Source: Polaromonas glacialis
Lineage (GTDB): Bacteria; Pseudomonadota; Gammaproteobacteria; Burkholderiales; Burkholderiaceae_C
Direction of reading: 5' to 3'
NCBI RefSeq assembly: GCF_000709345.1
Contig: NZ_KL448323.1
Span: forward strand, 3,066,516-3,130,515
Length of the DNA stretch: 64,000 nucleotides
How positions within the stretch are numbered: the stretch's first letter is position 1; the number at the start of each line of letters is the position of its first letter. The notes beneath the pieces were generated by a model. It ran no database searches. It saw only the letters and a list, made by a program, of their open reading frames with translations, and had not been told where the DNA came from. Position numbers and translations under genes: made by a program. Below, in pieces: positions 1 through 64,000 of the stretch.

Positions 1-32
1 ACACTGTTACGCTTGTTGCCGGACTGCTGGAG
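1..32 (+). repeat. 32-bp direct repeat, copy 1
   Basis: Identical base for base to 6858-6889 in the cytochrome c'/b561 intergenic region. The match runs to the first base of the window, so its left limit is unknown. Recognisable IS30 sequence starts right after it. Confidence 0.85.
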
Positions 33-474
33 CACGCTGGTGTGCAGGAAGTCGCTGTTCACCATGATGGTCAAACTGGGCAGCAGCAAGGCTGCAGACG
101 TGCTCGACGGCTTCACCAGGGCGTTCTGTGCGCTGCCGCAGGAGTTGCGCCAGACGCTGACGTACGACCAGGGCAAGGAGATGGCGCTGCACAAAAGCCT
201 GGCCGACAACACCGGGATGACAATCTACTTTTGCGACCCCCACAGCCCCTGGCAACGGGGCCTCAACGAGAACACCAACGGGTTGCTGCGCCAGTACCTG
301 CCCAAGGGCACGGACCTGGGCGTGTACTCCCAGCGAGAGCTCGATGAGATGGCCTGGGAGCTCAATACGCGCCCCCGAAAGAGCCTCGGCTGGCGCAGCG
401 CTGCAGAGGTGTTCTACGACGATGCCAGCATGGCAAAAGCCGGCCTTATCCCTACTGTTGCACTTGGTCTTTGA
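1..474 (+). CDS. IS30-family transposase, C-terminal part (truncated by window start)
   Basis: The reading frame is open from base 1 and stops with TGA at 472-474. It encodes the C-terminal half of an IS30-type DDE integrase domain: LTYDQGKEM carries the second catalytic Asp, and DPHSPWQRGLNENTNGLL carries the catalytic Glu and the Asn-rich tail typical of the family. The helix-turn-helix and the first Asp are absent, either outside the window or lost. IS30-like sequence becomes recognisable only from about base 33; bases 1-32 are identical to 6858-6889, so the 5' side may be a junction rather than intact transposase. The stop sits in TTGCACTTGGTCTTTGAATC, which resembles the right terminal repeat of this family (inference). 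Function from this fragment alone is unlikely. Confidence 0.8.
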   Translation, partial: TLLRLLPDCWSTLVCRKSLFTMMVKLGSSKAADVLDGFTRAFCALPQELRQTLTYDQGKEMALHKSLADNTGMTIYFCDPHSPWQRGLNENTNGLLRQYLPKGTDLGVYSQRELDEMAWELNTRPRKSLGWRSAAEVFYDDASMAKAGLIPTVALGL

Positions 475-484
475 ATCCGCCGTG

Positions 485-511
485 ACTTTCTTTTTTGCCA
501 GAAAAGAAAGT
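485..511. repeat. AT-rich hairpin (ACTTTCTTTT / AAAAGAAAGT)
   Basis: Ten-base perfect inverted repeat with a 7-base loop just after the transposase. The same type of hairpin (ACTTTTCTTT / AAAGAAAAGT) occurs in both arms of the inverted repeat at 31.3-32.0 kb, so this may be a remnant of that family. The rest of 475-643 shows nothing recognisable. Confidence 0.5.
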
Positions 512-643
512 TACCCCCCGCCGGGAAGGCGCTCACCCCTCAAACCACAAAAGAACCCAACCAAAGCCCAAAGCCCAAAAAAGCAGAAACCGAAAGCGTT
601 AGTGGCTGCAAATAATTCGTTGCCGGCTGAAAAGGGGGGTGCG

Positions 644-1933
644 CTAGCCCAGCAGCCGCGTCGCCGAGTAAATAGCCAGCCCCACCAGCCCGCCGACCAG
701 CGTGCCGTTGATGCGGATGAACTGCAGGTCGCGCCCGATGGCCAGTTCAATGCGGTCGCTCATTTCCTCGCGGCTCCAGCGGGCCAGTTGCGTCTCAATG
801 AACTGCCCCACCTCGCCCCGGTGGTTGCGCACCAGCAGGACGCTGCCCGATTCGATGGCGCGGTTGAGCCCCTCGACCAGCCGCTCGTCGTGCGCCAGCG
901 CATCGCCGACCTTGCCAGCCAGCATCGCAATCTGCCGGGCCGTGGCCGGATCGTCCCGGCCCAGGTCATCGAGCAGCCGGTCCCTGAGCACGCCCCACAG
1001 GCTGCCCAGCAAGTCCTGGACACGCGCACTCGCCAGGGTTTCCTGCTGGTGCCGGGCGATGAATTCATGCCATGCCGGATCGTCTTTCAGGTGCAGCACA
1101 AACTCCTGCAGCCAGTTCGTGAAACGTGCCCTAGCCGGATGGGCCGGGTCCAGCAAGACTTCATGGGCTGACCTGGCCAGCGAACGCAGCGCCCGGGGGC
1201 CTATCGCGGCGGTTCCCACCTTGTAGAACACGTTCTCGACGCCGAACGCGGCAATCAGGAAGTCGATGGCCTGCTGCTGGTTTTTTTCCTCGTCGAGGTA
1301 GCTGGAGAGTTCGCGCAGCACGCTGTCGAGCAATTGCTGGTGGCTGCCCCCGGCCATCAGCAGGTCCAGCAGTTTGCCCGCAGTCGCAGCAATGTCGAAC
1401 TGCGACAGCTGCCGGGTGGCCGCACCCTGGACCAGCAGGCCCATGGCCTCATGGTCCAGCGCATTGAGCACCACCCGCGCGGCCTTGGCCATGGCCAGCC
1501 CCAGCTGCGCTGAATGGCCGGGCGCCAGCAGCCAGGCGCCCAGCAGGCCGGCGGGATTGGCCTGGCGGATGCGCTCGGCAATGCCTTGCTCGGTGATGAA
1601 ATGGCTTTCGACGAACTGCCCGAGGTTGCGGCCGATGTCGTCCTTGCTGTTCGGAATGATCGCCGTGTGCCACACCGGAATCCCCAGCGGATGGCGAAAC
1701 AGCGCCACGACGGCAAACCAGTCGGCCACCGCGCCGACCATGGCCGCTTCGGCGAAGGCCGACACATAACCCCAGGCAGGATGAAGCCCGAGCAGGCTGC
1801 GGGCCAGGCAAAACACAAGAAACGCCAGCAGCAGCAGGCCGCCCGCCATCCGCTGCATGGTGCGCAGCCGGGTGCGCCGCAGGGCATCCTCGACGGAGTC
1901 CAGCTGCTGTTGAAGGTCGGAAGAAGGCTGCAT
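644..1933 (-). CDS. DUF445 family inner-membrane protein
   Basis: 429 residues from the chosen ATG at 1933 (MQPSSDLQQQLDSVEDALRR); the frame is open further upstream, but that part is low-complexity and unlike the family. DUF445 features are clear: an N-terminal hydrophobic helix, AAMVGAVADWFAVVALFRHP with PLGIP following, NLGQFVES, and the C-terminal signature FIRINGTLVGGLVGL followed by a last membrane segment. The middle is helical and predicted to sit beside the membrane. The role of the family is not established. It converges with the IS fragment and shares no operon. No strong Shine-Dalgarno precedes the start, so the start is the least certain part. Confidence 0.85.
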   Translation of the reverse strand: MQPSSDLQQQLDSVEDALRRTRLRTMQRMAGGLLLLAFLVFCLARSLLGLHPAWGYVSAFAEAAMVGAVADWFAVVALFRHPLGIPVWHTAIIPNSKDDIGRNLGQFVESHFITEQGIAERIRQANPAGLLGAWLLAPGHSAQLGLAMAKAARVVLNALDHEAMGLLVQGAATRQLSQFDIAATAGKLLDLLMAGGSHQQLLDSVLRELSSYLDEEKNQQQAIDFLIAAFGVENVFYKVGTAAIGPRALRSLARSAHEVLLDPAHPARARFTNWLQEFVLHLKDDPAWHEFIARHQQETLASARVQDLLGSLWGVLRDRLLDDLGRDDPATARQIAMLAGKVGDALAHDERLVEGLNRAIESGSVLLVRNHRGEVGQFIETQLARWSREEMSDRIELAIGRDLQFIRINGTLVGGLVGLAIYSATRLLG

Positions 1934-2015
1934 GCCGGGCAGTCTAGCCGCTTGGCTTGCCGGTCGCGGCGCGCAGGGTGCGGGCCGAGGCCATGCAAGG
2001 CTTGAAGCCGGCAGC

Positions 2016-2054
2016 AAAAAAGCCCTGTCGCGTCAATACGCGACAGGGCTTTTT
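2016..2054 (-). terminator. Intrinsic terminator after ompW
   Basis: AAAAAAGCCCTGTCGCG, a 6-base loop, then CGCGACAGGGCTTTTT: an 11-bp GC-rich stem with runs of A and T on the two sides. It lies 29 bases after the ompW stop and can work in both directions, but only ompW reads into it. Confidence 0.9.
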
Positions 2055-2082
2055 ATATTATTCTGTGAAGGGGCCGCAGAAC

Positions 2083-2697
2083 TTAGAAGCGCCAGCCCAA
2101 GCCCACACCAACCAGCAGCGGGTCGGCCTTGAAGTCGCCGATCTTGTTGCCCGCCACCTTCACATCGGTACGGATCATGACTTTTTTCAGATCAAGGTTG
2201 AGGTACAGGCTCTTGCTCAGCGGAATGTCCACGCCGACCTGCAGGGCTCCGCCCCAGCTGTCCTTGTCCATGGTGACGCCGGGAAGCAGATCCACGGAAC
2301 TGAAACGCGTGTAGTTGATGCCGGCGCCCACGTAAGGCTTGAAACCATTCATCGGAAAGTGGTACTGCGCCAGCAGCGTAGGCGGCAGGTGCTTGAAGGT
2401 GCCAACCTTGCCCAGCTTGCTGGAAGTCAGGGTCTGTTTTTGCGGCACCGTGAGAATCAGTTCAACCGCCACGTTCGGGCTGAAGAAATAGCTGACGTCC
2501 ACTTCGGGCATCCACTTATTGTTCATGGAAAGGCCCAAATCACCCACACCCGCCAGATTGGTGCTGCCGCCGTTGTCGCTGTTCAGATGCACCGCACGAG
2601 CGCGCACCATCCACGGGCCTTCGGTGGTTTGCTGGGCGAAAGCGGCACCCGACAGCAGGGTGGACAAAATGGCGGCGGCGATGAGTTGTTTTTTCAT
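2083..2697 (-). CDS. ompW: OmpW-family outer membrane protein
   Basis: 204 residues, close to the family's usual length of about 210. The start is ATG at 2697 (MKKQLIAAAILSTLL), which opens a classical signal peptide cleaved near GAAFA-QQ. The mature protein shows the small eight-stranded barrel pattern: WMVRARAVHLN, WMPEVDVSYFFSPNVAVELILT, PTLLAQYHF, FKPYVGAGINYTRF, LYLNLDLKKV and a terminal GLGWRF ending in Phe, the barrel-assembly signal. OmpW forms a narrow channel for small hydrophobic compounds. The gene is monocistronic with a strong terminator. A site resembling an FNR box lies about 120 bases upstream. Confidence 0.93.
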   Translation of the reverse strand: MKKQLIAAAILSTLLSGAAFAQQTTEGPWMVRARAVHLNSDNGGSTNLAGVGDLGLSMNNKWMPEVDVSYFFSPNVAVELILTVPQKQTLTSSKLGKVGTFKHLPPTLLAQYHFPMNGFKPYVGAGINYTRFSSVDLLPGVTMDKDSWGGALQVGVDIPLSKSLYLNLDLKKVMIRTDVKVAGNKIGDFKADPLLVGVGLGWRF

Positions 2698-2816
2698 GAT
2701 GGGCAGCGAATAAAGGGCAGGGAACATTCCCAACACTTATTGGACGCGCCCGGGACCCCTGCCATGTTTGACATGGCGCAAAGGCTGGCAAGCCCGCACC
2801 TGCGCGCAACGCAAGC

Positions 2817-2830
2817 TTGCGATAGATCAA
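2817..2830 (-). promoter_or_regulatory. Possible FNR/Anr-type box upstream of ompW
   Basis: TTGCGATAGATCAA matches 8 of the 10 defined bases of TTGAT-N4-ATCAA. It lies about 120 bases before the ompW start. In E. coli ompW is controlled by FNR. Matches of this quality can occur by chance. Confidence 0.3.
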
Positions 2831-2941
2831 CAAATCACGTCGTCAGCAGGCGCGGCATGTTGCACTTCAGCAACATCGCGCCGATGTCTTTCAAACTGCC
2901 CCCGCAGAACTGCGGTTGGAACTGCGGGCCTTCCCGGCGGT

Positions 2942-3181
2942 TCAGGGCTCCTGCTGGGAGCCCGGGTTTCGCCGGCCGGCCAGCCCGCCCTTGCGTCCGG
3001 CTTCGCGGGCTTCGGTGGCATTGAACTGGTGCGCATTGCCGCTAGCGTGGGCCGCCTTGCCGCCCCGGCTGGCGATCTGGCGCTGGCGCTCCGGGTCCAT
3101 GGAGGCAAAGCCGCGACGGCCGGAAGCCTGGCGCTGGCTGCGGCTGTCCATATCCTGGGGATTGTCTGGATTGTTGGGCAT
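2942..3181 (-). CDS. KGG-domain (YciG-like) stress protein
   Basis: 79 residues from ATG 3181 (MPNNPDNPQDMDSR), preceded by CTCAGGAAA as ribosome-binding site. The frame is open upstream, but only this part is conserved. It is very hydrophilic, with GFASMDPERQRQIASRGG followed by a second unit EAREAGRKGG; paired (R/K)GG units are the hallmark of the KGG/YciG family seen in general-stress and conidiation-type proteins. No catalytic residues, no membrane segments. The molecular role is unknown; in enterobacteria relatives belong to the RpoS stress response. It is followed downstream by 244 bases containing only the possible FNR box. Confidence 0.82.
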   Translation of the reverse strand: MPNNPDNPQDMDSRSQRQASGRRGFASMDPERQRQIASRGGKAAHASGNAHQFNATEAREAGRKGGLAGRRNPGSQQEP

Positions 3182-3390
3182 GGGTTTCCTGAGGTTGTTG
3201 GAAAAAAGGAAACTCAAGTGTGCAAGCCGGTCCATCGGCCCGGCCGTCGGCATTGGGGCCTTTGAAAAGTAGGAAGCATCCGACGGGCCGGGGTGGGCAA
3301 TGCTGAGTTGCAGCGCCTTGCGCTCTGGCAGCGCGTGTACCTTGTCAGCGCCCAACCGCTCCCAGCCCCGGTCGCGGTCGGGGCCGGGCA

Positions 3391-4671
3391 TCAGACCGCC
3401 GCCAGCGCCTGCTCCAGGTCGGCCAGCAGGTCGTCGATGTGCTCGATGCCGACCGACAGCCGAACCATGTCCACGCTCACGCCGGCTTTGGCCAGTTCAG
3501 CCGCATTGAGCTGGCGGTGCGTGGTGGAAGCCGGGTGGCAGGCCAGCGACTTGGCATCGCCGATATTGACCAGGCGCGTAAACAGCTGCAGCGCATCCTG
3601 AAAGCGCGAACCGGCCGCCATGGCATCGACCGCCGACTTCACGCCAAAGCTGACGATGCCCGACGCCTTGCCGGCCATGTACTTTTGCACCAGCGCATGG
3701 TCGCGGTGCTCGGGCAGGCCGGCGTAGTTGACCCAGGCCACCTTCGGATGGTTCTTCAGGAAATAGGCGATGGCCAGCGCGTTGTCGCAGATGCGGTCCA
3801 TGCGCAGCGCCAGCGTCTCGATGCCCTGCAGGATCTGGAACGCCGCCATGGCGCTCAGCGCCGCGCCCATGTTGCGCAGCGGCACCACGCGCGCCCGGCC
3901 GATGTAGGCGGCGGCGCCCAGCGCCTCGGTGTACACCACGCCGTGGTAGCTCACGTCGGGCTCGTTCAGGCGCTTGAAGCGCGCCTTGTGCTCGGCCCAC
4001 GGGAACTTGCCGCTGTCAACGATCACGCCGCCCAGCGTGGTGCCGTGGCCGCCCAGGTACTTGGTGAGCGCATGCACCACGATGTCGGCGCCATGCTCGA
4101 ACGGGCGGCACAGGTAGGGGCTGGACACGGTGTTGTCAACGATCAGCGGCACGCCGCCGGCATGCGCCACAGCCGCCAGCGCGGCGATGTCGGTCACGTT
4201 GCCCAGCGGATTGCCGACCGATTCGCAGAACACCGCCTTGGTGCGCGCGTCGATCAGCGGCGCGAACGAGGCCGGGTCGCGCGGGTCGGCAAAACGCACC
4301 TCGATGCCCATTTGCGGAAAGGTGTGGGCGAACAGGTTGTAGGTGCCGCCGTAGAGCGCCGACGAGGCGACGATGTTGTCGCCGGTTTCGGTGATGGTCT
4401 GGATGGCATAGGCAATCGCCGCCATGCCCGAGGCCACCGCCAGCGCGCCAATGCCGCCTTCGAGCGCCGTCATGCGCGCCTCCAGCACCGCATTGGTCGG
4501 GTTCATGATGCGGCTGTAGATGTTGCCCGCCACCTTCAGGTCGAACAGGTCGGCGCCATGCTGCGTGTCGTCAAACGCATAAGCCACCGTCTGGTAGATC
4601 GGCACCGCGACGGCTTTGGTGGTGGGGTCGGGCGTGTAGCCGCCGTGAACGGCGATGGTCTCGATTTTCAT
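3391..4671 (-). CDS. metY: O-acetylhomoserine sulfhydrylase / aminocarboxypropyltransferase
   Basis: 426 residues, a normal length for the MetY branch of Cys/Met-metabolism PLP enzymes. The start is ATG 4671 (MKIETIAVHGGYTPDPTTKA) with AGGAAA upstream, in preference to an upstream ATG five codons earlier. Family motifs: VPIYQTVAYAFDD, YSRIMNPTNAVLE, ASGMAAIAYA, LIVDNTVSSPYLCRP, and the PLP lysine in HALTKYLGGHGTTLGG. It converts O-acetylhomoserine plus sulfide to homocysteine in cytosolic methionine synthesis. It stands alone between a stress gene and a DUF4197 gene. No SAM riboswitch-like leader was seen. Confidence 0.93.
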   Translation of the reverse strand: MKIETIAVHGGYTPDPTTKAVAVPIYQTVAYAFDDTQHGADLFDLKVAGNIYSRIMNPTNAVLEARMTALEGGIGALAVASGMAAIAYAIQTITETGDNIVASSALYGGTYNLFAHTFPQMGIEVRFADPRDPASFAPLIDARTKAVFCESVGNPLGNVTDIAALAAVAHAGGVPLIVDNTVSSPYLCRPFEHGADIVVHALTKYLGGHGTTLGGVIVDSGKFPWAEHKARFKRLNEPDVSYHGVVYTEALGAAAYIGRARVVPLRNMGAALSAMAAFQILQGIETLALRMDRICDNALAIAYFLKNHPKVAWVNYAGLPEHRDHALVQKYMAGKASGIVSFGVKSAVDAMAAGSRFQDALQLFTRLVNIGDAKSLACHPASTTHRQLNAAELAKAGVSVDMVRLSVGIEHIDDLLADLEQALAAV

Positions 4672-4810
4672 TGTTTTCCTGTGCAAAAAAGTTCGAGCCT
4701 AACAGGCCGGGTAGCGGTGGTCCAATGCGGCTGGGTTGCAAGCTTATGCGGTTTTTATGCTTGCTCAGCCGGCTGATGCGGCACAGCCTGAGCGCCGGGC
4801 AGTCGCTCTG

Positions 4811-4852
4811 TTTTTAATAGCTGCTTACGCCCGCTGCACGTGCGCAAACTGC
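4811..4852. repeat. Dispersed AT-dyad/GC repeat (family 1)
   Basis: TTTTTAATAGCTGCTTACGC followed by a GC-rich spacer and TGCGCAAACTGCC: one of about 13 copies of a short element, here between metY and the DUF4197 gene. Confidence 0.7.
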
Positions 4853-4881
4853 CAATTTAACCCATATTTTTCCGCGCCGCC

Positions 4882-5586
4882 CTATTTCAGCGCGCCAAAC
4901 ACCTTCTGCAAAATGGCGCTGCCGGTGCCGACCGGGTCCTGGCGGATTTTCCTTTCCTCCTCGCCAATCACCAGGTACAGGCCGTCGAGCGTCTTGCCAG
5001 TCACGTACTGCTGGATGTTGGCGTCTTCCTTTTTCACCAGGCCGAAGCCGGCCGCCTTGCCGGCGAATTCGTTGTACTTGCTGGCCAGGCCGACCTTTTC
5101 CGTCGCCCGGTTGACCACCGGCAGGAATTTCACGCCCAGCGGCGCACGCGTCTTTTCGGCAAAAAAGGCCGTGACCGAGGTGTCGCCGCCGGTCAGGATG
5201 TTCTTGGCGTCGTTGACATTCATGGCGCGCACGGCGCCCACCAGCAGGTCCTTGCCCATCGGCACGGCCGATTCGGCGGCGCGGTTGATGGCCGTGACCA
5301 GCTCATCGATGCGCCGGCCCTGCCCAAAATTCTTCAGCAGTCTTGACGCGTCTTCCAGGTAGCCGGGCAAAGGGATGCGAACTTTTGGGTTGCCCAGGAA
5401 TCCATCAGGCTTGCCGAGCAGGGCAACGGCCGCCAAAACGCCTTTTTCCAGCGCGGTTTTCAGGCCGCTGCCGGCTTCGGCGTTGCTCAGGTCGCCAAGC
5501 GACAGGGCATGGGCCTGGCCGTAGGTCGCCAGAATCAGCAGGCCCAGCACGCCGGCACCTGCCTGGTTAAAATTTCGACGTTGCAT
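4882..5586 (-). CDS. DUF4197 domain exported protein
   Basis: 234 residues from ATG 5586 (MQRRNFNQAGAGVLGLL), with GGAGA upstream; the frame is open further upstream but overlaps the divergent gene. A signal peptide is evident (to about AHA-LSLGDL). The mature part matches DUF4197: LSNAEAGSGLKTALEKGVLAAV, FLGNPKVRIPLPGYLEDAS, AAESAVPMGKDLLVGAV, AKNILTGGDTSVTAFF, and a C-terminal GLYLVIGEEERKIRQDPVGTGSAILQKVFG. The function of the family is unknown; the protein is predicted periplasmic. Its start codon is only 13 bases from that of the divergent TlpA-like gene. Confidence 0.88.
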   Translation of the reverse strand: MQRRNFNQAGAGVLGLLILATYGQAHALSLGDLSNAEAGSGLKTALEKGVLAAVALLGKPDGFLGNPKVRIPLPGYLEDASRLLKNFGQGRRIDELVTAINRAAESAVPMGKDLLVGAVRAMNVNDAKNILTGGDTSVTAFFAEKTRAPLGVKFLPVVNRATEKVGLASKYNEFAGKAAGFGLVKKEDANIQQYVTGKTLDGLYLVIGEEERKIRQDPVGTGSAILQKVFGALK

Positions 5587-5599
5587 GAAGAGGTCTCCA

Positions 5600-6115
5600 A
5601 TGAAAAGAATTTCTCCCGTGGCAGTATGCCGCATGGTGCTGGCGGGCGCACTGGCGTTCGGGGGGGCAGCGTACCTGGCGGGCTGCAGCGGCGCGCAGCC
5701 CGCGCCCGAGTCAACCTTCGTGCTGCTCGACGGCAGCAAGCAGACCACGGCCGACCTGAAGGGCAAGGTCACGCTGGTGAATTTCTGGGCGACCAGCTGC
5801 GTGACCTGCGTGGCCGAAATGCCCAAGCTCATTTCCACCCACAACAAATACCGGGCCCAGGGCTACGACACGCTGGCCATTGCCATGCGCTACGACCCGC
5901 CAGCCTACGTCGTCAATTACGCAGAAACCCGGAAGCTGCCGTTCAAGGTCGCCATCGACAACACCGGCGCCAATGCCAAGGCCTGGGGCGACGTGCAGCT
6001 GACGCCCACGACCTTCCTGGTCAACAAGCGCGGCCAGATCGTCAAGCAGTTTGTCGGCGAGCCGGACTTTACCGCGCTGCACCAGCTGATTGAAAAGCTG
6101 CTGGCCGAGACCTGA
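5600..6115 (+). CDS. TlpA/ResA-like thioredoxin-fold lipoprotein
   Basis: 171 residues from the second of two in-frame ATGs (5600, MKRISPVAVCRM), chosen because AGAGG precedes it at the right distance; ATG 5585 would overlap the divergent start codon. The N-terminus is a lipoprotein signal with lipobox LAGC. The redoxin domain has the active site NFWATSCVTCVAEMP (a CVTC CXXC pair) and the cis-Pro region QLTPTTFLVNKRGQ. It should act as a membrane-anchored periplasmic thiol-disulfide reductase, for instance in cytochrome c or copper-site maturation; the partner is not evident. A terminator follows. Confidence 0.9.
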   Translation: MKRISPVAVCRMVLAGALAFGGAAYLAGCSGAQPAPESTFVLLDGSKQTTADLKGKVTLVNFWATSCVTCVAEMPKLISTHNKYRAQGYDTLAIAMRYDPPAYVVNYAETRKLPFKVAIDNTGANAKAWGDVQLTPTTFLVNKRGQIVKQFVGEPDFTALHQLIEKLLAET

Positions 6116-6139
6116 ACCGCCTCACTTCAAGCGCCCATG

Positions 6140-6173
6140 AAAAAGGCCGGCTCCGCAAGGGGCCGGCCTTTTT
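6140..6173 (+). terminator. Intrinsic terminator after the TlpA-like gene
   Basis: AAAAGGCCGGC, a short loop, then GGGCCGGCCTTTTT about 25 bases after the stop at 6115: GC-rich stem plus five T. Confidence 0.85.
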
Positions 6174-6210
6174 ATCGAACCCACAGAATGCTATCGCAGG
6201 CACTCTTCAC

Positions 6211-6362
6211 CCAGCAGGGGCCGCGGGACTGGCTTCGCCAGACCGCAGGCGCAGCGGCCCCTCGGGGGCAAGGAGTTACGCGAAGCGAATCGACTGTGGG
6301 GCTCAATTTCTGCGGCCCCCTCGGGGGGCAGGGAGTTACGCGAAGCGAACGACCGTGGGGGC
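6211..6362 (-). repeat. Stop-codon-associated GC repeat (family 2), about two units
   Basis: On the minus strand it begins GCCCCCACGGTCGTTCGC directly after the TAA of the cytochrome c' gene (6363-6365) and contains the GCCCCCCGAGGGGGCC hairpin. A second partial unit with CGATTCGCTTCGCGTAACTC follows, and it ends with the GCGGCCCCTGCTGGG box. The region has no gene. Confidence 0.85.
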
Positions 6363-6818
6363 TTACTTGTTCCGGAAGGCGTCGTGGCACGACTTGCAGG
6401 TGTTGGCCGTTGCCGCGAACGAGGTCTTCAGGGCTTCAAGGTTGCCGGTCTTGGTGGCGGCGGCAAGCTTGTCGGCCTCAGCCACCAGAGTGTCGCCTTC
6501 GGACTTGAACTTGGCCTGCTCGGTCCAGACTTCGGACATGGCTTTGCTGCGGGAGTCCTTGTCGGTGCCGGGACCGAAACCGGCCCATGGCAGCCTGGCC
6601 ATCACGGCGACCAGCTGGGCATTCTCCGCAGCCACCTTGGCATCGAACGGCACCTTGCCGTTGGCCATGGCGCCGAGGCGGCCAAAATGCGTGCCCATGA
6701 CGGACAGCGCGCTCTGGCGGTATTTGACGGCATCTTCAGGCTTGGCGAACTGGGCCGAGGCCGGAGCGGCCATGGCCAGCAAGGTGGCCGCAGCGGCCAG
6801 ACAGGCGAAAATTTTCAT
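6363..6818 (-). CDS. Cytochrome c' (c-556 type)
   Basis: 151 residues; ATG 6818 with AAGGAA upstream. Signal peptide MKIFACLAAAATLLAMAAPASA then QFAKPEDAVKYRQSAL. The four-helix-bundle cytochrome c' signature is at the C-terminus: NTCKSCHDAFRNK, a CXXCH haem site, placed where class II cytochromes carry it. It is predicted to be a periplasmic high-spin haem protein that binds NO or shuttles electrons. The divergent neighbour encodes a cytochrome b561, a common partner. The stop codon is directly abutted by a family 2 repeat. Confidence 0.93.
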   Translation of the reverse strand: MKIFACLAAAATLLAMAAPASAQFAKPEDAVKYRQSALSVMGTHFGRLGAMANGKVPFDAKVAAENAQLVAVMARLPWAGFGPGTDKDSRSKAMSEVWTEQAKFKSEGDTLVAEADKLAAATKTGNLEALKTSFAATANTCKSCHDAFRNK

Positions 6819-6857
6819 GAGATTCCTTGTGCTTTTTCAAAAGTGGGCAGAACGGCA

Positions 6858-6889
6858 ACACTGTTACGCTTGTTGCCGGACTGCTGGAG
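6858..6889 (+). repeat. 32-bp direct repeat, copy 2
   Basis: Same 32 bases as 1-32. It lies in the divergent region between the cytochrome c' and b561 starts, 40 bases upstream of the c' start codon, where promoter elements would be expected. Confidence 0.85.
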
Positions 6890-6999
6890 TTTAGCCAGTG
6901 CCGACAAGTTCCGCTGGAACTTCCCGGCTGCGGGAAAGCACCAACCGCCCAGCGTTCAACCGGGCGCGCCTTCCCTGCAAGAAAATGAATCGGATACGG

Positions 7000-7686
7000 A
7001 TGTACAACAACAAGACATTGACCAAGGTACGCGTCTGGGACTTGCCGACGCGGCTTTTCCACTGGGCACTGACCACCGGCATCACCGGACTGGCCATCAG
7101 CGGCACGGTCGGCGGAAACGCCATGGTCTGGCATTTCCGCTTTGGCTATGCGGTGCTCGCACTGCTGCTGTTTCGCATCGTCTGGGGGCTGGTAGGTGGC
7201 CGCTGGTCACGTTTTGGCGCCTTCATCTATGCGCCGCAAAGCCTCATCGACTACCTCAAGGGCAAGGGCAAGCCCGAGCACGGCGTGGGCCACACCCCGG
7301 TCGGCGCCCTGTCGGTCTTTGCAATGCTGGGGTTCCTCGCGCTTCAGGTCGGCAGCGGCCTGATCAGCGACGACGAGATTGCCTTCGCCGGACCGCTGAC
7401 GGCCTTCGTCTCCAATGCCACGGTCGGCCTGGCCACCAACTACCATGCCAACATTGGCAAATGGATACTGCTGGGCCTGGTGGCGCTGCACATCGCGGCC
7501 ATCGTGTTCTACCTCTTGCGCAAGCACAAGCTGGTGCAGGCGATGCTGCACGGCGACAAGGAAGTGGTGCGGCCGGTGCCCGCCTCGCGCGATGACCTGG
7601 TGTCGCGCACGGCGGCGCTGCTGGTCTTCATGCTGTGCGCGGGACTGAGCTATTGGGTTTCCACGCTGGAAAGCGCCGCGTTCTGA
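7000..7686 (+). CDS. Bacterial cytochrome b561 family protein
   Basis: 228 residues from ATG 7000 (MYNNKTLTKVRVWDLPTRLFHW); ATG 6985 is five codons earlier and equally possible. Four or more membrane helices with paired haem-ligand candidates: RLFHWALTT, MVWHFRFGYAVLALLL, TNYHANIGKWILLGLVALHIAAIVF. This is the di-haem b-type cytochrome fold shared with Ni-Fe hydrogenase cytochrome subunits. It would pass quinol electrons to a periplasmic cytochrome, here plausibly the divergently encoded cytochrome c'. Confidence 0.9.
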   Translation: MYNNKTLTKVRVWDLPTRLFHWALTTGITGLAISGTVGGNAMVWHFRFGYAVLALLLFRIVWGLVGGRWSRFGAFIYAPQSLIDYLKGKGKPEHGVGHTPVGALSVFAMLGFLALQVGSGLISDDEIAFAGPLTAFVSNATVGLATNYHANIGKWILLGLVALHIAAIVFYLLRKHKLVQAMLHGDKEVVRPVPASRDDLVSRTAALLVFMLCAGLSYWVSTLESAAF

Positions 7687-7716
7687 AAAGCCCATCCATG
7701 GCATCGCGCTAAACTG

Positions 7717-8232
7717 GTGGCCGATTTCCCTCCAAGCCACACCGTGCCACGACCCACCCTCCAGTTCATCACGCCCAACTCTCACGAGCTACTGGCCGCC
7801 ACGCGGCAGATCTTCACCGAATACGCCACGCAGTTGGGCATCGACCTGTGCTTTCAGAATTTCGATGCTGAACTGGCCGACCTGCCGGGTGAATACAGCG
7901 AACCCCGAGGCGCCTTGCTGCTGGCACTGGTGGATGGTGAAATCGCCGGCTGCTGCGGTCTGCGCGCCCTGGATTCGGTGGACTATCCGAATGTCGCCGA
8001 AATGAAGCGGCTGTATGTGCGCAAGGCGTTTCGCCGCTTTGGCCTGGGCCGGCAACTGGCCGAAGCAATGCTGGACATGGCGCGCATGGCGGGCTACCAG
8101 AGCGTGCTGCTCGATACCCTGGACGACATGGAGTCGGCCCGGGCGCTGTATGCCGAACTGGGCTTTGAGGACATTCCGCCCTACTATCACAATCCCGTGG
8201 CCGGTGCCCACTACCTGAAGGTCGATTTATAG
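7717..8232 (+). CDS. GNAT family N-acetyltransferase
   Basis: 171 residues from GTG 7717; another GTG at 7744 (PRPTLQFITPN) is nearly as good, and neither has a clear ribosome-binding site. GNAT features: LLLALVDGEIAGCCGLR (strand with Gly turn), MKRLYVRKAFRRFGLGRQLA (motif A, acetyl-CoA pyrophosphate loop RRFGLG), then ARALYAELGFEDIPPYY. The closest relatives are small YjaB/ElaA-like acetyltransferases of unknown substrate. Follows the cytochrome b561 gene by 30 bases, possibly cotranscribed. Confidence 0.85.
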   Translation: MADFPPSHTVPRPTLQFITPNSHELLAATRQIFTEYATQLGIDLCFQNFDAELADLPGEYSEPRGALLLALVDGEIAGCCGLRALDSVDYPNVAEMKRLYVRKAFRRFGLGRQLAEAMLDMARMAGYQSVLLDTLDDMESARALYAELGFEDIPPYYHNPVAGAHYLKVDL

Positions 8233-8245
8233 CCAGAATTCAAAC

Positions 8246-8302
8246 GAAAAATGGCTTTTACGCGCGTCTACAGTGCACAGACAGCTATTAAAAGCATAGT
8301 AA
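8246..8302. repeat. Dispersed AT-dyad/GC repeat (family 1)
   Basis: ATGGCTTTTACGCGCGTC ... CAGACAGCTATTAAAAGCA, a copy in the reverse sense relative to 4811, placed 13 bases after the acetyltransferase stop. Confidence 0.6.
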
Positions 8303-8345
8303 ATTCCTGGAATTCAGGCCATCTTGGACAAAAGCATTGGCCATG

Positions 8346-8377
8346 AAAAAAGCCGCCTTTTTCAAGAAAGGCGGCTT
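8346..8377 (-). terminator. Intrinsic terminator after the peroxiredoxin gene
   Basis: On the minus strand AAGCCGCCTTTC, loop, AAAGGCGGCTTTTTTC: an 11-bp stem plus six T, 17 bases after the stop at 8395. Confidence 0.88.
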
Positions 8378-8394
8378 GGCGAAGCAGACCGATG

Positions 8395-8901
8395 TCAGGC
8401 AGTGGCCTGGGCCAGCAGCGTTTCGGCATCGCTGACTTCAAACTTGCCCGGGCCTTCGACATTGAGGCTCACGACCTTGCCGTCCCTGACCAGCATCGAG
8501 TAGCGGTTGCTGCGCAGGCCCAGTCCCTTGCCGTTGAGGTCCAGCGTCAGGCCGGTGGCCTTGGCAAAGGCGGCATCGCCATCGGCCAGCATGCGTACCT
8601 TGCTGTCGGTTTTCTGGTCGCGCGCCCAGGCGCCCATCACAAACGCATCGTTCACGCTCAGGCACCAGATTTCATCAACGCCAGCGGCCTTGAATTCAGC
8701 GAACTTCGCCACATAACCGGGTACATGCCTGGCCGAACAGGTCGGCGTGAAAGCGCCTGGCACGGCAAACAGGGCGATCGTCTTGCCGGCACTGGCCTGC
8801 GCCACATCGACCGGATTCGGGCCCAGGCTGCAGCCGTTGCCTTCAACTTCGACATACTCCATCAACGTGGCTGCTGGAAGGGTGTCGCCTACTTTAATCA
8901 T
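8395..8901 (-). CDS. Peroxiredoxin (Prx5/AhpC-TSA family)
   Basis: 168 residues from ATG 8901 (MIKVGDTLPAATLMEYV), preceded by CCAGGAGCATCC. The peroxidatic Cys is in PGAFTPTCSARHVPGY, as in the Prx5 class, and a second conserved Cys occurs in EIWCLSVNDAFVMGAW. C-terminal GKVVSLNVEGPGKFEVSDAET is typical. It reduces hydrogen or alkyl peroxides in the cytosol with glutathione or thioredoxin as electron donor; which donor cannot be told from sequence. Single gene with its own terminator, following the ribosomal block on the same strand. Confidence 0.92.
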   Translation of the reverse strand: MIKVGDTLPAATLMEYVEVEGNGCSLGPNPVDVAQASAGKTIALFAVPGAFTPTCSARHVPGYVAKFAEFKAAGVDEIWCLSVNDAFVMGAWARDQKTDSKVRMLADGDAAFAKATGLTLDLNGKGLGLRSNRYSMLVRDGKVVSLNVEGPGKFEVSDAETLLAQATA

Positions 8902-9027
8902 GGATGCTCCTGGTTTTGGTTTCAACGAAAAATCACGTTGCGACGCCATTTTGTCCTAGCGCAGCAAGTGCCGCGCCACTATGGTCTTTGAAACCGGGCC
9001 AGCGTGGCATTGCTGCTAGAGGCCCAC

Positions 9028-9056
9028 AAAAAAGGCCCACACAGTGGGCCTTTTTT
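9028..9056 (-). terminator. Terminator of the S10 ribosomal operon
   Basis: AAAAAAGGCCCAC, 3-base loop, GTGGGCCTTTTTT: perfect stem with six T, 29 bases past the rpsQ stop. It shows that this ribosomal transcript ends after rpsQ. Confidence 0.93.
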
Positions 9057-9084
9057 CGAGGGCATCACGCCAGAGTCCTGCGAC

Positions 9085-9354
9085 TTAGACGATTCCGGCC
9101 TTTTGCACCAGACGGGTCACAACCCAGTTCTTGGTCTTGGAGATCGGACGGCTCTCGGTGATCTCGATCACGTCGCCTGTCTTGAACTCGCCCTTTTCGT
9201 CATGGGCGTGGTACTTGCTCGACAGGGACACGATCTTGCCGTAGAGCTCATGCTTCACGCGGCGTTCGACCAGAACCGTGACGGTCTTGGCGCGCTTGTC
9301 GCTGACCACCTTGCCAATCAAGGTGCGCTTGAGGGATTTTTTAACTTCCGTCAT
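9085..9354 (-). CDS. rpsQ: 30S ribosomal protein S17 (uS17)
   Basis: 89 residues, standard length. [20 protein letters not shown], then [20 protein letters not shown] and the [18 protein letters not shown] segment are diagnostic. It binds the 16S rRNA 5' domain early in assembly. The start overlaps the rpmC stop (TAATG). It is the last gene of the block: in most bacteria rplN-rplX-rplE follow, but here a terminator and the peroxiredoxin gene follow. Confidence 0.98.
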
Positions 9355-9557
9355 TATTTTGCTCCTTGCTTGACGATGGTTTCGGCCAGGATGGTCTTGG
9401 CGCGGGCGATGACACGGCGCGTCGAGCGCAGCGTGGCGGTGTTGGTCAGTTGCTGCGTGGCTTTTTGCATACGCAGGCCAAAGTGGGCTTTTTGCAGCTC
9501 TTTGACTTCGGCTCTCAAGCCGTCAACGTCTTTTTGGCGCAGTTCAGTAGTGTTCAT
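9354..9557 (-). CDS. rpmC: 50S ribosomal protein L29 (uL29)
   Basis: 67 residues: [20 protein letters not shown] with the [15 protein letters not shown] helix and the basic [14 protein letters not shown] tail. L29 sits at the polypeptide exit and contacts trigger factor and SRP. It shares one base with rpsQ and lies 16 bases after rplP. Confidence 0.97.
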
Positions 9558-9573
9558 TTCTTCATTCTCCTGA

Positions 9574-9990
9574 TTACTGGCCGATCATGCGGCTGACGAA
9601 CGTGGTGCGCAGCGGCAGCTTGGCGGACGCCAGGCGGAACGCTTCTCTAGCCAGTTCTTCAGTCACGCCGACAATTTCGAAAACGATCTTGCCGGGCTGG
9701 ATTTCAGCCACGTAGTACTCTGGATTGCCTTTACCGTTACCCATGCGCACTTCAGCAGGCTTTTGGGAAATCGGCTTGTCCGGGAAGACACGGATCCAGA
9801 TACGGCCGCCACGTTTGACGTGACGGGAAATCGCACGGCGTGCGGCTTCGAGTTGGCGAGCGGTCAGGCGGCCACGGTCGGTGCACTTGAGACCGAAGTC
9901 ACCAAATGCAACGGTGTTGCCACGGGTGGCGACACCCGTGTTACGGCCTTTTTGCTCTTTGCGGTATTTTCTGCGAGCGGGTTGCAGCAT
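9574..9990 (-). CDS. rplP: 50S ribosomal protein L16 (uL16)
   Basis: 138 residues, standard length. [39 protein letters not shown], and [20 protein letters not shown], the conserved loop near the peptidyl transferase centre and tRNA. It lies between rpsC and rpmC in normal S10 order. Confidence 0.98.
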
Positions 9991-10014
9991 TTATATTCTC
10001 CGTTAGTAGACCGA

Positions 10015-10920
10015 TTACTCGGTCTTGGCACCGTCAGCTGCTGCAGCTGGCGCGGCTTTGCGGACGCGCTTAACGGTGTTGTTCGGGGCTTCGGCGCCAG
10101 ACGCCTCAGCCGGCTTGTCGCTGCCGTCAGCCGGTGCGGTGTTGCCACCGACTGCGCTGCGCGGGGCGCGCGGTGCGCCGCGAGGCGCTCCACGGTCAGG
10201 ACGGTCACCAGGACGGGCATCACGACGCGGGCCGCGCGGCTTGCGTTCTTCGTCAGCGACCTCGACCATCTTGGCGCCCGTGCCGTCGTTGCGGCCGAGC
10301 GTGTCACCCTTGTAGACCCAGACCTTGACACCGATGATGCCGTAGGTGGTCTGTGCTTCGGAGGTGCCGTAGTCGATGTCGGCGCGCAGCGTGTGAAGGG
10401 GCACGCGACCTTCGCGGTACCACTCGCAACGCGCGATTTCAATGCCGTTCAGGCGGCCCGACGACATGATCTTGATGCCCAGGGCACCCAGACGCATGGC
10501 GTTTTGCATGGCGCGCTTCATGGCGCGGCGGAACATGATGCGTTTCTCAAGCTGTTGGGTGATGCTGTCGGCGATCAGCTTGGCATCAATTTCAGGCTTG
10601 CGAACTTCTTCGATGTTCACGGCAACCGGCACACCCAGCTGGCGGCTCAGTTCCTTCTTCAGGGCTTCGATGTCCTCGCCTTTTTTGCCGATCACGACGC
10701 CCGGACGAGCCGAGAAAATCGTGATGCGGGCATTCTTGGCGGGACGCTCGATCAGAACGCGCGAAACCGCAGCATTCTTCAGCTTTTTCTTCAGGTACTC
10801 GCGCACCTTGATGTCTTCGGCCAGCATGCCGGCGAAGTCACGGTTGTTGGCGTACCAGCGGCTGGACCAGTTGCGGCTGATTGACAGCCGGAAACCGGTT
10901 GGGTTGATTTTTTGTCCCAT
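10015..10920 (-). CDS. rpsC: 30S ribosomal protein S3 (uS3) with long C-terminal tail
   Basis: 301 residues against about 233 in E. coli. [20 protein letters not shown], the KH domain with [15 protein letters not shown], and the C-terminal domain with [14 protein letters not shown] are normal. The extra 70 or so residues after [12 protein letters not shown] are low-complexity: [20 protein letters not shown] followed by an Ala/Pro stretch. Such tails occur in S3 of Burkholderiales. S3 lines the mRNA entry channel. The gene is 12 bases after rplV. Confidence 0.98.
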
Positions 10921-10932
10921 GTCCTGCTGTCC

Positions 10933-11262
10933 TTAGTTGCCAACGACCACGTACACATGGCACGTAGGCTTGCTGATGCTGTTGCCGCGGCCTTTGGCGC
11001 GCGCGGAGAAACGCTTGAGCGTGGCGCCTTGCTCGACGTAGATGGTTTTCACCCTCAACTCGTCGATGTCGGCACCGTCGTTGTGTTCAGCGTTGGCGAT
11101 GGCGGACTCCACAACCTTCTTGATGATTCCAGCAGCTTTTTTCTGCGTGAAGTTCAGGATGTTGAGTGCTTGATCCACTTTCTTGCCGCGGATCAGGTCA
11201 GCGACCAGACGGCCCTTGTCGACCGACAGACGAACGCCCCGGAGGGTTGCACGTGTTTCCAT
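10933..11262 (-). CDS. rplV: 50S ribosomal protein L22 (uL22)
   Basis: 109 residues, standard. [36 protein letters not shown], and the exit-tunnel hairpin [20 protein letters not shown], the region where macrolide-resistance changes occur; it looks wild type. Starts 9 bases after rpsS. Confidence 0.98.
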
Positions 11263-11271
11263 GGTCTTTCC

Positions 11272-11550
11272 TTACTTTCTCACAACTTTTTTGTCAGCCG
11301 GATGACCTTTGAAAGTCCGGGTGAGTGCGAACTCGCCCAGCTTGTGGCCAACCATTTGATCGGTGATGTAGACAGGGACGTGCTGCTTGCCGTTATGCAC
11401 GGCGATGGTCAGGCCGATGAACTCGGGCAGGATCATGGAGCGGCGCGACCAGGTCTTGATCGGCTTTTTGTCTTTGTTGGCAACGGCCTTGTCGGCTTTG
11501 GCTACCAGATGAAGGTCAACAAATGGACCTTTTTTGAGTGAACGTGTCAT
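11272..11550 (-). CDS. rpsS: 30S ribosomal protein S19 (uS19)
   Basis: 92 residues, standard. [53 protein letters not shown]. Binds the 16S rRNA head together with S13. Placed between rplB and rplV. Confidence 0.98.
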
Positions 11551-11559
11551 GGGTTAGCC

Positions 11560-12384
11560 TTACTTCTTGCGACGCGAAACAATCATCACTTGCGTGCGCT
11601 TGTTGTTGCGGGTGCGGTAGCCCTTGGTCAGGTTACCCCATGGATCGACAGGATGGCGACCTTCGCCGGTCTTGCCTTCGCCGCCACCGTGTGGGTGATC
11701 GACCGGGTTCATGACGACACCGCGAACGGTTGGACGAATACCCATCCAGCGCTTGACACCGGCCTTGCCGAGACGGCGCAGGCTGTGCTCTTCGTTGGCG
11801 ACTTCACCGATGGTGGCGCGGCACTCGATGTGGATCTTGCGAACTTCACCGGAGCGCATGCGCACTTGGGCGTAGGTGCCTTCACGGGCCAGCAGCGTGG
11901 CGGATGTGCCAGCGGAACGTGCGATTTGCGCGCCCTTGCCGATTTGCATCTCGATGCAGTGGATCGTGGAGCCGACCGGAATGTTGCGGATAGGCAGCGT
12001 GTTGCCGACACGGATGGGTGCTTCCGAGCCGCTCAGGATCGTGGCGCCGACTTCAAGGCCACGGGGGGCGATGATGTAGGCGCGTTCGCCGTCGGCGTAG
12101 CAGATCAGTGCAATGTGGGCCGTGCGGTTGGGGTCGTACTCAATACGTTCGACCTTGGCCGGAATGGCGTCCTTGTTGCGCTTGAAGTCAACCACGCGGT
12201 AGTGGTGCTTGTGACCACCGCCCTTGTGGCGAACCGTGATGTGCCCGTTGTTGTTACGGCCGGACTTCTGGAACTGAGGCTCCAGCAGCGGCGCATAAGG
12301 CTCACCCTTGTGCAGGTGATCCCGGGAGATCTTCACCATGCCGCGCATACCCGGCGAGGTGGGTTTCATCTTAATGACGGCCAT
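11560..12384 (-). CDS. rplB: 50S ribosomal protein L2 (uL2)
   Basis: 274 residues, standard. [39 protein letters not shown], and [19 protein letters not shown], including the conserved His near the peptidyl transferase centre. The start codon shares one base with the rplW stop. Confidence 0.98.
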
Positions 12385-12722
12385 TATGCGGACTCCCCAC
12401 CGAGGTTCAGCTCTTGACCGGCCTGCAGCGTCACGTAGGCTTTGCGCAGGTTGTCCCGGCGGCCTACAGACTTGCCAAAGCGCTTGGTCTTGCCTTTGAT
12501 GTTCACGACTGCCACTGCCTTGACATCTACCTTGAACATCAATTGCACAGCGGCCTTGATTTCAAATTTGGTAGCGTCCTGCAGGACCTTGAAAGTGACC
12601 GAATTGGATTTTTCCGCAATCATCGTGGCCTTTTCGGACACGATGGGAGCGACCAGCACCTGCATCAGACGACCTTCGTCAAACTTGACACGGGTACTAT
12701 TGAATTTGTTGGCTGCGCTCAT
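12384..12722 (-). CDS. rplW: 50S ribosomal protein L23 (uL23)
   Basis: 112 residues, slightly longer than the usual 100 because of an N-terminal [18 protein letters not shown] before the conserved [39 protein letters not shown] and [20 protein letters not shown] follow. L23 is the docking site for trigger factor and SRP. Four-base overlap with rplD. Confidence 0.97.
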
Positions 12723-13339
12723 GCGAACATCTCCTTGAGTTGGTCCATGGCGGCCTTGGTCACGAGCACCTTCTTGTAGTGCACCAGCGACAGCGGGTCG
12801 GCATAGCGGGGCTCGACAACCAGGATGTTGACCAGGTTGCGCGATGCCAGGTACAGGTTTTCGTCAACCTGATCAGCAATCACCAGCACCGAGTTGAGGT
12901 TCATGGCCTTGAATTTGTCAGCCAGGACTTTCGTCTTGGGTGAATCCACGGTCAGCGAATCGACCACCGCTAGGCGGCCTTCGCGCGCCAGCTGCGAAAA
13001 GATCGACGCCATGCCGGCGCGATACATTTTCTTGTTGATCTTGTGCGTGAAGTTTTCATCAGGCATGTTCGGGAAGATGCGACCGCCTCCGCGCCACAGC
13101 GGGGAAGACGTCATACCTGCACGTGCGCGGCCAGTGCCCTTTTGTTTAAAAGGCTTCTTGGTCGAGTGACGAACCTGCTCACGGTCCTTCTGGGCACGTG
13201 TGCCCTGGCGGGCATTGGCCTGGAAGGCCACGATCACCTGATGAATCAGGCTTTCGTTGTATTCGCGACCAAAAACGGTGTCGGACACGTCCACTTTGGA
13301 CGATGACAGACCCTGGTCATTCAGGAGTTCGACCTGCAT
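12719..13339 (-). CDS. rplD: 50S ribosomal protein L4 (uL4)
   Basis: 206 residues. [20 protein letters not shown], then the exit-tunnel loop with [40 protein letters not shown] and GGRIFP. In enterobacteria L4 also represses the S10 operon through an mRNA leader; no such leader is obvious here. One-base overlap with rplC. Confidence 0.98.
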
Positions 13340-14019
13340 CAGTTCGCTCCTTTAGCAGCGGTTGATTTGGCCTTGATGGCGGCACGAACCGTCACAAAAC
13401 CGCCTTTGGAACCAGGTACAGCGCCGCGAATCATCAGCAGTTGCCTAGCTTCGTCAATGCGCACGATGTCGAGGTTTTGCGTGGTGATGGTGCAGTCGCC
13501 CATGTGGCCCGTCATGCGTTTACCAGGAAACACGCGACCGGGATCCTGCGCCATGCCAATGGAGCCGGGAACGTTGTGCGAACGGCTGTTACCGTGCGAC
13601 GCGCGCTGCGACTTCATGTTGTGACGCTTGATGGTGCCGGCAAAGCCTTTACCAATGGAAGTGCCCTGCACGTCCACCAGTTGGCCCACAGCGAAAATAT
13701 CGGCAGCGGGTACAACAGCACCAGCGGCGTATTTTCCTGCAACGTCAGCCGTCACGCGGAATTCTTTCAGGATTTCACCAGCTTCAACGCCTGCTTTCGC
13801 AAGGTGGCCAGCGGCCGGCTTGGTCACGCGCGATGCTTTGCGCGAACCGAATGCCACTTGGAGGGCATCGTAGCCGTCATTTGCTTCGGTTTTAACCTGG
13901 GTCACGCGGTTGTTGGATACGTCCACCACCGTGACAGGAACTGTGTCCCCATCATCAGTGAACAGACGCATCATGCCAACCTTGCGGCCCAGCAACCCGA
14001 GGGAGTTGCTCAGACTCAT
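13339..14019 (-). CDS. rplC: 50S ribosomal protein L3 (uL3)
   Basis: 226 residues from ATG 14019 ([20 protein letters not shown]); the frame is open upstream but those residues are not conserved. [40 protein letters not shown] and [16 protein letters not shown] are diagnostic, the last including the Gln methylated by PrmB in E. coli. It is separated from rpsJ by about 230 bases that hold a promoter. Confidence 0.98.
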
Positions 14020-14146
14020 GATGTGTTCTTTCGTAACTTTCACCGTTGCCACTTCAATTGGTGGCAAGCGTTTTGATGTGAAAGACTGTTAATAAAACTG
14101 CTCCCAAATTTACGTGTTTTTTACAGCGAATTTAGGACAGCCCAAA

Positions 14147-14175
14147 AGTATAGCGCAGACTGCCATAAATGGCAA
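14147..14175 (-). promoter_or_regulatory. Sigma-70 promoter upstream of rplC, overlapping a dyad
   Basis: Minus strand TTGCCA, 17 bases, TATACT: a near-consensus promoter about 130 bases before the rplC start, inside the rpsJ-rplC gap. The element overlaps an imperfect inverted repeat (about 14151-14181, arms GCGCAGA/TCTGCGC and TGCCA/TGGCA). Confidence 0.65.
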
Positions 14176-14251
14176 ATCTGCGCTAGACAGAAGAAATTGA
14201 AGTGGCCGGTGTTGGATTTTCACCCAACCTGCAGGCCGCTTCGTTTTTCGC

Positions 14252-14566
14252 TTACTGCAGCTTGATCTCGACGTCCACGCCAGCGGGCAGGTCGAGCTTC
14301 ATCAACGCATCGACGGTCTTGTCGGTGGGGTCAACGATGTCCATCAGGCGCTGGTGCGTGCGGATTTCCAACTGGTCGCGGCTCGTCTTGTTGACGTGGG
14401 GCGAACGCAGGATGTCGAAACGCTTCATGCGGGTTGGCAAAGGCACGGGGCCCTTGACAATCGCGCCGGTGCGCTTGGCAGTGTCAACGATCTCGGCGGC
14501 TGACTGGTCAATCAGTTTGTAGTCAAACGCTTTGAGACGGATGCGGATTTTTTGCTTGGTGGCCAT
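14252..14566 (-). CDS. rpsJ: 30S ribosomal protein S10 (uS10, NusE)
   Basis: 104 residues, standard. [65 protein letters not shown] precedes the start. Besides its ribosomal role S10 binds NusB in antitermination. It is only 27 bases after tuf, so it is probably cotranscribed with the str operon. Confidence 0.98.
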
Positions 14567-14593
14567 TGTAATTCCTTGGGTTGTTCTGGGGAA

Positions 14594-15784
<1,191 letters not shown>

Positions 15785-15914
15785 TTTTATCTCCAGATAA
15801 AGAACTTGCCCGTGTACGGTTTAATGTTTGCACTACGCTGCTTTGTTTTTCACCACGGGCAGTGAAAGGCGCGTAATCGCAGACAGGGAATCTAATTCGG
15901 GGACTGGTCAGTTG

Positions 15915-15958
15915 GGGACAGAGCGAAGGGGCGCTTTGCGCGTCCTTCGGTCTGTCCC
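15915..15958. other. Long hairpin in the fusA-tuf gap
   Basis: GGGACAGA...TCTGTCCC at the base plus inner arms CGAAGG/CCTTCG gives a stem of about 14-15 bp with a GC loop. No T-run follows on either strand, so it is not a classical terminator; it lies between fusA and tuf and could be an RNA-processing or stability element. Confidence 0.55.
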
Positions 15959-15967
15959 GCAATTTCT

Positions 15968-18070
15968 TTACTTGGCTCTCGCAGCCATGATGGCTTCCGA
16001 CACATTGCGCGGTGCTTCGGTGTAGTGCTTGAACTCCATCGAATACGTGGCACGGCCTTGGGTTGCCGAACGCAGCGTGGTCGAGTAGCCGAACATTTCG
16101 GACAATGGCACTTCGGCCTTGATGACCTTGCCGCCACCAATCATGTCTTCCATGCCCTGCACCATGCCACGGCGTGAGGCCAGATCGCCCATCACATTGC
16201 CGGCGTAGTCTTCAGGCGTCTCGACTTCCACAGCCATCATCGGCTCCAGAATGACCGGACCGGCCTTGCGGCAGCCTTCCTTGAAACCAAAGATGGCTGC
16301 CATCTTGAACGCGAGTTCGTTCGAGTCCACGTCATGGTAGGAGCCGAAATGCAGCGTCACCTTGACATCGACCACCGGATAACCGGCGAGCACGCCAGCC
16401 GTCACGGCTTCGTTGATGCCCTTTTCAACCGCAGGAATGTACTCGCGCGGCACCACGCCTCCCTTGATCGCGTCGATGAACTCGATGCCCTTGCCGGGCT
16501 CGTTCGGCTCGATCTTGAGCACGACGTGGCCGTACTGGCCCTTGCCGCCCGATTGACGAACGAACTTGCCTTCGGCATCTTCGATGGTCTTGCGGATGGT
16601 TTCGCGGTAGGCCACCTGCGGCTTGCCGACGTTGGCTTCCACACCGAATTCGCGCTTCATGCGGTCAACGATGATTTCCAGGTGCAGCTCGCCCATGCCG
16701 GCGATGATGGTCTGGCCCGATTCTTCGTCGGTCTTGACGCGGAACGATGGATCTTCCGCAGCCAGGCGCTGCAGTGCGATGCCCATTTTTTCCTGGTCAG
16801 CCTTGGTTTTTGGCTCGACGGCCTGGGCAATCACAGGCTCGGGGAAGACCATGCGTTCCAGCATGATGATGGCGTCCGGATCGCACAGCGTTTCGCCGGT
16901 GGTCACGTCTTTCAGGCCCACGCAGGCAGCGATGTCACCCGCGACGATTTCACTGACTTCCTGACGCTCGTTGGCGTGCATCTGCACGATACGACCGATA
17001 CGCTCTTTCTTTCCCTTGATGGGGTTGTAAACGGTATCGCCCTTTTTCAGCACGCCGGAATAGACGCGCACAAAGGTCAACTGGCCCACGAACGGGTCGG
17101 TCATCAGCTTGAAGGCCAGCGCCGAGAATTTTTCCGAGTCGTCAGCCTTGCGGGTGACGGGCTCTTCATCATCATCGGTGCCCTTGACGGGCGGAATGTC
17201 AACGGGCGAAGGCATGAAGTCGATCACGGCGTCCAGCATGCGCTGCACGCCCTTGTTCTTGAAGGCAGAACCGCAGTACATCGGCTGGATTTCGCTGGCA
17301 ATGGTGCGCGTACGGATGCCGAACTTGATCTCTTCTTCGGACAAATCACCCTCTTCAAGGTATTTGTTCATCAGTTCTTCGTTGGCTTCGGCAGCAGCCT
17401 CGACCATCTTTTCGCGCCATTCCTTGGCCAACTCCAGCAGTTCAGCTGGAATCTCACGGTATTCAAACTTCATGCCCTGCGAAGCTTCATCCCAGATGAT
17501 GGCCTTCATCATGATCAGGTCAACGACGCCGGTGAAGTTTTCTTCAGCGCCAATAGGGATGACCATGGGAACCGGGCTGGCCTTCAGGCGCAGCTTCATG
17601 CCCTCGACGACCTTGAAGAAGTTGGCGCCCGTACGGTCCATCTTGTTGACAAAGGCCAGGCGTGGCACTTTGTACTTGTTGGCCTGACGCCAGACGGTTT
17701 CAGACTGGGGCTGCACGCCACCCACGGCGCAATAAACCATGCAGGCACCGTCAAGCACGCGCATCGAGCGCTCGACTTCAATCGTGAAGTCAACGTGGCC
17801 CGGGGTGTCAATGATGTTGATACGGTGCTCAGGGAAGGACTTGTCCATGCCTTTCCAGAAGCACGTGGTCGCGGCGGAGGTGATCGTGATGCCACGCTCC
17901 TGCTCCTGCTCCATCCAGTCCATGGTGGCCGCGCCGTCATGGACTTCACCAATCTTGTGGCTCACGCCGGTGTAAAAGAGGATCCGCTCGGTGGTGGTGG
18001 TCTTGCCAGCGTCAATGTGCGCGGAAATACCAATGTTGCGGTAGTTTTTAATGGGGGTAGCGCGGGACAT
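15968..18070 (-). CDS. fusA: Translation elongation factor G
   Basis: 700 residues, standard for bacterial [24 protein letters not shown]-loop [41 protein letters not shown], and domain [14 protein letters not shown] with [14 protein letters not shown]. It drives ribosome translocation and recycling. It lies between rpsG and tuf, the conserved str-operon order. Confidence 0.98.
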
Positions 18071-18270
18071 AAATTACTTTCAGTTCGGTGTTACGAACAA
18101 AGACTCGTTGCCAAGATAGTTCTCTTGTTTTTCTACGCGTCTGCCGGCCGGGCGCTTTTGGCGCCGGGCCGGCAGGAGTTGGGGTTGAACCGCCAGAAAT
18201 CAAGGTGTTTTGGTCACCTGATGCCTGGGGGCAGCCCGTCAAGCAAGCGCAGTCAGCACTGCAATCGATA

Positions 18271-18744
18271 TTAGAAGCGGAAGTGGCTGAAGGCCTTGTT
18301 GGCTTCGGCCATGCGGTGAACTTCGTCACGCTTTTTCATGGCGCCGCCACGGCCTTCGGTGGCTTCCATCAATTCATTGGCCAGGCGCAATGACATCGAC
18401 TTCTCGCCGCGCTTCTTGGCGGCCTCTTTCAACCAGCGCATGGCCAGGGCCATACGACGGACAGGACGCACTTCAACCGGCACCTGGTAGTTTGCACCAC
18501 CGACGCGGCGGGACTTCACTTCAACCATGGGCTTGATGTTGCCGATGGCCATGTGGAAAGCCTCCAGCGGATCTTTGCCGGGGTTCTTTTTCTCGATTTG
18601 CTCCAGAGCGCCATAAATGATGCGCTCTGCGACGGCTTTCTTGCCGCCTTGCATGATCACGTTCATGAATTTGGCAAGATCGACATCGCCAAATTTTGGA
18701 TCAGGAAGAATTTCACGTTTAGGGACTTCGCGACGACGTGGCAT
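18271..18744 (-). CDS. rpsG: 30S ribosomal protein S7 (uS7)
   Basis: 157 residues. [40 protein letters not shown], and [20 protein letters not shown] are diagnostic. S7 initiates assembly of the 30S head and in E. coli represses the str operon translationally. About 200 bases separate it from fusA and from rpsL; both gaps contain no gene and no clear terminator. Confidence 0.98.
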
Positions 18745-18952
18745 TTTTTCACCTCTTTGCTTCAGTTGGCACTGCTTTGGACAGCACCGCGAGAGTTAGC
18801 AAACTCCCACTTACTCGACCGGCACAAACAACTTGCACTTGGGTCACTTCGCTCAAAACACCGGCCAGGGTGAGTCAAGCACCTGTTTTTTTTGAAAAGA
18901 CTTTTGACAGCTTCTTCGGGCGCGAACGGTGAAGTTCGAACCGATGGACCAA

Positions 18953-19330
18953 TTACTTGGCTTTTGGACGCTTCGCGCCGTACTTGGAGCGCGACTGCTT
19001 GCGGTCTTTCACGCCTTGCAAATCGAGTGATCCGCGAACGATGTGGTAACGCACACCCGGCAAATCCTTGACCCGGCCGCCGCGAACCAGCACGACGCTG
19101 TGTTCCTGCAGGTTGTGGCCTTCGCCGCCGATGTAGGAAATGATTTCAAATCCATTGGTCAGGCGAACTTTGGCAACTTTACGCAGCGCAGAGTTAGGCT
19201 TTTTAGGCGTGGTGGTGTACACGCGGGTGCAAACACCGCGGCGCTGTGGAGAATTTTCCATCGCGGGGCTTTTTGACTTGATCTTTTCGACCTCGCGCCC
19301 CTGACGAACTAATTGATTGATGGTTGGCAT
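18953..19330 (-). CDS. rpsL: 30S ribosomal protein S12 (uS12)
   Basis: 125 residues, standard. [40 protein letters not shown] and [20 protein letters not shown]. The two lysine positions linked to streptomycin resistance (in TPKKPNS and GGRVKDLPG) are the sensitive-type residues. First gene of the operon, with AGGGACG upstream. Confidence 0.98.
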
Positions 19331-19409
19331 TGAAAAACGTCCCTAAACGTCTGAAAAACGATATAAAAATACGGAAAACTTCTCCGCACCAAAAGCGGAA
19401 AAGCTTTCT

Positions 19410-19438
19410 AGTATAAGCCGGTTAGCCAAAAGCCTCAA
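19410..19438 (-). promoter_or_regulatory. Sigma-70 promoter of the str operon
   Basis: Minus strand TTGAGG, 17 bases, TATACT, about 80 bases before the rpsL start. The 5' leader of about 70 bases contains a hairpin (CTTTTCCGC / GCGGAGAAG) between about 19378 and 19404. Confidence 0.8.
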
Positions 19439-19548
19439 GGATTACGCCATAACGGGGCTTGGCTGCACAGGCACGGCTTGATGCAGCGCCCGTTTTTTCG
19501 CTCAGGACAGGAGGACGGCAAGCATCGTTTCTGCCTGAAAACCATTGT

Positions 19549-20757
19549 TTACTTGATCCACAGCCGGATCGAATCCCAGGCGCGGCCCATGATGCCGGCC
19601 TCTTCCACGGTTTCCAGCGCCATCAGCGGCACTTCGGCCATTGGCACGGGGTCGTCGCCGTTCATGATCTTCAGGCTGCCGACCAGCTGGCCTTGCTTGA
19701 AAGGCGCGACCAGCGGCTCGGGCCGGGCGACCTGGGTCTTGAGTTTTGACGCGCTGCCGGCCGGCACGGACACCACGATCGCTTCGGGGCGGCCCAGCTT
19801 GACGACCGCGTCCTTGCCCTTCCAGACTGCGGGCGTGACGACGGCCTGGCCGGCATCGAACAGCTTGACCGCCTCGAAGGCGGTGTAGCCCCAGTTCAGC
19901 AGCTTTTGCGTTTCATTGGCGCGGGCGCTGTCGCTCGACGCGCCCAGCACGATCGCCAGCAAACGCCGGCCGCCGGGCTTGCCGGCCGCGCCCAGGTTCG
20001 GAAACTCGCGCCGGGCCGTGGCAATCATGCAGTAGCCGGCGGCATTGGTATGGCCGGTTTTCAGGCCATCGACCGTCGGGTCGCGGAACAGCAGCGTGTT
20101 GCGGTTGGTGTCGTTGGTCGCCGGCGTGCCGGGATAGCGGTATTTCTTGATCGCCGAGTAGCCGATGTAGTCGGGAAAATCGGTCATCAGGCGCGTGGAC
20201 AAGATGCTCAGGTCGCGCGCCGTGGTGGTGTGGCCGGGCTCGGTCAGGCCTTCGGGATTCTTGTAGCTGGTTGATTTCATGCCCAGCGCCTTGGCCTGCT
20301 GGTTCATCAGCTCGACGAAATGCTCGGCCGTTCCGCCCACGCCTTCGGCCAGCGCCATGGTGGCGTCGTTGCCGGACTGAACGATCATGCCCTTGATCAG
20401 GTCTTCGACCGGAACCTGCATCTTGGGGTCGATGAACATGCGCGAACCCGGCATCTTCCAGGCGCGCGGGCTCACGCCAAAGGTCTGGCTCAAGGTGATT
20501 TTCTTGGACTTGAGCGCGTCAAACACCAGGTATTCGGTCATCAGCTTGGTCAGCGACGCGGGTTCGACCGGCGAATCGATGTCCTTGGCGGCCAGGATCT
20601 GGTTGGCCGTGACGTCGAGCAGCAGATAGGAACGGGCGGCGATTTCAGGCACTGCAGGTGCCTGGGCATGCGCTGCCGGAAGCGCGACCGAGACAAACAG
20701 GACCAGCGTGGTGGCCAGAGAGCGCAGGCCGGCAGGGGCCTTGAGGAAGCATTGCAT
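19549..20757 (-). CDS. D-alanyl-D-alanine carboxypeptidase (PBP5/6 type)
   Basis: 402 residues with signal peptide (MQCFLKAPAGLRSLATTLVL ... HAQAPA). Active-site triad of the S11 peptidase family: SLTK at 68-71, SGN at 128-130, KTG at 233-235 (GLKTGHTNAA). The C-terminal PBP5-type domain and a final amphipathic helix (GIMGRAWDSIRLWIK) that anchors the protein to the outer leaflet of the inner membrane are present. It trims the terminal D-Ala from peptidoglycan pentapeptides and thus limits cross-linking. It stands alone between the str operon and a hydrolase gene. Confidence 0.94.
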   Translation of the reverse strand: MQCFLKAPAGLRSLATTLVLFVSVALPAAHAQAPAVPEIAARSYLLLDVTANQILAAKDIDSPVEPASLTKLMTEYLVFDALKSKKITLSQTFGVSPRAWKMPGSRMFIDPKMQVPVEDLIKGMIVQSGNDATMALAEGVGGTAEHFVELMNQQAKALGMKSTSYKNPEGLTEPGHTTTARDLSILSTRLMTDFPDYIGYSAIKKYRYPGTPATNDTNRNTLLFRDPTVDGLKTGHTNAAGYCMIATARREFPNLGAAGKPGGRRLLAIVLGASSDSARANETQKLLNWGYTAFEAVKLFDAGQAVVTPAVWKGKDAVVKLGRPEAIVVSVPAGSASKLKTQVARPEPLVAPFKQGQLVGSLKIMNGDDPVPMAEVPLMALETVEEAGIMGRAWDSIRLWIK

Positions 20758-20838
20758 GTCAAAAAAACCGGTAAAAAGAAAGAAAAAAGGGAGAAAAGGC
20801 GAGGCAGAGCGGAATGGACCGCGCTCGCCGCAAAAGAT

Positions 20839-21483
20839 TCAATTCACAGGCGAAGCCAGGTGGCGGAGCACCAGGTTTTTCAGCAGCGGCAATTGTCCAT
20901 GAAAGAAATGACCCACCCCGGGGACAACCGTAACAGGCAGTGCCTGCGGGCGCGCCCAGTCGAACACGTCGGACAGCAGAACGGTGTCGTCCTGCTCGCC
21001 ATGCACCACCAGCGTGCGATTGTGCGCGGCGGCATCGATGGGCGCGGCGGGCGCGCGGCTGACGCTGGTGCCGACCAGCACCAGCTTGTCAATCGGGCGG
21101 CTGGCCTGCAGCCGGGCAAACGCATGCGTGGTGACGAACGCGCCGAACGAGAAGCCGCCCAGCGCCAGCGCCGCCTGCCCAACGCCTGCAGGCGCGGCAT
21201 GCTGCACCACCGCCAGCAGGTCTTGCAGTTCGCCCCGGCCTTCGTCGTGGCTGCCAGCGCTGCCGCCGACGCCGCGAAAGTTGAAGCGCACGGCCGTCCA
21301 GCCGGACTGCACGAAGGCCCGCGCCAGCGTCTGCACCACCTTGTTGTCCAGCGTGCCGCCAAACAACGGATGCGGATGGGCGATGACCGCAATGCCGCGC
21401 GATTCGCCCGCAGGGAGGTCCAGGGCAAGGTCCAGCGCGCCGGCCGGGCCGGCGATGGTGGTCTTCTGGGTTTTGGAGTTCAT
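20839..21483 (-). CDS. Alpha/beta hydrolase (dienelactone-hydrolase-like, short)
   Basis: 214 residues. The nucleophile elbow is GGFSFGAFVTTHAF (Ser), with HPHPLFGGTLDNKVVQTLAR and RFNFRGVGGSAGSHDEGRGE near the oxyanion region, LVVHGEQDDTVLLSDVFDWA (Asp) and VPGVGHFFHGQLPLLKN (His). This short hydrolase type is widespread in proteobacteria without a defined substrate. It lies between dacC-type and ferredoxin genes on the same strand. Confidence 0.87.
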   Translation of the reverse strand: MNSKTQKTTIAGPAGALDLALDLPAGESRGIAVIAHPHPLFGGTLDNKVVQTLARAFVQSGWTAVRFNFRGVGGSAGSHDEGRGELQDLLAVVQHAAPAGVGQAALALGGFSFGAFVTTHAFARLQASRPIDKLVLVGTSVSRAPAAPIDAAAHNRTLVVHGEQDDTVLLSDVFDWARPQALPVTVVPGVGHFFHGQLPLLKNLVLRHLASPVN

Positions 21484-21513
21484 GGAAAACGCTTTCTTTC
21501 GCTGGCAGGAAAG

Positions 21514-21566
21514 TGCTATATAAATAATAGCTGCCTGCGCCCGCCGGTATTGCGCAAATGGCTTAA
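21514..21566. repeat. Dispersed AT-dyad/GC repeat (family 1)
   Basis: CTATATAAATAATAGCTGCC, then a GC spacer and ATTGCGCAAATGGCTTAAAT, between the 2Fe-2S protein and hydrolase genes. Confidence 0.7.
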
Positions 21567-21605
21567 ATCATGCTGTTTTTATCGATTCAGCCGCGTTGCC
21601 GGGCT

Positions 21606-21989
21606 TTAGCGCCCCAGACCGGGTGGCGTCAGCAGGCGTTCGACCACCTGGCCGTTTTTCAGGTGCGACTCGACAATCTCGTCGATGTCGCTGGCGTCCA
21701 CATAGCTGTACCAGACGGCTTCCGGATACACCACCGCCACCGGCCCGCCGGCGCAGCGGTCCAGGCAGCCGGCCTTGTTGACCCGCACCTGGCCCGGCCC
21801 GGACAGCCCGGCAGCCTTGACCAGCTTCTTGCAGCGGTCAAAAGCCTGCTCGGCGCCTTGGTCGGCGCAGCAGGCTTCGCCCTTGCCGCGCTGGTTCAGG
21901 CAAAAGAAGATGTGCCGCTCGTAGTACGAAGCCGCAGGGGCGGGCTGGACGCCATCTGGCGAAGGGTTAGTGGCAGTGGAAAGGGTCAT
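21606..21989 (-). CDS. Thioredoxin-like [2Fe-2S] ferredoxin
   Basis: 127 residues. Cysteines in FFCLNQRGKGEACC and KAGCLDRCAGGPVAVVYPE match the thioredoxin-fold [2Fe-2S] domain related to NuoE and Shethna ferredoxins. The C-terminal EAVWYSYVDASDIDEIVESH is also typical. It is a cytosolic electron carrier with an unknown partner. It begins 10 bases after the VanZ-family stop, so the two are probably cotranscribed. Confidence 0.88.
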   Translation of the reverse strand: MTLSTATNPSPDGVQPAPAASYYERHIFFCLNQRGKGEACCADQGAEQAFDRCKKLVKAAGLSGPGQVRVNKAGCLDRCAGGPVAVVYPEAVWYSYVDASDIDEIVESHLKNGQVVERLLTPPGLGR

Positions 21990-21998
21990 GCGGCAATT

Positions 21999-23294
21999 TT
22001 ACGTTTCGCTGGCGAGCGCCTTCGGCTCCTGGCTGGAAAGCCGCGCCAGCATGCAGGCCAGCGCGGCATAGGGCCAGAACCAGCCGAGCCACTGCACCAG
22101 CCCGTAAAACTTGATGAAGCGGCCCTGCTCCCAGATCTGCAGCGTCTGGGCAAAGTAGGGGTTGGCCGGCGCCTGGTTGAGCAGGCTCAGGTGAGTCGCC
22201 AGCGCCAATAGCGCCAGCGCGGCAGCCGCGCGGCGCGGCACGGCCAGCAGCAGCGCGGCCAGCACCACGGCCATGCCGATGCCGGCCTGGACCGGCACAT
22301 CCAGCCAGGCCCAGGCATGCTCGGGTCCGTAGCTGAGGGCGGCTGACAGCGCCGATACGCCCAGACCGATGGCCAGGGCAGCGACGGCAAACACCGCGCG
22401 CTGTCCGAGCCGGCGAATCACGCAATAGCCCAGCAGGCATGGAATCAGCGCGCCCAGCGCCACGCACACCAGTTCGGCCAGCGGCACAAGGGGCTGGAGC
22501 TCAACCTCGCGCATGGGCATCCATTCCAGAAAGGGCGTGTCGGCCAGCGCATCGGCGAGCGCCGACTCCAGCAGTTCAAAGACCTGCCCCAGCCCCATCG
22601 GGACCGACGCCGGAAACAGCAGGGCCACCGGCCAGAGCAGCAGCAGCACCAGCACACTGCGCGCATCGGGTGAAAACCAGCGCGCCCGCAAGCGGCTCCA
22701 GCGGTCGATCAGTCCGGAGCGCTCCAGCGCCAGCGCGCAGCAGGCCCCGATCCAGGCGCCCAGCGTGTTCAGCGCCAGATCGACATTCGAGGGAATGCGC
22801 GACGGCAGGTAGTTCTGCAGCGTTTCCATCGCCAGCGACAGCAGGCCGGCGCCCAGCACCGAAACACTGACCGCCCAGGCCACGCGCCGGCTGCGCAGCG
22901 CCGACACGGCCAGCAGGAAACCGAGCGGCGCATAACCCAGCAAATTGATGCCGACGTCAAAGCCGGTCCAGTATTTCGGCAGGGGCGAGGCCAGGAAGCG
23001 CAGCGGCGAAATGCCCTGGTTGCGCCACTCCGAAAACGGATACAGGCTGGCGTAGATGATCAGGCAGACCAGCGCCAGCGCCAGCGGCCAGGCGGTGGTC
23101 TGTTGCACACCCCCATCGTTGTCACTGCGCTTCGCTTCGTGTACTTCCTTTCCCCCTTGCAGAAGAATTGGCACACCCCCGACGTCCTCACTGCGCTGCG
23201 CTTCGTGTAGTTCCGCCCCCCCTTGCAGGGGGCGACGCATGGCATCCGGCGAAGCCGGCCTGCCTGCGTCTGCTGGGGGGGAATCGGTGGCCAC
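21999..23294 (-). CDS. VanZ-family membrane protein with repeat-encoded N-terminus
   Basis: 431 residues from ATG 23294. Residues 70-170 are the VanZ domain (ALVCLIIYASLYPFSEWRN, INLLGYAPLGFLLAVSAL, ETLQNYLPSRIPSNVDLALN), followed by several more membrane helices. The first 65 or so residues look foreign: two 22-residue units, LQGGAELHEAQRSEDVGGV and LQGGKEVHEAKRSDNDGGV, come from a tandem 66-bp repeat related to the dispersed GC repeat. A GTG in the second unit (about 23107) is an alternative start that would exclude them. The role of the family outside vancomycin resistance is unknown. Confidence 0.8.
   Translation of the reverse strand: MATDSPPADAGRPASPDAMRRPLQGGAELHEAQRSEDVGGVPILLQGGKEVHEAKRSDNDGGVQQTTAWPLALALVCLIIYASLYPFSEWRNQGISPLRFLASPLPKYWTGFDVGINLLGYAPLGFLLAVSALRSRRVAWAVSVSVLGAGLLSLAMETLQNYLPSRIPSNVDLALNTLGAWIGACCALALERSGLIDRWSRLRARWFSPDARSVLVLLLLWPVALLFPASVPMGLGQVFELLESALADALADTPFLEWMPMREVELQPLVPLAELVCVALGALIPCLLGYCVIRRLGQRAVFAVAALAIGLGVSALSAALSYGPEHAWAWLDVPVQAGIGMAVVLAALLLAVPRRAAAALALLALATHLSLLNQAPANPYFAQTLQIWEQGRFIKFYGLVQWLGWFWPYAALACMLARLSSQEPKALASET
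23104..23240 (-). repeat. Tandem 66-bp GC repeat at the 5' end of the VanZ gene
   Basis: Two imperfect units with period 66 (for example CCTTGCAG at 23155 and 23221), core CACTGCGCTTCGCTTCGTG. The period is a multiple of three, so both stay in frame with the VanZ gene. Confidence 0.8.
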
Positions 23295-23318
23295 GTCGTG
23301 TTGGATTGAGCCGGGCCG

Positions 23319-23741
23319 TCAGAACGGCTTGACAATCACCAGGACGACGGCGACCGTCAGCAGCAGCACCGGCACTTCGTTGAACCAGCGCATCCAGACA
23401 TGGCTGCGGGTGTTGCGGTTGGCGACGAACTTCGCCAGCATGCGGCCGCAGGCATGGTGGTAACCCATTACCAGTACCACCACGGCCAGCTTGGCATGCA
23501 TCCAGTAACTGCCGCGCCCGATGCCGTAACCGAGGTACAGCCACAAGCCCAGGACAATCGCCGGCACCGCCAGGATGGTGGTGAAGCGCATCAGCTTCTT
23601 GGCCATCAGCAGCAGCCGCTCGCGCTCGGCAATGCTTTGCGGCGGCACCATGGCCAGGTTGACGAAAATGCGCGGCAGGTAGAAAAGGCCGGCGAACCAG
23701 CTGGCGATGAAAACGATGTGAAAGGATTTGACCCAGAGCAT
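23319..23741 (-). CDS. hemJ: Protoporphyrinogen IX oxidase HemJ (CopD/UPF0093 family)
   Basis: 140 residues, standard for HemJ. MLWVKSFHIVFIASWFAGLF has the conserved His and the WFAGLFYLPR motif; YWMHAKLAVVVLVMGYHHAC has the second conserved His and Lys. Four membrane helices. It catalyses the penultimate haem step, protoporphyrinogen to protoporphyrin, in the inner membrane. hemB lies next door on the opposite strand. Its leader holds a GGGAGGG rather far (13 bases) from the start and, further up, an intrinsic terminator (see the RNA entry). Confidence 0.92.
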   Translation of the reverse strand: MLWVKSFHIVFIASWFAGLFYLPRIFVNLAMVPPQSIAERERLLLMAKKLMRFTTILAVPAIVLGLWLYLGYGIGRGSYWMHAKLAVVVLVMGYHHACGRMLAKFVANRNTRSHVWMRWFNEVPVLLLTVAVVLVIVKPF

Positions 23742-23793
23742 CGGCCTAGTTTAGCCCTCCCGATTTCACCCGCCGGCGCGCCTGGAAGCGGGC

Positions 23794-23830
23794 AAAAAAA
23801 ATCCCGGCGACCTGATGGCCCGCCGGGATT
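23794..23830 (-). terminator. Intrinsic terminator upstream of hemJ
   Basis: Perfect 10-bp GC-rich stem, 11-base loop and a run of eight T on the minus strand, ending about 50 bases before the hemJ start codon. No protein gene ends here. Confidence 0.85.
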
Positions 23831-23935
23831 GAAACGCCTTTTTGCTGTCACACGCAAAGGCCCCGCTCAGGGAGGAAAAGCGGGATGCAATCGCCATACA
23901 CTGGTAACCGCACGTTTTCATTCTAGTCCCGGGCC
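23794..23935 (-). ncRNA. Candidate small RNA or hemJ attenuator
   Basis: No protein is recognisable between hemJ and hemB. On the minus strand there are three hairpins in order: CCCGCT-TTTCCTCCCTG-AGCGGG (23862-23884), whose loop carries the anti-Shine-Dalgarno string CCTCC; a small TTTGC/GCAAA hairpin (about 23839-23857); and a perfect 10-bp terminator AATCCCGGCG/CGCCGGGATT (23800-23830) followed by eight T. The 5' end is not fixed; 23935 is a guess. Either a free small RNA or an attenuated hemJ leader would fit. Confidence 0.45.
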
Positions 23936-23984
23936 CCGCATACCGCCATATAGCGTTGACACCCACGGCAGTAAGGGCTTGTAA

Positions 23985-25082
<1,098 letters not shown>

Positions 25083-25108
25083 AGCGCCTCCACCGGGCGT
25101 GCGAAATT

Positions 25109-25166
25109 TACTATCAAAATAGTAGCTGCTTGCGCCCGTGGAATATGCGCAAAAGGCCTTTTTAAT
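25109..25166. repeat. Dispersed AT-dyad/GC repeat (family 1)
   Basis: TTACTATCAAAATAGTAGCT, then TGCTTGCGCCCG and ATGCGCAAAAGGCC, 26 bases after the hemB stop. Confidence 0.75.
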
Positions 25167-25191
25167 ACTTAACCAAGGGATTCGAGCCTTC

Positions 25192-26307
25192 ATGCGCGTG
25201 TTCACCATCCACTCCGGCAGCCAGGGCGTCCTGGAGACCGATTCCCTGCCGACCGAACTGCCGGCACAGGGTTTCGTCTGGATTGCCTGCGCGCGGCGCG
25301 AGTTCGAGGTCATGCAAGCGCCGATTCAGGCCACGCTGCAGCGTCTGTGCGGAACCCAGCTGGTCGATCTGCATGTCTCCGATCTGCTGAACAACCAGCT
25401 ACCCTCGCATTACGACTACACCTCGCAGTACGACATGCTGGTGTTCCGGCGGCTGGCAGCAGGCCGCACCGAAACCGATCTGGCCCAGCCCGGCGAACCG
25501 CTGCACCAGCCCGCCAAGCGCAGCGGCCCGCCGGTGCTCAAGCGGATCGACACCAGCCCGGTGGGTTTTGCGGTGTTTGACCGGGTGTTGCTGACAGTGC
25601 ATCCGGCCGGCTGCGCCGTGCGCGAAGCCTATGCGCTCAAGCTGCTCAACGCCACATCGAGCGAAGCACGCGCCAACGGCGTCAAGCTGCCCAGCAGCCC
25701 GGCCGACCTGATGATGCGCATTGTCAACCAGATGGTCGATGGCTACCTTGATCTGCGGCGCGAACTCACGCGCCAGATGGACCACTGGCAGTCCGAGCTG
25801 CTCAATCCCGGCACGCGTTTCAACAACTGGAATTCGGTGCTCGACGCCCGGCTGGCGCTGCACCAGCTCGACGAGATTTGCGAAGACCAGCGCGCGGCCC
25901 TGCAGGACTGGATTGATTCGATTGAAACCTGGCCGGACGCCGACACGCCGGCCGCACAACGTGAGCGCGATCTGCTCAAGGTACGGTCGCGCGATGTGCT
26001 GGAGCATATCGAGCGCGTCGTACACCATGTGCGGCGCATGGAGCAAAGCGCTGAAACAGCGGTGCAGATGCATTTTTCGGCGCAGAGCCACCGTACCAAC
26101 GACATCATGCGCACGCTGACGGCGCTGACGGCGGTGTTTTTGCCGCTGAACCTGATCACCGGATTCTTCGGCATGAACTTCGAGTTTTTGCCGGCCATCC
26201 ACAGCGCGACCGGTTTCTGGTGGACCTTTGGCCTGATGCTGCTGCTGGTGGTCGTGGTCGTGTCGGTGTTCTGGCGCAAGCGCTACCTGGCGCGGACCAG
26301 CCGCTGA
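25192..26307 (+). CDS. CorA-family divalent cation transporter
   Basis: 371 residues from ATG 25192 (MRVFTIHSGSQGVLETDS). A long acidic/helical cytoplasmic domain (to about 300) is followed by two C-terminal membrane helices. The signature GMN is in LITGFFGMNFEFLPAIH, between helix 1 and the periplasmic loop. The family forms pentameric Mg2+, Co2+ or Zn2+ channels; GMN with this flanking sequence does not discriminate the ion. The upstream frame is open for 18 more codons but is made of a family 1 repeat. Confidence 0.92.
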   Translation: MRVFTIHSGSQGVLETDSLPTELPAQGFVWIACARREFEVMQAPIQATLQRLCGTQLVDLHVSDLLNNQLPSHYDYTSQYDMLVFRRLAAGRTETDLAQPGEPLHQPAKRSGPPVLKRIDTSPVGFAVFDRVLLTVHPAGCAVREAYALKLLNATSSEARANGVKLPSSPADLMMRIVNQMVDGYLDLRRELTRQMDHWQSELLNPGTRFNNWNSVLDARLALHQLDEICEDQRAALQDWIDSIETWPDADTPAAQRERDLLKVRSRDVLEHIERVVHHVRRMEQSAETAVQMHFSAQSHRTNDIMRTLTALTAVFLPLNLITGFFGMNFEFLPAIHSATGFWWTFGLMLLLVVVVVSVFWRKRYLARTSR

Positions 26308-26330
26308 ACCCTGGCCGGGTGTTTGCCGCC

Positions 26331-27131
26331 ATGCAAGCCAGCCTCTTTCCCGACGAACGCCCTGCTTGCGCGAAGGCGGCGCCGCCTGCGCGCATCCAGG
26401 TCGGCTGCGCCGGCTGGAGCCTGCCGCGCCCCATGTGGCCTGAATTTCCGGCCGATGGCACGCATCTGCAGCGCTATGCCGCCCGTTTCAACGCGGTGGA
26501 GATCAACTCGTCGTTTTACCGGCCGCACCAGACGGCCACCTATGCGCGCTGGGCGGCCAGCGTTCCCGACCACTTCCGTTTTTCGGTCAAGCTGCCCAAG
26601 ACCATCACGCACCAGCAGCGCCTGGCCGACTGCACCGGGCTGCTCGACGACTTTCTGGCGCAGGCCGGCGGCCTGGGTGAAAAACTGGGCTGCCTGCTGG
26701 TGCAGCTGCCGCCCAGCCTGGCCTTCGATGCCGCGCGGGTCCGGGATTTTCTGCGCCTCCTGCGCGAGCGCCACGCCGGCCCGGTGGCGCTGGAGCCGCG
26801 CCATGCCAGCTGGTTCACCGCGCCGGCCGACCCGCTGCTGAACGCCTGGCAGGTCGGCCGCGTGCTGGCCGACCCGGTGGTGCATGAAGCCGGCCGGCTG
26901 CCGGGCGGCTTTGCCGGCCTGGTCTATGTGCGCCTGCACGGCTCGCCACGCATGTATTACTCGGCCTATGATCGCGCCGTGCTCGATGCGCTGGTCGCCC
27001 GGCTGCGGCTGGCGGCAACACTTGACGCCGCCGTCTGGTGCATCTTTGACAACACCGCCGAAGCTGCCGCCATTGAAGACGCCCTGTACACCGTGCAAGG
27101 GCTGAGCCGCACCACCCACAAGGACAGTTGA
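26331..27131 (+). CDS. DUF72 (YecE-like) protein
   Basis: 266 residues from ATG 26331. DUF72 marks: IQVGCAGWSLPR near the N-terminus, FNAVEINSSFYRPHQTATYA, RFSVKLPKTITHQQRL, CLLVQLPPSLAFD, VALEPRHASWF, VYVRLHGSPRMYYSAY and VWCIFDNTAEAAA. The TIM-barrel-like fold is known; the activity of the family is not established. It follows the CorA gene by 23 bases and overlaps the DUF1003 start (TGATG), so the three form an operon. Confidence 0.92.
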   Translation: MQASLFPDERPACAKAAPPARIQVGCAGWSLPRPMWPEFPADGTHLQRYAARFNAVEINSSFYRPHQTATYARWAASVPDHFRFSVKLPKTITHQQRLADCTGLLDDFLAQAGGLGEKLGCLLVQLPPSLAFDAARVRDFLRLLRERHAGPVALEPRHASWFTAPADPLLNAWQVGRVLADPVVHEAGRLPGGFAGLVYVRLHGSPRMYYSAYDRAVLDALVARLRLAATLDAAVWCIFDNTAEAAAIEDALYTVQGLSRTTHKDS

Positions 27132-27691
27132 TGCCCGTTTTATTCACCGCCGACCCCGGCACCGCCGAGGCCAGCGCCGATGACCTGACGCGGGACAACG
27201 TCGAGTCGATGCGCCGGGTCGAGGCGCAGGCCATGGACAAGCGCAGCCGGGCGGACCGCATTGCCGCCTTCGTGGCGACCTTTTGCGGTTCCATGCCTTT
27301 TGTCTGGCTGCATGTGCTGATTTTTTGCGGCTGGCTGGCCTGGAATTCGTGGCCGGGGCTGCGGCATTTCGACCCCTACCCGTACACTTTTCTGACGCTG
27401 GTGGTTTCGCTGGAGGCGATTTTTCTCTCCGCCTTCATCCTGATCAGCCAGAACTACGAGCTGCGCATCAGCGACCGGCGCAACCAGCTCGACCTGCAGA
27501 TCAACCTGCTGACCGAGCAGGAAAACACCAAGACGCTGCAGTTGCTGGAGCAGATTGCCGCCAAGCTCGGAGTGGATGTCAGCATGGACGCCGAGCTGCG
27601 CTTTCTCAAGCAGGTCACCCATCCCGAAAAACTGATTGCCCAGATCGAGCAGGCCCAGCAGGAAAGCCCGTTGAAGCCGCCTGCGGTTTGA
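27131..27691 (+). CDS. DUF1003 membrane protein
   Basis: 186 residues from ATG 27131, which overlaps the DUF72 stop; AGGACAG lies upstream. Two membrane helices (FVWLHVLIFCGWLAWNSW and FLTLVVSLEAIFLSAFIL) are joined by the diagnostic FDPYPYTFL and followed by a cytoplasmic helical domain rich in Gln and Glu (RNQLDLQINLLTEQENTKTL), probably a coiled coil. Function unknown; the operon with CorA suggests a link to ion or envelope homeostasis (inference). Confidence 0.9.
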   Translation: MPVLFTADPGTAEASADDLTRDNVESMRRVEAQAMDKRSRADRIAAFVATFCGSMPFVWLHVLIFCGWLAWNSWPGLRHFDPYPYTFLTLVVSLEAIFLSAFILISQNYELRISDRRNQLDLQINLLTEQENTKTLQLLEQIAAKLGVDVSMDAELRFLKQVTHPEKLIAQIEQAQQESPLKPPAV

Positions 27692-27730
27692 GCGTCCGAC
27701 GTGCCAGGCCTTGGCCTTGCCGGCAGTAGA

Positions 27731-27790
27731 TTGCTATTGATAGCATAGCTTCACATGCTGGCTGGTATTGCGCAAACGGCTTAAAACATG
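27731..27790. repeat. Dispersed AT-dyad/GC repeat (family 1)
   Basis: TTGCTATTGATAGCATAGCT, then TGGTATTGCGCAAACGGC and TTAAAACATG; the end is nearly the same as at 21552-21566. About 40 bases after the DUF1003 stop. Confidence 0.7.
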
Positions 27791-27800
27791 CTCTCCCCTC

Positions 27801-27922
27801 TGTCATTGCGGGCTTGACCCGCAATCCACGGCACCTCAACCAAGCCACAGCCAGGCAGCGGTTGGAATTCACCGCGCGTTTAACTGCTCACTGATGGATT
27901 GCGGGTCAGGCCCGCAATGACA
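27801..27922. repeat. Inverted pair of a 28-bp repeat (CATTGCGGG...CCCGCAATCC)
   Basis: 27801-27828 and 27895-27922 are inverted copies with about two mismatches (the central TTGA/TCAG region), separated by 66 bases. Each copy is itself palindromic (TTGCGGG/CCCGCAA). It fills most of the gap between the DUF1003 and dienelactone hydrolase genes; nothing else is seen there. Confidence 0.85.
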
Positions 27923-27993
27923 AAAGAGAAGGGGACGCATCGAGTCGAGGAAGTCACCTTGCAGTCGGCCCGCGCAACCGCTTTTTCAGGCCC

Positions 27994-28683
27994 TCAGCCG
28001 AGCTGCTCGGCCAGGAAGGCCAGCGTGCGCTCACGCGCCAACTGGGCGGCAGCTTCGTCGTAAGAGGCGCGCTGGTCGCAGTTGAAGCCGTGATTGGCCG
28101 AATACACATGCACCGCGACTTCCGGGTGCGCCTTGCTGAATGCCTCGATGCCTTCCATCGGAATCCAGTGGTCCTGGTCGCCGAAATGGGCCATCACCGG
28201 GCATTGCGGCTGGCGGGCGATTTCGCTCTCGGCCGTGATGCCGCCGCCATAGTAGGGAACCGCCGCCGACAGGCCCTTGAGCAGGCACGCGGCCTTCCAG
28301 GTGAGCAGGCCGCCCCAGCAAAAACCGATGATGCCAACCTTGCCGCCACTGAGCTGCGCCGCATGGTCGATGGCAGCCTGGATATCTAGCAGCACGCCGG
28401 CGCCCGGCAGCGCATCGACGGCGGTCTTGAGCTCAAACCCGGCCGTCATGTCGTCCTCGGTGTAGGCCAGTTCCACTCCGGGCTTGACCCGGTCAAAAGT
28501 GGCCGGCGCCACCGCCAGGTAGCCCTCGGCGGCAAAACGGTCGGCCACCGAGCGGATGTGCGAGTTGACGCCGAAAATTTCCTGCACCACGACGATGGCG
28601 CCGCGCGGCTTGCCTGCGGGCTCCGCCACATAGGCGGAAACCGTGAAACCGTCGGCGGACTTGAGTTTGGTGAATTGACCCAT
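27994..28683 (-). CDS. Dienelactone hydrolase family protein
   Basis: 229 residues from ATG 28683 (MGQFTKLKSADGFTVSAYVA), AGGAG upstream. Catalytic triad: Cys in GIIGFCWGGLLTWKAA (Cys instead of Ser, as in true dienelactone hydrolases), Asp in HFGDQDHWIP, His in YSANHGFNCDQ. EIFGVNSHIRSVADRFAAEG is the conserved substrate-side helix. Dienelactone hydrolase acts in chlorocatechol breakdown, but many paralogs have other esters as substrates; no catechol genes are near. Next gene upstream is an HCCA isomerase homolog, 74 bases away. Confidence 0.9.
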   Translation of the reverse strand: MGQFTKLKSADGFTVSAYVAEPAGKPRGAIVVVQEIFGVNSHIRSVADRFAAEGYLAVAPATFDRVKPGVELAYTEDDMTAGFELKTAVDALPGAGVLLDIQAAIDHAAQLSGGKVGIIGFCWGGLLTWKAACLLKGLSAAVPYYGGGITAESEIARQPQCPVMAHFGDQDHWIPMEGIEAFSKAHPEVAVHVYSANHGFNCDQRASYDEAAAQLARERTLAFLAEQLG

Positions 28684-28757
28684 GGTGTGAAAAGCTCCTG
28701 TTGGAAGTTGTTTGGAAAGCGGGGGAAGGAAAAAAAGAGGAAAACCGGACGATTCAG

Positions 28758-29363
28758 TCAGACGGCCTGGAGCCGGCGCTCGACAAAATCGAGCCGGTCC
28801 TGGCCCCAGAACAATTCGCCGTCGATCAGGTAGCTGGGCGCGCCGAAGACGCCGGCCTCGATCGCCTGCCCGGTATTGGCCTCGTAGCGCTCCTGCACCG
28901 CCTGGCTGTAGGACTGCTCCAGCCGGCTGGCCTCTAGGCCGCATTCGGCCAGCAGCTCGGCCAGGACTTTTTCGTCGGCAATGTGCCGCTCCTGCGCCCA
29001 GCAGGCGCGAAAGACCGCGCCGCTGATCTTCATGGCGGCGTCCAGGCCGTCGTGCAGGTCCACCGCAATGATGAGGCGCGAGGCATCGTCGCCAGAGACC
29101 GGAAAGAATCTAGGCTTGACATGCAGCGGCAAGCCCAGGAAGTCCGCATGCCGCCGCAGTTCCAGCAAGCGGTAAGCCTGGCGTTGCGGCGCGCGCTGGC
29201 CGAGCGGCAAGCCGCCTGAAATCGGGAACACCTTGCCGCCCAGGTCAATGGGCAGGATACGGACCGTGGCGCCCGCCCGGCGCGCGATGTCTGCGAATCG
29301 CTCATGGCCCAGGTAGGCCCAGGGGCTTTGCGGGGTGAAGTAGTAGTCCACGGTGGTGCTCAA
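28758..29363 (-). CDS. 2-hydroxychromene-2-carboxylate isomerase family (DsbA-fold) protein
   Basis: 201 residues, normal for the family. MSTTVDYYFTPQSPWAYLGH holds the SPWAYLG active-site Ser; KPRFFPVSGDDASRLI, RACWAQERHIADEKVLAEL and GVFGAPSYLIDGELFWGQDR are the conserved glutathione-S-transferase-kappa-like elements, the last with the cis-Pro. The founding enzyme (NahD) works in naphthalene breakdown with glutathione; no other naphthalene genes are here, so the substrate is uncertain. Confidence 0.9.
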   Translation of the reverse strand: MSTTVDYYFTPQSPWAYLGHERFADIARRAGATVRILPIDLGGKVFPISGGLPLGQRAPQRQAYRLLELRRHADFLGLPLHVKPRFFPVSGDDASRLIIAVDLHDGLDAAMKISGAVFRACWAQERHIADEKVLAELLAECGLEASRLEQSYSQAVQERYEANTGQAIEAGVFGAPSYLIDGELFWGQDRLDFVERRLQAV

Positions 29364-29459
29364 GGTTTTTCTCCGGTGGTGGTCAGGAATTCATTACAGT
29401 CAGGGCTTTGGCGCGATTCCCTTTGTAACCGGGATTGCCACTTTTTGCAGGAGACTGGT

Positions 29460-30206
29460 TTGTCCCAACTTGTTTTGATCACCGGCGGCTCGCGCGGCAT
29501 TGGCGCGGCCACGGCCTTGCTGGCCGCACGGCACGGCTATGCGGTCGCCGTCAACTACAGCGCCAATTCGCTGGCCGCCGACGAGGTGGTGCGGCAAATC
29601 CGCCAGTCCGGCGGCCAGGCCATGGCGGTGCAGGCCGACGTGGCCATCGAGGCGCAGGTGGTGGCGATGTTTGAAAAGATCGACGCCAGGTTCGGCCGTT
29701 TGAGCGCGCTGGTTAACAACGCCGGCGTGGTGGACCAGACCACGCGGGTCGAGGCCATCACCCTGGCGCGCCTGCAACGGATGTTCGAGATCAATGTGTT
29801 CGGCTCCTTCCTGTGCGCCCGCGAGGCCGTGCGGCGCATGAGCACGCGCCATGGCGGCGCGGGCGGCGCCATCGTCAATGTGTCCAGCGTCGCCGCCAAG
29901 CTGGGCGCGCCCGGGCAATACGTGGACTATGCGGCGGCCAAGGGCGCGATCGACAGCTTCACCGTGGGCCTGGCCAAGGAAGTGGCGGCCGAGGGCATTC
30001 GCGTCAATGCGGTGCGGCCGGGCATCATCGAGACCGACATCCACGCCTCCGGCGGCCTGCCCGACCGCGCGCGCGACATGGCGCCGCTGGTGCCGATGCA
30101 GCGCGCCGGCAGTGCCGAGGAAGTGGCCGAATCCATCGTCTGGCTGCTGGGCGCGTCATCCAGCTACACCACCGGCGCATTGCTCGACGTGACGGGTGGC
30201 AGGTAA
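29460..30206 (+). CDS. Short-chain dehydrogenase/reductase
   Basis: 248 residues. The start is taken as TTG 29460 (Leu/Met-SQLVLITGGSRGIGAATA) because GCAGGAGAC sits right before it; a longer open frame has no conservation. NAD(P) motif TGGSRGIG, NNAG motif (ALVNNAGVVDQT), catalytic Ser in IVNVSSVAAKLGAPGQYVDY, and YAAAK (Tyr/Lys). The ending SSSYTTGALLDVTGGR is a classical SDR tail. A basic region AVNYSAN after the second strand suggests NADP or NAD ambiguity. The substrate is unknown. A three-unit GC repeat begins five bases after the stop. Confidence 0.92.
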   Translation: MSQLVLITGGSRGIGAATALLAARHGYAVAVNYSANSLAADEVVRQIRQSGGQAMAVQADVAIEAQVVAMFEKIDARFGRLSALVNNAGVVDQTTRVEAITLARLQRMFEINVFGSFLCAREAVRRMSTRHGGAGGAIVNVSSVAAKLGAPGQYVDYAAAKGAIDSFTVGLAKEVAAEGIRVNAVRPGIIETDIHASGGLPDRARDMAPLVPMQRAGSAEEVAESIVWLLGASSSYTTGALLDVTGGR

Positions 30207-30509
30207 GTGGCCCCCACGCTTGTCGCTTCGCGTACTGCGCTGCCCCCCAAGGGGGCCGCTGCGCCTGCGGACCGGCGAAGCCGGTTCCGCGGCCCCTGCT
30301 GGGGGGAGAGTTTCCCCACGCTTGTCGCTTCGCGTACTGCGCTGCCCCCCGAGGGGGCTGCTGCGCCTGCGGCCTGGCAAAGCCAGTTCCGCGGCCCCTG
30401 CTGGGGGAGAGTTTCCCCGCGCTTGTCGCTTCGCGTACTGCGCTGCCCCCCGAGGGGGCTGCTGCGCCTGCGGCCTGGCAAAGCCAGTTCCGCGGCCCCT
30501 GCTGGCAGG
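30207..30509 (+). repeat. Three tandem units of the stop-codon-associated GC repeat (family 2)
   Basis: Units of about 101-103 bp begin at 30211, 30314 and 30415. Each reads CCCCACGCTTGTCGCTTCGC (third copy CCCCGCGC), GCGTACTGCGCTGCCCCC, a C/G hairpin around GAGGGGGC, and ends in GGTTCCGCGGCCCCTGCTGG (or AGTTCC). It starts 5 bases after the SDR stop in the same sense and fills the gap up to marC. Confidence 0.93.
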
Positions 30510-30561
30510 AAGTCTGCGCTCGTTGCTTGTCCTAGGTTCCCAATTTAAAAAGAGTTGATTC

Positions 30562-31194
30562 GTGGACTTCAAACCTTTAGTGACGCTGCTGGCCATCGTC
30601 AACCCACTGGCCATCGTGCCGTTCTTCATCCACTACACGCAGGGCTTTTCCAGGCCGCAGCGGCAGCGCACGGTGGCGGTGGCCTCGTTCAGCGCCTTCG
30701 TGGTGATTGCCGTCAGCGCCCTGCTGGGCCTGCAGATCCTGGAATTCTTCGGCATCTCGCTGGCCAGTTTCCAGGTCGGCGGCGGCCTGTTGCTGTTGAT
30801 CAGCGCGATGAACATGCTCAATGCCCAGCCGGCCGAGGCCAAGCCGCTGACCAACGAGTATGAAGACGGCGCCGCAAAAGCCGCCCAGGGCGCCAGCATC
30901 GCGGTGGTGCCGCTGACGATTCCGCTGCTGACCGGGCCGGCCACCATGTCCACAGTGGTGATTTATGCCGAAAAAGCCAAGACCTTCCTGCAGCTGGGCA
31001 CGCTGGTCGGCTACGGCCTGGTGATTGGCCTGGCAACCGCGCTGTGCTTTTCGCTGGCCGAGCCGATTTCGCGGGTGCTGGGCAAGACCGGCATCAATGT
31101 CATGACGCGGCTGATGGGCTTGATATTGGCCGCGCTGGCGGTCGAGGTGATGGCCGACGGTCTGGGCAAGCTGTTTCCTATCCTGCGGCATTGA
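30562..31194 (+). CDS. MarC-family inner membrane protein
   Basis: 210 residues from GTG 30562, with AAAGAG upstream. Six membrane helices; family signatures LLAIVNPLAIVPFFI at the N-terminus, SFQVGGGLLLLISAMNML, and VVPLTIPLLTGPATMSTVVI. MarC-type (UPF0056) proteins are multipass proteins of unresolved function, no longer believed to be drug pumps. Stand-alone gene between two repeat blocks. Confidence 0.92.
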   Translation: MDFKPLVTLLAIVNPLAIVPFFIHYTQGFSRPQRQRTVAVASFSAFVVIAVSALLGLQILEFFGISLASFQVGGGLLLLISAMNMLNAQPAEAKPLTNEYEDGAAKAAQGASIAVVPLTIPLLTGPATMSTVVIYAEKAKTFLQLGTLVGYGLVIGLATALCFSLAEPISRVLGKTGINVMTRLMGLILAALAVEVMADGLGKLFPILRH

Positions 31195-31272
31195 GATTTT
31201 TTTACCGGGACAGGCTCAGGCTGGGGGCTGATGCAAGGCTTGGCTTGGCTTGGCTTGGCTTGGTGGAAGCCT

Positions 31273-31533
31273 GTGGTTGATTTTTGCTGGGTTGGCTTTT
31301 CGGGGTTGGGCTGGCCGGGGGTTGCCCGGCGGCAACTCACTTTTCTTTACTTCGCCAAAGAAAAGTAAGCAAAAGAAAGGCGACCCGGCTGTCCGGGTCC
31401 CTTCGCTTCGCTACGGGCAACCTGTGATGACCCGGGGAAGCGGGGGTCGAGCTCGAACTCGCCTGCGGCTCAGACAATCGCTCGCCCTGATCCCGCTTCC
31501 CCGGGTCATCACAGGCCCAGCCAGAACGGGACT
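31273..31533 (+). repeat. Family 3 element, arm 1
   Basis: Contains GGCTGGCCGGGGGTTGCCCG, the hairpin ACTTTTCTTT/AAAGAAAAGT (31339-31348 with 31357-31366), GGCGACCCGGCTGTCCGGG, and a perfect 24-bp inverted repeat, 31421-31444 with 31492-31515, around a 47-base loop. It ends GGCCCAGCCAGAACGGGA. Confidence 0.88.
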
Positions 31534-31572
31534 TGCGGGAGCGGATTCGGGGCCGGATTGCGGCATTTATGC

Positions 31573-31630
31573 ATAAAAAGTGCCTCTTTCGCTTGCTGCG
31601 ACTGCGAAAGCAGCTATTAAATTTGTAGCA
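31573..31630. repeat. Dispersed AT-dyad/GC repeat (family 1)
   Basis: AAAAAGTGCCTCTTTCGCTT ... CGAAAGCAGCTATTAAATTT and GTAGC, between the two family 3 arms. Confidence 0.65.
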
Positions 31631-31654
31631 TTCGGTATTTAAAACCGGCGCTGG

Positions 31655-31726
31655 GGCTGTTTGGCTGTTTGGCTGTTTGGCTGTTTGGCTGTTTGGCTGT
31701 TTGGCTGTTTGGCTGTTTGGCTGTTT
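31655..31726 (+). repeat. Nine perfect tandem copies of GGCTGTTT
   Basis: 72 bases of exact 8-base units, followed by GGATTTTT. Exact copies suggest recent slippage and a likely variable copy number. Confidence 0.95.
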
Positions 31727-31744
31727 GGATTTTTATCCCCGCCA

Positions 31745-32000
31745 CTCCCGTTCTGGCTGGGCCTGTGATGCCTGAGAAAAATGGGATCAGGGCCGCGCGC
31801 TGTTTGAGCGCAACGCAGTGAAGCGAGTTTGCGCGGACCCCCATTTTTCTCAGGCAGCGCAGGTTGCCCGAAGCGAAGCGCAGGGACCCAGACAGCCGGG
31901 TCGCCTTTCTTTTGCTTACTTTTCTTTGGCGAAGCAAAGAAAAGTGAGTTGCTGCCGGGCAACCCCCGGCCAGCCAATCCGCGAGAAGCCAACCCAGCAA
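31745..32000 (-). repeat. Family 3 element, arm 2 (inverted relative to arm 1)
   Basis: Reverse-complement homolog of arm 1: TCCCGTTCTGGCTGGGCC at the inner end, hairpin 31918-31927 with 31936-31945, and GGCAACCCCCGGCCAGCC at the outer end. The central stem is 31769-31785 with 31840-31856, 17 bp perfect, of different sequence from that of arm 1. Confidence 0.88.
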
Positions 32001-32037
32001 GCACCAACAGCTACCGTTCCAATAGCAAGCAATTCAA

Positions 32038-32745
32038 TCAACGCGCCGGCATCTGCCGCAGCCACGCATCCAGCTCGTCAATCGCCGCATCGGTGGCCGC
32101 CGTCAGGGCGCGCACGCCACCGGCCGCATCGGCGCTGGTCGCCGGCCGCTGCACCGACAAGCTGCGCTGCGCGACCAGCCGTTCCCCGGCGGGCGTGATC
32201 TCGACCAGCGTGGCATGCAGGCGAAGCAGGCCGACGCTGGCATCGGGCGCGCTGAACAGCTGGCTGAATTCTTCCAGTTCCAGCCGCAGCATCGGCAAAT
32301 TGGTGTTCTGGCTGCGGTTCAGCGCCACGCCTTCACGCGCATTGAGCACCACGCGTTGCTGGCTCAGGCGATCGCGCATGCGCTGGCGCACCAGCTGCGC
32401 CGGCGGCATGGTCCAGCGCGCCTGCGAATAGGGGCGCAGCTGCTGGGCGTCAACATAGCCCAGCCGGTAGAGCACCGCCTGGTTTTCCAGCGCGCCGCCC
32501 GAGGTGGCGATGTCGGCAATCGCCAGCGGCGACAAGGCGGGCACCGGGGGCGATGCCAGGGCCTGCGTGGACAGCTCGCCCGGCCCGAAGTCGTAGGTCG
32601 TGGCGCGGGTCGGCTTGTCGATCACTGAGCACCCGGTGGCGAGCGCCAGCACGCTTATCAAGCAAAAAACCCGCCTTGCGCAATGCTGGCGGGCGCTAGT
32701 AGCTATTGAATTAATAGCATAAAAAGGAAGCTTGAAAGCCATCAT
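32038..32745 (-). CDS. ABC-type transport auxiliary lipoprotein (PqiC/MCE-associated)
   Basis: 235 residues as read from ATG 32745. A lipoprotein signal RVFCLISVLALATGC is at 25-39 (Cys39), followed by SVIDKPTRATTYDFGPGEL; ABC-type auxiliary lipoprotein features LAIADIATSGGALENQAVLYRL, PLMRL-like central strands (PMLRLELEEFSQLF) and a helical C-terminus. Probably the outer-membrane-side lipoprotein of the MCE transporter encoded upstream (4-base overlap with the MCE gene). The first 24 or so residues, before the signal, are encoded by a family 1 repeat. Confidence 0.87.
   Translation of the reverse strand: MMAFKLPFYAINSIATSARQHCARRVFCLISVLALATGCSVIDKPTRATTYDFGPGELSTQALASPPVPALSPLAIADIATSGGALENQAVLYRLGYVDAQQLRPYSQARWTMPPAQLVRQRMRDRLSQQRVVLNAREGVALNRSQNTNLPMLRLELEEFSQLFSAPDASVGLLRLHATLVEITPAGERLVAQRSLSVQRPATSADAAGGVRALTAATDAAIDELDAWLRQMPAR
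32669..32720. repeat. Dispersed AT-dyad/GC repeat (family 1) inside the lipoprotein reading frame
   Basis: CCTTGCGCAATGCTGGCGGG, CGCTAGTAGC and TATTGAATTAATAGCATAAA. It encodes the residues ahead of the lipoprotein signal. Confidence 0.75.
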
Positions 32746-33674
32746 GGTTTTTCTCCGTTGGCGTTGAAGCCGGTTTCGCCAGGGCCCGGCACGACCGGGC
32801 CGTTGCCAAAGATCAGCGCTTGCGGGTTGTCATCGACGGCGTTCACGGTGCGGCGCAGCTGGCGCATGGTGCGCGCAGTTTCGTCGGCCACCTCGCCGAG
32901 CTTGGGCAGCGTGGCCGCGCTGAAGGTTTCCACTCCGGCCGCCAGCGCCGCGCCGCCGTCCTTGAGCCGGTCGAGCGCGCCGCCTTGTTCGTTCAGGCGC
33001 CGCGCGGTCAGGCCGACTTCATCGGTCACGGTCTTGACCGAGCGCAGGGCGGCCTGCGCGTCCTTGGACAGCGCGGGCAGCGTCGCCACGGCCGGCTCCA
33101 GCGCCTTGGCCACACGGTTGATGCTGCCGGCGGCTTCGGCGAGCTGCGTGACGGCGGTGTTGATCGCCGCTTCGTTCTGGCTTGAGAGCAGCTGGTTGAT
33201 GCGCGTGGCCGCCTGCTCGGCCTGGTCGAAGATCACATCGGCTTGCTTGAGCAGCTTGTCGAGGCCGCCCTGCTTGAGCGGAATGCGCGGCGGGTCGTCG
33301 TCGTTGGGCACCAGCCGCTGGCTGGAGCTGCCGTCGTCGTCGAGCTGGATGAAGCCCAGGCCGGTCACGCCCTGGGACGCCACGGTGGCGAAGGTCGAGC
33401 GCGTCACCGGCGCGGCCTCGTCAATCGACACGCGTATCAGCACGTTGCCCTTGACCTTGTCGTCAAAACCGATGCGCTCGACCTTGCCGACGGCCACGCC
33501 GCGATAGCGCACCGTGGCCTGCGGCTGCAGGCCGGAAACGGTCTCGGAGGTGCTCATCTCGTACAGGTTGCGCTCGGTGTTGTCGCGCGTGAGCCAGATG
33601 GCCAGCAATGCCAGCAGGGCGGTGACGAGCACCACGAACGCGCCGGCAATCAGCGCATGGGCCTTGTTTTCCAT
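32742..33674 (-). CDS. MCE/MlaD-family substrate-binding protein
   Basis: 310 residues. One N-terminal membrane helix (ALIAGAFVVLVTALLALLAI), then an MCE domain with VSGLQPQATVRYRGVAVGKV and GVTGLGFIQLDD, then a long helical C-terminal region (about 140-290) expected to build a hexameric channel or needle across the periplasm. It overlaps the lipoprotein gene by 4 bases and follows the ATPase gene by 15. Substrate: phospholipid or another lipid, inferred from the family. Confidence 0.93.
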   Translation of the reverse strand: MENKAHALIAGAFVVLVTALLALLAIWLTRDNTERNLYEMSTSETVSGLQPQATVRYRGVAVGKVERIGFDDKVKGNVLIRVSIDEAAPVTRSTFATVASQGVTGLGFIQLDDDGSSSQRLVPNDDDPPRIPLKQGGLDKLLKQADVIFDQAEQAATRINQLLSSQNEAAINTAVTQLAEAAGSINRVAKALEPAVATLPALSKDAQAALRSVKTVTDEVGLTARRLNEQGGALDRLKDGGAALAAGVETFSAATLPKLGEVADETARTMRQLRRTVNAVDDNPQALIFGNGPVVPGPGETGFNANGEKP

Positions 33675-33689
33675 GATTGAAAAACCTTT

Positions 33690-34481
33690 CTAGATCGAAG
33701 GGGCGGGGGTGGGGTTCAGCAGCGCCATCGCCCGCTGCCCCCGTTCGCCCAGGAAAAAGTCGTGAATGAAGGGATGCTCGAACGCCACCACCTTGCGCGG
33801 CACGTCATTGATGATGACTTTCTGCGACGCCAGCACGGCGATGCGCGTGCTGAGCTCAAAAATCGTGTCCAGGTCGTGCGTGACCATCACCACCGTCAGC
33901 CCCATGCCCTGGTGCAGCGAGCGCAGCAGGGCGCAAAAGCTGTCGGCGCTTTCGGGGTCAAGTCCGGCCGTCGGCTCGTCAAGCAGCAGCAGCGGCGGAT
34001 CCATGATCAGCGCGCGCGCCAGCGCCACGCGCTTGACCATGCCGCCGGACAGGTCGCTCGGCATCTTGCCGGCCGCGTCAAGCGGCAAGCCGACCATCTG
34101 CAGCTTGACCATGGCCGCCTCGCGGATCAGCTCGGCGGGCAGGCAGTTGAGTTCGCGCAGCGGAAAAGCGATGTTCTCCAGCACGGTGAAGGCCGAGAAC
34201 AGCGCGCCCTGCTGGAACAGCATGCCGACCCGGCTGGCCGCGCCGCGCTTGCCGAGTTCGGCGGCCGGCTTGCCCAGCACGGTGATCTCGCCCTGCGTCG
34301 GCGTTTCCAGCCCCAGCATCTGGCGCAGCAGCACCGTCTTGCCGGTGCCCGATCCGCCGACCAGCGACAGCACCTCGCCGCGCGCGACCGTCAGGTCGAG
34401 GTCCTTGTGTACCACGGTTTTCTTGTCGTCGTTTTCAAACACCGTCCACAGCTTGCGGATTTCAACGACAGGTTCCATCAC
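33690..34481 (-). CDS. ABC transporter ATP-binding protein (MlaF-like)
   Basis: 263 residues. Walker A GGSGTGKTVLLRQ, Q-loop region MLFQQGALFSAFTV (the QQGALF form typical of MlaF), signature LSGGMVKRVALARAL, Walker B PLLLLDEPTAGLDPE, switch His in VMVTHDLDT. Energises the MCE lipid transporter. It begins about 110 bases after the permease gene; the gap is a family 2 repeat. Confidence 0.94.
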   Translation of the reverse strand: MMEPVVEIRKLWTVFENDDKKTVVHKDLDLTVARGEVLSLVGGSGTGKTVLLRQMLGLETPTQGEITVLGKPAAELGKRGAASRVGMLFQQGALFSAFTVLENIAFPLRELNCLPAELIREAAMVKLQMVGLPLDAAGKMPSDLSGGMVKRVALARALIMDPPLLLLDEPTAGLDPESADSFCALLRSLHQGMGLTVVMVTHDLDTIFELSTRIAVLASQKVIINDVPRKVVAFEHPFIHDFFLGERGQRAMALLNPTPAPSI

Positions 34482-34499
34482 TTAACCCCTCCCCGCTCG

Positions 34500-34593
34500 T
34501 GCAAGTTCCGGCCGCGAAACTGGCTTTGCCAGGCCGCAGGCGGGGCGGCCCCCTCGGGGGGCAGCGCAGTACGCGAAGCGACAAGCGTGGGGG
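34500..34593 (-). repeat. Stop-codon-associated GC repeat (family 2)
   Basis: On the minus strand CCCCCACGCTTGTCGCTTC begins directly at the TGA of the permease gene (34594-34596), continues GCGTACTGCGCTGCCCCC and GAGGGGGCCGCCC, and ends in GTTTCGCGGCCGG. It separates permease and ATPase genes of one operon. Confidence 0.92.
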
Positions 34594-35730
34594 TCATATA
34601 CCCACGCTTTTAAACAGCACCGCAAACAGCGCATCGACCAGGATGACGATGGTGATCGACGTGACCACCGACGCCGTCGTGCCTTGGCCCAGGCTTTCGG
34701 TGTTGGGCTTGACGCGCAGGCCGTAGTGGCAGCCGACCAGCGCGATCAGCAGGCCGAACACCACCGACTTGGCGGTCGCCAGCGTCAGGTTGGACACGCT
34801 GACGGCGGCCGGCAGCGCGTTGATGAAAAATGATGGCGTTACGCCCATGGAAATGTCGGCCGCCAGCATGCCGCCGAGCAGCGCGGCAATCGTGGTCCAG
34901 ACGCTGATCAGCGGCATCACCACCGCCAGCGCGATGGCGCGCGGCATCACCAGCCGAAAGCCCTGCGCAATGCCCATGACGCGCATCGCGTCGAGTTCTT
35001 CGGTCACGCGCATCACGCCGATCTGCGCGGTGATGGCCGATCCGCTGCGCCCGGCGATCAGGATGGCCGCGAGCACCGGCCCGAGTTCGCGGATCAGCGA
35101 AATGCCCAGGATGTTGACGATGAAGGCGTCGGCGCCGAACTGGCGCAGCTGCTGCGAAATCAGGTAGGCCAGCACCACGCCGATCAAAAAGCCCACCAGC
35201 GCGGTAATGGGCAGCGCAGTCGCGCCGAAATGGTAAAGATGGCCCGACAGGTCGCGCCACGGCCCCTGCTGCGGATGGCGGATCAGCCGCAGCAGGTCGA
35301 GCAGCAGCTGGCCCAGCAGGCGCAGCATGCCCTTGACATGGCCGAGCAGGCCGAGCAGCCGCCCGCCGAGCATCAGCAGCGGTTCAGACCAGGGCGAGCG
35401 GCGCGGCGGCGGCAGGGCAACAGTGAGTTTTTCCACCGTCTCCAGCATTTCCCGCTGTTCGGGCGCCAGCTGCAGGTCGGCCGGCCAGCGATGGCGCCAC
35501 GCCGTCCACACCACCTGCGCGCCCAGGTAGTCGAGTTTTTCAATGTCGTCCAGGCGCCACCGGGCAGGCGTGGACGCGCCTGGCACCAAGCTGTCGAGCT
35601 GCGCGCTCAGCGCAGCCCAGGCGGGCGCCAGCGTCAGCCTGGCGGCGGTCCAGCTTCCCAGCAGGCGCACGACCCGTCCTTCAGGCAGGTCCTGAACTTC
35701 AAGGCGCGGCGGTGAGTCGTCAAGGGGCAT
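34594..35730 (-). CDS. MlaE-family ABC permease with STAS-like N-terminal domain
   Basis: 378 residues. Residues 1-110 (RLEVQDLPEGRVVRLLGSWT ... RWRLDDIEKLDYLGAQVVWT) resemble an MlaB/STAS domain fused to the permease; residues 120-378 are the MlaE domain, with ITALVGFLIGVVLAYLISQQ, GISLIRELGPVLAAILIAGR, SGSAITAQIGVMRVTEELDA and MGVTPSFFINALPAAVSVSN. The fusion explains the absence of a separate mlaB. First gene of permease-ATPase-MCE-lipoprotein, divergent from the GMC oxidoreductase. Confidence 0.93.
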   Translation of the reverse strand: MPLDDSPPRLEVQDLPEGRVVRLLGSWTAARLTLAPAWAALSAQLDSLVPGASTPARWRLDDIEKLDYLGAQVVWTAWRHRWPADLQLAPEQREMLETVEKLTVALPPPRRSPWSEPLLMLGGRLLGLLGHVKGMLRLLGQLLLDLLRLIRHPQQGPWRDLSGHLYHFGATALPITALVGFLIGVVLAYLISQQLRQFGADAFIVNILGISLIRELGPVLAAILIAGRSGSAITAQIGVMRVTEELDAMRVMGIAQGFRLVMPRAIALAVVMPLISVWTTIAALLGGMLAADISMGVTPSFFINALPAAVSVSNLTLATAKSVVFGLLIALVGCHYGLRVKPNTESLGQGTTASVVTSITIVILVDALFAVLFKSVGI

Positions 35731-35978
35731 TCAGGCAACAGGGTGGAGCGGACACCAAAAGGCGAGGGGGGGGGATTCAACGCAAAAGCAGCCATGGTAA
35801 CTGCTGGAAATGCGCAATATCGGCATTCGGCCCGGATTCGCCATGGTCCTACAGGGGTTGACGCCTGCCCGCAGGCTGGGCCGGCCGTCGTCAGCCCGGC
35901 AGGTAAACGGGTAATCCCCGTCACACCGCACAGCCGGGTTTTGCCACAATCAAGGCAAGCCCACCAGAACCCTATTTC

Positions 35979-37721
35979 ATGCACGACCAGAACCTGACTT
36001 TCGACTACATCATCATCGGCGCGGGCACGGCCGGCTGCCTGCTGGCCAACCGGCTGAGTGCCGACGCGTCCAAGCGCGTGCTGCTGATCGAGGCCGGGCG
36101 CAAGGACGACTACCACTGGATTCACATTCCGGTCGGCTACCTGTACTGCATCGGCAACCCGCGCACCGACTGGCTGTTCAACACCGAGCCCGACGCGGGC
36201 CTGAACGGCCGCTCGCTGCGCTATCCGCGCGGCAAGACGCTGGGCGGCTGCTCCAGCATCAACGGCATGATCTACATGCGCGGCCAGGCGCGCGACTACG
36301 ACCGCTGGGCCGAGCTGACGGGCGACAGCGACTGGACCTGGGACAACGCCCTGCCCCACTTCAAGCTGCACGAAGACCATTACAAGGGCGCCGACGCGCT
36401 GCACGGCGCGCGCGGCACGGCGCCGGCGCTGATGCAGGACAAAACCCGGCCCTACCCCCAAATCCTGCGCCACCGCAACGCCGGCGGCGAATGGCGCGTG
36501 GAAAAGCAGCGCCTGCGCTGGGACATCCTCGATGCGTTCGCCGAGGCGGCGACCCAGGCCGGCATTGCGGCCACGCCGGACTTCAACCGGGGCAGCAACG
36601 AAGGCGTGGGCTACTTCGAGGTCAACCAGAAGAACGGCTGGCGCTGGAACACCGCCAAGGCCTTTTTGCGCCCGACCTGCCTGGGCCGGCCGAATTTCGA
36701 GCTCTGGACGAATGCGCAGGTCAGCAAGCTGGTGATCGAGCGGCAAGCTGACGGCAGCCAGCGCTGCACCGGCGTGGAGGTCTGGACCGGACAGGAAAAG
36801 GTCACGGCGCTGGCGACGCGCGACTCCGGCCCCATGGGCGAGGTGCTGCTGTGCGCCGGCAGCATTGGCTCGCCGCACATTTTGCAGCTCTCGGGCATCG
36901 GCCCGGCCGGTCTGCTGCAGCAGCACGGCATCGCGGTGGTGCAGGATTTGCCCGGCGTGGGCGCCAACCTGCAGGACCACCTGCAGATCCGCTCGGTGTA
37001 CAAGATCCAGGGACACCAGGACAGCAAGCGCTGGGGCCTGTCGCTCAACACCATGGCCAATTCGCTCTGGGGCAAGGCGCGCATCGGCATGGAATACGCG
37101 CTGCGCCGCACCGGGCCGATGAGCATGGCGCCGTCGCAGCTGGGCGCCTTCACGCGCAGCTCGCCCGACCAGCCGTATCCGAACATCCAGTACCACGTCC
37201 AGCCGCTGTCGCTCGACGCCTTCGGCGAGCCGCTGCACCGCTTCAATGCCTTCACCGCCAGCGTCTGCAACCTGAACCCGACCAGCCGGGGCAGCGTTCG
37301 CCTCAAGACCGGCGCCTTTGCCGACGCGCCAGCCATTTCGCCCAATTACCTGAGCACCGCCGAAGACCGGCAGGTGGCGGCCGATTCGCTGCGCATCACG
37401 CGCAAGATCGTCAGCCAGGGCGCGCTGGCCAGATACCAGCCCGAGGAATTCAAGCCCGGCGTGCAGTTCCAGACCGACGAGGACCTGGCGCGGCTGGCCG
37501 GCGACATTGCCACGACGATTTTCCACCCGGTCGGCACCACCAAAATGGGCCGCGCCGACGACCCGATGGCGGTGGTCGATTCGCACCTGCGGGTGCGCGG
37601 CATTCGCGGCCTGCGCGTGGTCGATGCCGGCGTGATGCCGCTGATCACCAGCGGCAACACCAACTCGCCGACCCTGATGATTGCCGAGAAGGCGGCGCAG
37701 TGGATACAGGCCGGCGTCTAG
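35979..37721 (+). CDS. GMC-family FAD oxidoreductase (choline-dehydrogenase-like)
   Basis: 580 residues. FAD-binding DYIIIGAGTAGCLLANRLS, GMC signature 1 (RYPRGKTLGGCSSINGMIYM), signature 2 (GEVLLCAGSIGSPHILQLSG), and the catalytic region IATTIFHPVGTTKMGR (His) with a C-terminal NTNSPTLMIAEKAA. Cytosolic or peripheral alcohol oxidation; the substrate is not apparent, and no betaine genes or PQQ partners lie nearby. Standard family length. Confidence 0.93.
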   Translation: MHDQNLTFDYIIIGAGTAGCLLANRLSADASKRVLLIEAGRKDDYHWIHIPVGYLYCIGNPRTDWLFNTEPDAGLNGRSLRYPRGKTLGGCSSINGMIYMRGQARDYDRWAELTGDSDWTWDNALPHFKLHEDHYKGADALHGARGTAPALMQDKTRPYPQILRHRNAGGEWRVEKQRLRWDILDAFAEAATQAGIAATPDFNRGSNEGVGYFEVNQKNGWRWNTAKAFLRPTCLGRPNFELWTNAQVSKLVIERQADGSQRCTGVEVWTGQEKVTALATRDSGPMGEVLLCAGSIGSPHILQLSGIGPAGLLQQHGIAVVQDLPGVGANLQDHLQIRSVYKIQGHQDSKRWGLSLNTMANSLWGKARIGMEYALRRTGPMSMAPSQLGAFTRSSPDQPYPNIQYHVQPLSLDAFGEPLHRFNAFTASVCNLNPTSRGSVRLKTGAFADAPAISPNYLSTAEDRQVAADSLRITRKIVSQGALARYQPEEFKPGVQFQTDEDLARLAGDIATTIFHPVGTTKMGRADDPMAVVDSHLRVRGIRGLRVVDAGVMPLITSGNTNSPTLMIAEKAAQWIQAGV

Positions 37722-37770
37722 AGCGGCCTGCGCACGCTGGTTTTAACCAGCCAGCACCATTTCAGCATCA

Positions 37771-37822
37771 AATACGCCTATTGCGCACGCACTGCATGCG
37801 CAAGCAGCTATAAAATCAATAG
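37771..37822. repeat. Dispersed AT-dyad/GC repeat (family 1)
   Basis: AATACGCCTATTGCGCACGC ... GCGCAAGCAGCTATAAAATC and AATAGC, about 50 bases after the GMC stop, reverse sense. Confidence 0.75.
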
Positions 37823-37873
37823 CAAAAAGTCGGATATCCTGAGCGCCGTGATGGCCGCCCAGGTGATGCCGCG

Positions 37874-38275
37874 CTAGCGCAGCCCCTTGATATAGCGCGG
37901 CGCGTTCGGCCGCTGCGCGCCATCCGCGCCCGGCTGGCTGTCGCCAAACACGCTGTTGCCGCTCGGGGCAACCGCCAGCGCCGGCCGGGCGCCCTGCGCG
38001 CGGGCATGGTGCTCCTTGGCGGCATCGGCGAGCCTCTGGGCCAGCGGCCGGTAGACCGGCGCGTCGGGAAAGGCCATGGCCGCCTCCAGTCTGTCGGCCA
38101 GCTGGCCGAGGTCGTCATGGCCGCCTTCGGCCGCTTTGTGATGCGCCAGGCGGATGATTTCAGCCGCATAGGCCGGGTTGCTGGCCAGCCATTCGGTGTC
38201 GGTCACGCGGCCGGTCTTGCGGCGCATCAGCACATGCAGGTGGGCGGCAATCGCCAGTTTTTCATTCGAGGACAT
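37874..38275 (-). CDS. Hypothetical protein, 133 residues
   Basis: Not recognised. ATG 38275 (MSSNEKLAIAAHLHVLMRRK) has AAGGAG about 10 bases upstream. The first 80 residues look helical and soluble (TDTEWLASNPAYAAEIIRLA, HKAAEGGHDDLGQLADRLEA), and the C-terminus is low-complexity (Ala/Gly/Pro). No signal peptide, membrane helix or Cys pair. It follows amtB by 34 bases on the same strand and could be cotranscribed. Confidence 0.65.
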   Translation of the reverse strand: MSSNEKLAIAAHLHVLMRRKTGRVTDTEWLASNPAYAAEIIRLAHHKAAEGGHDDLGQLADRLEAAMAFPDAPVYRPLAQRLADAAKEHHARAQGARPALAVAPSGNSVFGDSQPGADGAQRPNAPRYIKGLR

Positions 38276-38309
38276 CGTCAATGCTCCTTGTTGAAGGTCA
38301 GCCAGTCGG

Positions 38310-39707
38310 TCAGGTTCCCAGGCGCTCGGCATGCTGGTCAATGTCCAGGCCATCGCTTTCGGCCGTCTCGTCCACGCGCAGGCGCACGCACAGCGACGTG
38401 ATCCACAGCAGCAGGGCCGTCATCACCAGGCTGTAGGCCATGACGCAGGCAACGCCGACAAACTGAATCCATACGCTGCCTTCAACCCCCGAAATGGTAC
38501 GGCTGGCAAACACGCCGGTGAGCAGGGAACCGACGATGCCGCCGACACCGTGTACGCCAAACACATCGAGCGAATCGTCGGCCTTGAGCAGGCGCTTCAG
38601 GCCGGTCGCGCCCCAGTAGCAGGCGACGCCGGCGACCAGGCCAAAGACCACGGCCGAACCCGGCGACACATAGCCGGCCGCCGGCGTGATGGCCACCAGC
38701 CCGGCCACCAGCCCTGAGCACAGGCCCAGCAGCGAGGGACGGCCGCGCGCCAGCCATTCGGCCGCCATCCACGACAGCGCGCCGGCGGAAGCGGCAATGT
38801 GCGTGACCGCCATGGCCAGCCCGGCGCGCCCGTCGGCCGCCACGGCGGAACCGGCATTGAAGCCGAACCAGCCGACCCACAGCAAGCCCGCGCCGGCCAT
38901 GGTCAGGCCCAGGTTGAAGGGCGAGAACGGTTCGACGCCATAGCCCCTGCGCGGTCCGAGCGCATAGGCGCAGACCAGCCCGGCCACGCCGGCGTTGACG
39001 TGTACCACCGACCCGCCGGCAAAATCCAGCGCGCCCAGGCGGGCCAGCCAGCCGTTGGGTTCCCAGACCCAGTGGGCAATCGGCGCATAAACCGCGACCG
39101 TCCACAGCGACATGAAGATCAGCGTGGCCGAAAAGCGCATGCGCTCGACAAAGGCGCCGACCACCAGCGCCGCCGTGATGATGGCAAAGCTGAGCTGGAA
39201 CATGGCGTAGACCGATTCGGGAATATTCGGCGCGATATGGCTGACCGCGACCTTTTGCGTGTCCTTGACGTAGTCCAGCCCTGAAAACCAGAGCCGTTCG
39301 GTGCCGCCAAGCACATGGCCCAGCGCACCGTTGCCGGGGGTGAAGGCAATCGAATACCCCACGGCGAACCACAGCAGGCTGACAATGGCGCAGGTGGCCA
39401 CCACGCAGGCCATGACGTTGAGCACGCTCTTGCGCCGCACCATGCCGCCATAAAACAGCGCAATGCCCGGCAGCGTCATGAGCAGCACCAGCGCGGTCGC
39501 GGTCATCATCCAGCCGGTGTCGGCGCTGTTGAGGGTCTCAAGCCCGACCCGGCCCGGCTGCGTCATGGGGGCCGCAGCGGCCGGCGTGGCGCTGGCCGCT
39601 GCGGCCAGCGCCACGCCCGAAGGCGACTGGGCCCTAGCCGACTGCGTTGCCAGGCCCATGCCCAGCCAGAAAAACAAACTCAGTGCAATCCATCGCATTG
39701 CGTGCAT
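38310..39707 (-). CDS. amtB: Ammonium transporter AmtB
   Basis: 465 residues from ATG 39707; a second ATG three codons later is possible. Signal-peptide-like start (LSLFFWLGMGLATQSARAQ), then eleven membrane helices. Ammonium-site Asp in GALDFAGGSVVHVNAGVAGL (with first pore His region), twin-His second member in VFGVHGVGGIVGSLL, and FNAGSAVAADGRAG typical of Amt. It conducts ammonia across the inner membrane. A glnK gene, the usual partner, is not on either side. A sigma-54 promoter and NtrC-type enhancer lie upstream. Confidence 0.95.
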   Translation of the reverse strand: MHAMRWIALSLFFWLGMGLATQSARAQSPSGVALAAAASATPAAAAPMTQPGRVGLETLNSADTGWMMTATALVLLMTLPGIALFYGGMVRRKSVLNVMACVVATCAIVSLLWFAVGYSIAFTPGNGALGHVLGGTERLWFSGLDYVKDTQKVAVSHIAPNIPESVYAMFQLSFAIITAALVVGAFVERMRFSATLIFMSLWTVAVYAPIAHWVWEPNGWLARLGALDFAGGSVVHVNAGVAGLVCAYALGPRRGYGVEPFSPFNLGLTMAGAGLLWVGWFGFNAGSAVAADGRAGLAMAVTHIAASAGALSWMAAEWLARGRPSLLGLCSGLVAGLVAITPAAGYVSPGSAVVFGLVAGVACYWGATGLKRLLKADDSLDVFGVHGVGGIVGSLLTGVFASRTISGVEGSVWIQFVGVACVMAYSLVMTALLLWITSLCVRLRVDETAESDGLDIDQHAERLGT

Positions 39708-39762
39708 ACAGACCTGACTTTCTTGAGAGATGCTTACAAAAATTTCACGGCCGTAACAAAAA

Positions 39763-39777
39763 GCATGATCTGTGCCG
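39763..39777 (-). promoter_or_regulatory. Sigma-54 (-24/-12) promoter of amtB
   Basis: Minus strand CGGCACAGATCATGC against TGGCAC-N5-TTGC: the essential GG and GC are 10 bases apart as required. The predicted start site is about 45 bases before the amtB start codon. Confidence 0.72.
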
Positions 39778-39912
39778 GTTTGTCCGAACGGGTAAAAACA
39801 GTGAAAAATCAGTGAAGGCATGCCTGAAAATGCAGCGATTGGCCCTATCGCCAGCGCTTCATGGGTTTTTGCAGCGGTGCGCTTTTGAACGTTTTGCCTG
39901 CGGGAAATCCCT

Positions 39913-39933
39913 GATGCACTGTCTCAGTGCATC
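39913..39933. promoter_or_regulatory. NtrC-type enhancer dyad
   Basis: GATGCACTG-TCT-CAGTGCATC; the core TGCAC-N7-GTGCA equals the NtrC consensus spacing. It lies about 150 bases upstream of the sigma-54 promoter, where an enhancer-binding protein would act. Confidence 0.75.
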
Positions 39934-40038
39934 CGTTACATTGGAGAACTTGCTGTCGGGCCTTGCTGCTCGCAATGCGGGGAGTCGAGGAGACATTTAA
40001 AAATAGAAGCACGGCATTGCAAAAAATGTTTGTTTGAC

Positions 40039-40069
40039 AAAAAGCGCTGGCAACCCCAGCGCTTTTTTT
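40039..40069. terminator. Orphan intrinsic terminator between amtB and TSUP gene
   Basis: AAAAGCGCTGG, CAAC loop, CCCAGCGCTTTTTTT. No protein gene ends here: both neighbours start outward. It may end a short plus-strand RNA, or stop minus-strand read-through from mrdA. The rest of 39708-40184 holds the amtB control sites and a family 1 repeat. Confidence 0.8.
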
Positions 40070-40093
40070 CGTCCAGCCCTTGCTTTTCAAGCA

Positions 40094-40150
40094 TTAAAAA
40101 AGGCTTTTGCGCTTGCTGTGCATGCGTCTATTGCTATCAATAAAAGAGCT
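40094..40150. repeat. Dispersed AT-dyad/GC repeat (family 1)
   Basis: TTAAAAAAGGCTTTTGCGCT ... CTATTGCTATCAATAAAAGAG, directly upstream of the TSUP gene. Confidence 0.7.
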
Positions 40151-40184
40151 AAAACCCGACCCAGCGGGTGCGACAATCGCCGCC

Positions 40185-40943
40185 ATGGAATTACTGCTTG
40201 TTTCGATGGCCTCGCTGCTGGCCGGTTTTGTGGACGCCATCGTCGGCGGCGGCGGCCTGATTCTGGTGCCGGCGCTGTTCGCCGTCTTTCCCACCACCCA
40301 CCCCGCCACCTTGTTCGGCATCAACAAGGGCGCGTCGGTCTGGGGAACGGCGGTCGCCACGACGCAGTACGCGCGCCGGGTGCAGATGCGCTGGTCGGCG
40401 CTGCTGCCGGCGGCGGGGGCCGGGTTTGGCGGCTCGCTGGCGGGCGCCTGGCTGGTCACGGTGATCGATCCCGGCTTCCTGCGCAAGGTCCTGCCTTTCG
40501 TGCTGCTGGCCGTGCTGGCCTACACGCTGGTCAAAAAAGACCTGGGCCGCCACCACACGCCGCGTTTTACCGGCCATGCCGAAACCCTGGCGGCCTGCTG
40601 CATCGGCCTGGTACTGGGGTTTTACGACGGGTTTTTCGGTCCTGGCACGGGCAGCTTTTTTGTCTTTTTGTTCGTGCGCTGGCTGGGCTACGACTTCCTG
40701 AATGCCTCGGCGTCGGCCAAGTTGCTCAATACCGCGACCAACCTGGCGGCCCTGGGCCTGTTTGCCTGGAAGGGGCATGTCTGGTGGCACTTTGCGCTGA
40801 CCATGGCCGTGGCCAATGTCGCGGGCAGCCTGCTGGGCGCGCGCCTGGCGCTCAGGCACGGGGCAGGCTTCGTGCGGCTGGTGTTCATTGGCGTGGTCGG
40901 CGCGCTGATCCTGAAAACCGGTTTTGACGCTTTCCTGAAATAG
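40185..40943 (+). CDS. TSUP-family (TauE/SafE) sulfite/anion exporter
   Basis: 252 residues from ATG 40185 (MELLLVSMASLLAGFVDAIV). Two homologous halves: VDAIVGGGGLILVPALF with the GINKGASVWGTAVA helix, and LGFYDGFFGPGTGSFFVFLF, the GFFGPGTGS motif being diagnostic. Seven or eight membrane helices. Related proteins export sulfite, sulfoacetate or other organosulfur anions. Converges with the mre operon. Confidence 0.92.
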   Translation: MELLLVSMASLLAGFVDAIVGGGGLILVPALFAVFPTTHPATLFGINKGASVWGTAVATTQYARRVQMRWSALLPAAGAGFGGSLAGAWLVTVIDPGFLRKVLPFVLLAVLAYTLVKKDLGRHHTPRFTGHAETLAACCIGLVLGFYDGFFGPGTGSFFVFLFVRWLGYDFLNASASAKLLNTATNLAALGLFAWKGHVWWHFALTMAVANVAGSLLGARLALRHGAGFVRLVFIGVVGALILKTGFDAFLK

Positions 40944-40977
40944 CCTTGAGCGCACCGGCGGCCGGGTTGCGCGCAGC

Positions 40978-43110
40978 TTAAGGCGCGCTGTCTGGTGCAG
41001 GAATGACCGCAGAATCCGGCCTGACCGGCTTCTGGATGGCCGTGGCCTTGGCAGCCTTGACCGGTTTTGCGGCCTGGACAGCTTTGCCCTTGGCGCCGGC
41101 CGGCTCGGCTTTTTGAACGGCGGCGGCTTTTTGCGCTGCGGCCGACACCGTGGCGCCCGGCGTGTCGCCGACCAGCAGCGCATTCATGTCAAGCGCCAGG
41201 CGTGGCTTGCCAATCGGTGCCGCAGCCCGGCCCGTCTGCACCGCCAGCATGTCTTCCTCGCTCGGGTACTGGCCCAGCAGCACATAGTCAAACACCCTGC
41301 GGGCAATCGGCGCGGCCACGCCGCCGCCCCAGCCGGCATTTTCAACAATCACCGCCAGGGCGATCTTCGGGTTGTCAGCCGGGGCGAATGCCATGTACAC
41401 CGCATGGTCGCGCTGATGCTCTTCCAGCCGGGACTTGTTGTACCTGTCGTTCTTGCCAATGCTCACGGCCTGGGCCGTGCCGGTCTTGCCGCCGGACAGG
41501 TATTGCGCGCCGGCAAACACCTTGGTGGACGTTCCGCCCTGCGTCACGCCGACCAGGGCCTTGCGGATGATGGCCACGTGTTCGGGCTTGTAGCCCAGGC
41601 TGACCGGCGGGTCGGCCGGCAGCGGATGCAGCGCACGCGTCACCGTGTCCTGCGTGCCCATCACCAGCCGGGGCTTGTGCTTGATGCCGTTGTTGGCCAG
41701 GGTGGCGGTGGCCTGCGCCAGCTGCAGCATGGTGAAGCTGTTGTAGCCCTGGCCGATGCCCAGCGAGATGGTTTCGCCGGCAAACCACTTCTGCTGCTCG
41801 GGCCGCTTGAAATAAGCGCGCTTCCAGGCCTGGTTGGGCAGCACGCCGCGCACCTCGCCATTGATGTCGATGCCGGTGGCCTGGCCAAAGCCCAGCGGTG
41901 CCATGAAGTCGTGGATCGCCTCGACGCCCATCTCGTTGGCCAGCGTGTAGAAATACACATTGCTCGACTCGACAATCGCGCGGTTCATGTCCATGGCGCC
42001 GCCGCGCTCGTTTTCCGGGCTGCCGAAGCGGTGGCCGCCGAACATGAAGAAGCCCGGGTCGTTGATGATGGCGCTGGGCGAACGCTTGCCGGTCTGCAGC
42101 GCGGCCATGGCCATGAAGGGCTTGTAGGTCGAGCCCGGCGGGTAGGTGCCGCGCAGCGCGCGGTTGAGCAGCGGCTTGTCGATCGACTCGTTGAGCGCCT
42201 GCCAGCTTTCCTGGTCGATGCCATCGACGAACAGGTTGGGGTCGAAGGTCGGCTTGCTGACAAACGCCAGCACCTCGCCGTTTCGGGGGTCCAGCGCCAC
42301 CAGCGCGCCGCGCCGCGCGCCGAACATGTCCTCGACCAGCTTTTGCAGGCCGATGTCCAGCGACAGCATCACGGTGTTGCCCGGCGTGGCCGGATGGGTC
42401 GCCAGCTTGCGCAGCGCGCGCCCGCCGGCCGAGGTTTCCATCTGCTCGACACCGGTCTGCCCGTGCAGCTGCTGCTCGAAGCTTTGTTCGACGCCCAGCT
42501 TGCCGATGTAGTCGGTGCCCCGGTAATTGCCTTCTTCCTCGCGCTCCTCGATGGCGTCCTTTTCGGCCTGGTTGATGCGGCCGATGTAGCCGACGACATG
42601 GCTGCCCAGTTCGCCATACGGATAGCTGCGGAACAGCCGGGCCTTGATGTCCACGCCCGGAAAGCTGAAGCGCCGGGCGGCGAAGCGCGCCACTTCCTCG
42701 TCGCTCAGGCGGGTGCGCAGCGGAATCGACTCGAAGTTCTTCGATTCCTCGCGCAGGCGCTTGAAGCGGCGCTTGTCGCGCGGCTGGATATCGACCAGCT
42801 TTTCCAGCGCGGCGATGGTCTCGTCCAGGTCCGCGACCTTGGACGGGGTGATTTCCAGCGTATAGGCCGAATAGTTGGACGCCAGCACGATGCCGTTGCG
42901 GTCCAGAATGAGGCCCCGGTTCGGCACGATGGGGACAATCGCCGTGCGGTTGCTTTCGGCCTGCGCGCGCAGGTCTTCGTGGCGATGGACCTGCAGGTAG
43001 GCCAGCCGTGCCACCACCAGCGAAAAGCACAGAAAAACCACCAGCCCGGCCACCAGCACCCGGACGCGAAAACGCGACAGCTCGGCTTCAACGTTTCGGA
43101 GTTCAGTCAT
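40978..43110 (-). CDS. mrdA: Penicillin-binding protein 2 (elongasome transpeptidase)
   Basis: 710 residues. One N-terminal membrane helix (VLVAGLVVFLCFSLVVARL), pedestal domain with IVPNRGLILDRNG, and transpeptidase domain with S327-TYK (PPGSTYKPF), SSN at 382-384 and KTG at 542-544 (GGKTGTAQ). The C-terminal 70 residues form an Ala/Lys-rich tail absent from E. coli PBP2. It cross-links peptidoglycan in the lateral wall with MreBCD and RodA. rodA, normally next, does not follow in this window. Confidence 0.96.
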   Translation of the reverse strand: MTELRNVEAELSRFRVRVLVAGLVVFLCFSLVVARLAYLQVHRHEDLRAQAESNRTAIVPIVPNRGLILDRNGIVLASNYSAYTLEITPSKVADLDETIAALEKLVDIQPRDKRRFKRLREESKNFESIPLRTRLSDEEVARFAARRFSFPGVDIKARLFRSYPYGELGSHVVGYIGRINQAEKDAIEEREEEGNYRGTDYIGKLGVEQSFEQQLHGQTGVEQMETSAGGRALRKLATHPATPGNTVMLSLDIGLQKLVEDMFGARRGALVALDPRNGEVLAFVSKPTFDPNLFVDGIDQESWQALNESIDKPLLNRALRGTYPPGSTYKPFMAMAALQTGKRSPSAIINDPGFFMFGGHRFGSPENERGGAMDMNRAIVESSNVYFYTLANEMGVEAIHDFMAPLGFGQATGIDINGEVRGVLPNQAWKRAYFKRPEQQKWFAGETISLGIGQGYNSFTMLQLAQATATLANNGIKHKPRLVMGTQDTVTRALHPLPADPPVSLGYKPEHVAIIRKALVGVTQGGTSTKVFAGAQYLSGGKTGTAQAVSIGKNDRYNKSRLEEHQRDHAVYMAFAPADNPKIALAVIVENAGWGGGVAAPIARRVFDYVLLGQYPSEEDMLAVQTGRAAAPIGKPRLALDMNALLVGDTPGATVSAAAQKAAAVQKAEPAGAKGKAVQAAKPVKAAKATAIQKPVRPDSAVIPAPDSAP

Positions 43111-43149
43111 GGGTTTGGGATTCAGCGCGAGTCAAAAAGTGCCGGGGAG

Positions 43150-43313
43150 GAATGCATTTGATCAGTTAGGGGCAGCGCAGCACACGAAGCAACAAGCGTG
43201 GAAGCAACTGACTCCCCTACCAGCCAGGGCCGCGGAACCGGCTTCGCCGGGCCGCAGGCGCAGCCGCCCCCTCGGGGGGCAGCGCAGTACGCGAAGCGAC
43301 AAGCGTGGGGGCA
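43150..43313 (-). repeat. Stop-codon-associated GC repeat (family 2), one full and one partial unit
   Basis: Minus strand CCCCCACGCTTGTCGCTTC begins two bases after the mreD TGA (43314-43316), continues through the GAGGGGGCGGCTGCGCC hairpin and GGTTCCGCGGCCCTGGCTGG; a second, degenerate CCACGCTTGTTGCTTCGTG follows. It fills the mreD-mrdA gap. Confidence 0.9.
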
Positions 43314-43832
43314 TCACAGAGGTCGATTTTCATCGCGGTCTGGCGTTCGCAGCTGCGGCACCAGCAGCAGCACGCTCGCCACCGGCCACAGCAGCGCCTC
43401 GGCCAGCGGCGCGACCCCCACGATCCAGCCCGGAAAAATGCCGCCGCCGAGCAGCCGCAACACCAGCTCGACGGCATGCGCCGCCGCAAACAGCGGCAGC
43501 ACCTGCAGGGCCTGCAGCGGCACCTTGAACCACAGCAGCCGGCGCTGGATCATGGACGCGAAGAAGCTCAGCGCGACATAGGAAAACGCATGCTGCCCCA
43601 GCAGCGAAGTCTGGTGAACATCCATCGCCAGACCGAACATGAAGGCGATGCCGATGCCCACCCGGAGCGGCTGATGCACGCTCCAGAACACCAGCACCAG
43701 CGCCAGGAAATCAGGCATCCACGGCACCCGGCCCAGCGGCAGCATGTTGAGCAGCAAGGCGGCCACCAGGCTGCTCCAGATGAACACCGGATTGGCGGGC
43801 AGCAGCAGCTGCTGGCCCGAGCGCATGATCAT
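43314..43832 (-). CDS. mreD: Rod shape-determining protein MreD
   Basis: 172 residues, five or six membrane helices. PANPVFIWSSLVAALLLNML, MPDFLALVLVFWSVHQPLRV, GIGIAFMFGLAMDVHQTSLL are typical of MreD. A membrane scaffold of the elongasome. Four-base overlap with mreC; a GC repeat follows its stop codon. Confidence 0.94.
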   Translation of the reverse strand: MIMRSGQQLLLPANPVFIWSSLVAALLLNMLPLGRVPWMPDFLALVLVFWSVHQPLRVGIGIAFMFGLAMDVHQTSLLGQHAFSYVALSFFASMIQRRLLWFKVPLQALQVLPLFAAAHAVELVLRLLGGGIFPGWIVGVAPLAEALLWPVASVLLLVPQLRTPDRDENRPL

Positions 43833-44749
43833 TTGGCATACCCCCTTCGGGCAGGCACGGCCGGCAGGATGCTCGAAGGCGGCAGCGCCAGGTCCGCCGT
43901 GACCGGCTGGACGACGATGACATGGCGCGCGCCGGTGGTGAGCGCCTGCGGCACGCAGTAGATCTTGGAAAACGCCGATTCGGCCCGGTGCTCGATGCGG
44001 CTGACCCGCGCCACCGGCAGGCCGGCCGGGTACACGCCATCGACGCCGCTGGTGGTCAGCAGGTCGCCTTCCTGCACATCGGCATTGCTGCCCATGAAGC
44101 GCAGTTCCATGCCGCTGCCGCCCACCGTCGGGTCACCGTAGGCCACGCTGCGCGCGCCGGTGCGCACATTGAGCACCGGAATCGCCAGGTCGCGGTCCAC
44201 CACCAGCGTCACCTCGCTGACCAGCGGATGCACGCGCGTCACCTGCCCCAGCACGCCGGATTCGTCAAGCACCGGCGAGCCCAGGGCGACGTGCTGGGCC
44301 TGCCCCTTGTCGATGATGACCTTGCGGGTGTAGGGATCGGGCGCGTCGTACACCACCTCGGCGGCGATGACCGGCATCGCGAGTTGCTCCTTGAGATCGA
44401 GCAGCTTGCGCAGGCGGTTGTTTTCCTGCATCAACAGCTCGACCTGGCCGGCGCGCAGTGACTGCAGCGCCAGTTTTTCCCGCGCCTGGGCACTTTCGGA
44501 CTGCGCCTGGCCCAGGTCGGTGAAATAGCTGCTGCTGCTGCGCACCGCATGGACCGGCTGCAGGGCCAGCCACTGCACCGGGTATAGGGCGGTGGCAATG
44601 GCGGCGCGGATGGGCTGGGTGACGTTGAAGCGCGCGTCGGCCACCATCAGGAACAGTGACAGCGCGCCAAAGAAAATCAGCTTGGAAAATACCGACGGCC
44701 CCTGGTTGAAAAAGGGCGGCAGGGATCGGTCGAGGGTTCCTAAAGCCAT
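43829..44749 (-). CDS. mreC: Rod shape-determining protein MreC
   Basis: 306 residues. One N-terminal membrane helix (LIFFGALSLFLMVADARF), a coiled coil at about 80-120 (SESAQAREKLALQSLRAGQV, ELLMQENNRLRKLLDLKEQL), and a beta-domain with VVYDAPDPYTRKVIIDKG, GVLGQVTRVHPLVSEVTLVV and TSGVDGVYPAGLPVARV. Periplasmic scaffold that activates PBP2. Confidence 0.95.
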   Translation of the reverse strand: MALGTLDRSLPPFFNQGPSVFSKLIFFGALSLFLMVADARFNVTQPIRAAIATALYPVQWLALQPVHAVRSSSSYFTDLGQAQSESAQAREKLALQSLRAGQVELLMQENNRLRKLLDLKEQLAMPVIAAEVVYDAPDPYTRKVIIDKGQAQHVALGSPVLDESGVLGQVTRVHPLVSEVTLVVDRDLAIPVLNVRTGARSVAYGDPTVGGSGMELRFMGSNADVQEGDLLTTSGVDGVYPAGLPVARVSRIEHRAESAFSKIYCVPQALTTGARHVIVVQPVTADLALPPSSILPAVPARRGYAK

Positions 44750-44830
44750 GGTGCGGGGTCAAGCCGGTCTGGTGCCCTGGTGCAAGCGCACTGCATGGGA
44801 CGGGCTTGAGGATGGCGTGGTGGAAAAAGC

Positions 44831-46173
<1,343 letters not shown>

Positions 46174-46473
46174 ATGGCATTAACATTTAAAGACATAGAA
46201 CGCGTGGCCAATCTGGCGCGGCTGGAACTCCGGCCCGACGAAACCGAGCGCACGCTGAGCCAGCTCAACGAATTTTTTGCACTGGTCGCGCAGATGGAGG
46301 CGGTCAATACCGACGGCGTGGAGCCGCTCGCGCATCCGGCGGCGGTGCTGGGCGAGGTCGCCCTGCGCCTGCGCGACGACATCGCCAGCGAACCCAACCA
46401 GCGCGAGGCCAGCCAGGCCAGCGCCCCGGCCGTCGAGCGCGGCCTGTTTCTTGTGCCGAAAGTGATCGAATGA
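46174..46473 (+). CDS. gatC: Asp/Glu-tRNA amidotransferase subunit C
   Basis: 99 residues from ATG 46174 ([20 protein letters not shown]). [20 protein letters not shown] and [12 protein letters not shown] are the conserved parts, with LRDDIASEP as the usual R-D motif. GatC stabilises GatA and links it to GatB. Its stop overlaps the gatA start by 4 bases. Confidence 0.95.
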
Positions 46474-47996
46474 GCAGCTCCACTCCCATGAACCTTGACC
46501 TGCATGACCTTGGCGTTGCAACGCTCGCCGCCCAACTGGCCGCAGGCAGCATCTCCAGCGTCGAAGTCACGCAGCATTTCCTGAACCGCATCGGGCAGCA
46601 CGCCGGCCTGGGCGCTTTCCTCTCGGTCAACCCGGAAGTCTCGCTGGCACAGGCCAGAGCCGCCGATGCGCGGCTGGCCGCCGGCGAACGCACGCCGCTG
46701 CTGGGCGTGCCGCTGGCGCACAAGGACGTGTTTGTCACCCGCGACTTCCCGACCACCGCCGGCTCCAAAATGCTGGAGCACTACCGCAGTCCGTTCGATG
46801 CGACCGTCGTCAGCCGGCTGGGCGTTGGCCCCGGCGGCGCCGGCATGGTCACGCTGGGCAAGCTCAATTGCGACGAATTCGCCATGGGTTCGGGCAACGA
46901 GAACAGCGCCTACCAAAAAGTGCAAAACCCGTGGGACACCAGCCGCGTGCCGGGCGGCTCCTCGGGCGGATCGGCGGCGGCTGTGGCGGCGCGCCTCGTG
47001 CCCGCCGCCACCGGCACCGACACCGGCGGCTCGATCCGCCAGCCGGCATCGCTGACCGGCATCACCGGCATCAAGCCGACCTACGGCCGCTGCTCGCGCT
47101 ACGGCATGGTGGCGTTTGCCTCCAGCCTGGACCAGGCCGGCCCGATGGCACGCAGCGCGCTCGACTGCGCGCTGCTGCTGTCCGCCATGGCCGGGCCGGA
47201 CCCGGACCGCGACTCGACCTCGCTGGACCTGCCGGCGGTCGATTACGCTACGAATTTAATAGCTACTCCCGCAGATGGGACAAGCGAAAAGCCCCTAAAA
47301 GGCTTGCGAATCGGCCTGCCCACACAGTTTTTCGGCGCCGGCTGCGCGCCCGACGTGCTGGCCGCCGTGCGCGCGGCGCTGGCCGAGTTTGAAAAGCTCG
47401 GCGCCACGCTGGTCGATGTCAGCCTGCCGCTGACGGAATTGTCGATACCGGTCTATTACGTGATCGCCCCGGCCGAGGCCAGCAGCAACCTGAGCCGCTT
47501 CGACGGCGTGCGCTACGGCCACCGCGCAGCGCACTACACCGACCTGACCGACATGTACAAGAAGTCGCGTTCGGAAGGCTTTGGCGACGAGGCGACGCGC
47601 CGCATCATGATCGGCACCTACGTGCTGAGCCACGGCTACTACGACGCCTACTATTTGAAGGCGCAAAAAATCCGCCGCCTGATCGCGCAGGATTTCCAGA
47701 CCGCTTTTGCGCAGTGCGACGTGATTGCCGGGCCGGTGTCGCCCACGGTCGCCTGGAAAATCGGCGAAAAATCCGACGATCCGGTCGCCAGCTACCTGGC
47801 CGACATCTACACCCTGTCGTCCAGCCTGGCCGGTTTGCCCGGCATGAGCATTCCGGCCGGCTTTGGCGCGGGCGGCATGCCGGTCGGCCTGCAGCTGATC
47901 GGCAACTATTTCAAGGAAGCGCAGCTGCTGGGCGCGGCGCACCAGTTTCAGCTGGCGACCGACTGGCACCAGAAAGCCCCAGGAGCCGCAGCATGA
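46470..47996 (+). CDS. gatA: Asp/Glu-tRNA amidotransferase subunit A
   Basis: 508 residues. Amidase-signature triad: Lys85 ([10 protein letters not shown]), cis-Ser164 ([20 protein letters not shown]), Ser188 ([14 protein letters not shown]). It releases ammonia from glutamine, which GatB uses to make Gln-tRNA(Gln) or Asn-tRNA(Asn). Odd: residues about 259-277 ([18 protein letters not shown]) are encoded by a family 1 dispersed repeat lying before [15 protein letters not shown], so the repeat is tolerated in frame. Overlaps gatC and gatB by 4 bases each. Confidence 0.95.
47249..47304. repeat. Dispersed AT-dyad/GC repeat (family 1) inside gatA
   Basis: CTACGAATTTAATAGCTACT ... AAGCGAAAAGCCCCTAAAAG; the frame of gatA is kept. 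Confidence 0.65.
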
Positions 47997-49450
47997 GCAA
48001 GACCACCCCATCCCTCTTGGTGCAGGGCTACGAAGTCGTCATCGGCTTTGAAACCCACACCCAGCTGACGACGCAGTCGAAAATCTTCAGCCGCGCCTCG
48101 ACCGCCTTTGGCGCCGAGCCCAATACCCAGGCGTCCGCCGTGGACTTCGCATTGCCCGGCGCGCTGCCGGTGATGAACAAGGGCGCGGTCCAGCGTGCCA
48201 TCGAGTTCGGCCTGGCGGTGAACGCGCACATTGCCGAAACAAGCATCTTTGCCCGCAAGAACTACTTCTACCCCGACCTGCCCAAGGGCTACCAGATCAG
48301 CCAGTTCGAGATTCCCGTGGTGCAGGGCGGCGTGGTCGAGTTTTTCCTGGATGGCGAGAAAAAATCCGTGCGGCTGGTGCGCGCCCACCTGGAAGAAGAC
48401 GCCGGCAAGTCGCTGCATGAAGACTTCATCGGCATGAGCGGCATCGACCTGAACCGCGCCGGCACGCCGCTGCTCGAAATCGTCACCGAACCCGACATGC
48501 GCTCAACGCTTGAGGCCGTGGCCTATGCCAGGGAGCTGCACAAGATCGTCACCTGGATCGGCATCTGCGACGGCAACATGCAGGAAGGCAGTTTTCGCTG
48601 CGACGCCAACGTGTCGGTCAGGAAGCCCGGCGCCGAGCTCGGCACGCGCCGCGAGATCAAGAACCTGAACAGCTTCAAGTTCATGCAGCAGGCGATGGAC
48701 TACGAGGTGCGCTGGCAGATCGAGCAGATCGAGGACGGCCATGAAATCCAGCAGGCGACCGTGCTGTTCGATCCGGACACGGGCGAGACGCGCAGCATGC
48801 GCAGCAAGGAAGACGCGGCCGACTACCGCTATTTCCCCGACCCGGACTTGCCGCCGCTGGTGATTGGCCGCGACTGGGTGGAAAAGACCCGCTCGGAAAT
48901 GTCGGAACTGCCGCGCGTGATGGCGGCACGCTTCATCGCCGACTACGGACTGAGCGAGTACGATGCCGGCCAGTTGACGCAGAGCAACGCGACGGCGGCC
49001 TATTTCGAAGCGGTGGCGAGCGCCAGCGGGCAAGCCAAGCTGGCCAGCAACTGGGTGATGGGCGAGCTGTCGCGCCGCCTGAACACGGAAGAAAAATCGA
49101 TTGAGGCTTCGGCCGTCAGCACGGCGCAACTGGCGGCGCTGATTGGCCGCATCGCCGACGGAACAATCTCCAACAATGCGGCCCGGCAGGTGTTTGACGC
49201 CTTGTGGACGGGCGAAGGCCAGGACGTGGACGCGCTGATCGACGCCAAGGGCCTCAAGCAAATGAGCGACACCGGCGAACTCGAAACCATCATCGACGGC
49301 GTGCTCGCGGCGAATGCCAGGAACGTCGAGGAAGTGCGCGCCGGCAATAGCAAAGCCTTCAACGCCCTGGTCGGCCAGGCCATGAAGGCGACCAAGGGCA
49401 AGGCCAACCCGGCGCAGGTGAATGAATTGCTGAAGAAAAAGCTGGCTTGA
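47993..49450 (+). CDS. gatB: Asp/Glu-tRNA amidotransferase subunit B
   Basis: 485 residues from ATG 47993, AGGAG upstream, ATGA overlap with gat[21 protein letters not shown], the kinase-like core with [15 protein letters not shown] and [32 protein letters not shown], and a C-terminal tRNA-binding YqeY-like tail (about 335-485). It phosphorylates and amidates mischarged Glu- or Asp-tRNA. Its presence implies indirect Gln- and/or Asn-tRNA synthesis. Confidence 0.97.
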
Positions 49451-49469
49451 CGCCCGGCTTTCCAGCCAT

Positions 49470-49534
49470 CAAAATGCTATTGAAACTGTAGCTGCAAATG
49501 CATGCCAGTATTGCGTAAACAGGCAATCCGGCTT
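49470..49534. repeat. Dispersed AT-dyad/GC repeat (family 1)
   Basis: AAAATGCTATTGAAACTGTA, GCTGCAAATGC, then AGTATTGCGTAAACAGGC and GGCTTAAA, 20 bases after the gatB stop. Confidence 0.7.
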
Positions 49535-49540
49535 AAAAAT

Positions 49541-50245
49541 TCAGTTCCTGACGGTCCGGGAACCGCTGGCGCCGCTACCGGCGGGCGGATTCGCCAGCGC
49601 CCACAGCAGCCTGAGCTTGGCGAGCTCTTCGTCAAAGCGCTGGTTGACGCGCTTTTTTTCCTGTTCCTGGTCGGCAATGAAGCGTTGCTGGATGGCGACG
49701 TCCCCCGCGTTTTCTTCCAGCCTGCGCTTGAGCGATCCGGGCGCTTTGGACGGGTCCTTGACGTAGAACTCCAGTTCACCGCCCAGGGACTTGCGCTGGT
49801 CAGCCAGTTCGCCGCGCCGCTTGTTTGATGCCTTGATGATTTCATCGATCTGCAGCAGCGCGGCCGCGCGTTCGCGGTCATGCACTTCAGGCGTGGGATA
49901 GCGCAGCAGCAGCGCCTTGTCGCGGCGCCGCTCCTCGGCTTCGCGGGCGCGCAGCTCGGCCGCCCGCCTGTCCTTTTCATCCTGCGCGGACTGTTCATGC
50001 GCGGTCAGCGAGGGGCCGATCTGGCGCTTGACCATGCCGGACGGCGACAGCGCGCGCTGGGCGCGGTCGGTGCATTCGGCAATCGGCCGGTCGGCGGTGA
50101 GGGTGCGGCCCCTCGCATCCACGCAGGAGTAGATGTCCTGCGCCGCCGCAACGCCACCCAGCAAAAAAGCCAGCCCTGCCAGAGCGGGCGTGAGCAGTGA
50201 GGACAGGCGCAATTTGGTTTCTTCAGTTGACGCCGTAGCGTTCAC
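49541..50245 (-). CDS. DUF4124 domain protein, exported, coiled coil
   Basis: 234 residues from GTG 50245, overlapping the pyrE stop by 23 bases; TTG 50212, right after GAAGAAA, would avoid the overlap and start at the signal peptide. Signal peptide [20 protein letters not shown] then [20 protein letters not shown], the DUF4124 core with its paired Cys (YSC, AEC). Residues 85-215 are charged and strongly helical ([40 protein letters not shown]). Envelope function unknown. Confidence 0.82.
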
Positions 50246-50978
50246 GGTAGGCCAGAACAGACTGGTAATGGTCTTTCAGCTGCGCCGCATCGGCGCTTTC
50301 GCCGCCAGTTGCCGGGTCGCTGTGCAAAGCCAGATACTGCAGCAAGTCGCTCAGCCGCGCAATGGCGCAAACCTGCAATCCGAGTTGCCGCGTGACATAT
50401 TGCACCGCGCTGTGCTCGACGTCCACGCCGTTTTCAGTGGCTTTTTCCTGGCGGTCCAGCGCAATCGCCACCGCGTGCGGCGTGGCGCCGGCCGCCTGGA
50501 TCAGCGCGATCGACTCGCGCACGGCGGTTCCGGCGGACATCACGTCATCGACGATCAGCACCCGCCCCGCAAGCTTTGCCCCGACCAGCGTGCCGCCCTC
50601 GCCGTGGTCCTTGGCCTCCTTGCGGTTGTAGGCGAACGGCAGGTTGCGGCCGAGCCGCGCCAGTTCGATGGCGACGGCTGCGGCCAGCGGAATGCCCTTG
50701 TAAGCCGGGCCAAAGATCATGTCGAACGCCAGTCCGCTGCGCTGCTCTTCGGCCAGCAGCGCGCGCGCATAAAATTGCGCCAGCCGGCCGAGCTTGGCGC
50801 CGTCGTCAAACAGGCCGGCGTTGAAAAAGTAGGGGCTCATGCGGCCGGCCTTGGTCTTGAACTGGCCGAAGCGCAGCACCCCCGATTCGACGGCAAACTG
50901 CACGAATTCCTGGGCCAAGCTGCTGTTCGCCGGCGTTTCCACGTCCTGATGGCCTGCCCGCCCTGTTGTCGTATTCAT
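50223..50978 (-). CDS. pyrE: Orotate phosphoribosyltransferase
   Basis: 251 residues from ATG 50978 ([20 protein letters not shown]); ATG 50996 is six codons earlier. [53 protein letters not shown], and the PRPP loop [19 protein letters not shown]. Catalyses orotate plus PRPP to OMP in pyrimidine synthesis. Divergent from the exonuclease III gene, 21 bases between start codons. Confidence 0.95.
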
Positions 50979-50999
50979 TGAAAATCCCATGTTCACGCT

Positions 51000-52067
51000 A
51001 TGTTTAGATTAACCAGCCTCAACCTCAACGGCATTCGTTCCGCCGCCACCAAGGGCCTTCAGCAATGGATGGCCGAGTCACTGCCCGATTGTATTTGCGT
51101 GCAGGAGCTCAAGGCGCAGGCGGCCGACCTGAGCGGGCGATTTGAAGAAATTGCCGGACACAAGGGCTATTTTCAGTTTGCCGAGAAAAAAGGCTATTCG
51201 GGCGTCGGCATCTACACCCGCCACGAACCGAGCGACGTGATCGTCGGCTACGGCTCGACCGAGTTCGATGCCGAAGGCCGATATGTCGAGCTGCGCTTTG
51301 ACCGGCCCGGCCGCGCGCACAGCCCGAAACTGTCCATCATCAGCTGCTATTTTCCCAGCGGCTCGTCGGGCGAGGAACGCCAGGCGGCCAAGTTCCGCTT
51401 CCTGGCCGAACTGTATCCGCACCTGGCGGCCTTGAGGCAGTGCGGCGGCACCCCGCGCGAATTCGTGCTGTGCGGCGACATCAACATCGCGCACCAGGAA
51501 ATAGACTTGAAGAACTTCAAGGGCAACCGCAAGAACAGCGGCTTTCTGCCCGAAGAGCGCGCCTGGATGAGCGGTCTATTGACCCCCACGCTCCCCACTG
51601 CGTGTGGTTCGCTGCCCTTGCAGGGCGCCACGCCGCCGGAGGCGGCGCATCTGCAGGCTGTCCAAGCCCGCGCAGGCGGGCTCGGAGCCGCAGCCTTCAG
51701 CCCCGAAGGGGCCGCTGCGCCTGCGACCCGGCAAAGCCGGTTCCGCGGCCCCGGCTTGCAAGAGACTTCTATGACCGTCGCCGTTGCACCTGCAACTGCA
51801 ACTGCAACTGCAACTGCCCTGGACAGTCCGGCAAAGGGTGGTGGCCTGGTCGATGTCTACCGCCAACTGCACCCGGCCACCACCGGCGACGCCTACACCT
51901 GGTGGAGCAACCGGGGCCAGGCCTATGCGAAGAACGTCGGCTGGCGGCTGGACTACCACCTGGCCACGCCCGGATTTGGCGCCACCGCCCGGTCGGCGGC
52001 GATTCACAAGGCGCAGCGCTTCAGCGACCATGCGCCGCTGACGATTGACTACGACTGGACGCTTTGA
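51000..52067 (+). CDS. xth: Exodeoxyribonuclease III with 86-residue repeat-encoded insertion
   Basis: 355 residues against about 256-270 usual. Catalytic residues are all there: Glu36 (CVQELKAQ), Asp160/Asn162 (LCGDINIAH), Asp318 ([10 protein letters not shown]), His344 ([10 protein letters not shown]). Residues about 195-280, between [10 protein letters not shown] and [11 protein letters not shown], are alien: [14 protein letters not shown], a Gly/Ala/Pro stretch, [18 protein letters not shown] and an ATATATATA run. The DNA behind them (51582-51839) is a family 2 repeat plus a 6-base tandem. The frame is kept and no stop arises, so a functional enzyme with a surface loop is likely. Removes 3' blocks and cuts abasic sites in base-excision repair. 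Confidence 0.93.
51582..51839 (+). repeat. Family 2 repeat plus hexanucleotide tandem inserted in xth
   Basis: Begins GACCCCCACGCTCCCC (an out-of-frame TGA directly before the C run), contains CCCGAAGGGGCCGCTGCGCC and CGGTTCCGCGGCCCC, the end motif of the repeat, then four TGCAAC units (51791-51814). Confidence 0.88.
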
Positions 52068-52081
52068 ACGCAGGCCTGGCG

Positions 52082-53875
52082 TCAGACAGCTTGCAGGCTT
52101 TCGGCATCTTCAGGGCAGGATGCGGTGGCAGAAGGCGACAAGGTGACAAACACCGAGGTGCCTTCGCCCGGCGCCGATTGCACCCAGATGCGCCCGTGGT
52201 GCCGGGCCGTGATGCGCTCGCAGGTCGTCAGCCCGATGCCGGTTCCGCTGAATTCGCTCAGCGTGTGAAAGCGCTGAAAGGGCTTGAACAGCCCTTCGGC
52301 CTGGCTCGCGTCAAAGCCCACCCCATTGTCCTGAACGCAAAACACCACCTCGGGCGCCTGCGCCTCCAGCAGCAGCGCAATGCACGCATCGTCGCGCTTG
52401 CCGGTGAACTTCCAGGCGTTGCCCAGCAAATTGGCCAGCAGCGGCCGAACCAGGCCCGGGTCCGCGCGCACCTGCAGCGACACGGGCGAGTCAAAGCGCA
52501 CCTGGCGGTGCGGCTCCTGCGCCTGGAGTTCTTCCAGGATGTCATATGCAACCGGAATCAGGTCCACGTCCTCGATGGCGAGTAAGGCCGTGGACACCCG
52601 CGAAAGCGCCAGCAGTTCATTGACCAGGCTGGCCATCTGCTTGGCTGCACGCTCGATGCGGCCGGTCAGGCGGGCGCCATCTTCATTCAACACGGCGCCG
52701 TAGCGTTTTTGCAAAATCTGGGTAAAACCGACGACCGACAGCAGCGGCGACTTCAGGTCATGGGCGATGGTCCGGGCAAAGGCGTCGAGCTCGGCATTGA
52801 CGCGCACCAGCTCGACCGTTCGCGCGGCAACCAGCCGTTCGAGTTCGACATGCGTTTGCGCACGCAGCGCTTCGTGTGCTTTTTCAGCCGTGATGTCTTC
52901 CACGATGCCGCCCATCAATGTCACCAGGCCTTCGGCATCGACGATGAGCCGCTTGCGGTCCAGAACCCACTTGACCTCGCCTGATGGCATGCGGATACGG
53001 TATTCGCAATTGGATTCGCCTGTTGCTTGAAGTACCCGGTGCGACGCACTGGCGATGTCCGCATCCTGCGGATGCACGGCCTGCAGCCAGAGGTCCGGGT
53101 TGGCCATCATCGCTTGCGGGCTCGCCCCATAGACCCGTTCCAGCGCCGGGCTGACATACAGCACGGTCCGCCCGTCAGCCGAGGCCATCCACAGCACGCT
53201 GGCAAGGCTTTGGTGAAGCTGGCGAAACTGCGACTCCTGGCGCTCAAGGGCGTGCTTGGACAGCACTTCGGCCGTGACGTCGATGGCCATCACCATTTCC
53301 GCCTTGCGCTGCAAGAACTCCACCGCATGCGCGGTGAGGTGGACAGACACCTGTTCGCCGGACTTCCTGCGGTGACGCACCACGCCCATGTCGCGGTGGC
53401 TCTGGTGCGGGCCGTGCATGAGCGCCTGCAGGTGCGAATGGTCCTCGGCCGGCGACAAGTCGGCCAGTTTCATGGACAGCAGCGCTTCACGCGTATAGCC
53501 GTAAAACAGGACGGCAGCGTCATTCACGGCGATGAATTCCAGGGTCTGCCGGTCATACACCCACATGGGCTTGGGATGCTGCATGAACAGGTCACGGACC
53601 TGCAAATCGGAGTCCTCGGCGTGGCTGGATGCCCGCAACAGCCGCTGAAAACCCGTGCGCATCAGGAAAATCAAACCCAGCGAGGTCGCGAGAACATAAA
53701 AGAGCCCTTTGTACCGCTGCGCCGTTGCCACCCATGCCGGGTCGCTGGAAATGGACGATACCAGGGAGTCCGAAGCAAGGATCCACAGGCATCCGAGCAC
53801 GCCATAGAGCACACCGGTTGCCAGTGCGAACCGTGAGATGTTCGACTTTCGGATTGCTTTGAAATTTTCAGACAT
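52082..53875 (-). CDS. Membrane-bound PAS sensor histidine kinase
   Basis: 597 residues from ATG 53875 (MSENFKAIRKSNISRFALAT). Two membrane helices (about 16-36 and 57-75), two PAS domains (about 100-205, with FIAVNDAAVLFYGYTREALL; 225-335, with SVLWMASADGRTVLYVSPAL and GIVEDITAEKAHEAL), a short coiled coil, the HisKA H-box with His372 (ARTIAHDLKSPLLSV), and HATPase motifs NLLGNAWKF, DNGVGFD, GTGIGL. It phosphorylates itself, then an unknown response regulator; none is adjacent. The form resembles the phytochrome-type kinase group without a chromophore domain. Confidence 0.93.
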   Translation of the reverse strand: MSENFKAIRKSNISRFALATGVLYGVLGCLWILASDSLVSSISSDPAWVATAQRYKGLFYVLATSLGLIFLMRTGFQRLLRASSHAEDSDLQVRDLFMQHPKPMWVYDRQTLEFIAVNDAAVLFYGYTREALLSMKLADLSPAEDHSHLQALMHGPHQSHRDMGVVRHRRKSGEQVSVHLTAHAVEFLQRKAEMVMAIDVTAEVLSKHALERQESQFRQLHQSLASVLWMASADGRTVLYVSPALERVYGASPQAMMANPDLWLQAVHPQDADIASASHRVLQATGESNCEYRIRMPSGEVKWVLDRKRLIVDAEGLVTLMGGIVEDITAEKAHEALRAQTHVELERLVAARTVELVRVNAELDAFARTIAHDLKSPLLSVVGFTQILQKRYGAVLNEDGARLTGRIERAAKQMASLVNELLALSRVSTALLAIEDVDLIPVAYDILEELQAQEPHRQVRFDSPVSLQVRADPGLVRPLLANLLGNAWKFTGKRDDACIALLLEAQAPEVVFCVQDNGVGFDASQAEGLFKPFQRFHTLSEFSGTGIGLTTCERITARHHGRIWVQSAPGEGTSVFVTLSPSATASCPEDAESLQAV

Positions 53876-54043
53876 GGCAATCCAGGTTAACTGCAGATGC
53901 TGTGCCATGCACAACATGGCAGCCGTTCGCGGTGCCGGCGCCTGTAATTGCAAGCGCCTGCCGCCGGCCAGATTATTCCAGATTGCCTGAGCGAATCAGG
54001 CCTGCTTCCGAGTCCTGATACGGCCGTGTATTGATCTGCCCGT

Positions 54044-54256
54044 TTAGGCCGTGGCGGCGCTCTTGGTGCGAAAAATCACTTCTCCATCGGGAACGCGCAC
54101 CACCCGAACTTCCGTCTGGAACGGCCGGGTCAGGCTCTTGGCCGCCACCGCCACAGCCAGCGAACTGTTGTCGTAAAGATGGTCGAAATCAATCGACAGC
54201 AGCAAGTTGCTGGTCAGCGTGCCGCTGCTTTCGATCCGGTATTTGGGAGTGGACAT
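54044..54256 (-). CDS. Small hypothetical protein, 70 residues
   Basis: ATG 54256 with AAGGG nine bases upstream. MSTPKYRIESSGTLTSNLLL, then SIDFDHLYDNSSLAVAVAAK and EVRVVRVPDGEVIFRTKSAA. Beta-rich and soluble, with no Cys, signal or membrane helix. No family recognised; the composition and ribosome-binding site speak for a real gene. Confidence 0.6.
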   Translation of the reverse strand: MSTPKYRIESSGTLTSNLLLSIDFDHLYDNSSLAVAVAAKSLTRPFQTEVRVVRVPDGEVIFRTKSAATA

Positions 54257-54587
54257 GAAAAACCCTTGTCTTTAATAGTTATCAACCTGACCAGAACTTG
54301 TTCACGCCGGCTCTCGCGAGCAGTTGGGGGAAAAGCATGGCCGTTGTCGGGTGCAACTTGCGTTACCTGGAAAACCCAACAGCAAGGGGATGTAATTTAG
54401 GGTAGTTCAGCCGATGAAAACATCCCCTCGACAAGGGATTTAAGTGTTTTTTTCGTCAATAAATGTAACTTCATGCACGGCGCGGTAACCTGACCACCCG
54501 GCTAGAAAGCCGTTGACGGCTCTGTGCGATGGCCTGACAGGGGATTTTGGGATACTGCAGCGCATGATCCGCCCTGAAGAATAAGCC
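54257..54587. other. 331-bp region without a recognised gene
   Basis: AT-richer than its neighbours. It contains an imperfect dyad (ATCCCC-TCGACA-AGGGAT, 54422-54440) followed by a T-rich stretch, and probably the promoters of the small protein (minus) and ABC exporter (plus). No dispersed repeat here. Confidence 0.4.
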
Positions 54588-56363
54588 ATGCACATCCTCT
54601 GGACCTATCTGCGGCCGCACCGCGCGCTTGCGGCGCTTGCGCTGCTGCTGGCCGCCATCAGCCAGGTGCTGGCGCTGGTCGATCCGATCATTTTCGGCAG
54701 GATCATCGACGACTACGCCATCGGCCGCGCTGGCAAGACCGAAGAAGAACTGGTGTCGGGCGTGCTGACGCTGCTCGGGCTGGCGGTGGGGGTGGCCGTG
54801 CTGTCGCGGCTGGCCAAGACGCTGCAGGACTATGCGACGCGGCTGCTGGTGCAGAAATTCGGCACGCAGATCTTCAACGATGGCCTGCGCCAGGTGCTGC
54901 GGCTGAAATACCAGGAATTCGAGGACCTGCGCAGCGGTGAAACGCTGTCGCTGCTGCAAAAGGTGCGCGCCGACAGCGAGCGCTTCATCAACGCCTTCAT
55001 CAACACACTGTTCGCGGCCATCGTCGGCATTGCGTTCCTGACCTGGTATTCGGTGACCAAGCACTGGCTGCTGGTGCCGGTGTTCCTAGTCGGCGTGCTG
55101 CTGATGGGCGGGCTGACCGGGCTGCTGAGCCGCGAGATCAAGACCCAGCAGCGCTCCATCGTTCGCGAGACCAACCGCAACTCGGGCTTCATCACCGAGT
55201 CGCTGCGCAACATTGAACTGATCAAGAGCCTGGGCCTGACCTTTCCGGAGATACGGCGGCTGCAGGCGCAGACGATGAAAATCTTTGCGCTGGAGATGAA
55301 GAAGGTCAGGCGCATCCGGTGGCTGTCCTTCCTGCAGGGAAGCACGCTGAGCCTGCTCAAGCTGGCAATCTTGTTTGCCCTGCTGTGGCTGATCTTTCGC
55401 GACGTGCTGAGCACCGGCGAGCTGATCGCCATGCAGTTCATCTCGGTGGCGATTTTTGCGCCGCTGCAGGAACTGGGCAATGTCATCGTCGCCTACCGCG
55501 AAGTCGAGACATCGCTGCTGAACTTTGACGCGCTGATGAACAAGCCGGTCGAGCGGCGGCCCGAGTCGCCGGTCAAGATCGGGCCGGTCACGTCGGTGCG
55601 CTTCACCGATGTCAGCTTTCGCCACAAGGGCGCCGCCGACAACGCGCTGGAGTCGCTGTCGTTTTCGGCCGGGCTGGGCGACACCATCGCGTTTGTCGGC
55701 CCGTCGGGCTCGGGCAAGTCCACGCTGGTCAAGCTGCTGGTCGGCCTGTACTCGCCGGCCAGCGGCCAGGTGTTCTACAACGGTATTTCGACCCGCGACC
55801 TGCGCTACAACGAGGTGCGGCGGCAAATCGGCTTTGTCACGCAGGAAACGCACCTGTTTGCCGGCACGCTGCGCGAGAACCTCCAGTTCGTCAAGCCCGA
55901 CGCGACCGACGCCGAAATCATCGCCGCGATGGAGCAGGCGTCTTGCGCCTACCTACTGGACAAGTCGCCCGAGGGGCTGGACCTGGTCATCGGCGAGTCA
56001 GGTATGAAGTTGTCGGGCGGCGAAAAGCAGCGGCTGTCGATTGCCCGGGCCCTGATCCGCCACCCGCGCCTGCTGATTTTTGACGAGGCCACGTCGGCGC
56101 TCGATTCGATCACCGAGGAGCAGATCACCCGCACGGTGCGCCAGCTGTCGGCCAGCAGCAGCCGCATCACGCTGCTGATTGCCCACCGCCTCTCGACCAT
56201 CATGCATGCCAACACCATCTTCGTGCTGGAAAAGGGCGGCATCGTGGAAAGCGGCAGCCATGTGGAACTGCTCGACGCCAAGGGGCTGTACTACGCCATG
56301 TGGCGCCAGCAGATCGGCGAACGGCCGAGCCGGCACGCTGCGGTGGCGTCAATCGACGACTAG
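54588..56363 (+). CDS. ABC exporter, fused membrane and ATPase domains
   Basis: 591 residues. Six membrane helices in residues 1-310 (HILWTYLRPHRALAALALLL at the start), then an ATPase domain: Walker A GPSGSGKSTLVKLLVGL at about 371, Q-loop GFVTQETHLF, signature LSGGEKQRLSIARAL at about 474, Walker B RLLIFDEATSALDS, switch His in LLIAHRLSTI. MsbA/ATM1-like half-transporter working as a homodimer; the substrate is not evident. Followed after 3 bases by a convergent RIO kinase gene. Confidence 0.92.
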   Translation: MHILWTYLRPHRALAALALLLAAISQVLALVDPIIFGRIIDDYAIGRAGKTEEELVSGVLTLLGLAVGVAVLSRLAKTLQDYATRLLVQKFGTQIFNDGLRQVLRLKYQEFEDLRSGETLSLLQKVRADSERFINAFINTLFAAIVGIAFLTWYSVTKHWLLVPVFLVGVLLMGGLTGLLSREIKTQQRSIVRETNRNSGFITESLRNIELIKSLGLTFPEIRRLQAQTMKIFALEMKKVRRIRWLSFLQGSTLSLLKLAILFALLWLIFRDVLSTGELIAMQFISVAIFAPLQELGNVIVAYREVETSLLNFDALMNKPVERRPESPVKIGPVTSVRFTDVSFRHKGAADNALESLSFSAGLGDTIAFVGPSGSGKSTLVKLLVGLYSPASGQVFYNGISTRDLRYNEVRRQIGFVTQETHLFAGTLRENLQFVKPDATDAEIIAAMEQASCAYLLDKSPEGLDLVIGESGMKLSGGEKQRLSIARALIRHPRLLIFDEATSALDSITEEQITRTVRQLSASSSRITLLIAHRLSTIMHANTIFVLEKGGIVESGSHVELLDAKGLYYAMWRQQIGERPSRHAAVASIDD

Positions 56364-56366
56364 CCG

Positions 56367-57212
56367 TTACGACTGCGCCATGCGCACGCGGCGCGCGGCT
56401 TCCTCGGCGCTGGCGTCGTCGATCTCGCGCAGCACGCCGCGCACATCGACCGGACCGGTCTTGCGCTTGAAATGGCCGGTCAGCACCGTGTCGGGATACA
56501 GCACGCCGCGCTGGTACAGGTCCCACATCTCGTTGCCGTAGTCGATGGCCAAGAGGTCGGGCGCAAAGCGGCCAAAGAAGTTGCGCAGGTTGGCGACGTC
56601 GCGCAGCAGCATACGGCTGGCGTGGTTGTTGCCCGCGGCATCGACCGCCTGCGGCAGGTCGATGATGACCGGGCCGTCGTCGGCCAGCAGGATGTTGAAC
56701 TCGGACAGGTCGCCATGGACGATGCCGGCGCACAGCATGCGGATGACTTCGGTGATCAATCTAGCATGGTGCCGGCGCGCCTGCTCGGGCGTGAAGTCCA
56801 CGTCGTTCAGGCGCGGGGCCGCGTCGCCGTTCGCGTCGGTCACCAGTTCCATCAGCAGCACGCCGTCGCAAAAGTTGTAGGGCTGGGGTACGCGCACGCC
56901 CGCGTCGGCCAGTTTGTACAGCGCATCGACCTCGGCGCTTTGCCAGGCGGCTTCGCTGGCCTGCCGGCCGAATTTGGTTCCCTTGGCCATGGCCCGGGCC
57001 TGGCGGCTGTTCTTGACCTTGCGGTTCTCGGTGTAGTCGACCGCCTGGCGAAAGCTGCGCTGGTCGGCTTCCTTGTAGATCTTGGCGCAACGCGTTTCAT
57101 CGCCGCAGCGAACGACGTAAACCATCGCTTCCTTGCCGCTCATGAGCTGGCGGACGACGGTATCGATCAGGCCCTCTTCAACGAGGGATTGCAGTCTTGG
57201 AGGTGCTTTCAT
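56367..57212 (-). CDS. RIO1-family serine protein kinase
   Basis: 281 residues from ATG 57212 (MKAPPRLQSLVEEGLIDTVV). RIO kinase marks: nucleotide-binding SGKEAMVYVVRCGDE with the Lys in RCAKIYKEADQRSF, catalytic loop GIVHGDLSEFNILLADDG, metal-binding VIIDLPQAVD in place of DFG, and NFFGRFAPDLLAIDYGNEM. In archaea and eukaryotes RIO1 acts in ribosome maturation; bacterial members are of unknown target. Converges with the ABC exporter gene and is divergent from the TetR gene. Confidence 0.93.
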   Translation of the reverse strand: MKAPPRLQSLVEEGLIDTVVRQLMSGKEAMVYVVRCGDETRCAKIYKEADQRSFRQAVDYTENRKVKNSRQARAMAKGTKFGRQASEAAWQSAEVDALYKLADAGVRVPQPYNFCDGVLLMELVTDANGDAAPRLNDVDFTPEQARRHHARLITEVIRMLCAGIVHGDLSEFNILLADDGPVIIDLPQAVDAAGNNHASRMLLRDVANLRNFFGRFAPDLLAIDYGNEMWDLYQRGVLYPDTVLTGHFKRKTGPVDVRGVLREIDDASAEEAARRVRMAQS

Positions 57213-57255
57213 GAACGCCATTGTCCCCTGCCCGGCCGCTGGTTCCACCCCGCAC

Positions 57256-57270
57256 TAGACGACTGGTCTA
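57256..57270. promoter_or_regulatory. Operator for the TetR-family regulator, site 1
   Basis: TAGACGACTGGTCTA: TAGAC and GTCTA arms with a 5-base centre, just upstream of a TACAAT box (57279-57284). A second copy is at 57992-58006, differing at two positions. Confidence 0.8.
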
Positions 57271-57278
57271 ATTTTATG

Positions 57279-57284
57279 TACAAT
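57279..57284 (+). promoter_or_regulatory. -10 box of the TetR regulator gene
   Basis: TACAAT, with its 3' end 7 bases before ATG 57292. The transcript would start at or one base before the start codon, implying a leaderless mRNA. The operator occupies the -35 region. Confidence 0.5.
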
Positions 57285-57291
57285 GCGCTTT

Positions 57292-57897
57292 ATGAGTCAC
57301 GACCACCTAGACGTCAAACAGCACATCCTCGACACCGGCAGGGCCATCATTTTGGGCAAAGGGTTCACGGCCGTCGGCCTGAACGAGATCTTGTCTGCAG
57401 CGCGGGTACCCAAGGGCTCGTTCTACCATTACTTCAAGTCCAAGGAATCGTTTGGCGAAGCGCTGGTAGACAGCTATGTGGCAGATTACCTGACGCATAT
57501 CGACGCCCTGCTTCAGCCCGATGGCTCCCCGGCCGCCGAGCGCCTGCTGCGCTACTGGAGCAGCTGGATGACGACCGGCGAAAGCGAGAGCGCGCAATGC
57601 AACTGCCTGGTCGTGAAACTGAGCGGCGAGGTGTCGGACATGTCCGAGGCGATGCGCGTGGCCTTGCTGCGCGGCACCAACCTGATCGTTGAACGGCTGG
57701 GCAACTGCATCCTGGAAGGGCTGGCCGACGGCTCGCTGTCTGGAGAGTTTGACGCGCATCACACCGCGCTGGCGCTGTACGAGTTGTGGCTGGGCGCTGC
57801 CCTGCTGACCAAACTGAGGCGCGAGCGCAGCGCACTGGATGCGGCCATGAGGGCTACTTTGGGTCTGTTGAATCTGCCGCGTCGGCTCACGGCTTGA
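57292..57897 (+). CDS. TetR/AcrR-family repressor (NemR-like)
   Basis: 201 residues from ATG 57292 (MSHDHLDVKQHILDTGRAII); another ATG is 9 bases earlier. HTH: GFTAVGLNEILSAARVPKGS, then FYHYFKSKESFGEALVDSYV, typical for TetR. The effector domain contains Cys near AQCNCLVVKLSGEVSDMSEA, plausible redox- or electrophile-sensing residues as in NemR (inference). It heads a cluster whose genes detoxify carbonyls and electrophiles, and carries its operator in its own promoter, so autoregulation is likely. Confidence 0.88.
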   Translation: MSHDHLDVKQHILDTGRAIILGKGFTAVGLNEILSAARVPKGSFYHYFKSKESFGEALVDSYVADYLTHIDALLQPDGSPAAERLLRYWSSWMTTGESESAQCNCLVVKLSGEVSDMSEAMRVALLRGTNLIVERLGNCILEGLADGSLSGEFDAHHTALALYELWLGAALLTKLRRERSALDAAMRATLGLLNLPRRLTA

Positions 57898-57991
57898 GCG
57901 CCTCTTTCAATCTTCGATTTCCCCACCTTTTCCCGCCCGCACAGGATGCCCAACCATCCACCTTGCGAGCGGATTTTTTGTAACCAATCAT

Positions 57992-58006
57992 TAGCCGACC
58001 GGTCTA
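57992..58006. promoter_or_regulatory. Operator for the TetR-family regulator, site 2
   Basis: TAGCCGACCGGTCTA, 15 bases before the alcohol dehydrogenase start; two differences from site 1. The half GACCGGTCTA is close to the E. coli NemR box. Confidence 0.8.
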
Positions 58007-58021
58007 TTCAGAAAGAACCCC

Positions 58022-59179
58022 ATGAAAAATTTCGAGTTTTACAACCCCACCAAAATCGTCTTCGGCCCCGGCAGGGTCGCCGAACTGGCCAATCTGGTCC
58101 CTGCAGCGGCGCGGGTGCTGATCCTTTTCGGTGGCGCCAGCGCCCAGAAAACCGGCACGCTGGACGAGGTCAAGGCGGCGCTCGGTTCGCGCTCGGTGCA
58201 CGAATTCGGCGGTATCGAGCCGAATCCGACCTATGAAACGCTGATGAAGGCGGTCGAGCAGGTCAAGCGCGAAAAGATCGATTTCCTGCTGGCCGTGGGC
58301 GGCGGCTCGGTCATTGACGGCGCCAAGTTCGTCGCCGCCGCAGCCTGTTTTGACGGCGAGCCGTGGGACATCCTGCTCAAGGGCGGCGGCCAGGTGCAGC
58401 AGGCCCTGCCGTTCGGCACGGTGCTGACGCTGCCGGCCACCGGCTCCGAAATGAACAGCGGCTCGGTCGTTACCCGCAAGGCCACGCACACCAAGCTGGC
58501 CTTCATGAGCCGCCATGTCTTTCCGCAATTCTCGGTGCTGGACCCGACCAAGACCTACACCCTGCCGACCAAGCAGATCGCCAACGGCATTGCCGACGCC
58601 TTCGTGCATACCGTCGAGCAGTACCTGACCTACCCGGTGCAGGCGCTGCCGCAGGACCGCTTCGCTGAAGGGCTGCTGCAGACGCTGATTGAAATCGCGC
58701 CCAAGGCCCTGGCCGAGCCCGAGGACTACGACACCCGCGCCAACCTGATGTGGACCGCCACGCTGGCGCTCAATGGCCTGATCGGCGCCGGCGTGCCGCA
58801 GGACTGGGCGACCCACATGATTGGCCACGAACTGACCGCCCTGTACGGCATCGACCACGCGCGAACCCTGGCCATCGTGCTGCCCTCGCTGCTCAAGGTG
58901 AAGCGCGAAACCAAGCGCGCCAAGCTGCTGCAGTATGCCGAGCGCGTCTGGCACATCACCAGCGGCACCGATGACGAGCGGATTGACGCGGCAATTGCGC
59001 GCACCCGCGCATTCTTCGAAAGCCTGGGCATTCAAACGCAGCTGTCCGGCTACGCGCTGGGCCAGGAAGCCGTCGATGCGGTGGTCGCCCAGCTTGAAGC
59101 GCACGGCATGACCGCGCTTGGCGAGCACAAGGACATCAGCCTGGAAGTCAGCCGCGCCATTTTGCAGGCGGCGCTGTAA
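58022..59179 (+). CDS. Iron-containing alcohol dehydrogenase (YqhD/BDH-like)
   Basis: 385 residues. MKNFEFYNPTKIVFGPGRVA, NADP-region GGGSVIDGAKFVAAA, ATGSEMNSGSVVTRKATHTK, and metal ligands in ANGIADAFVHTVEQYL, THMIGHELTALYGIDHARTL (Asp and three His). Cytosolic NADPH-dependent aldehyde reductase of the YqhD type, which scavenges reactive short-chain aldehydes. First structural gene after the operator. Confidence 0.92.
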   Translation: MKNFEFYNPTKIVFGPGRVAELANLVPAAARVLILFGGASAQKTGTLDEVKAALGSRSVHEFGGIEPNPTYETLMKAVEQVKREKIDFLLAVGGGSVIDGAKFVAAAACFDGEPWDILLKGGGQVQQALPFGTVLTLPATGSEMNSGSVVTRKATHTKLAFMSRHVFPQFSVLDPTKTYTLPTKQIANGIADAFVHTVEQYLTYPVQALPQDRFAEGLLQTLIEIAPKALAEPEDYDTRANLMWTATLALNGLIGAGVPQDWATHMIGHELTALYGIDHARTLAIVLPSLLKVKRETKRAKLLQYAERVWHITSGTDDERIDAAIARTRAFFESLGIQTQLSGYALGQEAVDAVVAQLEAHGMTALGEHKDISLEVSRAILQAAL

Positions 59180-59289
59180 GGCAAGCCCACCACCCGGGCG
59201 CCTGCGGCTGAAGTGCGCAGGCCGCCGGCCTCACCGCTGGCAGCGCAAAACCCGGTCTTATTTTTTAACCCCACCAACCAAAGAAACCC

Positions 59290-60399
59290 ATGCTGAAAAA
59301 ACTGCTTTCCCCCTTGAAAATCGGCAACCAAACCATTCCCAACCGCGTGATCATGGCGCCGCTGACCCGCTCGCGAGCCGGCCAGCCCGGCGACATTCCA
59401 AATGCGCTCAATGTGGAGTACTACACGCAGCGCGCCACGGCCGGCCTGATCGTCACCGAAGCCACGCAGGTTTCCCGGCAAGGCCAGGGCTACGCCCTGA
59501 CGCCCGGTATCTACACCGACGCGCAGGAAGGCGGCTGGAAAAAGGTCGTTCAGGCGGTGCATGCCCAGTACGGCCACATCGCGCTGCAGCTCTGGCATGT
59601 CGGCCGCATCTCGCATTCGCTGCTGCAGGAAAACGGCGCGGCACCGGTCGCGCCTTCAGCGCTGATTGCAAAAGGCGCCCAGTGCTTCGTGATCCAGCCC
59701 GACGGCAAGGCCGAAAACGTGCCGACCGAAACGCCGCGCGCGCTGGCGACCGAAGAGCTGCCCGGCATCGTGGACCAGTACCGCCAGGCCGCCAGGCGCG
59801 GCAAGCGGGCCGGTTTTGACTTTCTGGAACTGCATGCGGCCAACGGCTATCTGCTGCACCAGTTCCTGTCCACCAACAGCAACCAGCGCACCGACGCCTA
59901 TGGCGGCAGCCTGGAAAACCGCGCCCGCCTGACGCTGGAAGCGCTCGATGCGCTGATCGGGGTGGTGGGCGCGTCGCAGGTCGGCGTGCGGCTGTCACCG
60001 CACTTTGCCGCCATGGACATCGCCGACGCTGAAGCCGAGGCCAGCGCGCTGTACCTGGCGCGGGCCTTCAGCGAACGCGGCGTCGCCTACCTGCATATCG
60101 CCGAGCCCGACTGGGCCGGCGGTCCCGAACTGACCGATGCCTTTCGCGCGCAACTCCGCGCGGCCTTCAACGGCGCACTGATCTTTTGCGGCGGCTACAC
60201 GGCCGCCGAGGCCGAGGCGCTGATTGCAAAAGGCACGGCCGATGCCGTGGCATTCGGCCGGCCGTTCATTGCCAATGCCGACCTGGCCGAGCGTTTCCGC
60301 CAGGGCGCCGCGCTCAATACCCCCGACCGCACGACGTTTTACGGCGGTGGCGCGCACGGTTACACCGATTATCCGACACTGGACCTGCAGCCGGCCTGA
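59290..60399 (+). CDS. nemA: Old Yellow Enzyme-type ene reductase (NemA)
   Basis: 369 residues. MLKKLLSPLKIGNQTIPNRV, IMAPLTRSRA, QLWHVGRISH, FLELHAANGYLLHQFLST with NSNQRTDAYGGSLENRARLT (FMN/substrate His-Asn region), YLHIAEPDWAGG and RPFIANADLAERF. TIM-barrel FMN enzyme that reduces activated double bonds and nitro compounds such as N-ethylmaleimide with NADPH. It follows the alcohol dehydrogenase by 110 bases in the same sense. Confidence 0.94.
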   Translation: MLKKLLSPLKIGNQTIPNRVIMAPLTRSRAGQPGDIPNALNVEYYTQRATAGLIVTEATQVSRQGQGYALTPGIYTDAQEGGWKKVVQAVHAQYGHIALQLWHVGRISHSLLQENGAAPVAPSALIAKGAQCFVIQPDGKAENVPTETPRALATEELPGIVDQYRQAARRGKRAGFDFLELHAANGYLLHQFLSTNSNQRTDAYGGSLENRARLTLEALDALIGVVGASQVGVRLSPHFAAMDIADAEAEASALYLARAFSERGVAYLHIAEPDWAGGPELTDAFRAQLRAAFNGALIFCGGYTAAEAEALIAKGTADAVAFGRPFIANADLAERFRQGAALNTPDRTTFYGGGAHGYTDYPTLDLQPA

Positions 60400-60418
60400 G
60401 GCATGGACACTTGCCATT

Positions 60419-60474
60419 CAGCTATCAAAAATATAGCTGGCTGCAACCGTGGCGCTTGCGCAAAAGCACTTTTT
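60419..60474. repeat. Dispersed AT-dyad/GC repeat (family 1)
   Basis: CAGCTATCAAAAATATAGCT, GGCTGC spacer and CTTGCGCAAAAGCAC, 20 bases after the nemA stop. Confidence 0.72.
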
Positions 60475-60574
60475 CATTGATAAACAGCGGTTTCGCAGCG
60501 CTTTTCAACCCCGTGAACCGCCCTCTTCGTCCCGCCCCGGGCAGAGAGCGGACCCCGAAACGAATGGAGACGAC

Positions 60575-61258
60575 ATGAACATCCTGATGGTTCTCACCTC
60601 GCACGACCAGCTCGGCGACACTGGCAAGAAAACCGGCTTCTGGCTGGAAGAATTTGCCGCGCCCTACTACGCGTTCAAGGACGCGGGCGCCGACATCACG
60701 CTGGTTTCCCCTCAAGGCGGCCAGCCACCACTCGACCCGGTGAGCGACGAGGCCGACGCGCAGACCGACGCCACGCGCCGTTTCAAGGCCGACCCGGCCG
60801 CGCAGCAGGCGCTGGCCCATACCGGCAAGCTGTCGGAGGTGTCCGGCGACGGCTTTGACGCGCTGTTCTACCCCGGCGGCCATGGCCCGCTGTGGGACCT
60901 GGCCGAAGACGCCGACTCCATCAAACTGATCGAATCCATGTTCGCCGCCGGCAAGACCGTGTCAGCCGTTTGCCATGCGCCCGGCGCGCTGCGCCATGTC
61001 AAGGCCGCCGACGGCACACCGCTGGTCAAGGGCAAAAACGTCACCGGCTTTACCAACACCGAAGAAGAAGGGGTGCAGCTGACCGACATCGTGCCCTTCC
61101 TGGTCGAAGACATGCTGGTGAAAAACGGCGGCCATTACAGCAAGGGCGCCGACTGGCAGCCGTATGTCGTCACCGACGGCAAGCTCATCACCGGCCAGAA
61201 CCCGGCGTCGTCAGAGCCTGCGGCGCAGGCCGTGCTGCGCCAGCTGAAAGGCGAATAG
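60575..61258 (+). CDS. DJ-1/PfpI (type 1 glutamine-amidotransferase-like) protein
   Basis: 227 residues from ATG 60575 (MNILMVLTSHDQLGDTGKKT), GGAGA upstream. Conserved LEEFAAPYYAFKDAGADIT, FYPGGHGPLWDLAED, and nucleophile elbow VSAVCHAPGALRHVK (Cys). This is the Hsp31/class-I amidotransferase-like subgroup, known for methylglyoxal-handling activity and chaperone roles. Its place in an electrophile cluster suits carbonyl detoxification (inference). Confidence 0.92.
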   Translation: MNILMVLTSHDQLGDTGKKTGFWLEEFAAPYYAFKDAGADITLVSPQGGQPPLDPVSDEADAQTDATRRFKADPAAQQALAHTGKLSEVSGDGFDALFYPGGHGPLWDLAEDADSIKLIESMFAAGKTVSAVCHAPGALRHVKAADGTPLVKGKNVTGFTNTEEEGVQLTDIVPFLVEDMLVKNGGHYSKGADWQPYVVTDGKLITGQNPASSEPAAQAVLRQLKGE

Positions 61259-61357
61259 TCAAGCATTGACCTACGGGCATGCAGCCTGATAGCCGATGGC
61301 CGGGCAAGCCGCCCACGGGTCCAATAGTTCACCTGTTAACTGATCAAAAAGGAATTC

Positions 61358-62728
61358 ATGGCATACCAAAGTACCAACCCCTACAACGGGAAAGTCCTGC
61401 AGAAATTCGACGAAATCAGCGACGCGCAGCTTGAGGAAAAGCTCAGCCAGGCGTCCAGCTGTTTTGAAAACGACTGGCGCTGCAAAAGCTTTGCCGAGCG
61501 CTCTGCCGTGCTGGCGCGCGCTGCCGCCATCCTGCGCGAACGCCCGCAGGAGTTTGCCGAACTGATCACGCTGGAAATGGGCAAGCTGCTGCCGCAAAGC
61601 CTGGGCGAGGTTGCCCTGAGCGCGGCCATCCTCGACTACTACGCCGAGCATGCCGAGCGTTTCCTGGCACCCGAAAAAATCGCCACGCCGCGCGGCGAAG
61701 CGATGGTCGAAAGCAGCCCCATCGGCGTGCTGTTCGGCGTCGAGCCGTGGAACTACCCGTACTACCAGATCGCCCGCTTTGCCGCGCCCAACCTGATGGC
61801 CGGCAACGTGGTCATGGTCAAGCATGCCTCCAGCGTGCCGCAGTGCGCTCTGGCCTGGGAGCGCCTGATGCTGGAAGCCGGCGCGCCCGCTGGCGCCTAC
61901 ACCAACCTGTTCATCTCCAAGGACCAGGTGGCCTCAGTGATTGACGATGCGCGCATCCGCGCCGTGGCGCTGACCGGCAGCGAAGCCGCCGGCGCCGTGG
62001 TGGCCGCGCGCGCCGGCCAGAACCTGAAGAAGACGACGATGGAGCTCGGCGGCAGCGACGCCTTCATCGTGCTCGACGACGCCGACCTCGACAAGGCGGT
62101 CAAGCAGGCCGTCAGCGGCCGCATGGGCAACTCGGGCCAGGCCTGCACCGCGTCCAAGCGCTTCATCGTGGTCGAGTCGATGGCCGACAGCTTCCTGGAG
62201 AAATTCCAGGCGGCGCTGGAAGACTTCAAGCCCGGCGACCCGATGGACAAGCAGACCACGCTGGCGCCGCTGTCGTCCGTTGACGCGCTGAAGAACCTGC
62301 TCGTCCAGGTGGACGAGGCGGTGGCCGGCGGCGCGCGCGTGCTGACCGGCGGCGGGCGCATTGACGGCCTTGACGGCTCCTTCATGCAGCCGACGATCCT
62401 GACCAACATCGACAAGGCCAACCCGGCCTACATGCAGGAATTTTTCGGCCCGGTGGCGCTGTTCTTCCGCGTGGCCGATGAGGATGCGGCGGTGGCGCTG
62501 GCCAACGACTCGCCGTTCGGCTTGGGCGGCTCGGTGTTCACGCAGGACATCGAGCGCGGCAAGCGTCTGGCGCGGCGCATCGACACCGGCATGGTGTTCA
62601 TCAATTCAAGCGCCTCGTCGTCACCGGAACTGCCGTTTGGCGGCGTGAAGAATTCCGGCTATGGCCGTGAACTGTCGGGCGCGGGCATTCAGGAATTCGT
62701 CAACAAGAAGCTGATCCGGGTGAGCTGA
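61358..62728 (+). CDS. NAD(P)-dependent aldehyde dehydrogenase (succinate-semialdehyde type)
   Basis: 456 residues. MAYQSTNPYNGKVLQKFDEI, VEPWNYPYYQIARFAAPNLM, catalytic Glu in TTMELGGSDAFIVL, catalytic Cys in GRMGNSGQACTASKRFIVVE, and FGGVKNSGYGRELSGAGIQE. Length and motifs match the YneI/GabD-like short branch (no N-terminal extension). It oxidises aldehydes to acids. Last gene of the cluster; a perfect palindrome follows the stop. Confidence 0.92.
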   Translation: MAYQSTNPYNGKVLQKFDEISDAQLEEKLSQASSCFENDWRCKSFAERSAVLARAAAILRERPQEFAELITLEMGKLLPQSLGEVALSAAILDYYAEHAERFLAPEKIATPRGEAMVESSPIGVLFGVEPWNYPYYQIARFAAPNLMAGNVVMVKHASSVPQCALAWERLMLEAGAPAGAYTNLFISKDQVASVIDDARIRAVALTGSEAAGAVVAARAGQNLKKTTMELGGSDAFIVLDDADLDKAVKQAVSGRMGNSGQACTASKRFIVVESMADSFLEKFQAALEDFKPGDPMDKQTTLAPLSSVDALKNLLVQVDEAVAGGARVLTGGGRIDGLDGSFMQPTILTNIDKANPAYMQEFFGPVALFFRVADEDAAVALANDSPFGLGGSVFTQDIERGKRLARRIDTGMVFINSSASSSPELPFGGVKNSGYGRELSGAGIQEFVNKKLIRVS

Positions 62729-62733
62729 AAAGC

Positions 62734-62766
62734 CATATGCTGCTATTTAAAAAATAGCAGCATATG
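62734..62766. repeat. Perfect 33-bp palindromic family 1 element
   Basis: 15-bp perfect stem (CATATGCTGCTATTT and its complement) with a 3-base AAA centre, five bases after the aldehyde dehydrogenase stop. No T-run. It is the strongest dyad of family 1 in the window. Confidence 0.9.
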
Positions 62767-62897
62767 CAAGCAGAGAAAGCGCAAAATCCATATTTCTCTG
62801 AAATTTTGCCGGTTGTGCCCTGGCTGGAACCGGAACCGGGGCTGGTGGCGCGCCCGGTAGCGGTTGGGTAGCATGGCCAGCATTTCAAGGTGTTCAA

Positions 62898-64000
62898 TCA
62901 CCTGAAAAAGGAAACCTGGTTTTTGATCCGGGGATTGTCCAGCTTGGGCGCGCCATTGCCCTGGGATTGGAAAACCTCGGCAAACATGGGCACAAGAAAT
63001 TTGTTGCCGTACTCGCTCAAATGATTTTCATCGTAATAAAGCGGCCGTCCATTTTTTACGCCAAGGCAGCGACCATCCGGGCAAAGATAGGGCAAGGGGT
63101 CAAGGATTTTCACGCTGCACTGGTCGCGCGCAGCGTCCTGGGCGGCCCAGATGAAGGCGTTGCGCTGATGGTAGTCGGCCACGGAAACCGAGATTTCCTC
63201 GTGCCGGCCGAATAACATGGCACGTGACATGGCCTTGGGCACCTCAACGCCCATCTCGGGAATGGGTCGGACCAGATAAACACGGTGATCCCTGGCCAGC
63301 CGACAGGCCATTTGCGAAATCGCGTTTGCGTATTCTTCAAGAAATTCGGGCTCTGAGTTCAGGTAGGGACGAGACAGATAGACCCAGGGCCCGTTGATGA
63401 GTTTGGGGTTTCCATTCTCTCCGATGGCGTACAAGCCATGAAGGTTGACCACAACCAGCGGGATGTCACGCGGCACATTTTTCAGCTGCTGCAGCATCCA
63501 TTCGTTGTAGCCGCCACAGTTTCTTTCTGGCCACCGGCTGGTCACATTTTCAAGCGTGGGACACCCGGAGTATGACCACTCCATGACACCCGTCCCGGCG
63601 TCCTGGGCGTTGGCAGCCACTGCAGAAACAAGGGCATTTGCGTGGCTGTCGCCCATCACAATGGCGCCCAGACGACTCCCGCCGTGCATACACGAGGGCG
63701 AGACTGATCCAGTGGCAACCCAGCATTCGTCTCGCCTGGGATTGATGTCCAGCGCGCCTTGCTGCATGCGTTCAATCTCCGGCGAAAACCGTCCAGGCAC
63801 GCCCTCTTTCAGACGGACCCCGACCCCCGGCGCTGTCACGGCCACCACAGTTCCCAGCAACGTCATTGCGCCCCAACCCATCCGAAGCCGACCCAAATGA
63901 ACCCGGGCCGGTGTTTCCACCAGCCGGTAAGACAGATCACCCAGGATCAGCGTCAACATCAAACCGGCAGCAATCGCCTTCGAGTCGTCCCGCCATTCCA
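62898..64000 (-). CDS. Acyltransferase-3/SGNH protein, C-terminal part (runs off right edge)
   Basis: The frame is open from the right edge of the window; 367 residues are visible. The first 35 (DSKAIAAGLMLTLILGDLSY, RLVETPARVHLG) are the end of an acyltransferase-3 membrane domain, whose helices lie outside. After one more helix comes a periplasmic SGNH domain: AIVMGDSHANALVSAVAAN (Ser in GDSH) and YYDENHLSEYGNKFL (Asp/His). OafA-like proteins of this build O-acetylate surface polysaccharides. Cysteine-rich loops (ECWVATG, SCMHGG, NCGG, CPDGRC) suggest disulfides. Confidence 0.9.
   Translation of the reverse strand, partial: EWRDDSKAIAAGLMLTLILGDLSYRLVETPARVHLGRLRMGWGAMTLLGTVVAVTAPGVGVRLKEGVPGRFSPEIERMQQGALDINPRRDECWVATGSVSPSCMHGGSRLGAIVMGDSHANALVSAVAANAQDAGTGVMEWSYSGCPTLENVTSRWPERNCGGYNEWMLQQLKNVPRDIPLVVVNLHGLYAIGENGNPKLINGPWVYLSRPYLNSEPEFLEEYANAISQMACRLARDHRVYLVRPIPEMGVEVPKAMSRAMLFGRHEEISVSVADYHQRNAFIWAAQDAARDQCSVKILDPLPYLCPDGRCLGVKNGRPLYYDENHLSEYGNKFLVPMFAEVFQSQGNGAPKLDNPRIKNQVSFFR

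Follow-up and report, generated by a model that had tools for sequence, protein, structure and literature searches.

In an intergenic gap of Polaromonas glacialis, two inverted stretches had been noticed whose central stems differ in sequence while still being complementary to their own partner strands. This raises the question whether a folded structure is under selection at this locus and, if so, which strand folds and whether it does so as RNA or as single-stranded DNA (ssDNA). The stretch of DNA that was analyzed, called the window in the following, comprises 64,000 nucleotides, and coordinates refer to it unless another sequence is named.

A composite repeat at the marC locus

The two stretches, described in the original prediction as two inverted elements, are the two arms of a single, non-coding composite repeat of approximately 730 bp. 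Their inverted arrangement was correctly recognized (the outer 173 nt of the arms, 31276–31448 and 31836–32008, are 87% complementary), their separateness was not. The composite sits in the intergenic gap between marC on the left (30562–31194, plus strand, Pfam MarC) and a convergent gene for an ABC-transport lipoprotein on the right (32038–32745, minus strand, Pfam ABC_trans_aux). The complete arm 1, from its outer end to its spacer end (31276–31535, outward sense on the minus strand), and arm 2 (31738–32008, outward sense on the plus strand) are matched by a covariance model at positions 3097894–3098046 and 3098261–3098420 of their own contig, respectively. Both arms enclose an unstranded spacer (31536–31737), in which the 8-nt unit GGCTGTTT is repeated in tandem at about 31655–31734. 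Short tandem runs resembling GGCTGTTT were by eye also seen in some other spacers of the same genome.

Both arms contain three hairpins, A, B, and C, plus a long central stem. In arm 1, hairpin A (31319–31338, plus strand) is followed inward by ACTTTTCTTT and is predicted to be terminator-like for transcription entering from the left, whereas hairpin B (31336–31369, unstranded, ACTTTTCTTT...AAAGAAAAGT) has a pyrimidine run in both reading directions. Hairpin C (31382–31399, minus strand) carries a T-run on the outward strand and is predicted to be terminator-like for transcription leaving the element. The parts that follow inward, all on the minus strand, are the small hairpin of a three-way junction (31399–31417, CCC...GGG), which covaries in other genera (C-G is replaced by U-A or G-C on both sides), the two covarying halves of the variable stem (31421–31444 and 31492–31515, 24 of 24 positions complementary), and between these halves a loop region (31445–31491) with an inner variable stem and the conserved motifs GATCAGGG, TGTCTGAG, and GCGAGTT. 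A conserved inner tail (31516–31533) completes the arm; in the consensus fold, base pairing between CTGGG of this tail and CCCAG/CCCGG of hairpin C forms a closing stem, P0. Arm 2 has the corresponding parts on its plus strand, namely the halves of the variable stem (31762–31785 and 31840–31863, 22 of 24 positions complementary), the small hairpin of the three-way junction (31867–31885, placed by consensus fold and covariation), and hairpin C (31885–31902), after which GCCTTTCTTT follows outward. Hairpin B of this arm (31915–31948, unstranded) was located by inverted-repeat comparison, and its hairpin A (31946–31965, minus strand) is predicted to be terminator-like for transcription entering from the right.

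Reading of the sequence confirmed that the two 19-mers quoted from the central stems differ at nine positions, eight of which fall in positions paired in both stems. The additional claim that each stem pairs fully holds for arm 1; in arm 2, only 18 of the 19 positions pair. The ninth differing position is an A in arm 1 and a C in arm 2, where it faces a non-partner.

Some further features of the neighborhood were observed. A small inverted motif of the type AGCTATT...AATAGC lies near gene ends at 31613–31630 and 32698–32720, and a similar one was seen by eye in the related locus lacking the element (L151) that is described below. Between two plus-strand genes, at positions 30207–30535, a GC-rich unit of about 107 bp occurs three times in tandem.

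Distribution of the repeat in Polaromonas and beyond

In its own genome the arm matches 19 stretches, counting itself and pieces, 12 of which form six inverted pairs with a distance of 140–220 bp. Three own-genome arms (L030, L032, and L033) are interrupted by an insertion sequence at nearly one place, between hairpins B and C, and the transposase in the L033 copy belongs to the IS30 family (NCBIfam). Apart from these IS30 insertions into arms, no transposase-bearing relative was recognized among the copies of this genome.

A search of a collection of named genomes with a 33-nt pattern yielded 23 stretches, all of them from Polaromonas. With a covariance model derived from 43 arms (152 positions, 46 pairs), matches were obtained in 58 of 87 genomes of the genus, in 56 of 200 genomes of the family (46 of 141 genera) and in 30 of 250 genomes of the order (21 of 121 genera), and 24 of these 30 genomes belong to 13 families other than that of the window. 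Copy numbers from these searches are lower bounds, as at most 35, 15, and 12 candidates per genome were scored for genus, family, and order, respectively. Rfam 15 contains no family that matches the element at or above its gathering score; all hits of permissive scans, run on the element itself and on six loci (one of Polaromonas G082 and five of other genera), fell below these thresholds. The sole Rfam match above the gathering score in the whole window is anti-hemB (RF02837) at 23794–23885 on the minus strand.

In one set of loci, all 34 with two arms (29 from other genera, five from Polaromonas G082) show the order minus/plus with the sense of the model pointing outward, and among the order-search loci with arms at most 1 kb apart this order was found seven times and plus/minus twice. 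The two plus/minus cases, in which the arms face each other, are L406 and L407, from two genomes of one other family. Two further loci, L397 and L398, have arms 1.7–2.3 kb apart with genes in between. A cargo shared by these distant arms was considered and discarded, since one locus encodes two proteins without NCBIfam match and the other a LysR-type regulator; among the open reading frames listed for both loci neither a transposase nor a common gene was recognized.

The stems covary

The original prediction had proposed selection on a folded structure and a covariation analysis of the genomic copies. Out of 116 extracted stretches, 77 distinct arms had ends that met the stem anchors; most of the others belong, judged by eye, to a second subfamily (type II) and were treated separately. 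The 77 arms include 38 distinct left 13-mers, and their central stem pairs at 1665 of 1848 positions, compared to 1395 ± 14 after right halves had been swapped between arms (maximum 1446 in 2000 shuffles). For stem positions 8–16 alone, 600 of 693 are paired versus 393 ± 11 in the shuffles. In the Polaromonas alignment A2, 98.2% of the cells pair and 166 cells are changed on both sides (50 ± 6 after shuffling). Alignment A8, which holds 95 distinct arms of other genera in the family, has 750 both-side-changed cells versus 196 ± 12 (slid controls 113–171), and alignment A9, with 34 arms from other families (including three reverse hits that overlap better ones), has 317 versus 87 ± 7 (slid controls 51–69). 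A8 and A9 were fitted to the covariance model, which favors the model, whereas A2 was not fitted. None of 500 shuffles reached any of the five measures used, and the slid controls were far lower. One stem pair of A8 is represented by G-C in 34 arms, C-G in 22, A-U in 21, U-A in 12, G-U in two, and U-G in one, with no unpaired cell, and in type II arms of Polaromonas both sides are changed in 16 of 33 pairs. In other genera, the closing stem P0 (CTGGG with CCCAG), whose partners are about 130 nt apart across the junction, is represented by each of the four Watson-Crick pairs, which supports the three-way junction. Covariation and mismatch statistics were calculated irrespective of kinship, and the copies do not represent independent events. 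Both-side changes exceed the shuffled controls in Polaromonas, in other genera of the family, and in other families, which supports the proposed selection on a folded structure. The covariation shows a folded single strand; taken alone, it does not separate RNA from ssDNA.

Mismatches point to one strand

Many stems are imperfect, and their mismatches can be used to ask which strand is selected. If both strands counted equally, G-kind mismatches (G·T, G·A, G·G) should be as frequent as C-kind mismatches (A·C, C·T, C·C) on either strand. The direction of each arm was set by the conserved loops and flanks and never by the mismatches, scoring was symmetric, and counts were confined to the variable stem. 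On the outward strand, i.e., reading outward from the spacer, G-kind mismatches prevail over C-kind mismatches by 257:28 in all groups combined (176:25 in unique contexts). The ratios, given as raw counts followed by unique contexts, are 105:11 and 61:9 for Polaromonas type I, 14:2 and 7:2 for type II, 33:1 and 25:1 for further genomes (a set drawn from the best 38 rows of alignment A6, minus arms already counted), 7:0 and 3:0 for Polaromonas G082, 70:3 and 52:3 for other genera of the family, and 7:4 and 7:3 for arms of such genera from the order search. For other families (34 rows less the three overlapping reverse hits) the bias is weaker, with 21:7 in both counts (p = 0.013). At least eight aligned stem positions were required, which left 77 of 82 arms for type I, 38 of 60 for type II, 23 of 23 for further genomes, 10 of 10 for G082, 85 of 96 for other genera, 9 of 10 for the order search, and 30 of 31 for other families. 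The restriction to the variable stem was chosen after a first, unrestricted count (G·T versus A·C in unique contexts, with a conserved mismatched base included) had been seen, in which type I alone was biased (51:16), with 29:38 for type II and 21:17 for arms from the family search.

This bias is independent of how the flanking genes are oriented. It amounts to 31:4 for arms in the same sense as the neighboring gene, 33:1 for the opposite sense, 71:7 for convergent neighbors, and 93:5 where the direction was unknown; the set of other genera used in this comparison held 10 Polaromonas G082 arms among its 106. Hairpin A, which was identified in 80 of 291 arms after five arms with N had been dropped, leans to the inward strand (20 outward versus 42 inward in unique contexts, p = 0.007). 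For hairpin B, a raw outward excess was found in Polaromonas (155:21), with no clear strand bias in unique contexts (18:10, 14:9, and 9:7). When the three hairpins had earlier been tested in a fixed register, the signs were mixed. A bias of mismatches toward one strand indicates that one single strand is under selection, rather than a cruciform or the product of gene conversion. The results thus show that what is selected is one strand in single-stranded form.

Genomic location, occupied sites, and empty sites

The element is located between genes, at the 3′ ends of genes. Both neighbors were called for 69 of 101 loci, using a simple codon-based score that had been trained on the window, and were convergent in 32 cases, tandem in 36, and divergent in one, compared to nine convergent, 38 tandem, and 15 divergent cases among 62 element-free gaps. 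In a related genome (G024) the corresponding marC locus (L151) has a gap of 107 bp without the element. At this one pair of occupied and empty sites, where the left junction is indistinct, no target duplication was recognized by eye.

The gap between urtD and urtE (named according to NCBIfam in this genome) contains arms in eight of 11 Polaromonas genomes for which the flank was found (13 were searched), with mostly different stems, and lacks them in the other three. Among the urtE loci of 30 family genomes, that of the window included, the covariance model matched within the urtD–urtE gap in three. In G222, G246, and G190 arms lie just upstream of urtE by coordinates, as determined for the urtE side only. 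This site was thus filled repeatedly, within and across genera, with no match to the model in most of the genomes examined. In one genome whose urtD–urtE gap lacks the element (G001, locus L302), a short stretch resembling the outer ends was seen by eye around GGCCGG, and judged from its sequence it looks as if it were the scar of a palindrome-mediated deletion.

A link to a RAYT-like partner gene, suggested originally, found no support. Genes of the Y1-transposase type occur in 84 of 87 genomes of the genus, mostly as one copy, compared to 58 of 87 for the element. The only Y1 gene of the own genome, at 891–1598 of L358 on the minus strand, encodes a REP-associated tyrosine transposase (NCBIfam), and the 2.8 kb around it contain no match to the covariance model of the element. 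A dedicated transposase was not found for the element.

RNA or single-stranded DNA

In RNA folding, every strand of both arms was more stable than all 200 shuffles, with z-scores of −8.8 and −5.4 for the outward and −4.8 for each of the inward strands. Directly outward of hairpin C the fraction of T in the first 12 nt is 0.70 in 102 Polaromonas arms and 0.65 in a set of 97 arms, and hairpin A is associated with a T-run on its inward side. In total, the element contains four sites with a GC-rich hairpin and a T-run, in both directions, which is weak evidence alone (shuffles gave a mean of 2.2 with a standard deviation of 1.5). The T-runs at hairpins C and A and the switch of the strand bias at hairpin A count for RNA. 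Against this reading counts that the bias is independent of gene direction, which is not what simple read-through predicts. Sigma-70-like promoters upstream of the outward arms or in the spacer were found in none of 202 cases at a match of 9/12 or better (base shuffles average 3.7), so that an outward RNA must come from read-through. Furthermore, G·A is strongly preferred over C·T (35:5 in unique interior contexts); these two mismatches are separated by DNA energies and not by RNA nearest-neighbor energies, which counts for DNA. An efficient terminator between urtD and urtE, which lie on one strand, would be costly, and this counts against a function as terminator. Taken together, RNA is ranked above ssDNA by a small margin.

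Discussion

The explanation we favor, and to which we give about an even chance, is a dispersed two-way terminator or insulator that acts at the RNA level, spreads as a unit, and carries covarying, outward-reading folds. Each arm comprises, on its outward strand, a folded module of the closing stem P0, the long hairpin with the changeable stem, and the small hairpin, these three helices together forming the three-way junction. Outside of this module a two-way terminator would be located, with hairpin C and its T-run terminating transcription that leaves the element, hairpin A and its T-run terminating transcription that enters it, and hairpin B supplying a T-run in both directions. The stems would drift, since point changes may be accepted provided that the outward strand retains its fold, with G·U (or G·T) and G·A as tolerated intermediate steps of stem change. 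The copies would spread as a unit with the help of an enzyme.

The main alternative, folding of the outward strand as ssDNA, appears rather less likely. In this case a recombinase or transposase that is strand-specific and acts in trans would use the strand as its substrate, as known for REP hairpins and RAYTs or for attC sites and integrases, and folding would be selected during copying and not within the host. The mismatch classes follow the order of stability in DNA (G·G, G·T, and G·A above C·T, A·C, and C·C), and a strand bias unrelated to gene direction, the lack of promoter hits upstream of the arms, inverted pairs as in BIMEs, and dispersed copies with empty sites and a recurrent presence, in several genera, at urtD–urtE or immediately before urtE are all in line with such a substrate. 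In contrast, mismatches in hairpin A favor the other strand of the arm, the sole common Y1-type gene occurs irrespective of the element and not beside it in this genome, and the one occupied/empty pair inspected by eye revealed no target duplication.

Among known repeats, REP/BIMEs and MITEs are probably the nearest kinds, and by analogy the element may be described as BIME- or MITE-like with terminator-like parts. Like REP/BIMEs it is intergenic, dispersed, and non-coding and forms inverted pairs of imperfect palindromes, and REPs have been reported to preserve their palindromes despite sequence change (PMC2817692). A REP unit, however, is described as a palindrome of 20–40 bp (PMC3733652), whereas each arm of the element spans about 250 nt and comprises several helices as well as a three-way junction, and neither the flanks of the own rayt gene nor the counts across the genus link the element to RAYT genes. 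The inverted intergenic pairing of REP/BIMEs is thus present, their unit size and RAYT association are not. Like MITEs, the element is non-autonomous and intergenic, with inverted ends and a strong predicted transcript fold; it differs in that its arms make up most of its length, that its stems covary, and that no parent transposase or target duplication was recognized. A MITE reported for Polaromonas sp. JS666 is cited in a review (PMC10969869) and was set beside the element by description only, not by sequence. The Beta-proteobacterial repeat element BRE (Hot et al. 2011) is likewise an intergenic repeat of Betaproteobacteria, with most copies in Polaromonas sp. JS666 according to the table of that paper (PMC3110155), but it is described as 75–91 bp long and often arranged in tandem without gap (PMC3110155), in contrast to an inverted pair of approximately 250-nt arms, a distinction that again rests on the description. 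Judged by eye, the tandem repeat at 30207–30535 is closer to the description of BRE than the inverted element is. With bidirectional intrinsic terminators the element shares GC-rich hairpins with T-runs both ways and the frequent position between convergent genes; unlike these, it is duplicated and dispersed and has an additional large covarying module, and termination is predicted. In the open-licence literature BRE and the citation of the JS666 MITE were the only related repeats found, with no description of a twin folded module.

An ordinary BIME- or MITE-like repeat, whose hairpins serve the stability or termination of mRNA 3′ ends and which is special in nothing but its age, is a doubtful explanation. 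The intergenic location at gene 3′ ends, the inverted pairs, the MITE mentioned for Polaromonas (PMC10969869), and the preserved palindromes of varying REPs (PMC2817692) would be expected of it. Arms of this length with a covarying three-way junction do not resemble a 20–40 bp palindrome (PMC3733652), and no parent insertion sequence or target duplication was recognized. It is very improbable that the composite encodes a divergent pair of small RNAs, each transcribed from its own promoter in the spacer. In both arms the outward fold precedes a terminator-like hairpin with a T-run, which would suit such RNAs, yet promoter-like sites were rarer than in shuffled sequence and a composite of another genus (L216) has a spacer of 18 bp. 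That stems are kept alike by template switching, gene conversion, or cruciform processing without any selection on folding, the copying alternative of the original prediction, is hardly credible even though palindromes are prone to such events and the G001 site resembles a deletion scar by eye, given the many imperfect stems with mismatches mostly of the stable kind on one strand, the tolerated G·T intermediates, and the covariation of P0 across the junction.

In a wider reading, which we consider somewhat less likely than not, the repeat would represent a so far unrecognized, order-wide class of mobile non-coding elements that consist of divergent twin modules of about 150 nt, have the outward fold as their most conserved property, spread without a protein of their own, and let their stems drift. 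If the fold acts as RNA, the element would be a mobile two-way terminator or attenuator in which P0 competes against terminator C; if it acts as ssDNA, a new strand-specific recombinase acting in trans would be implied. Open reading frames that look spurious are listed across both arms, and recognizing the repeat would help annotation in this respect. In bacteria, dispersed repeats are commonly regarded as simple palindromes. Here, the many copies across many genera amount to a natural mutational scan of a single fold, and the strand bias makes the question of RNA or ssDNA testable for a whole class of intergenic repeats.
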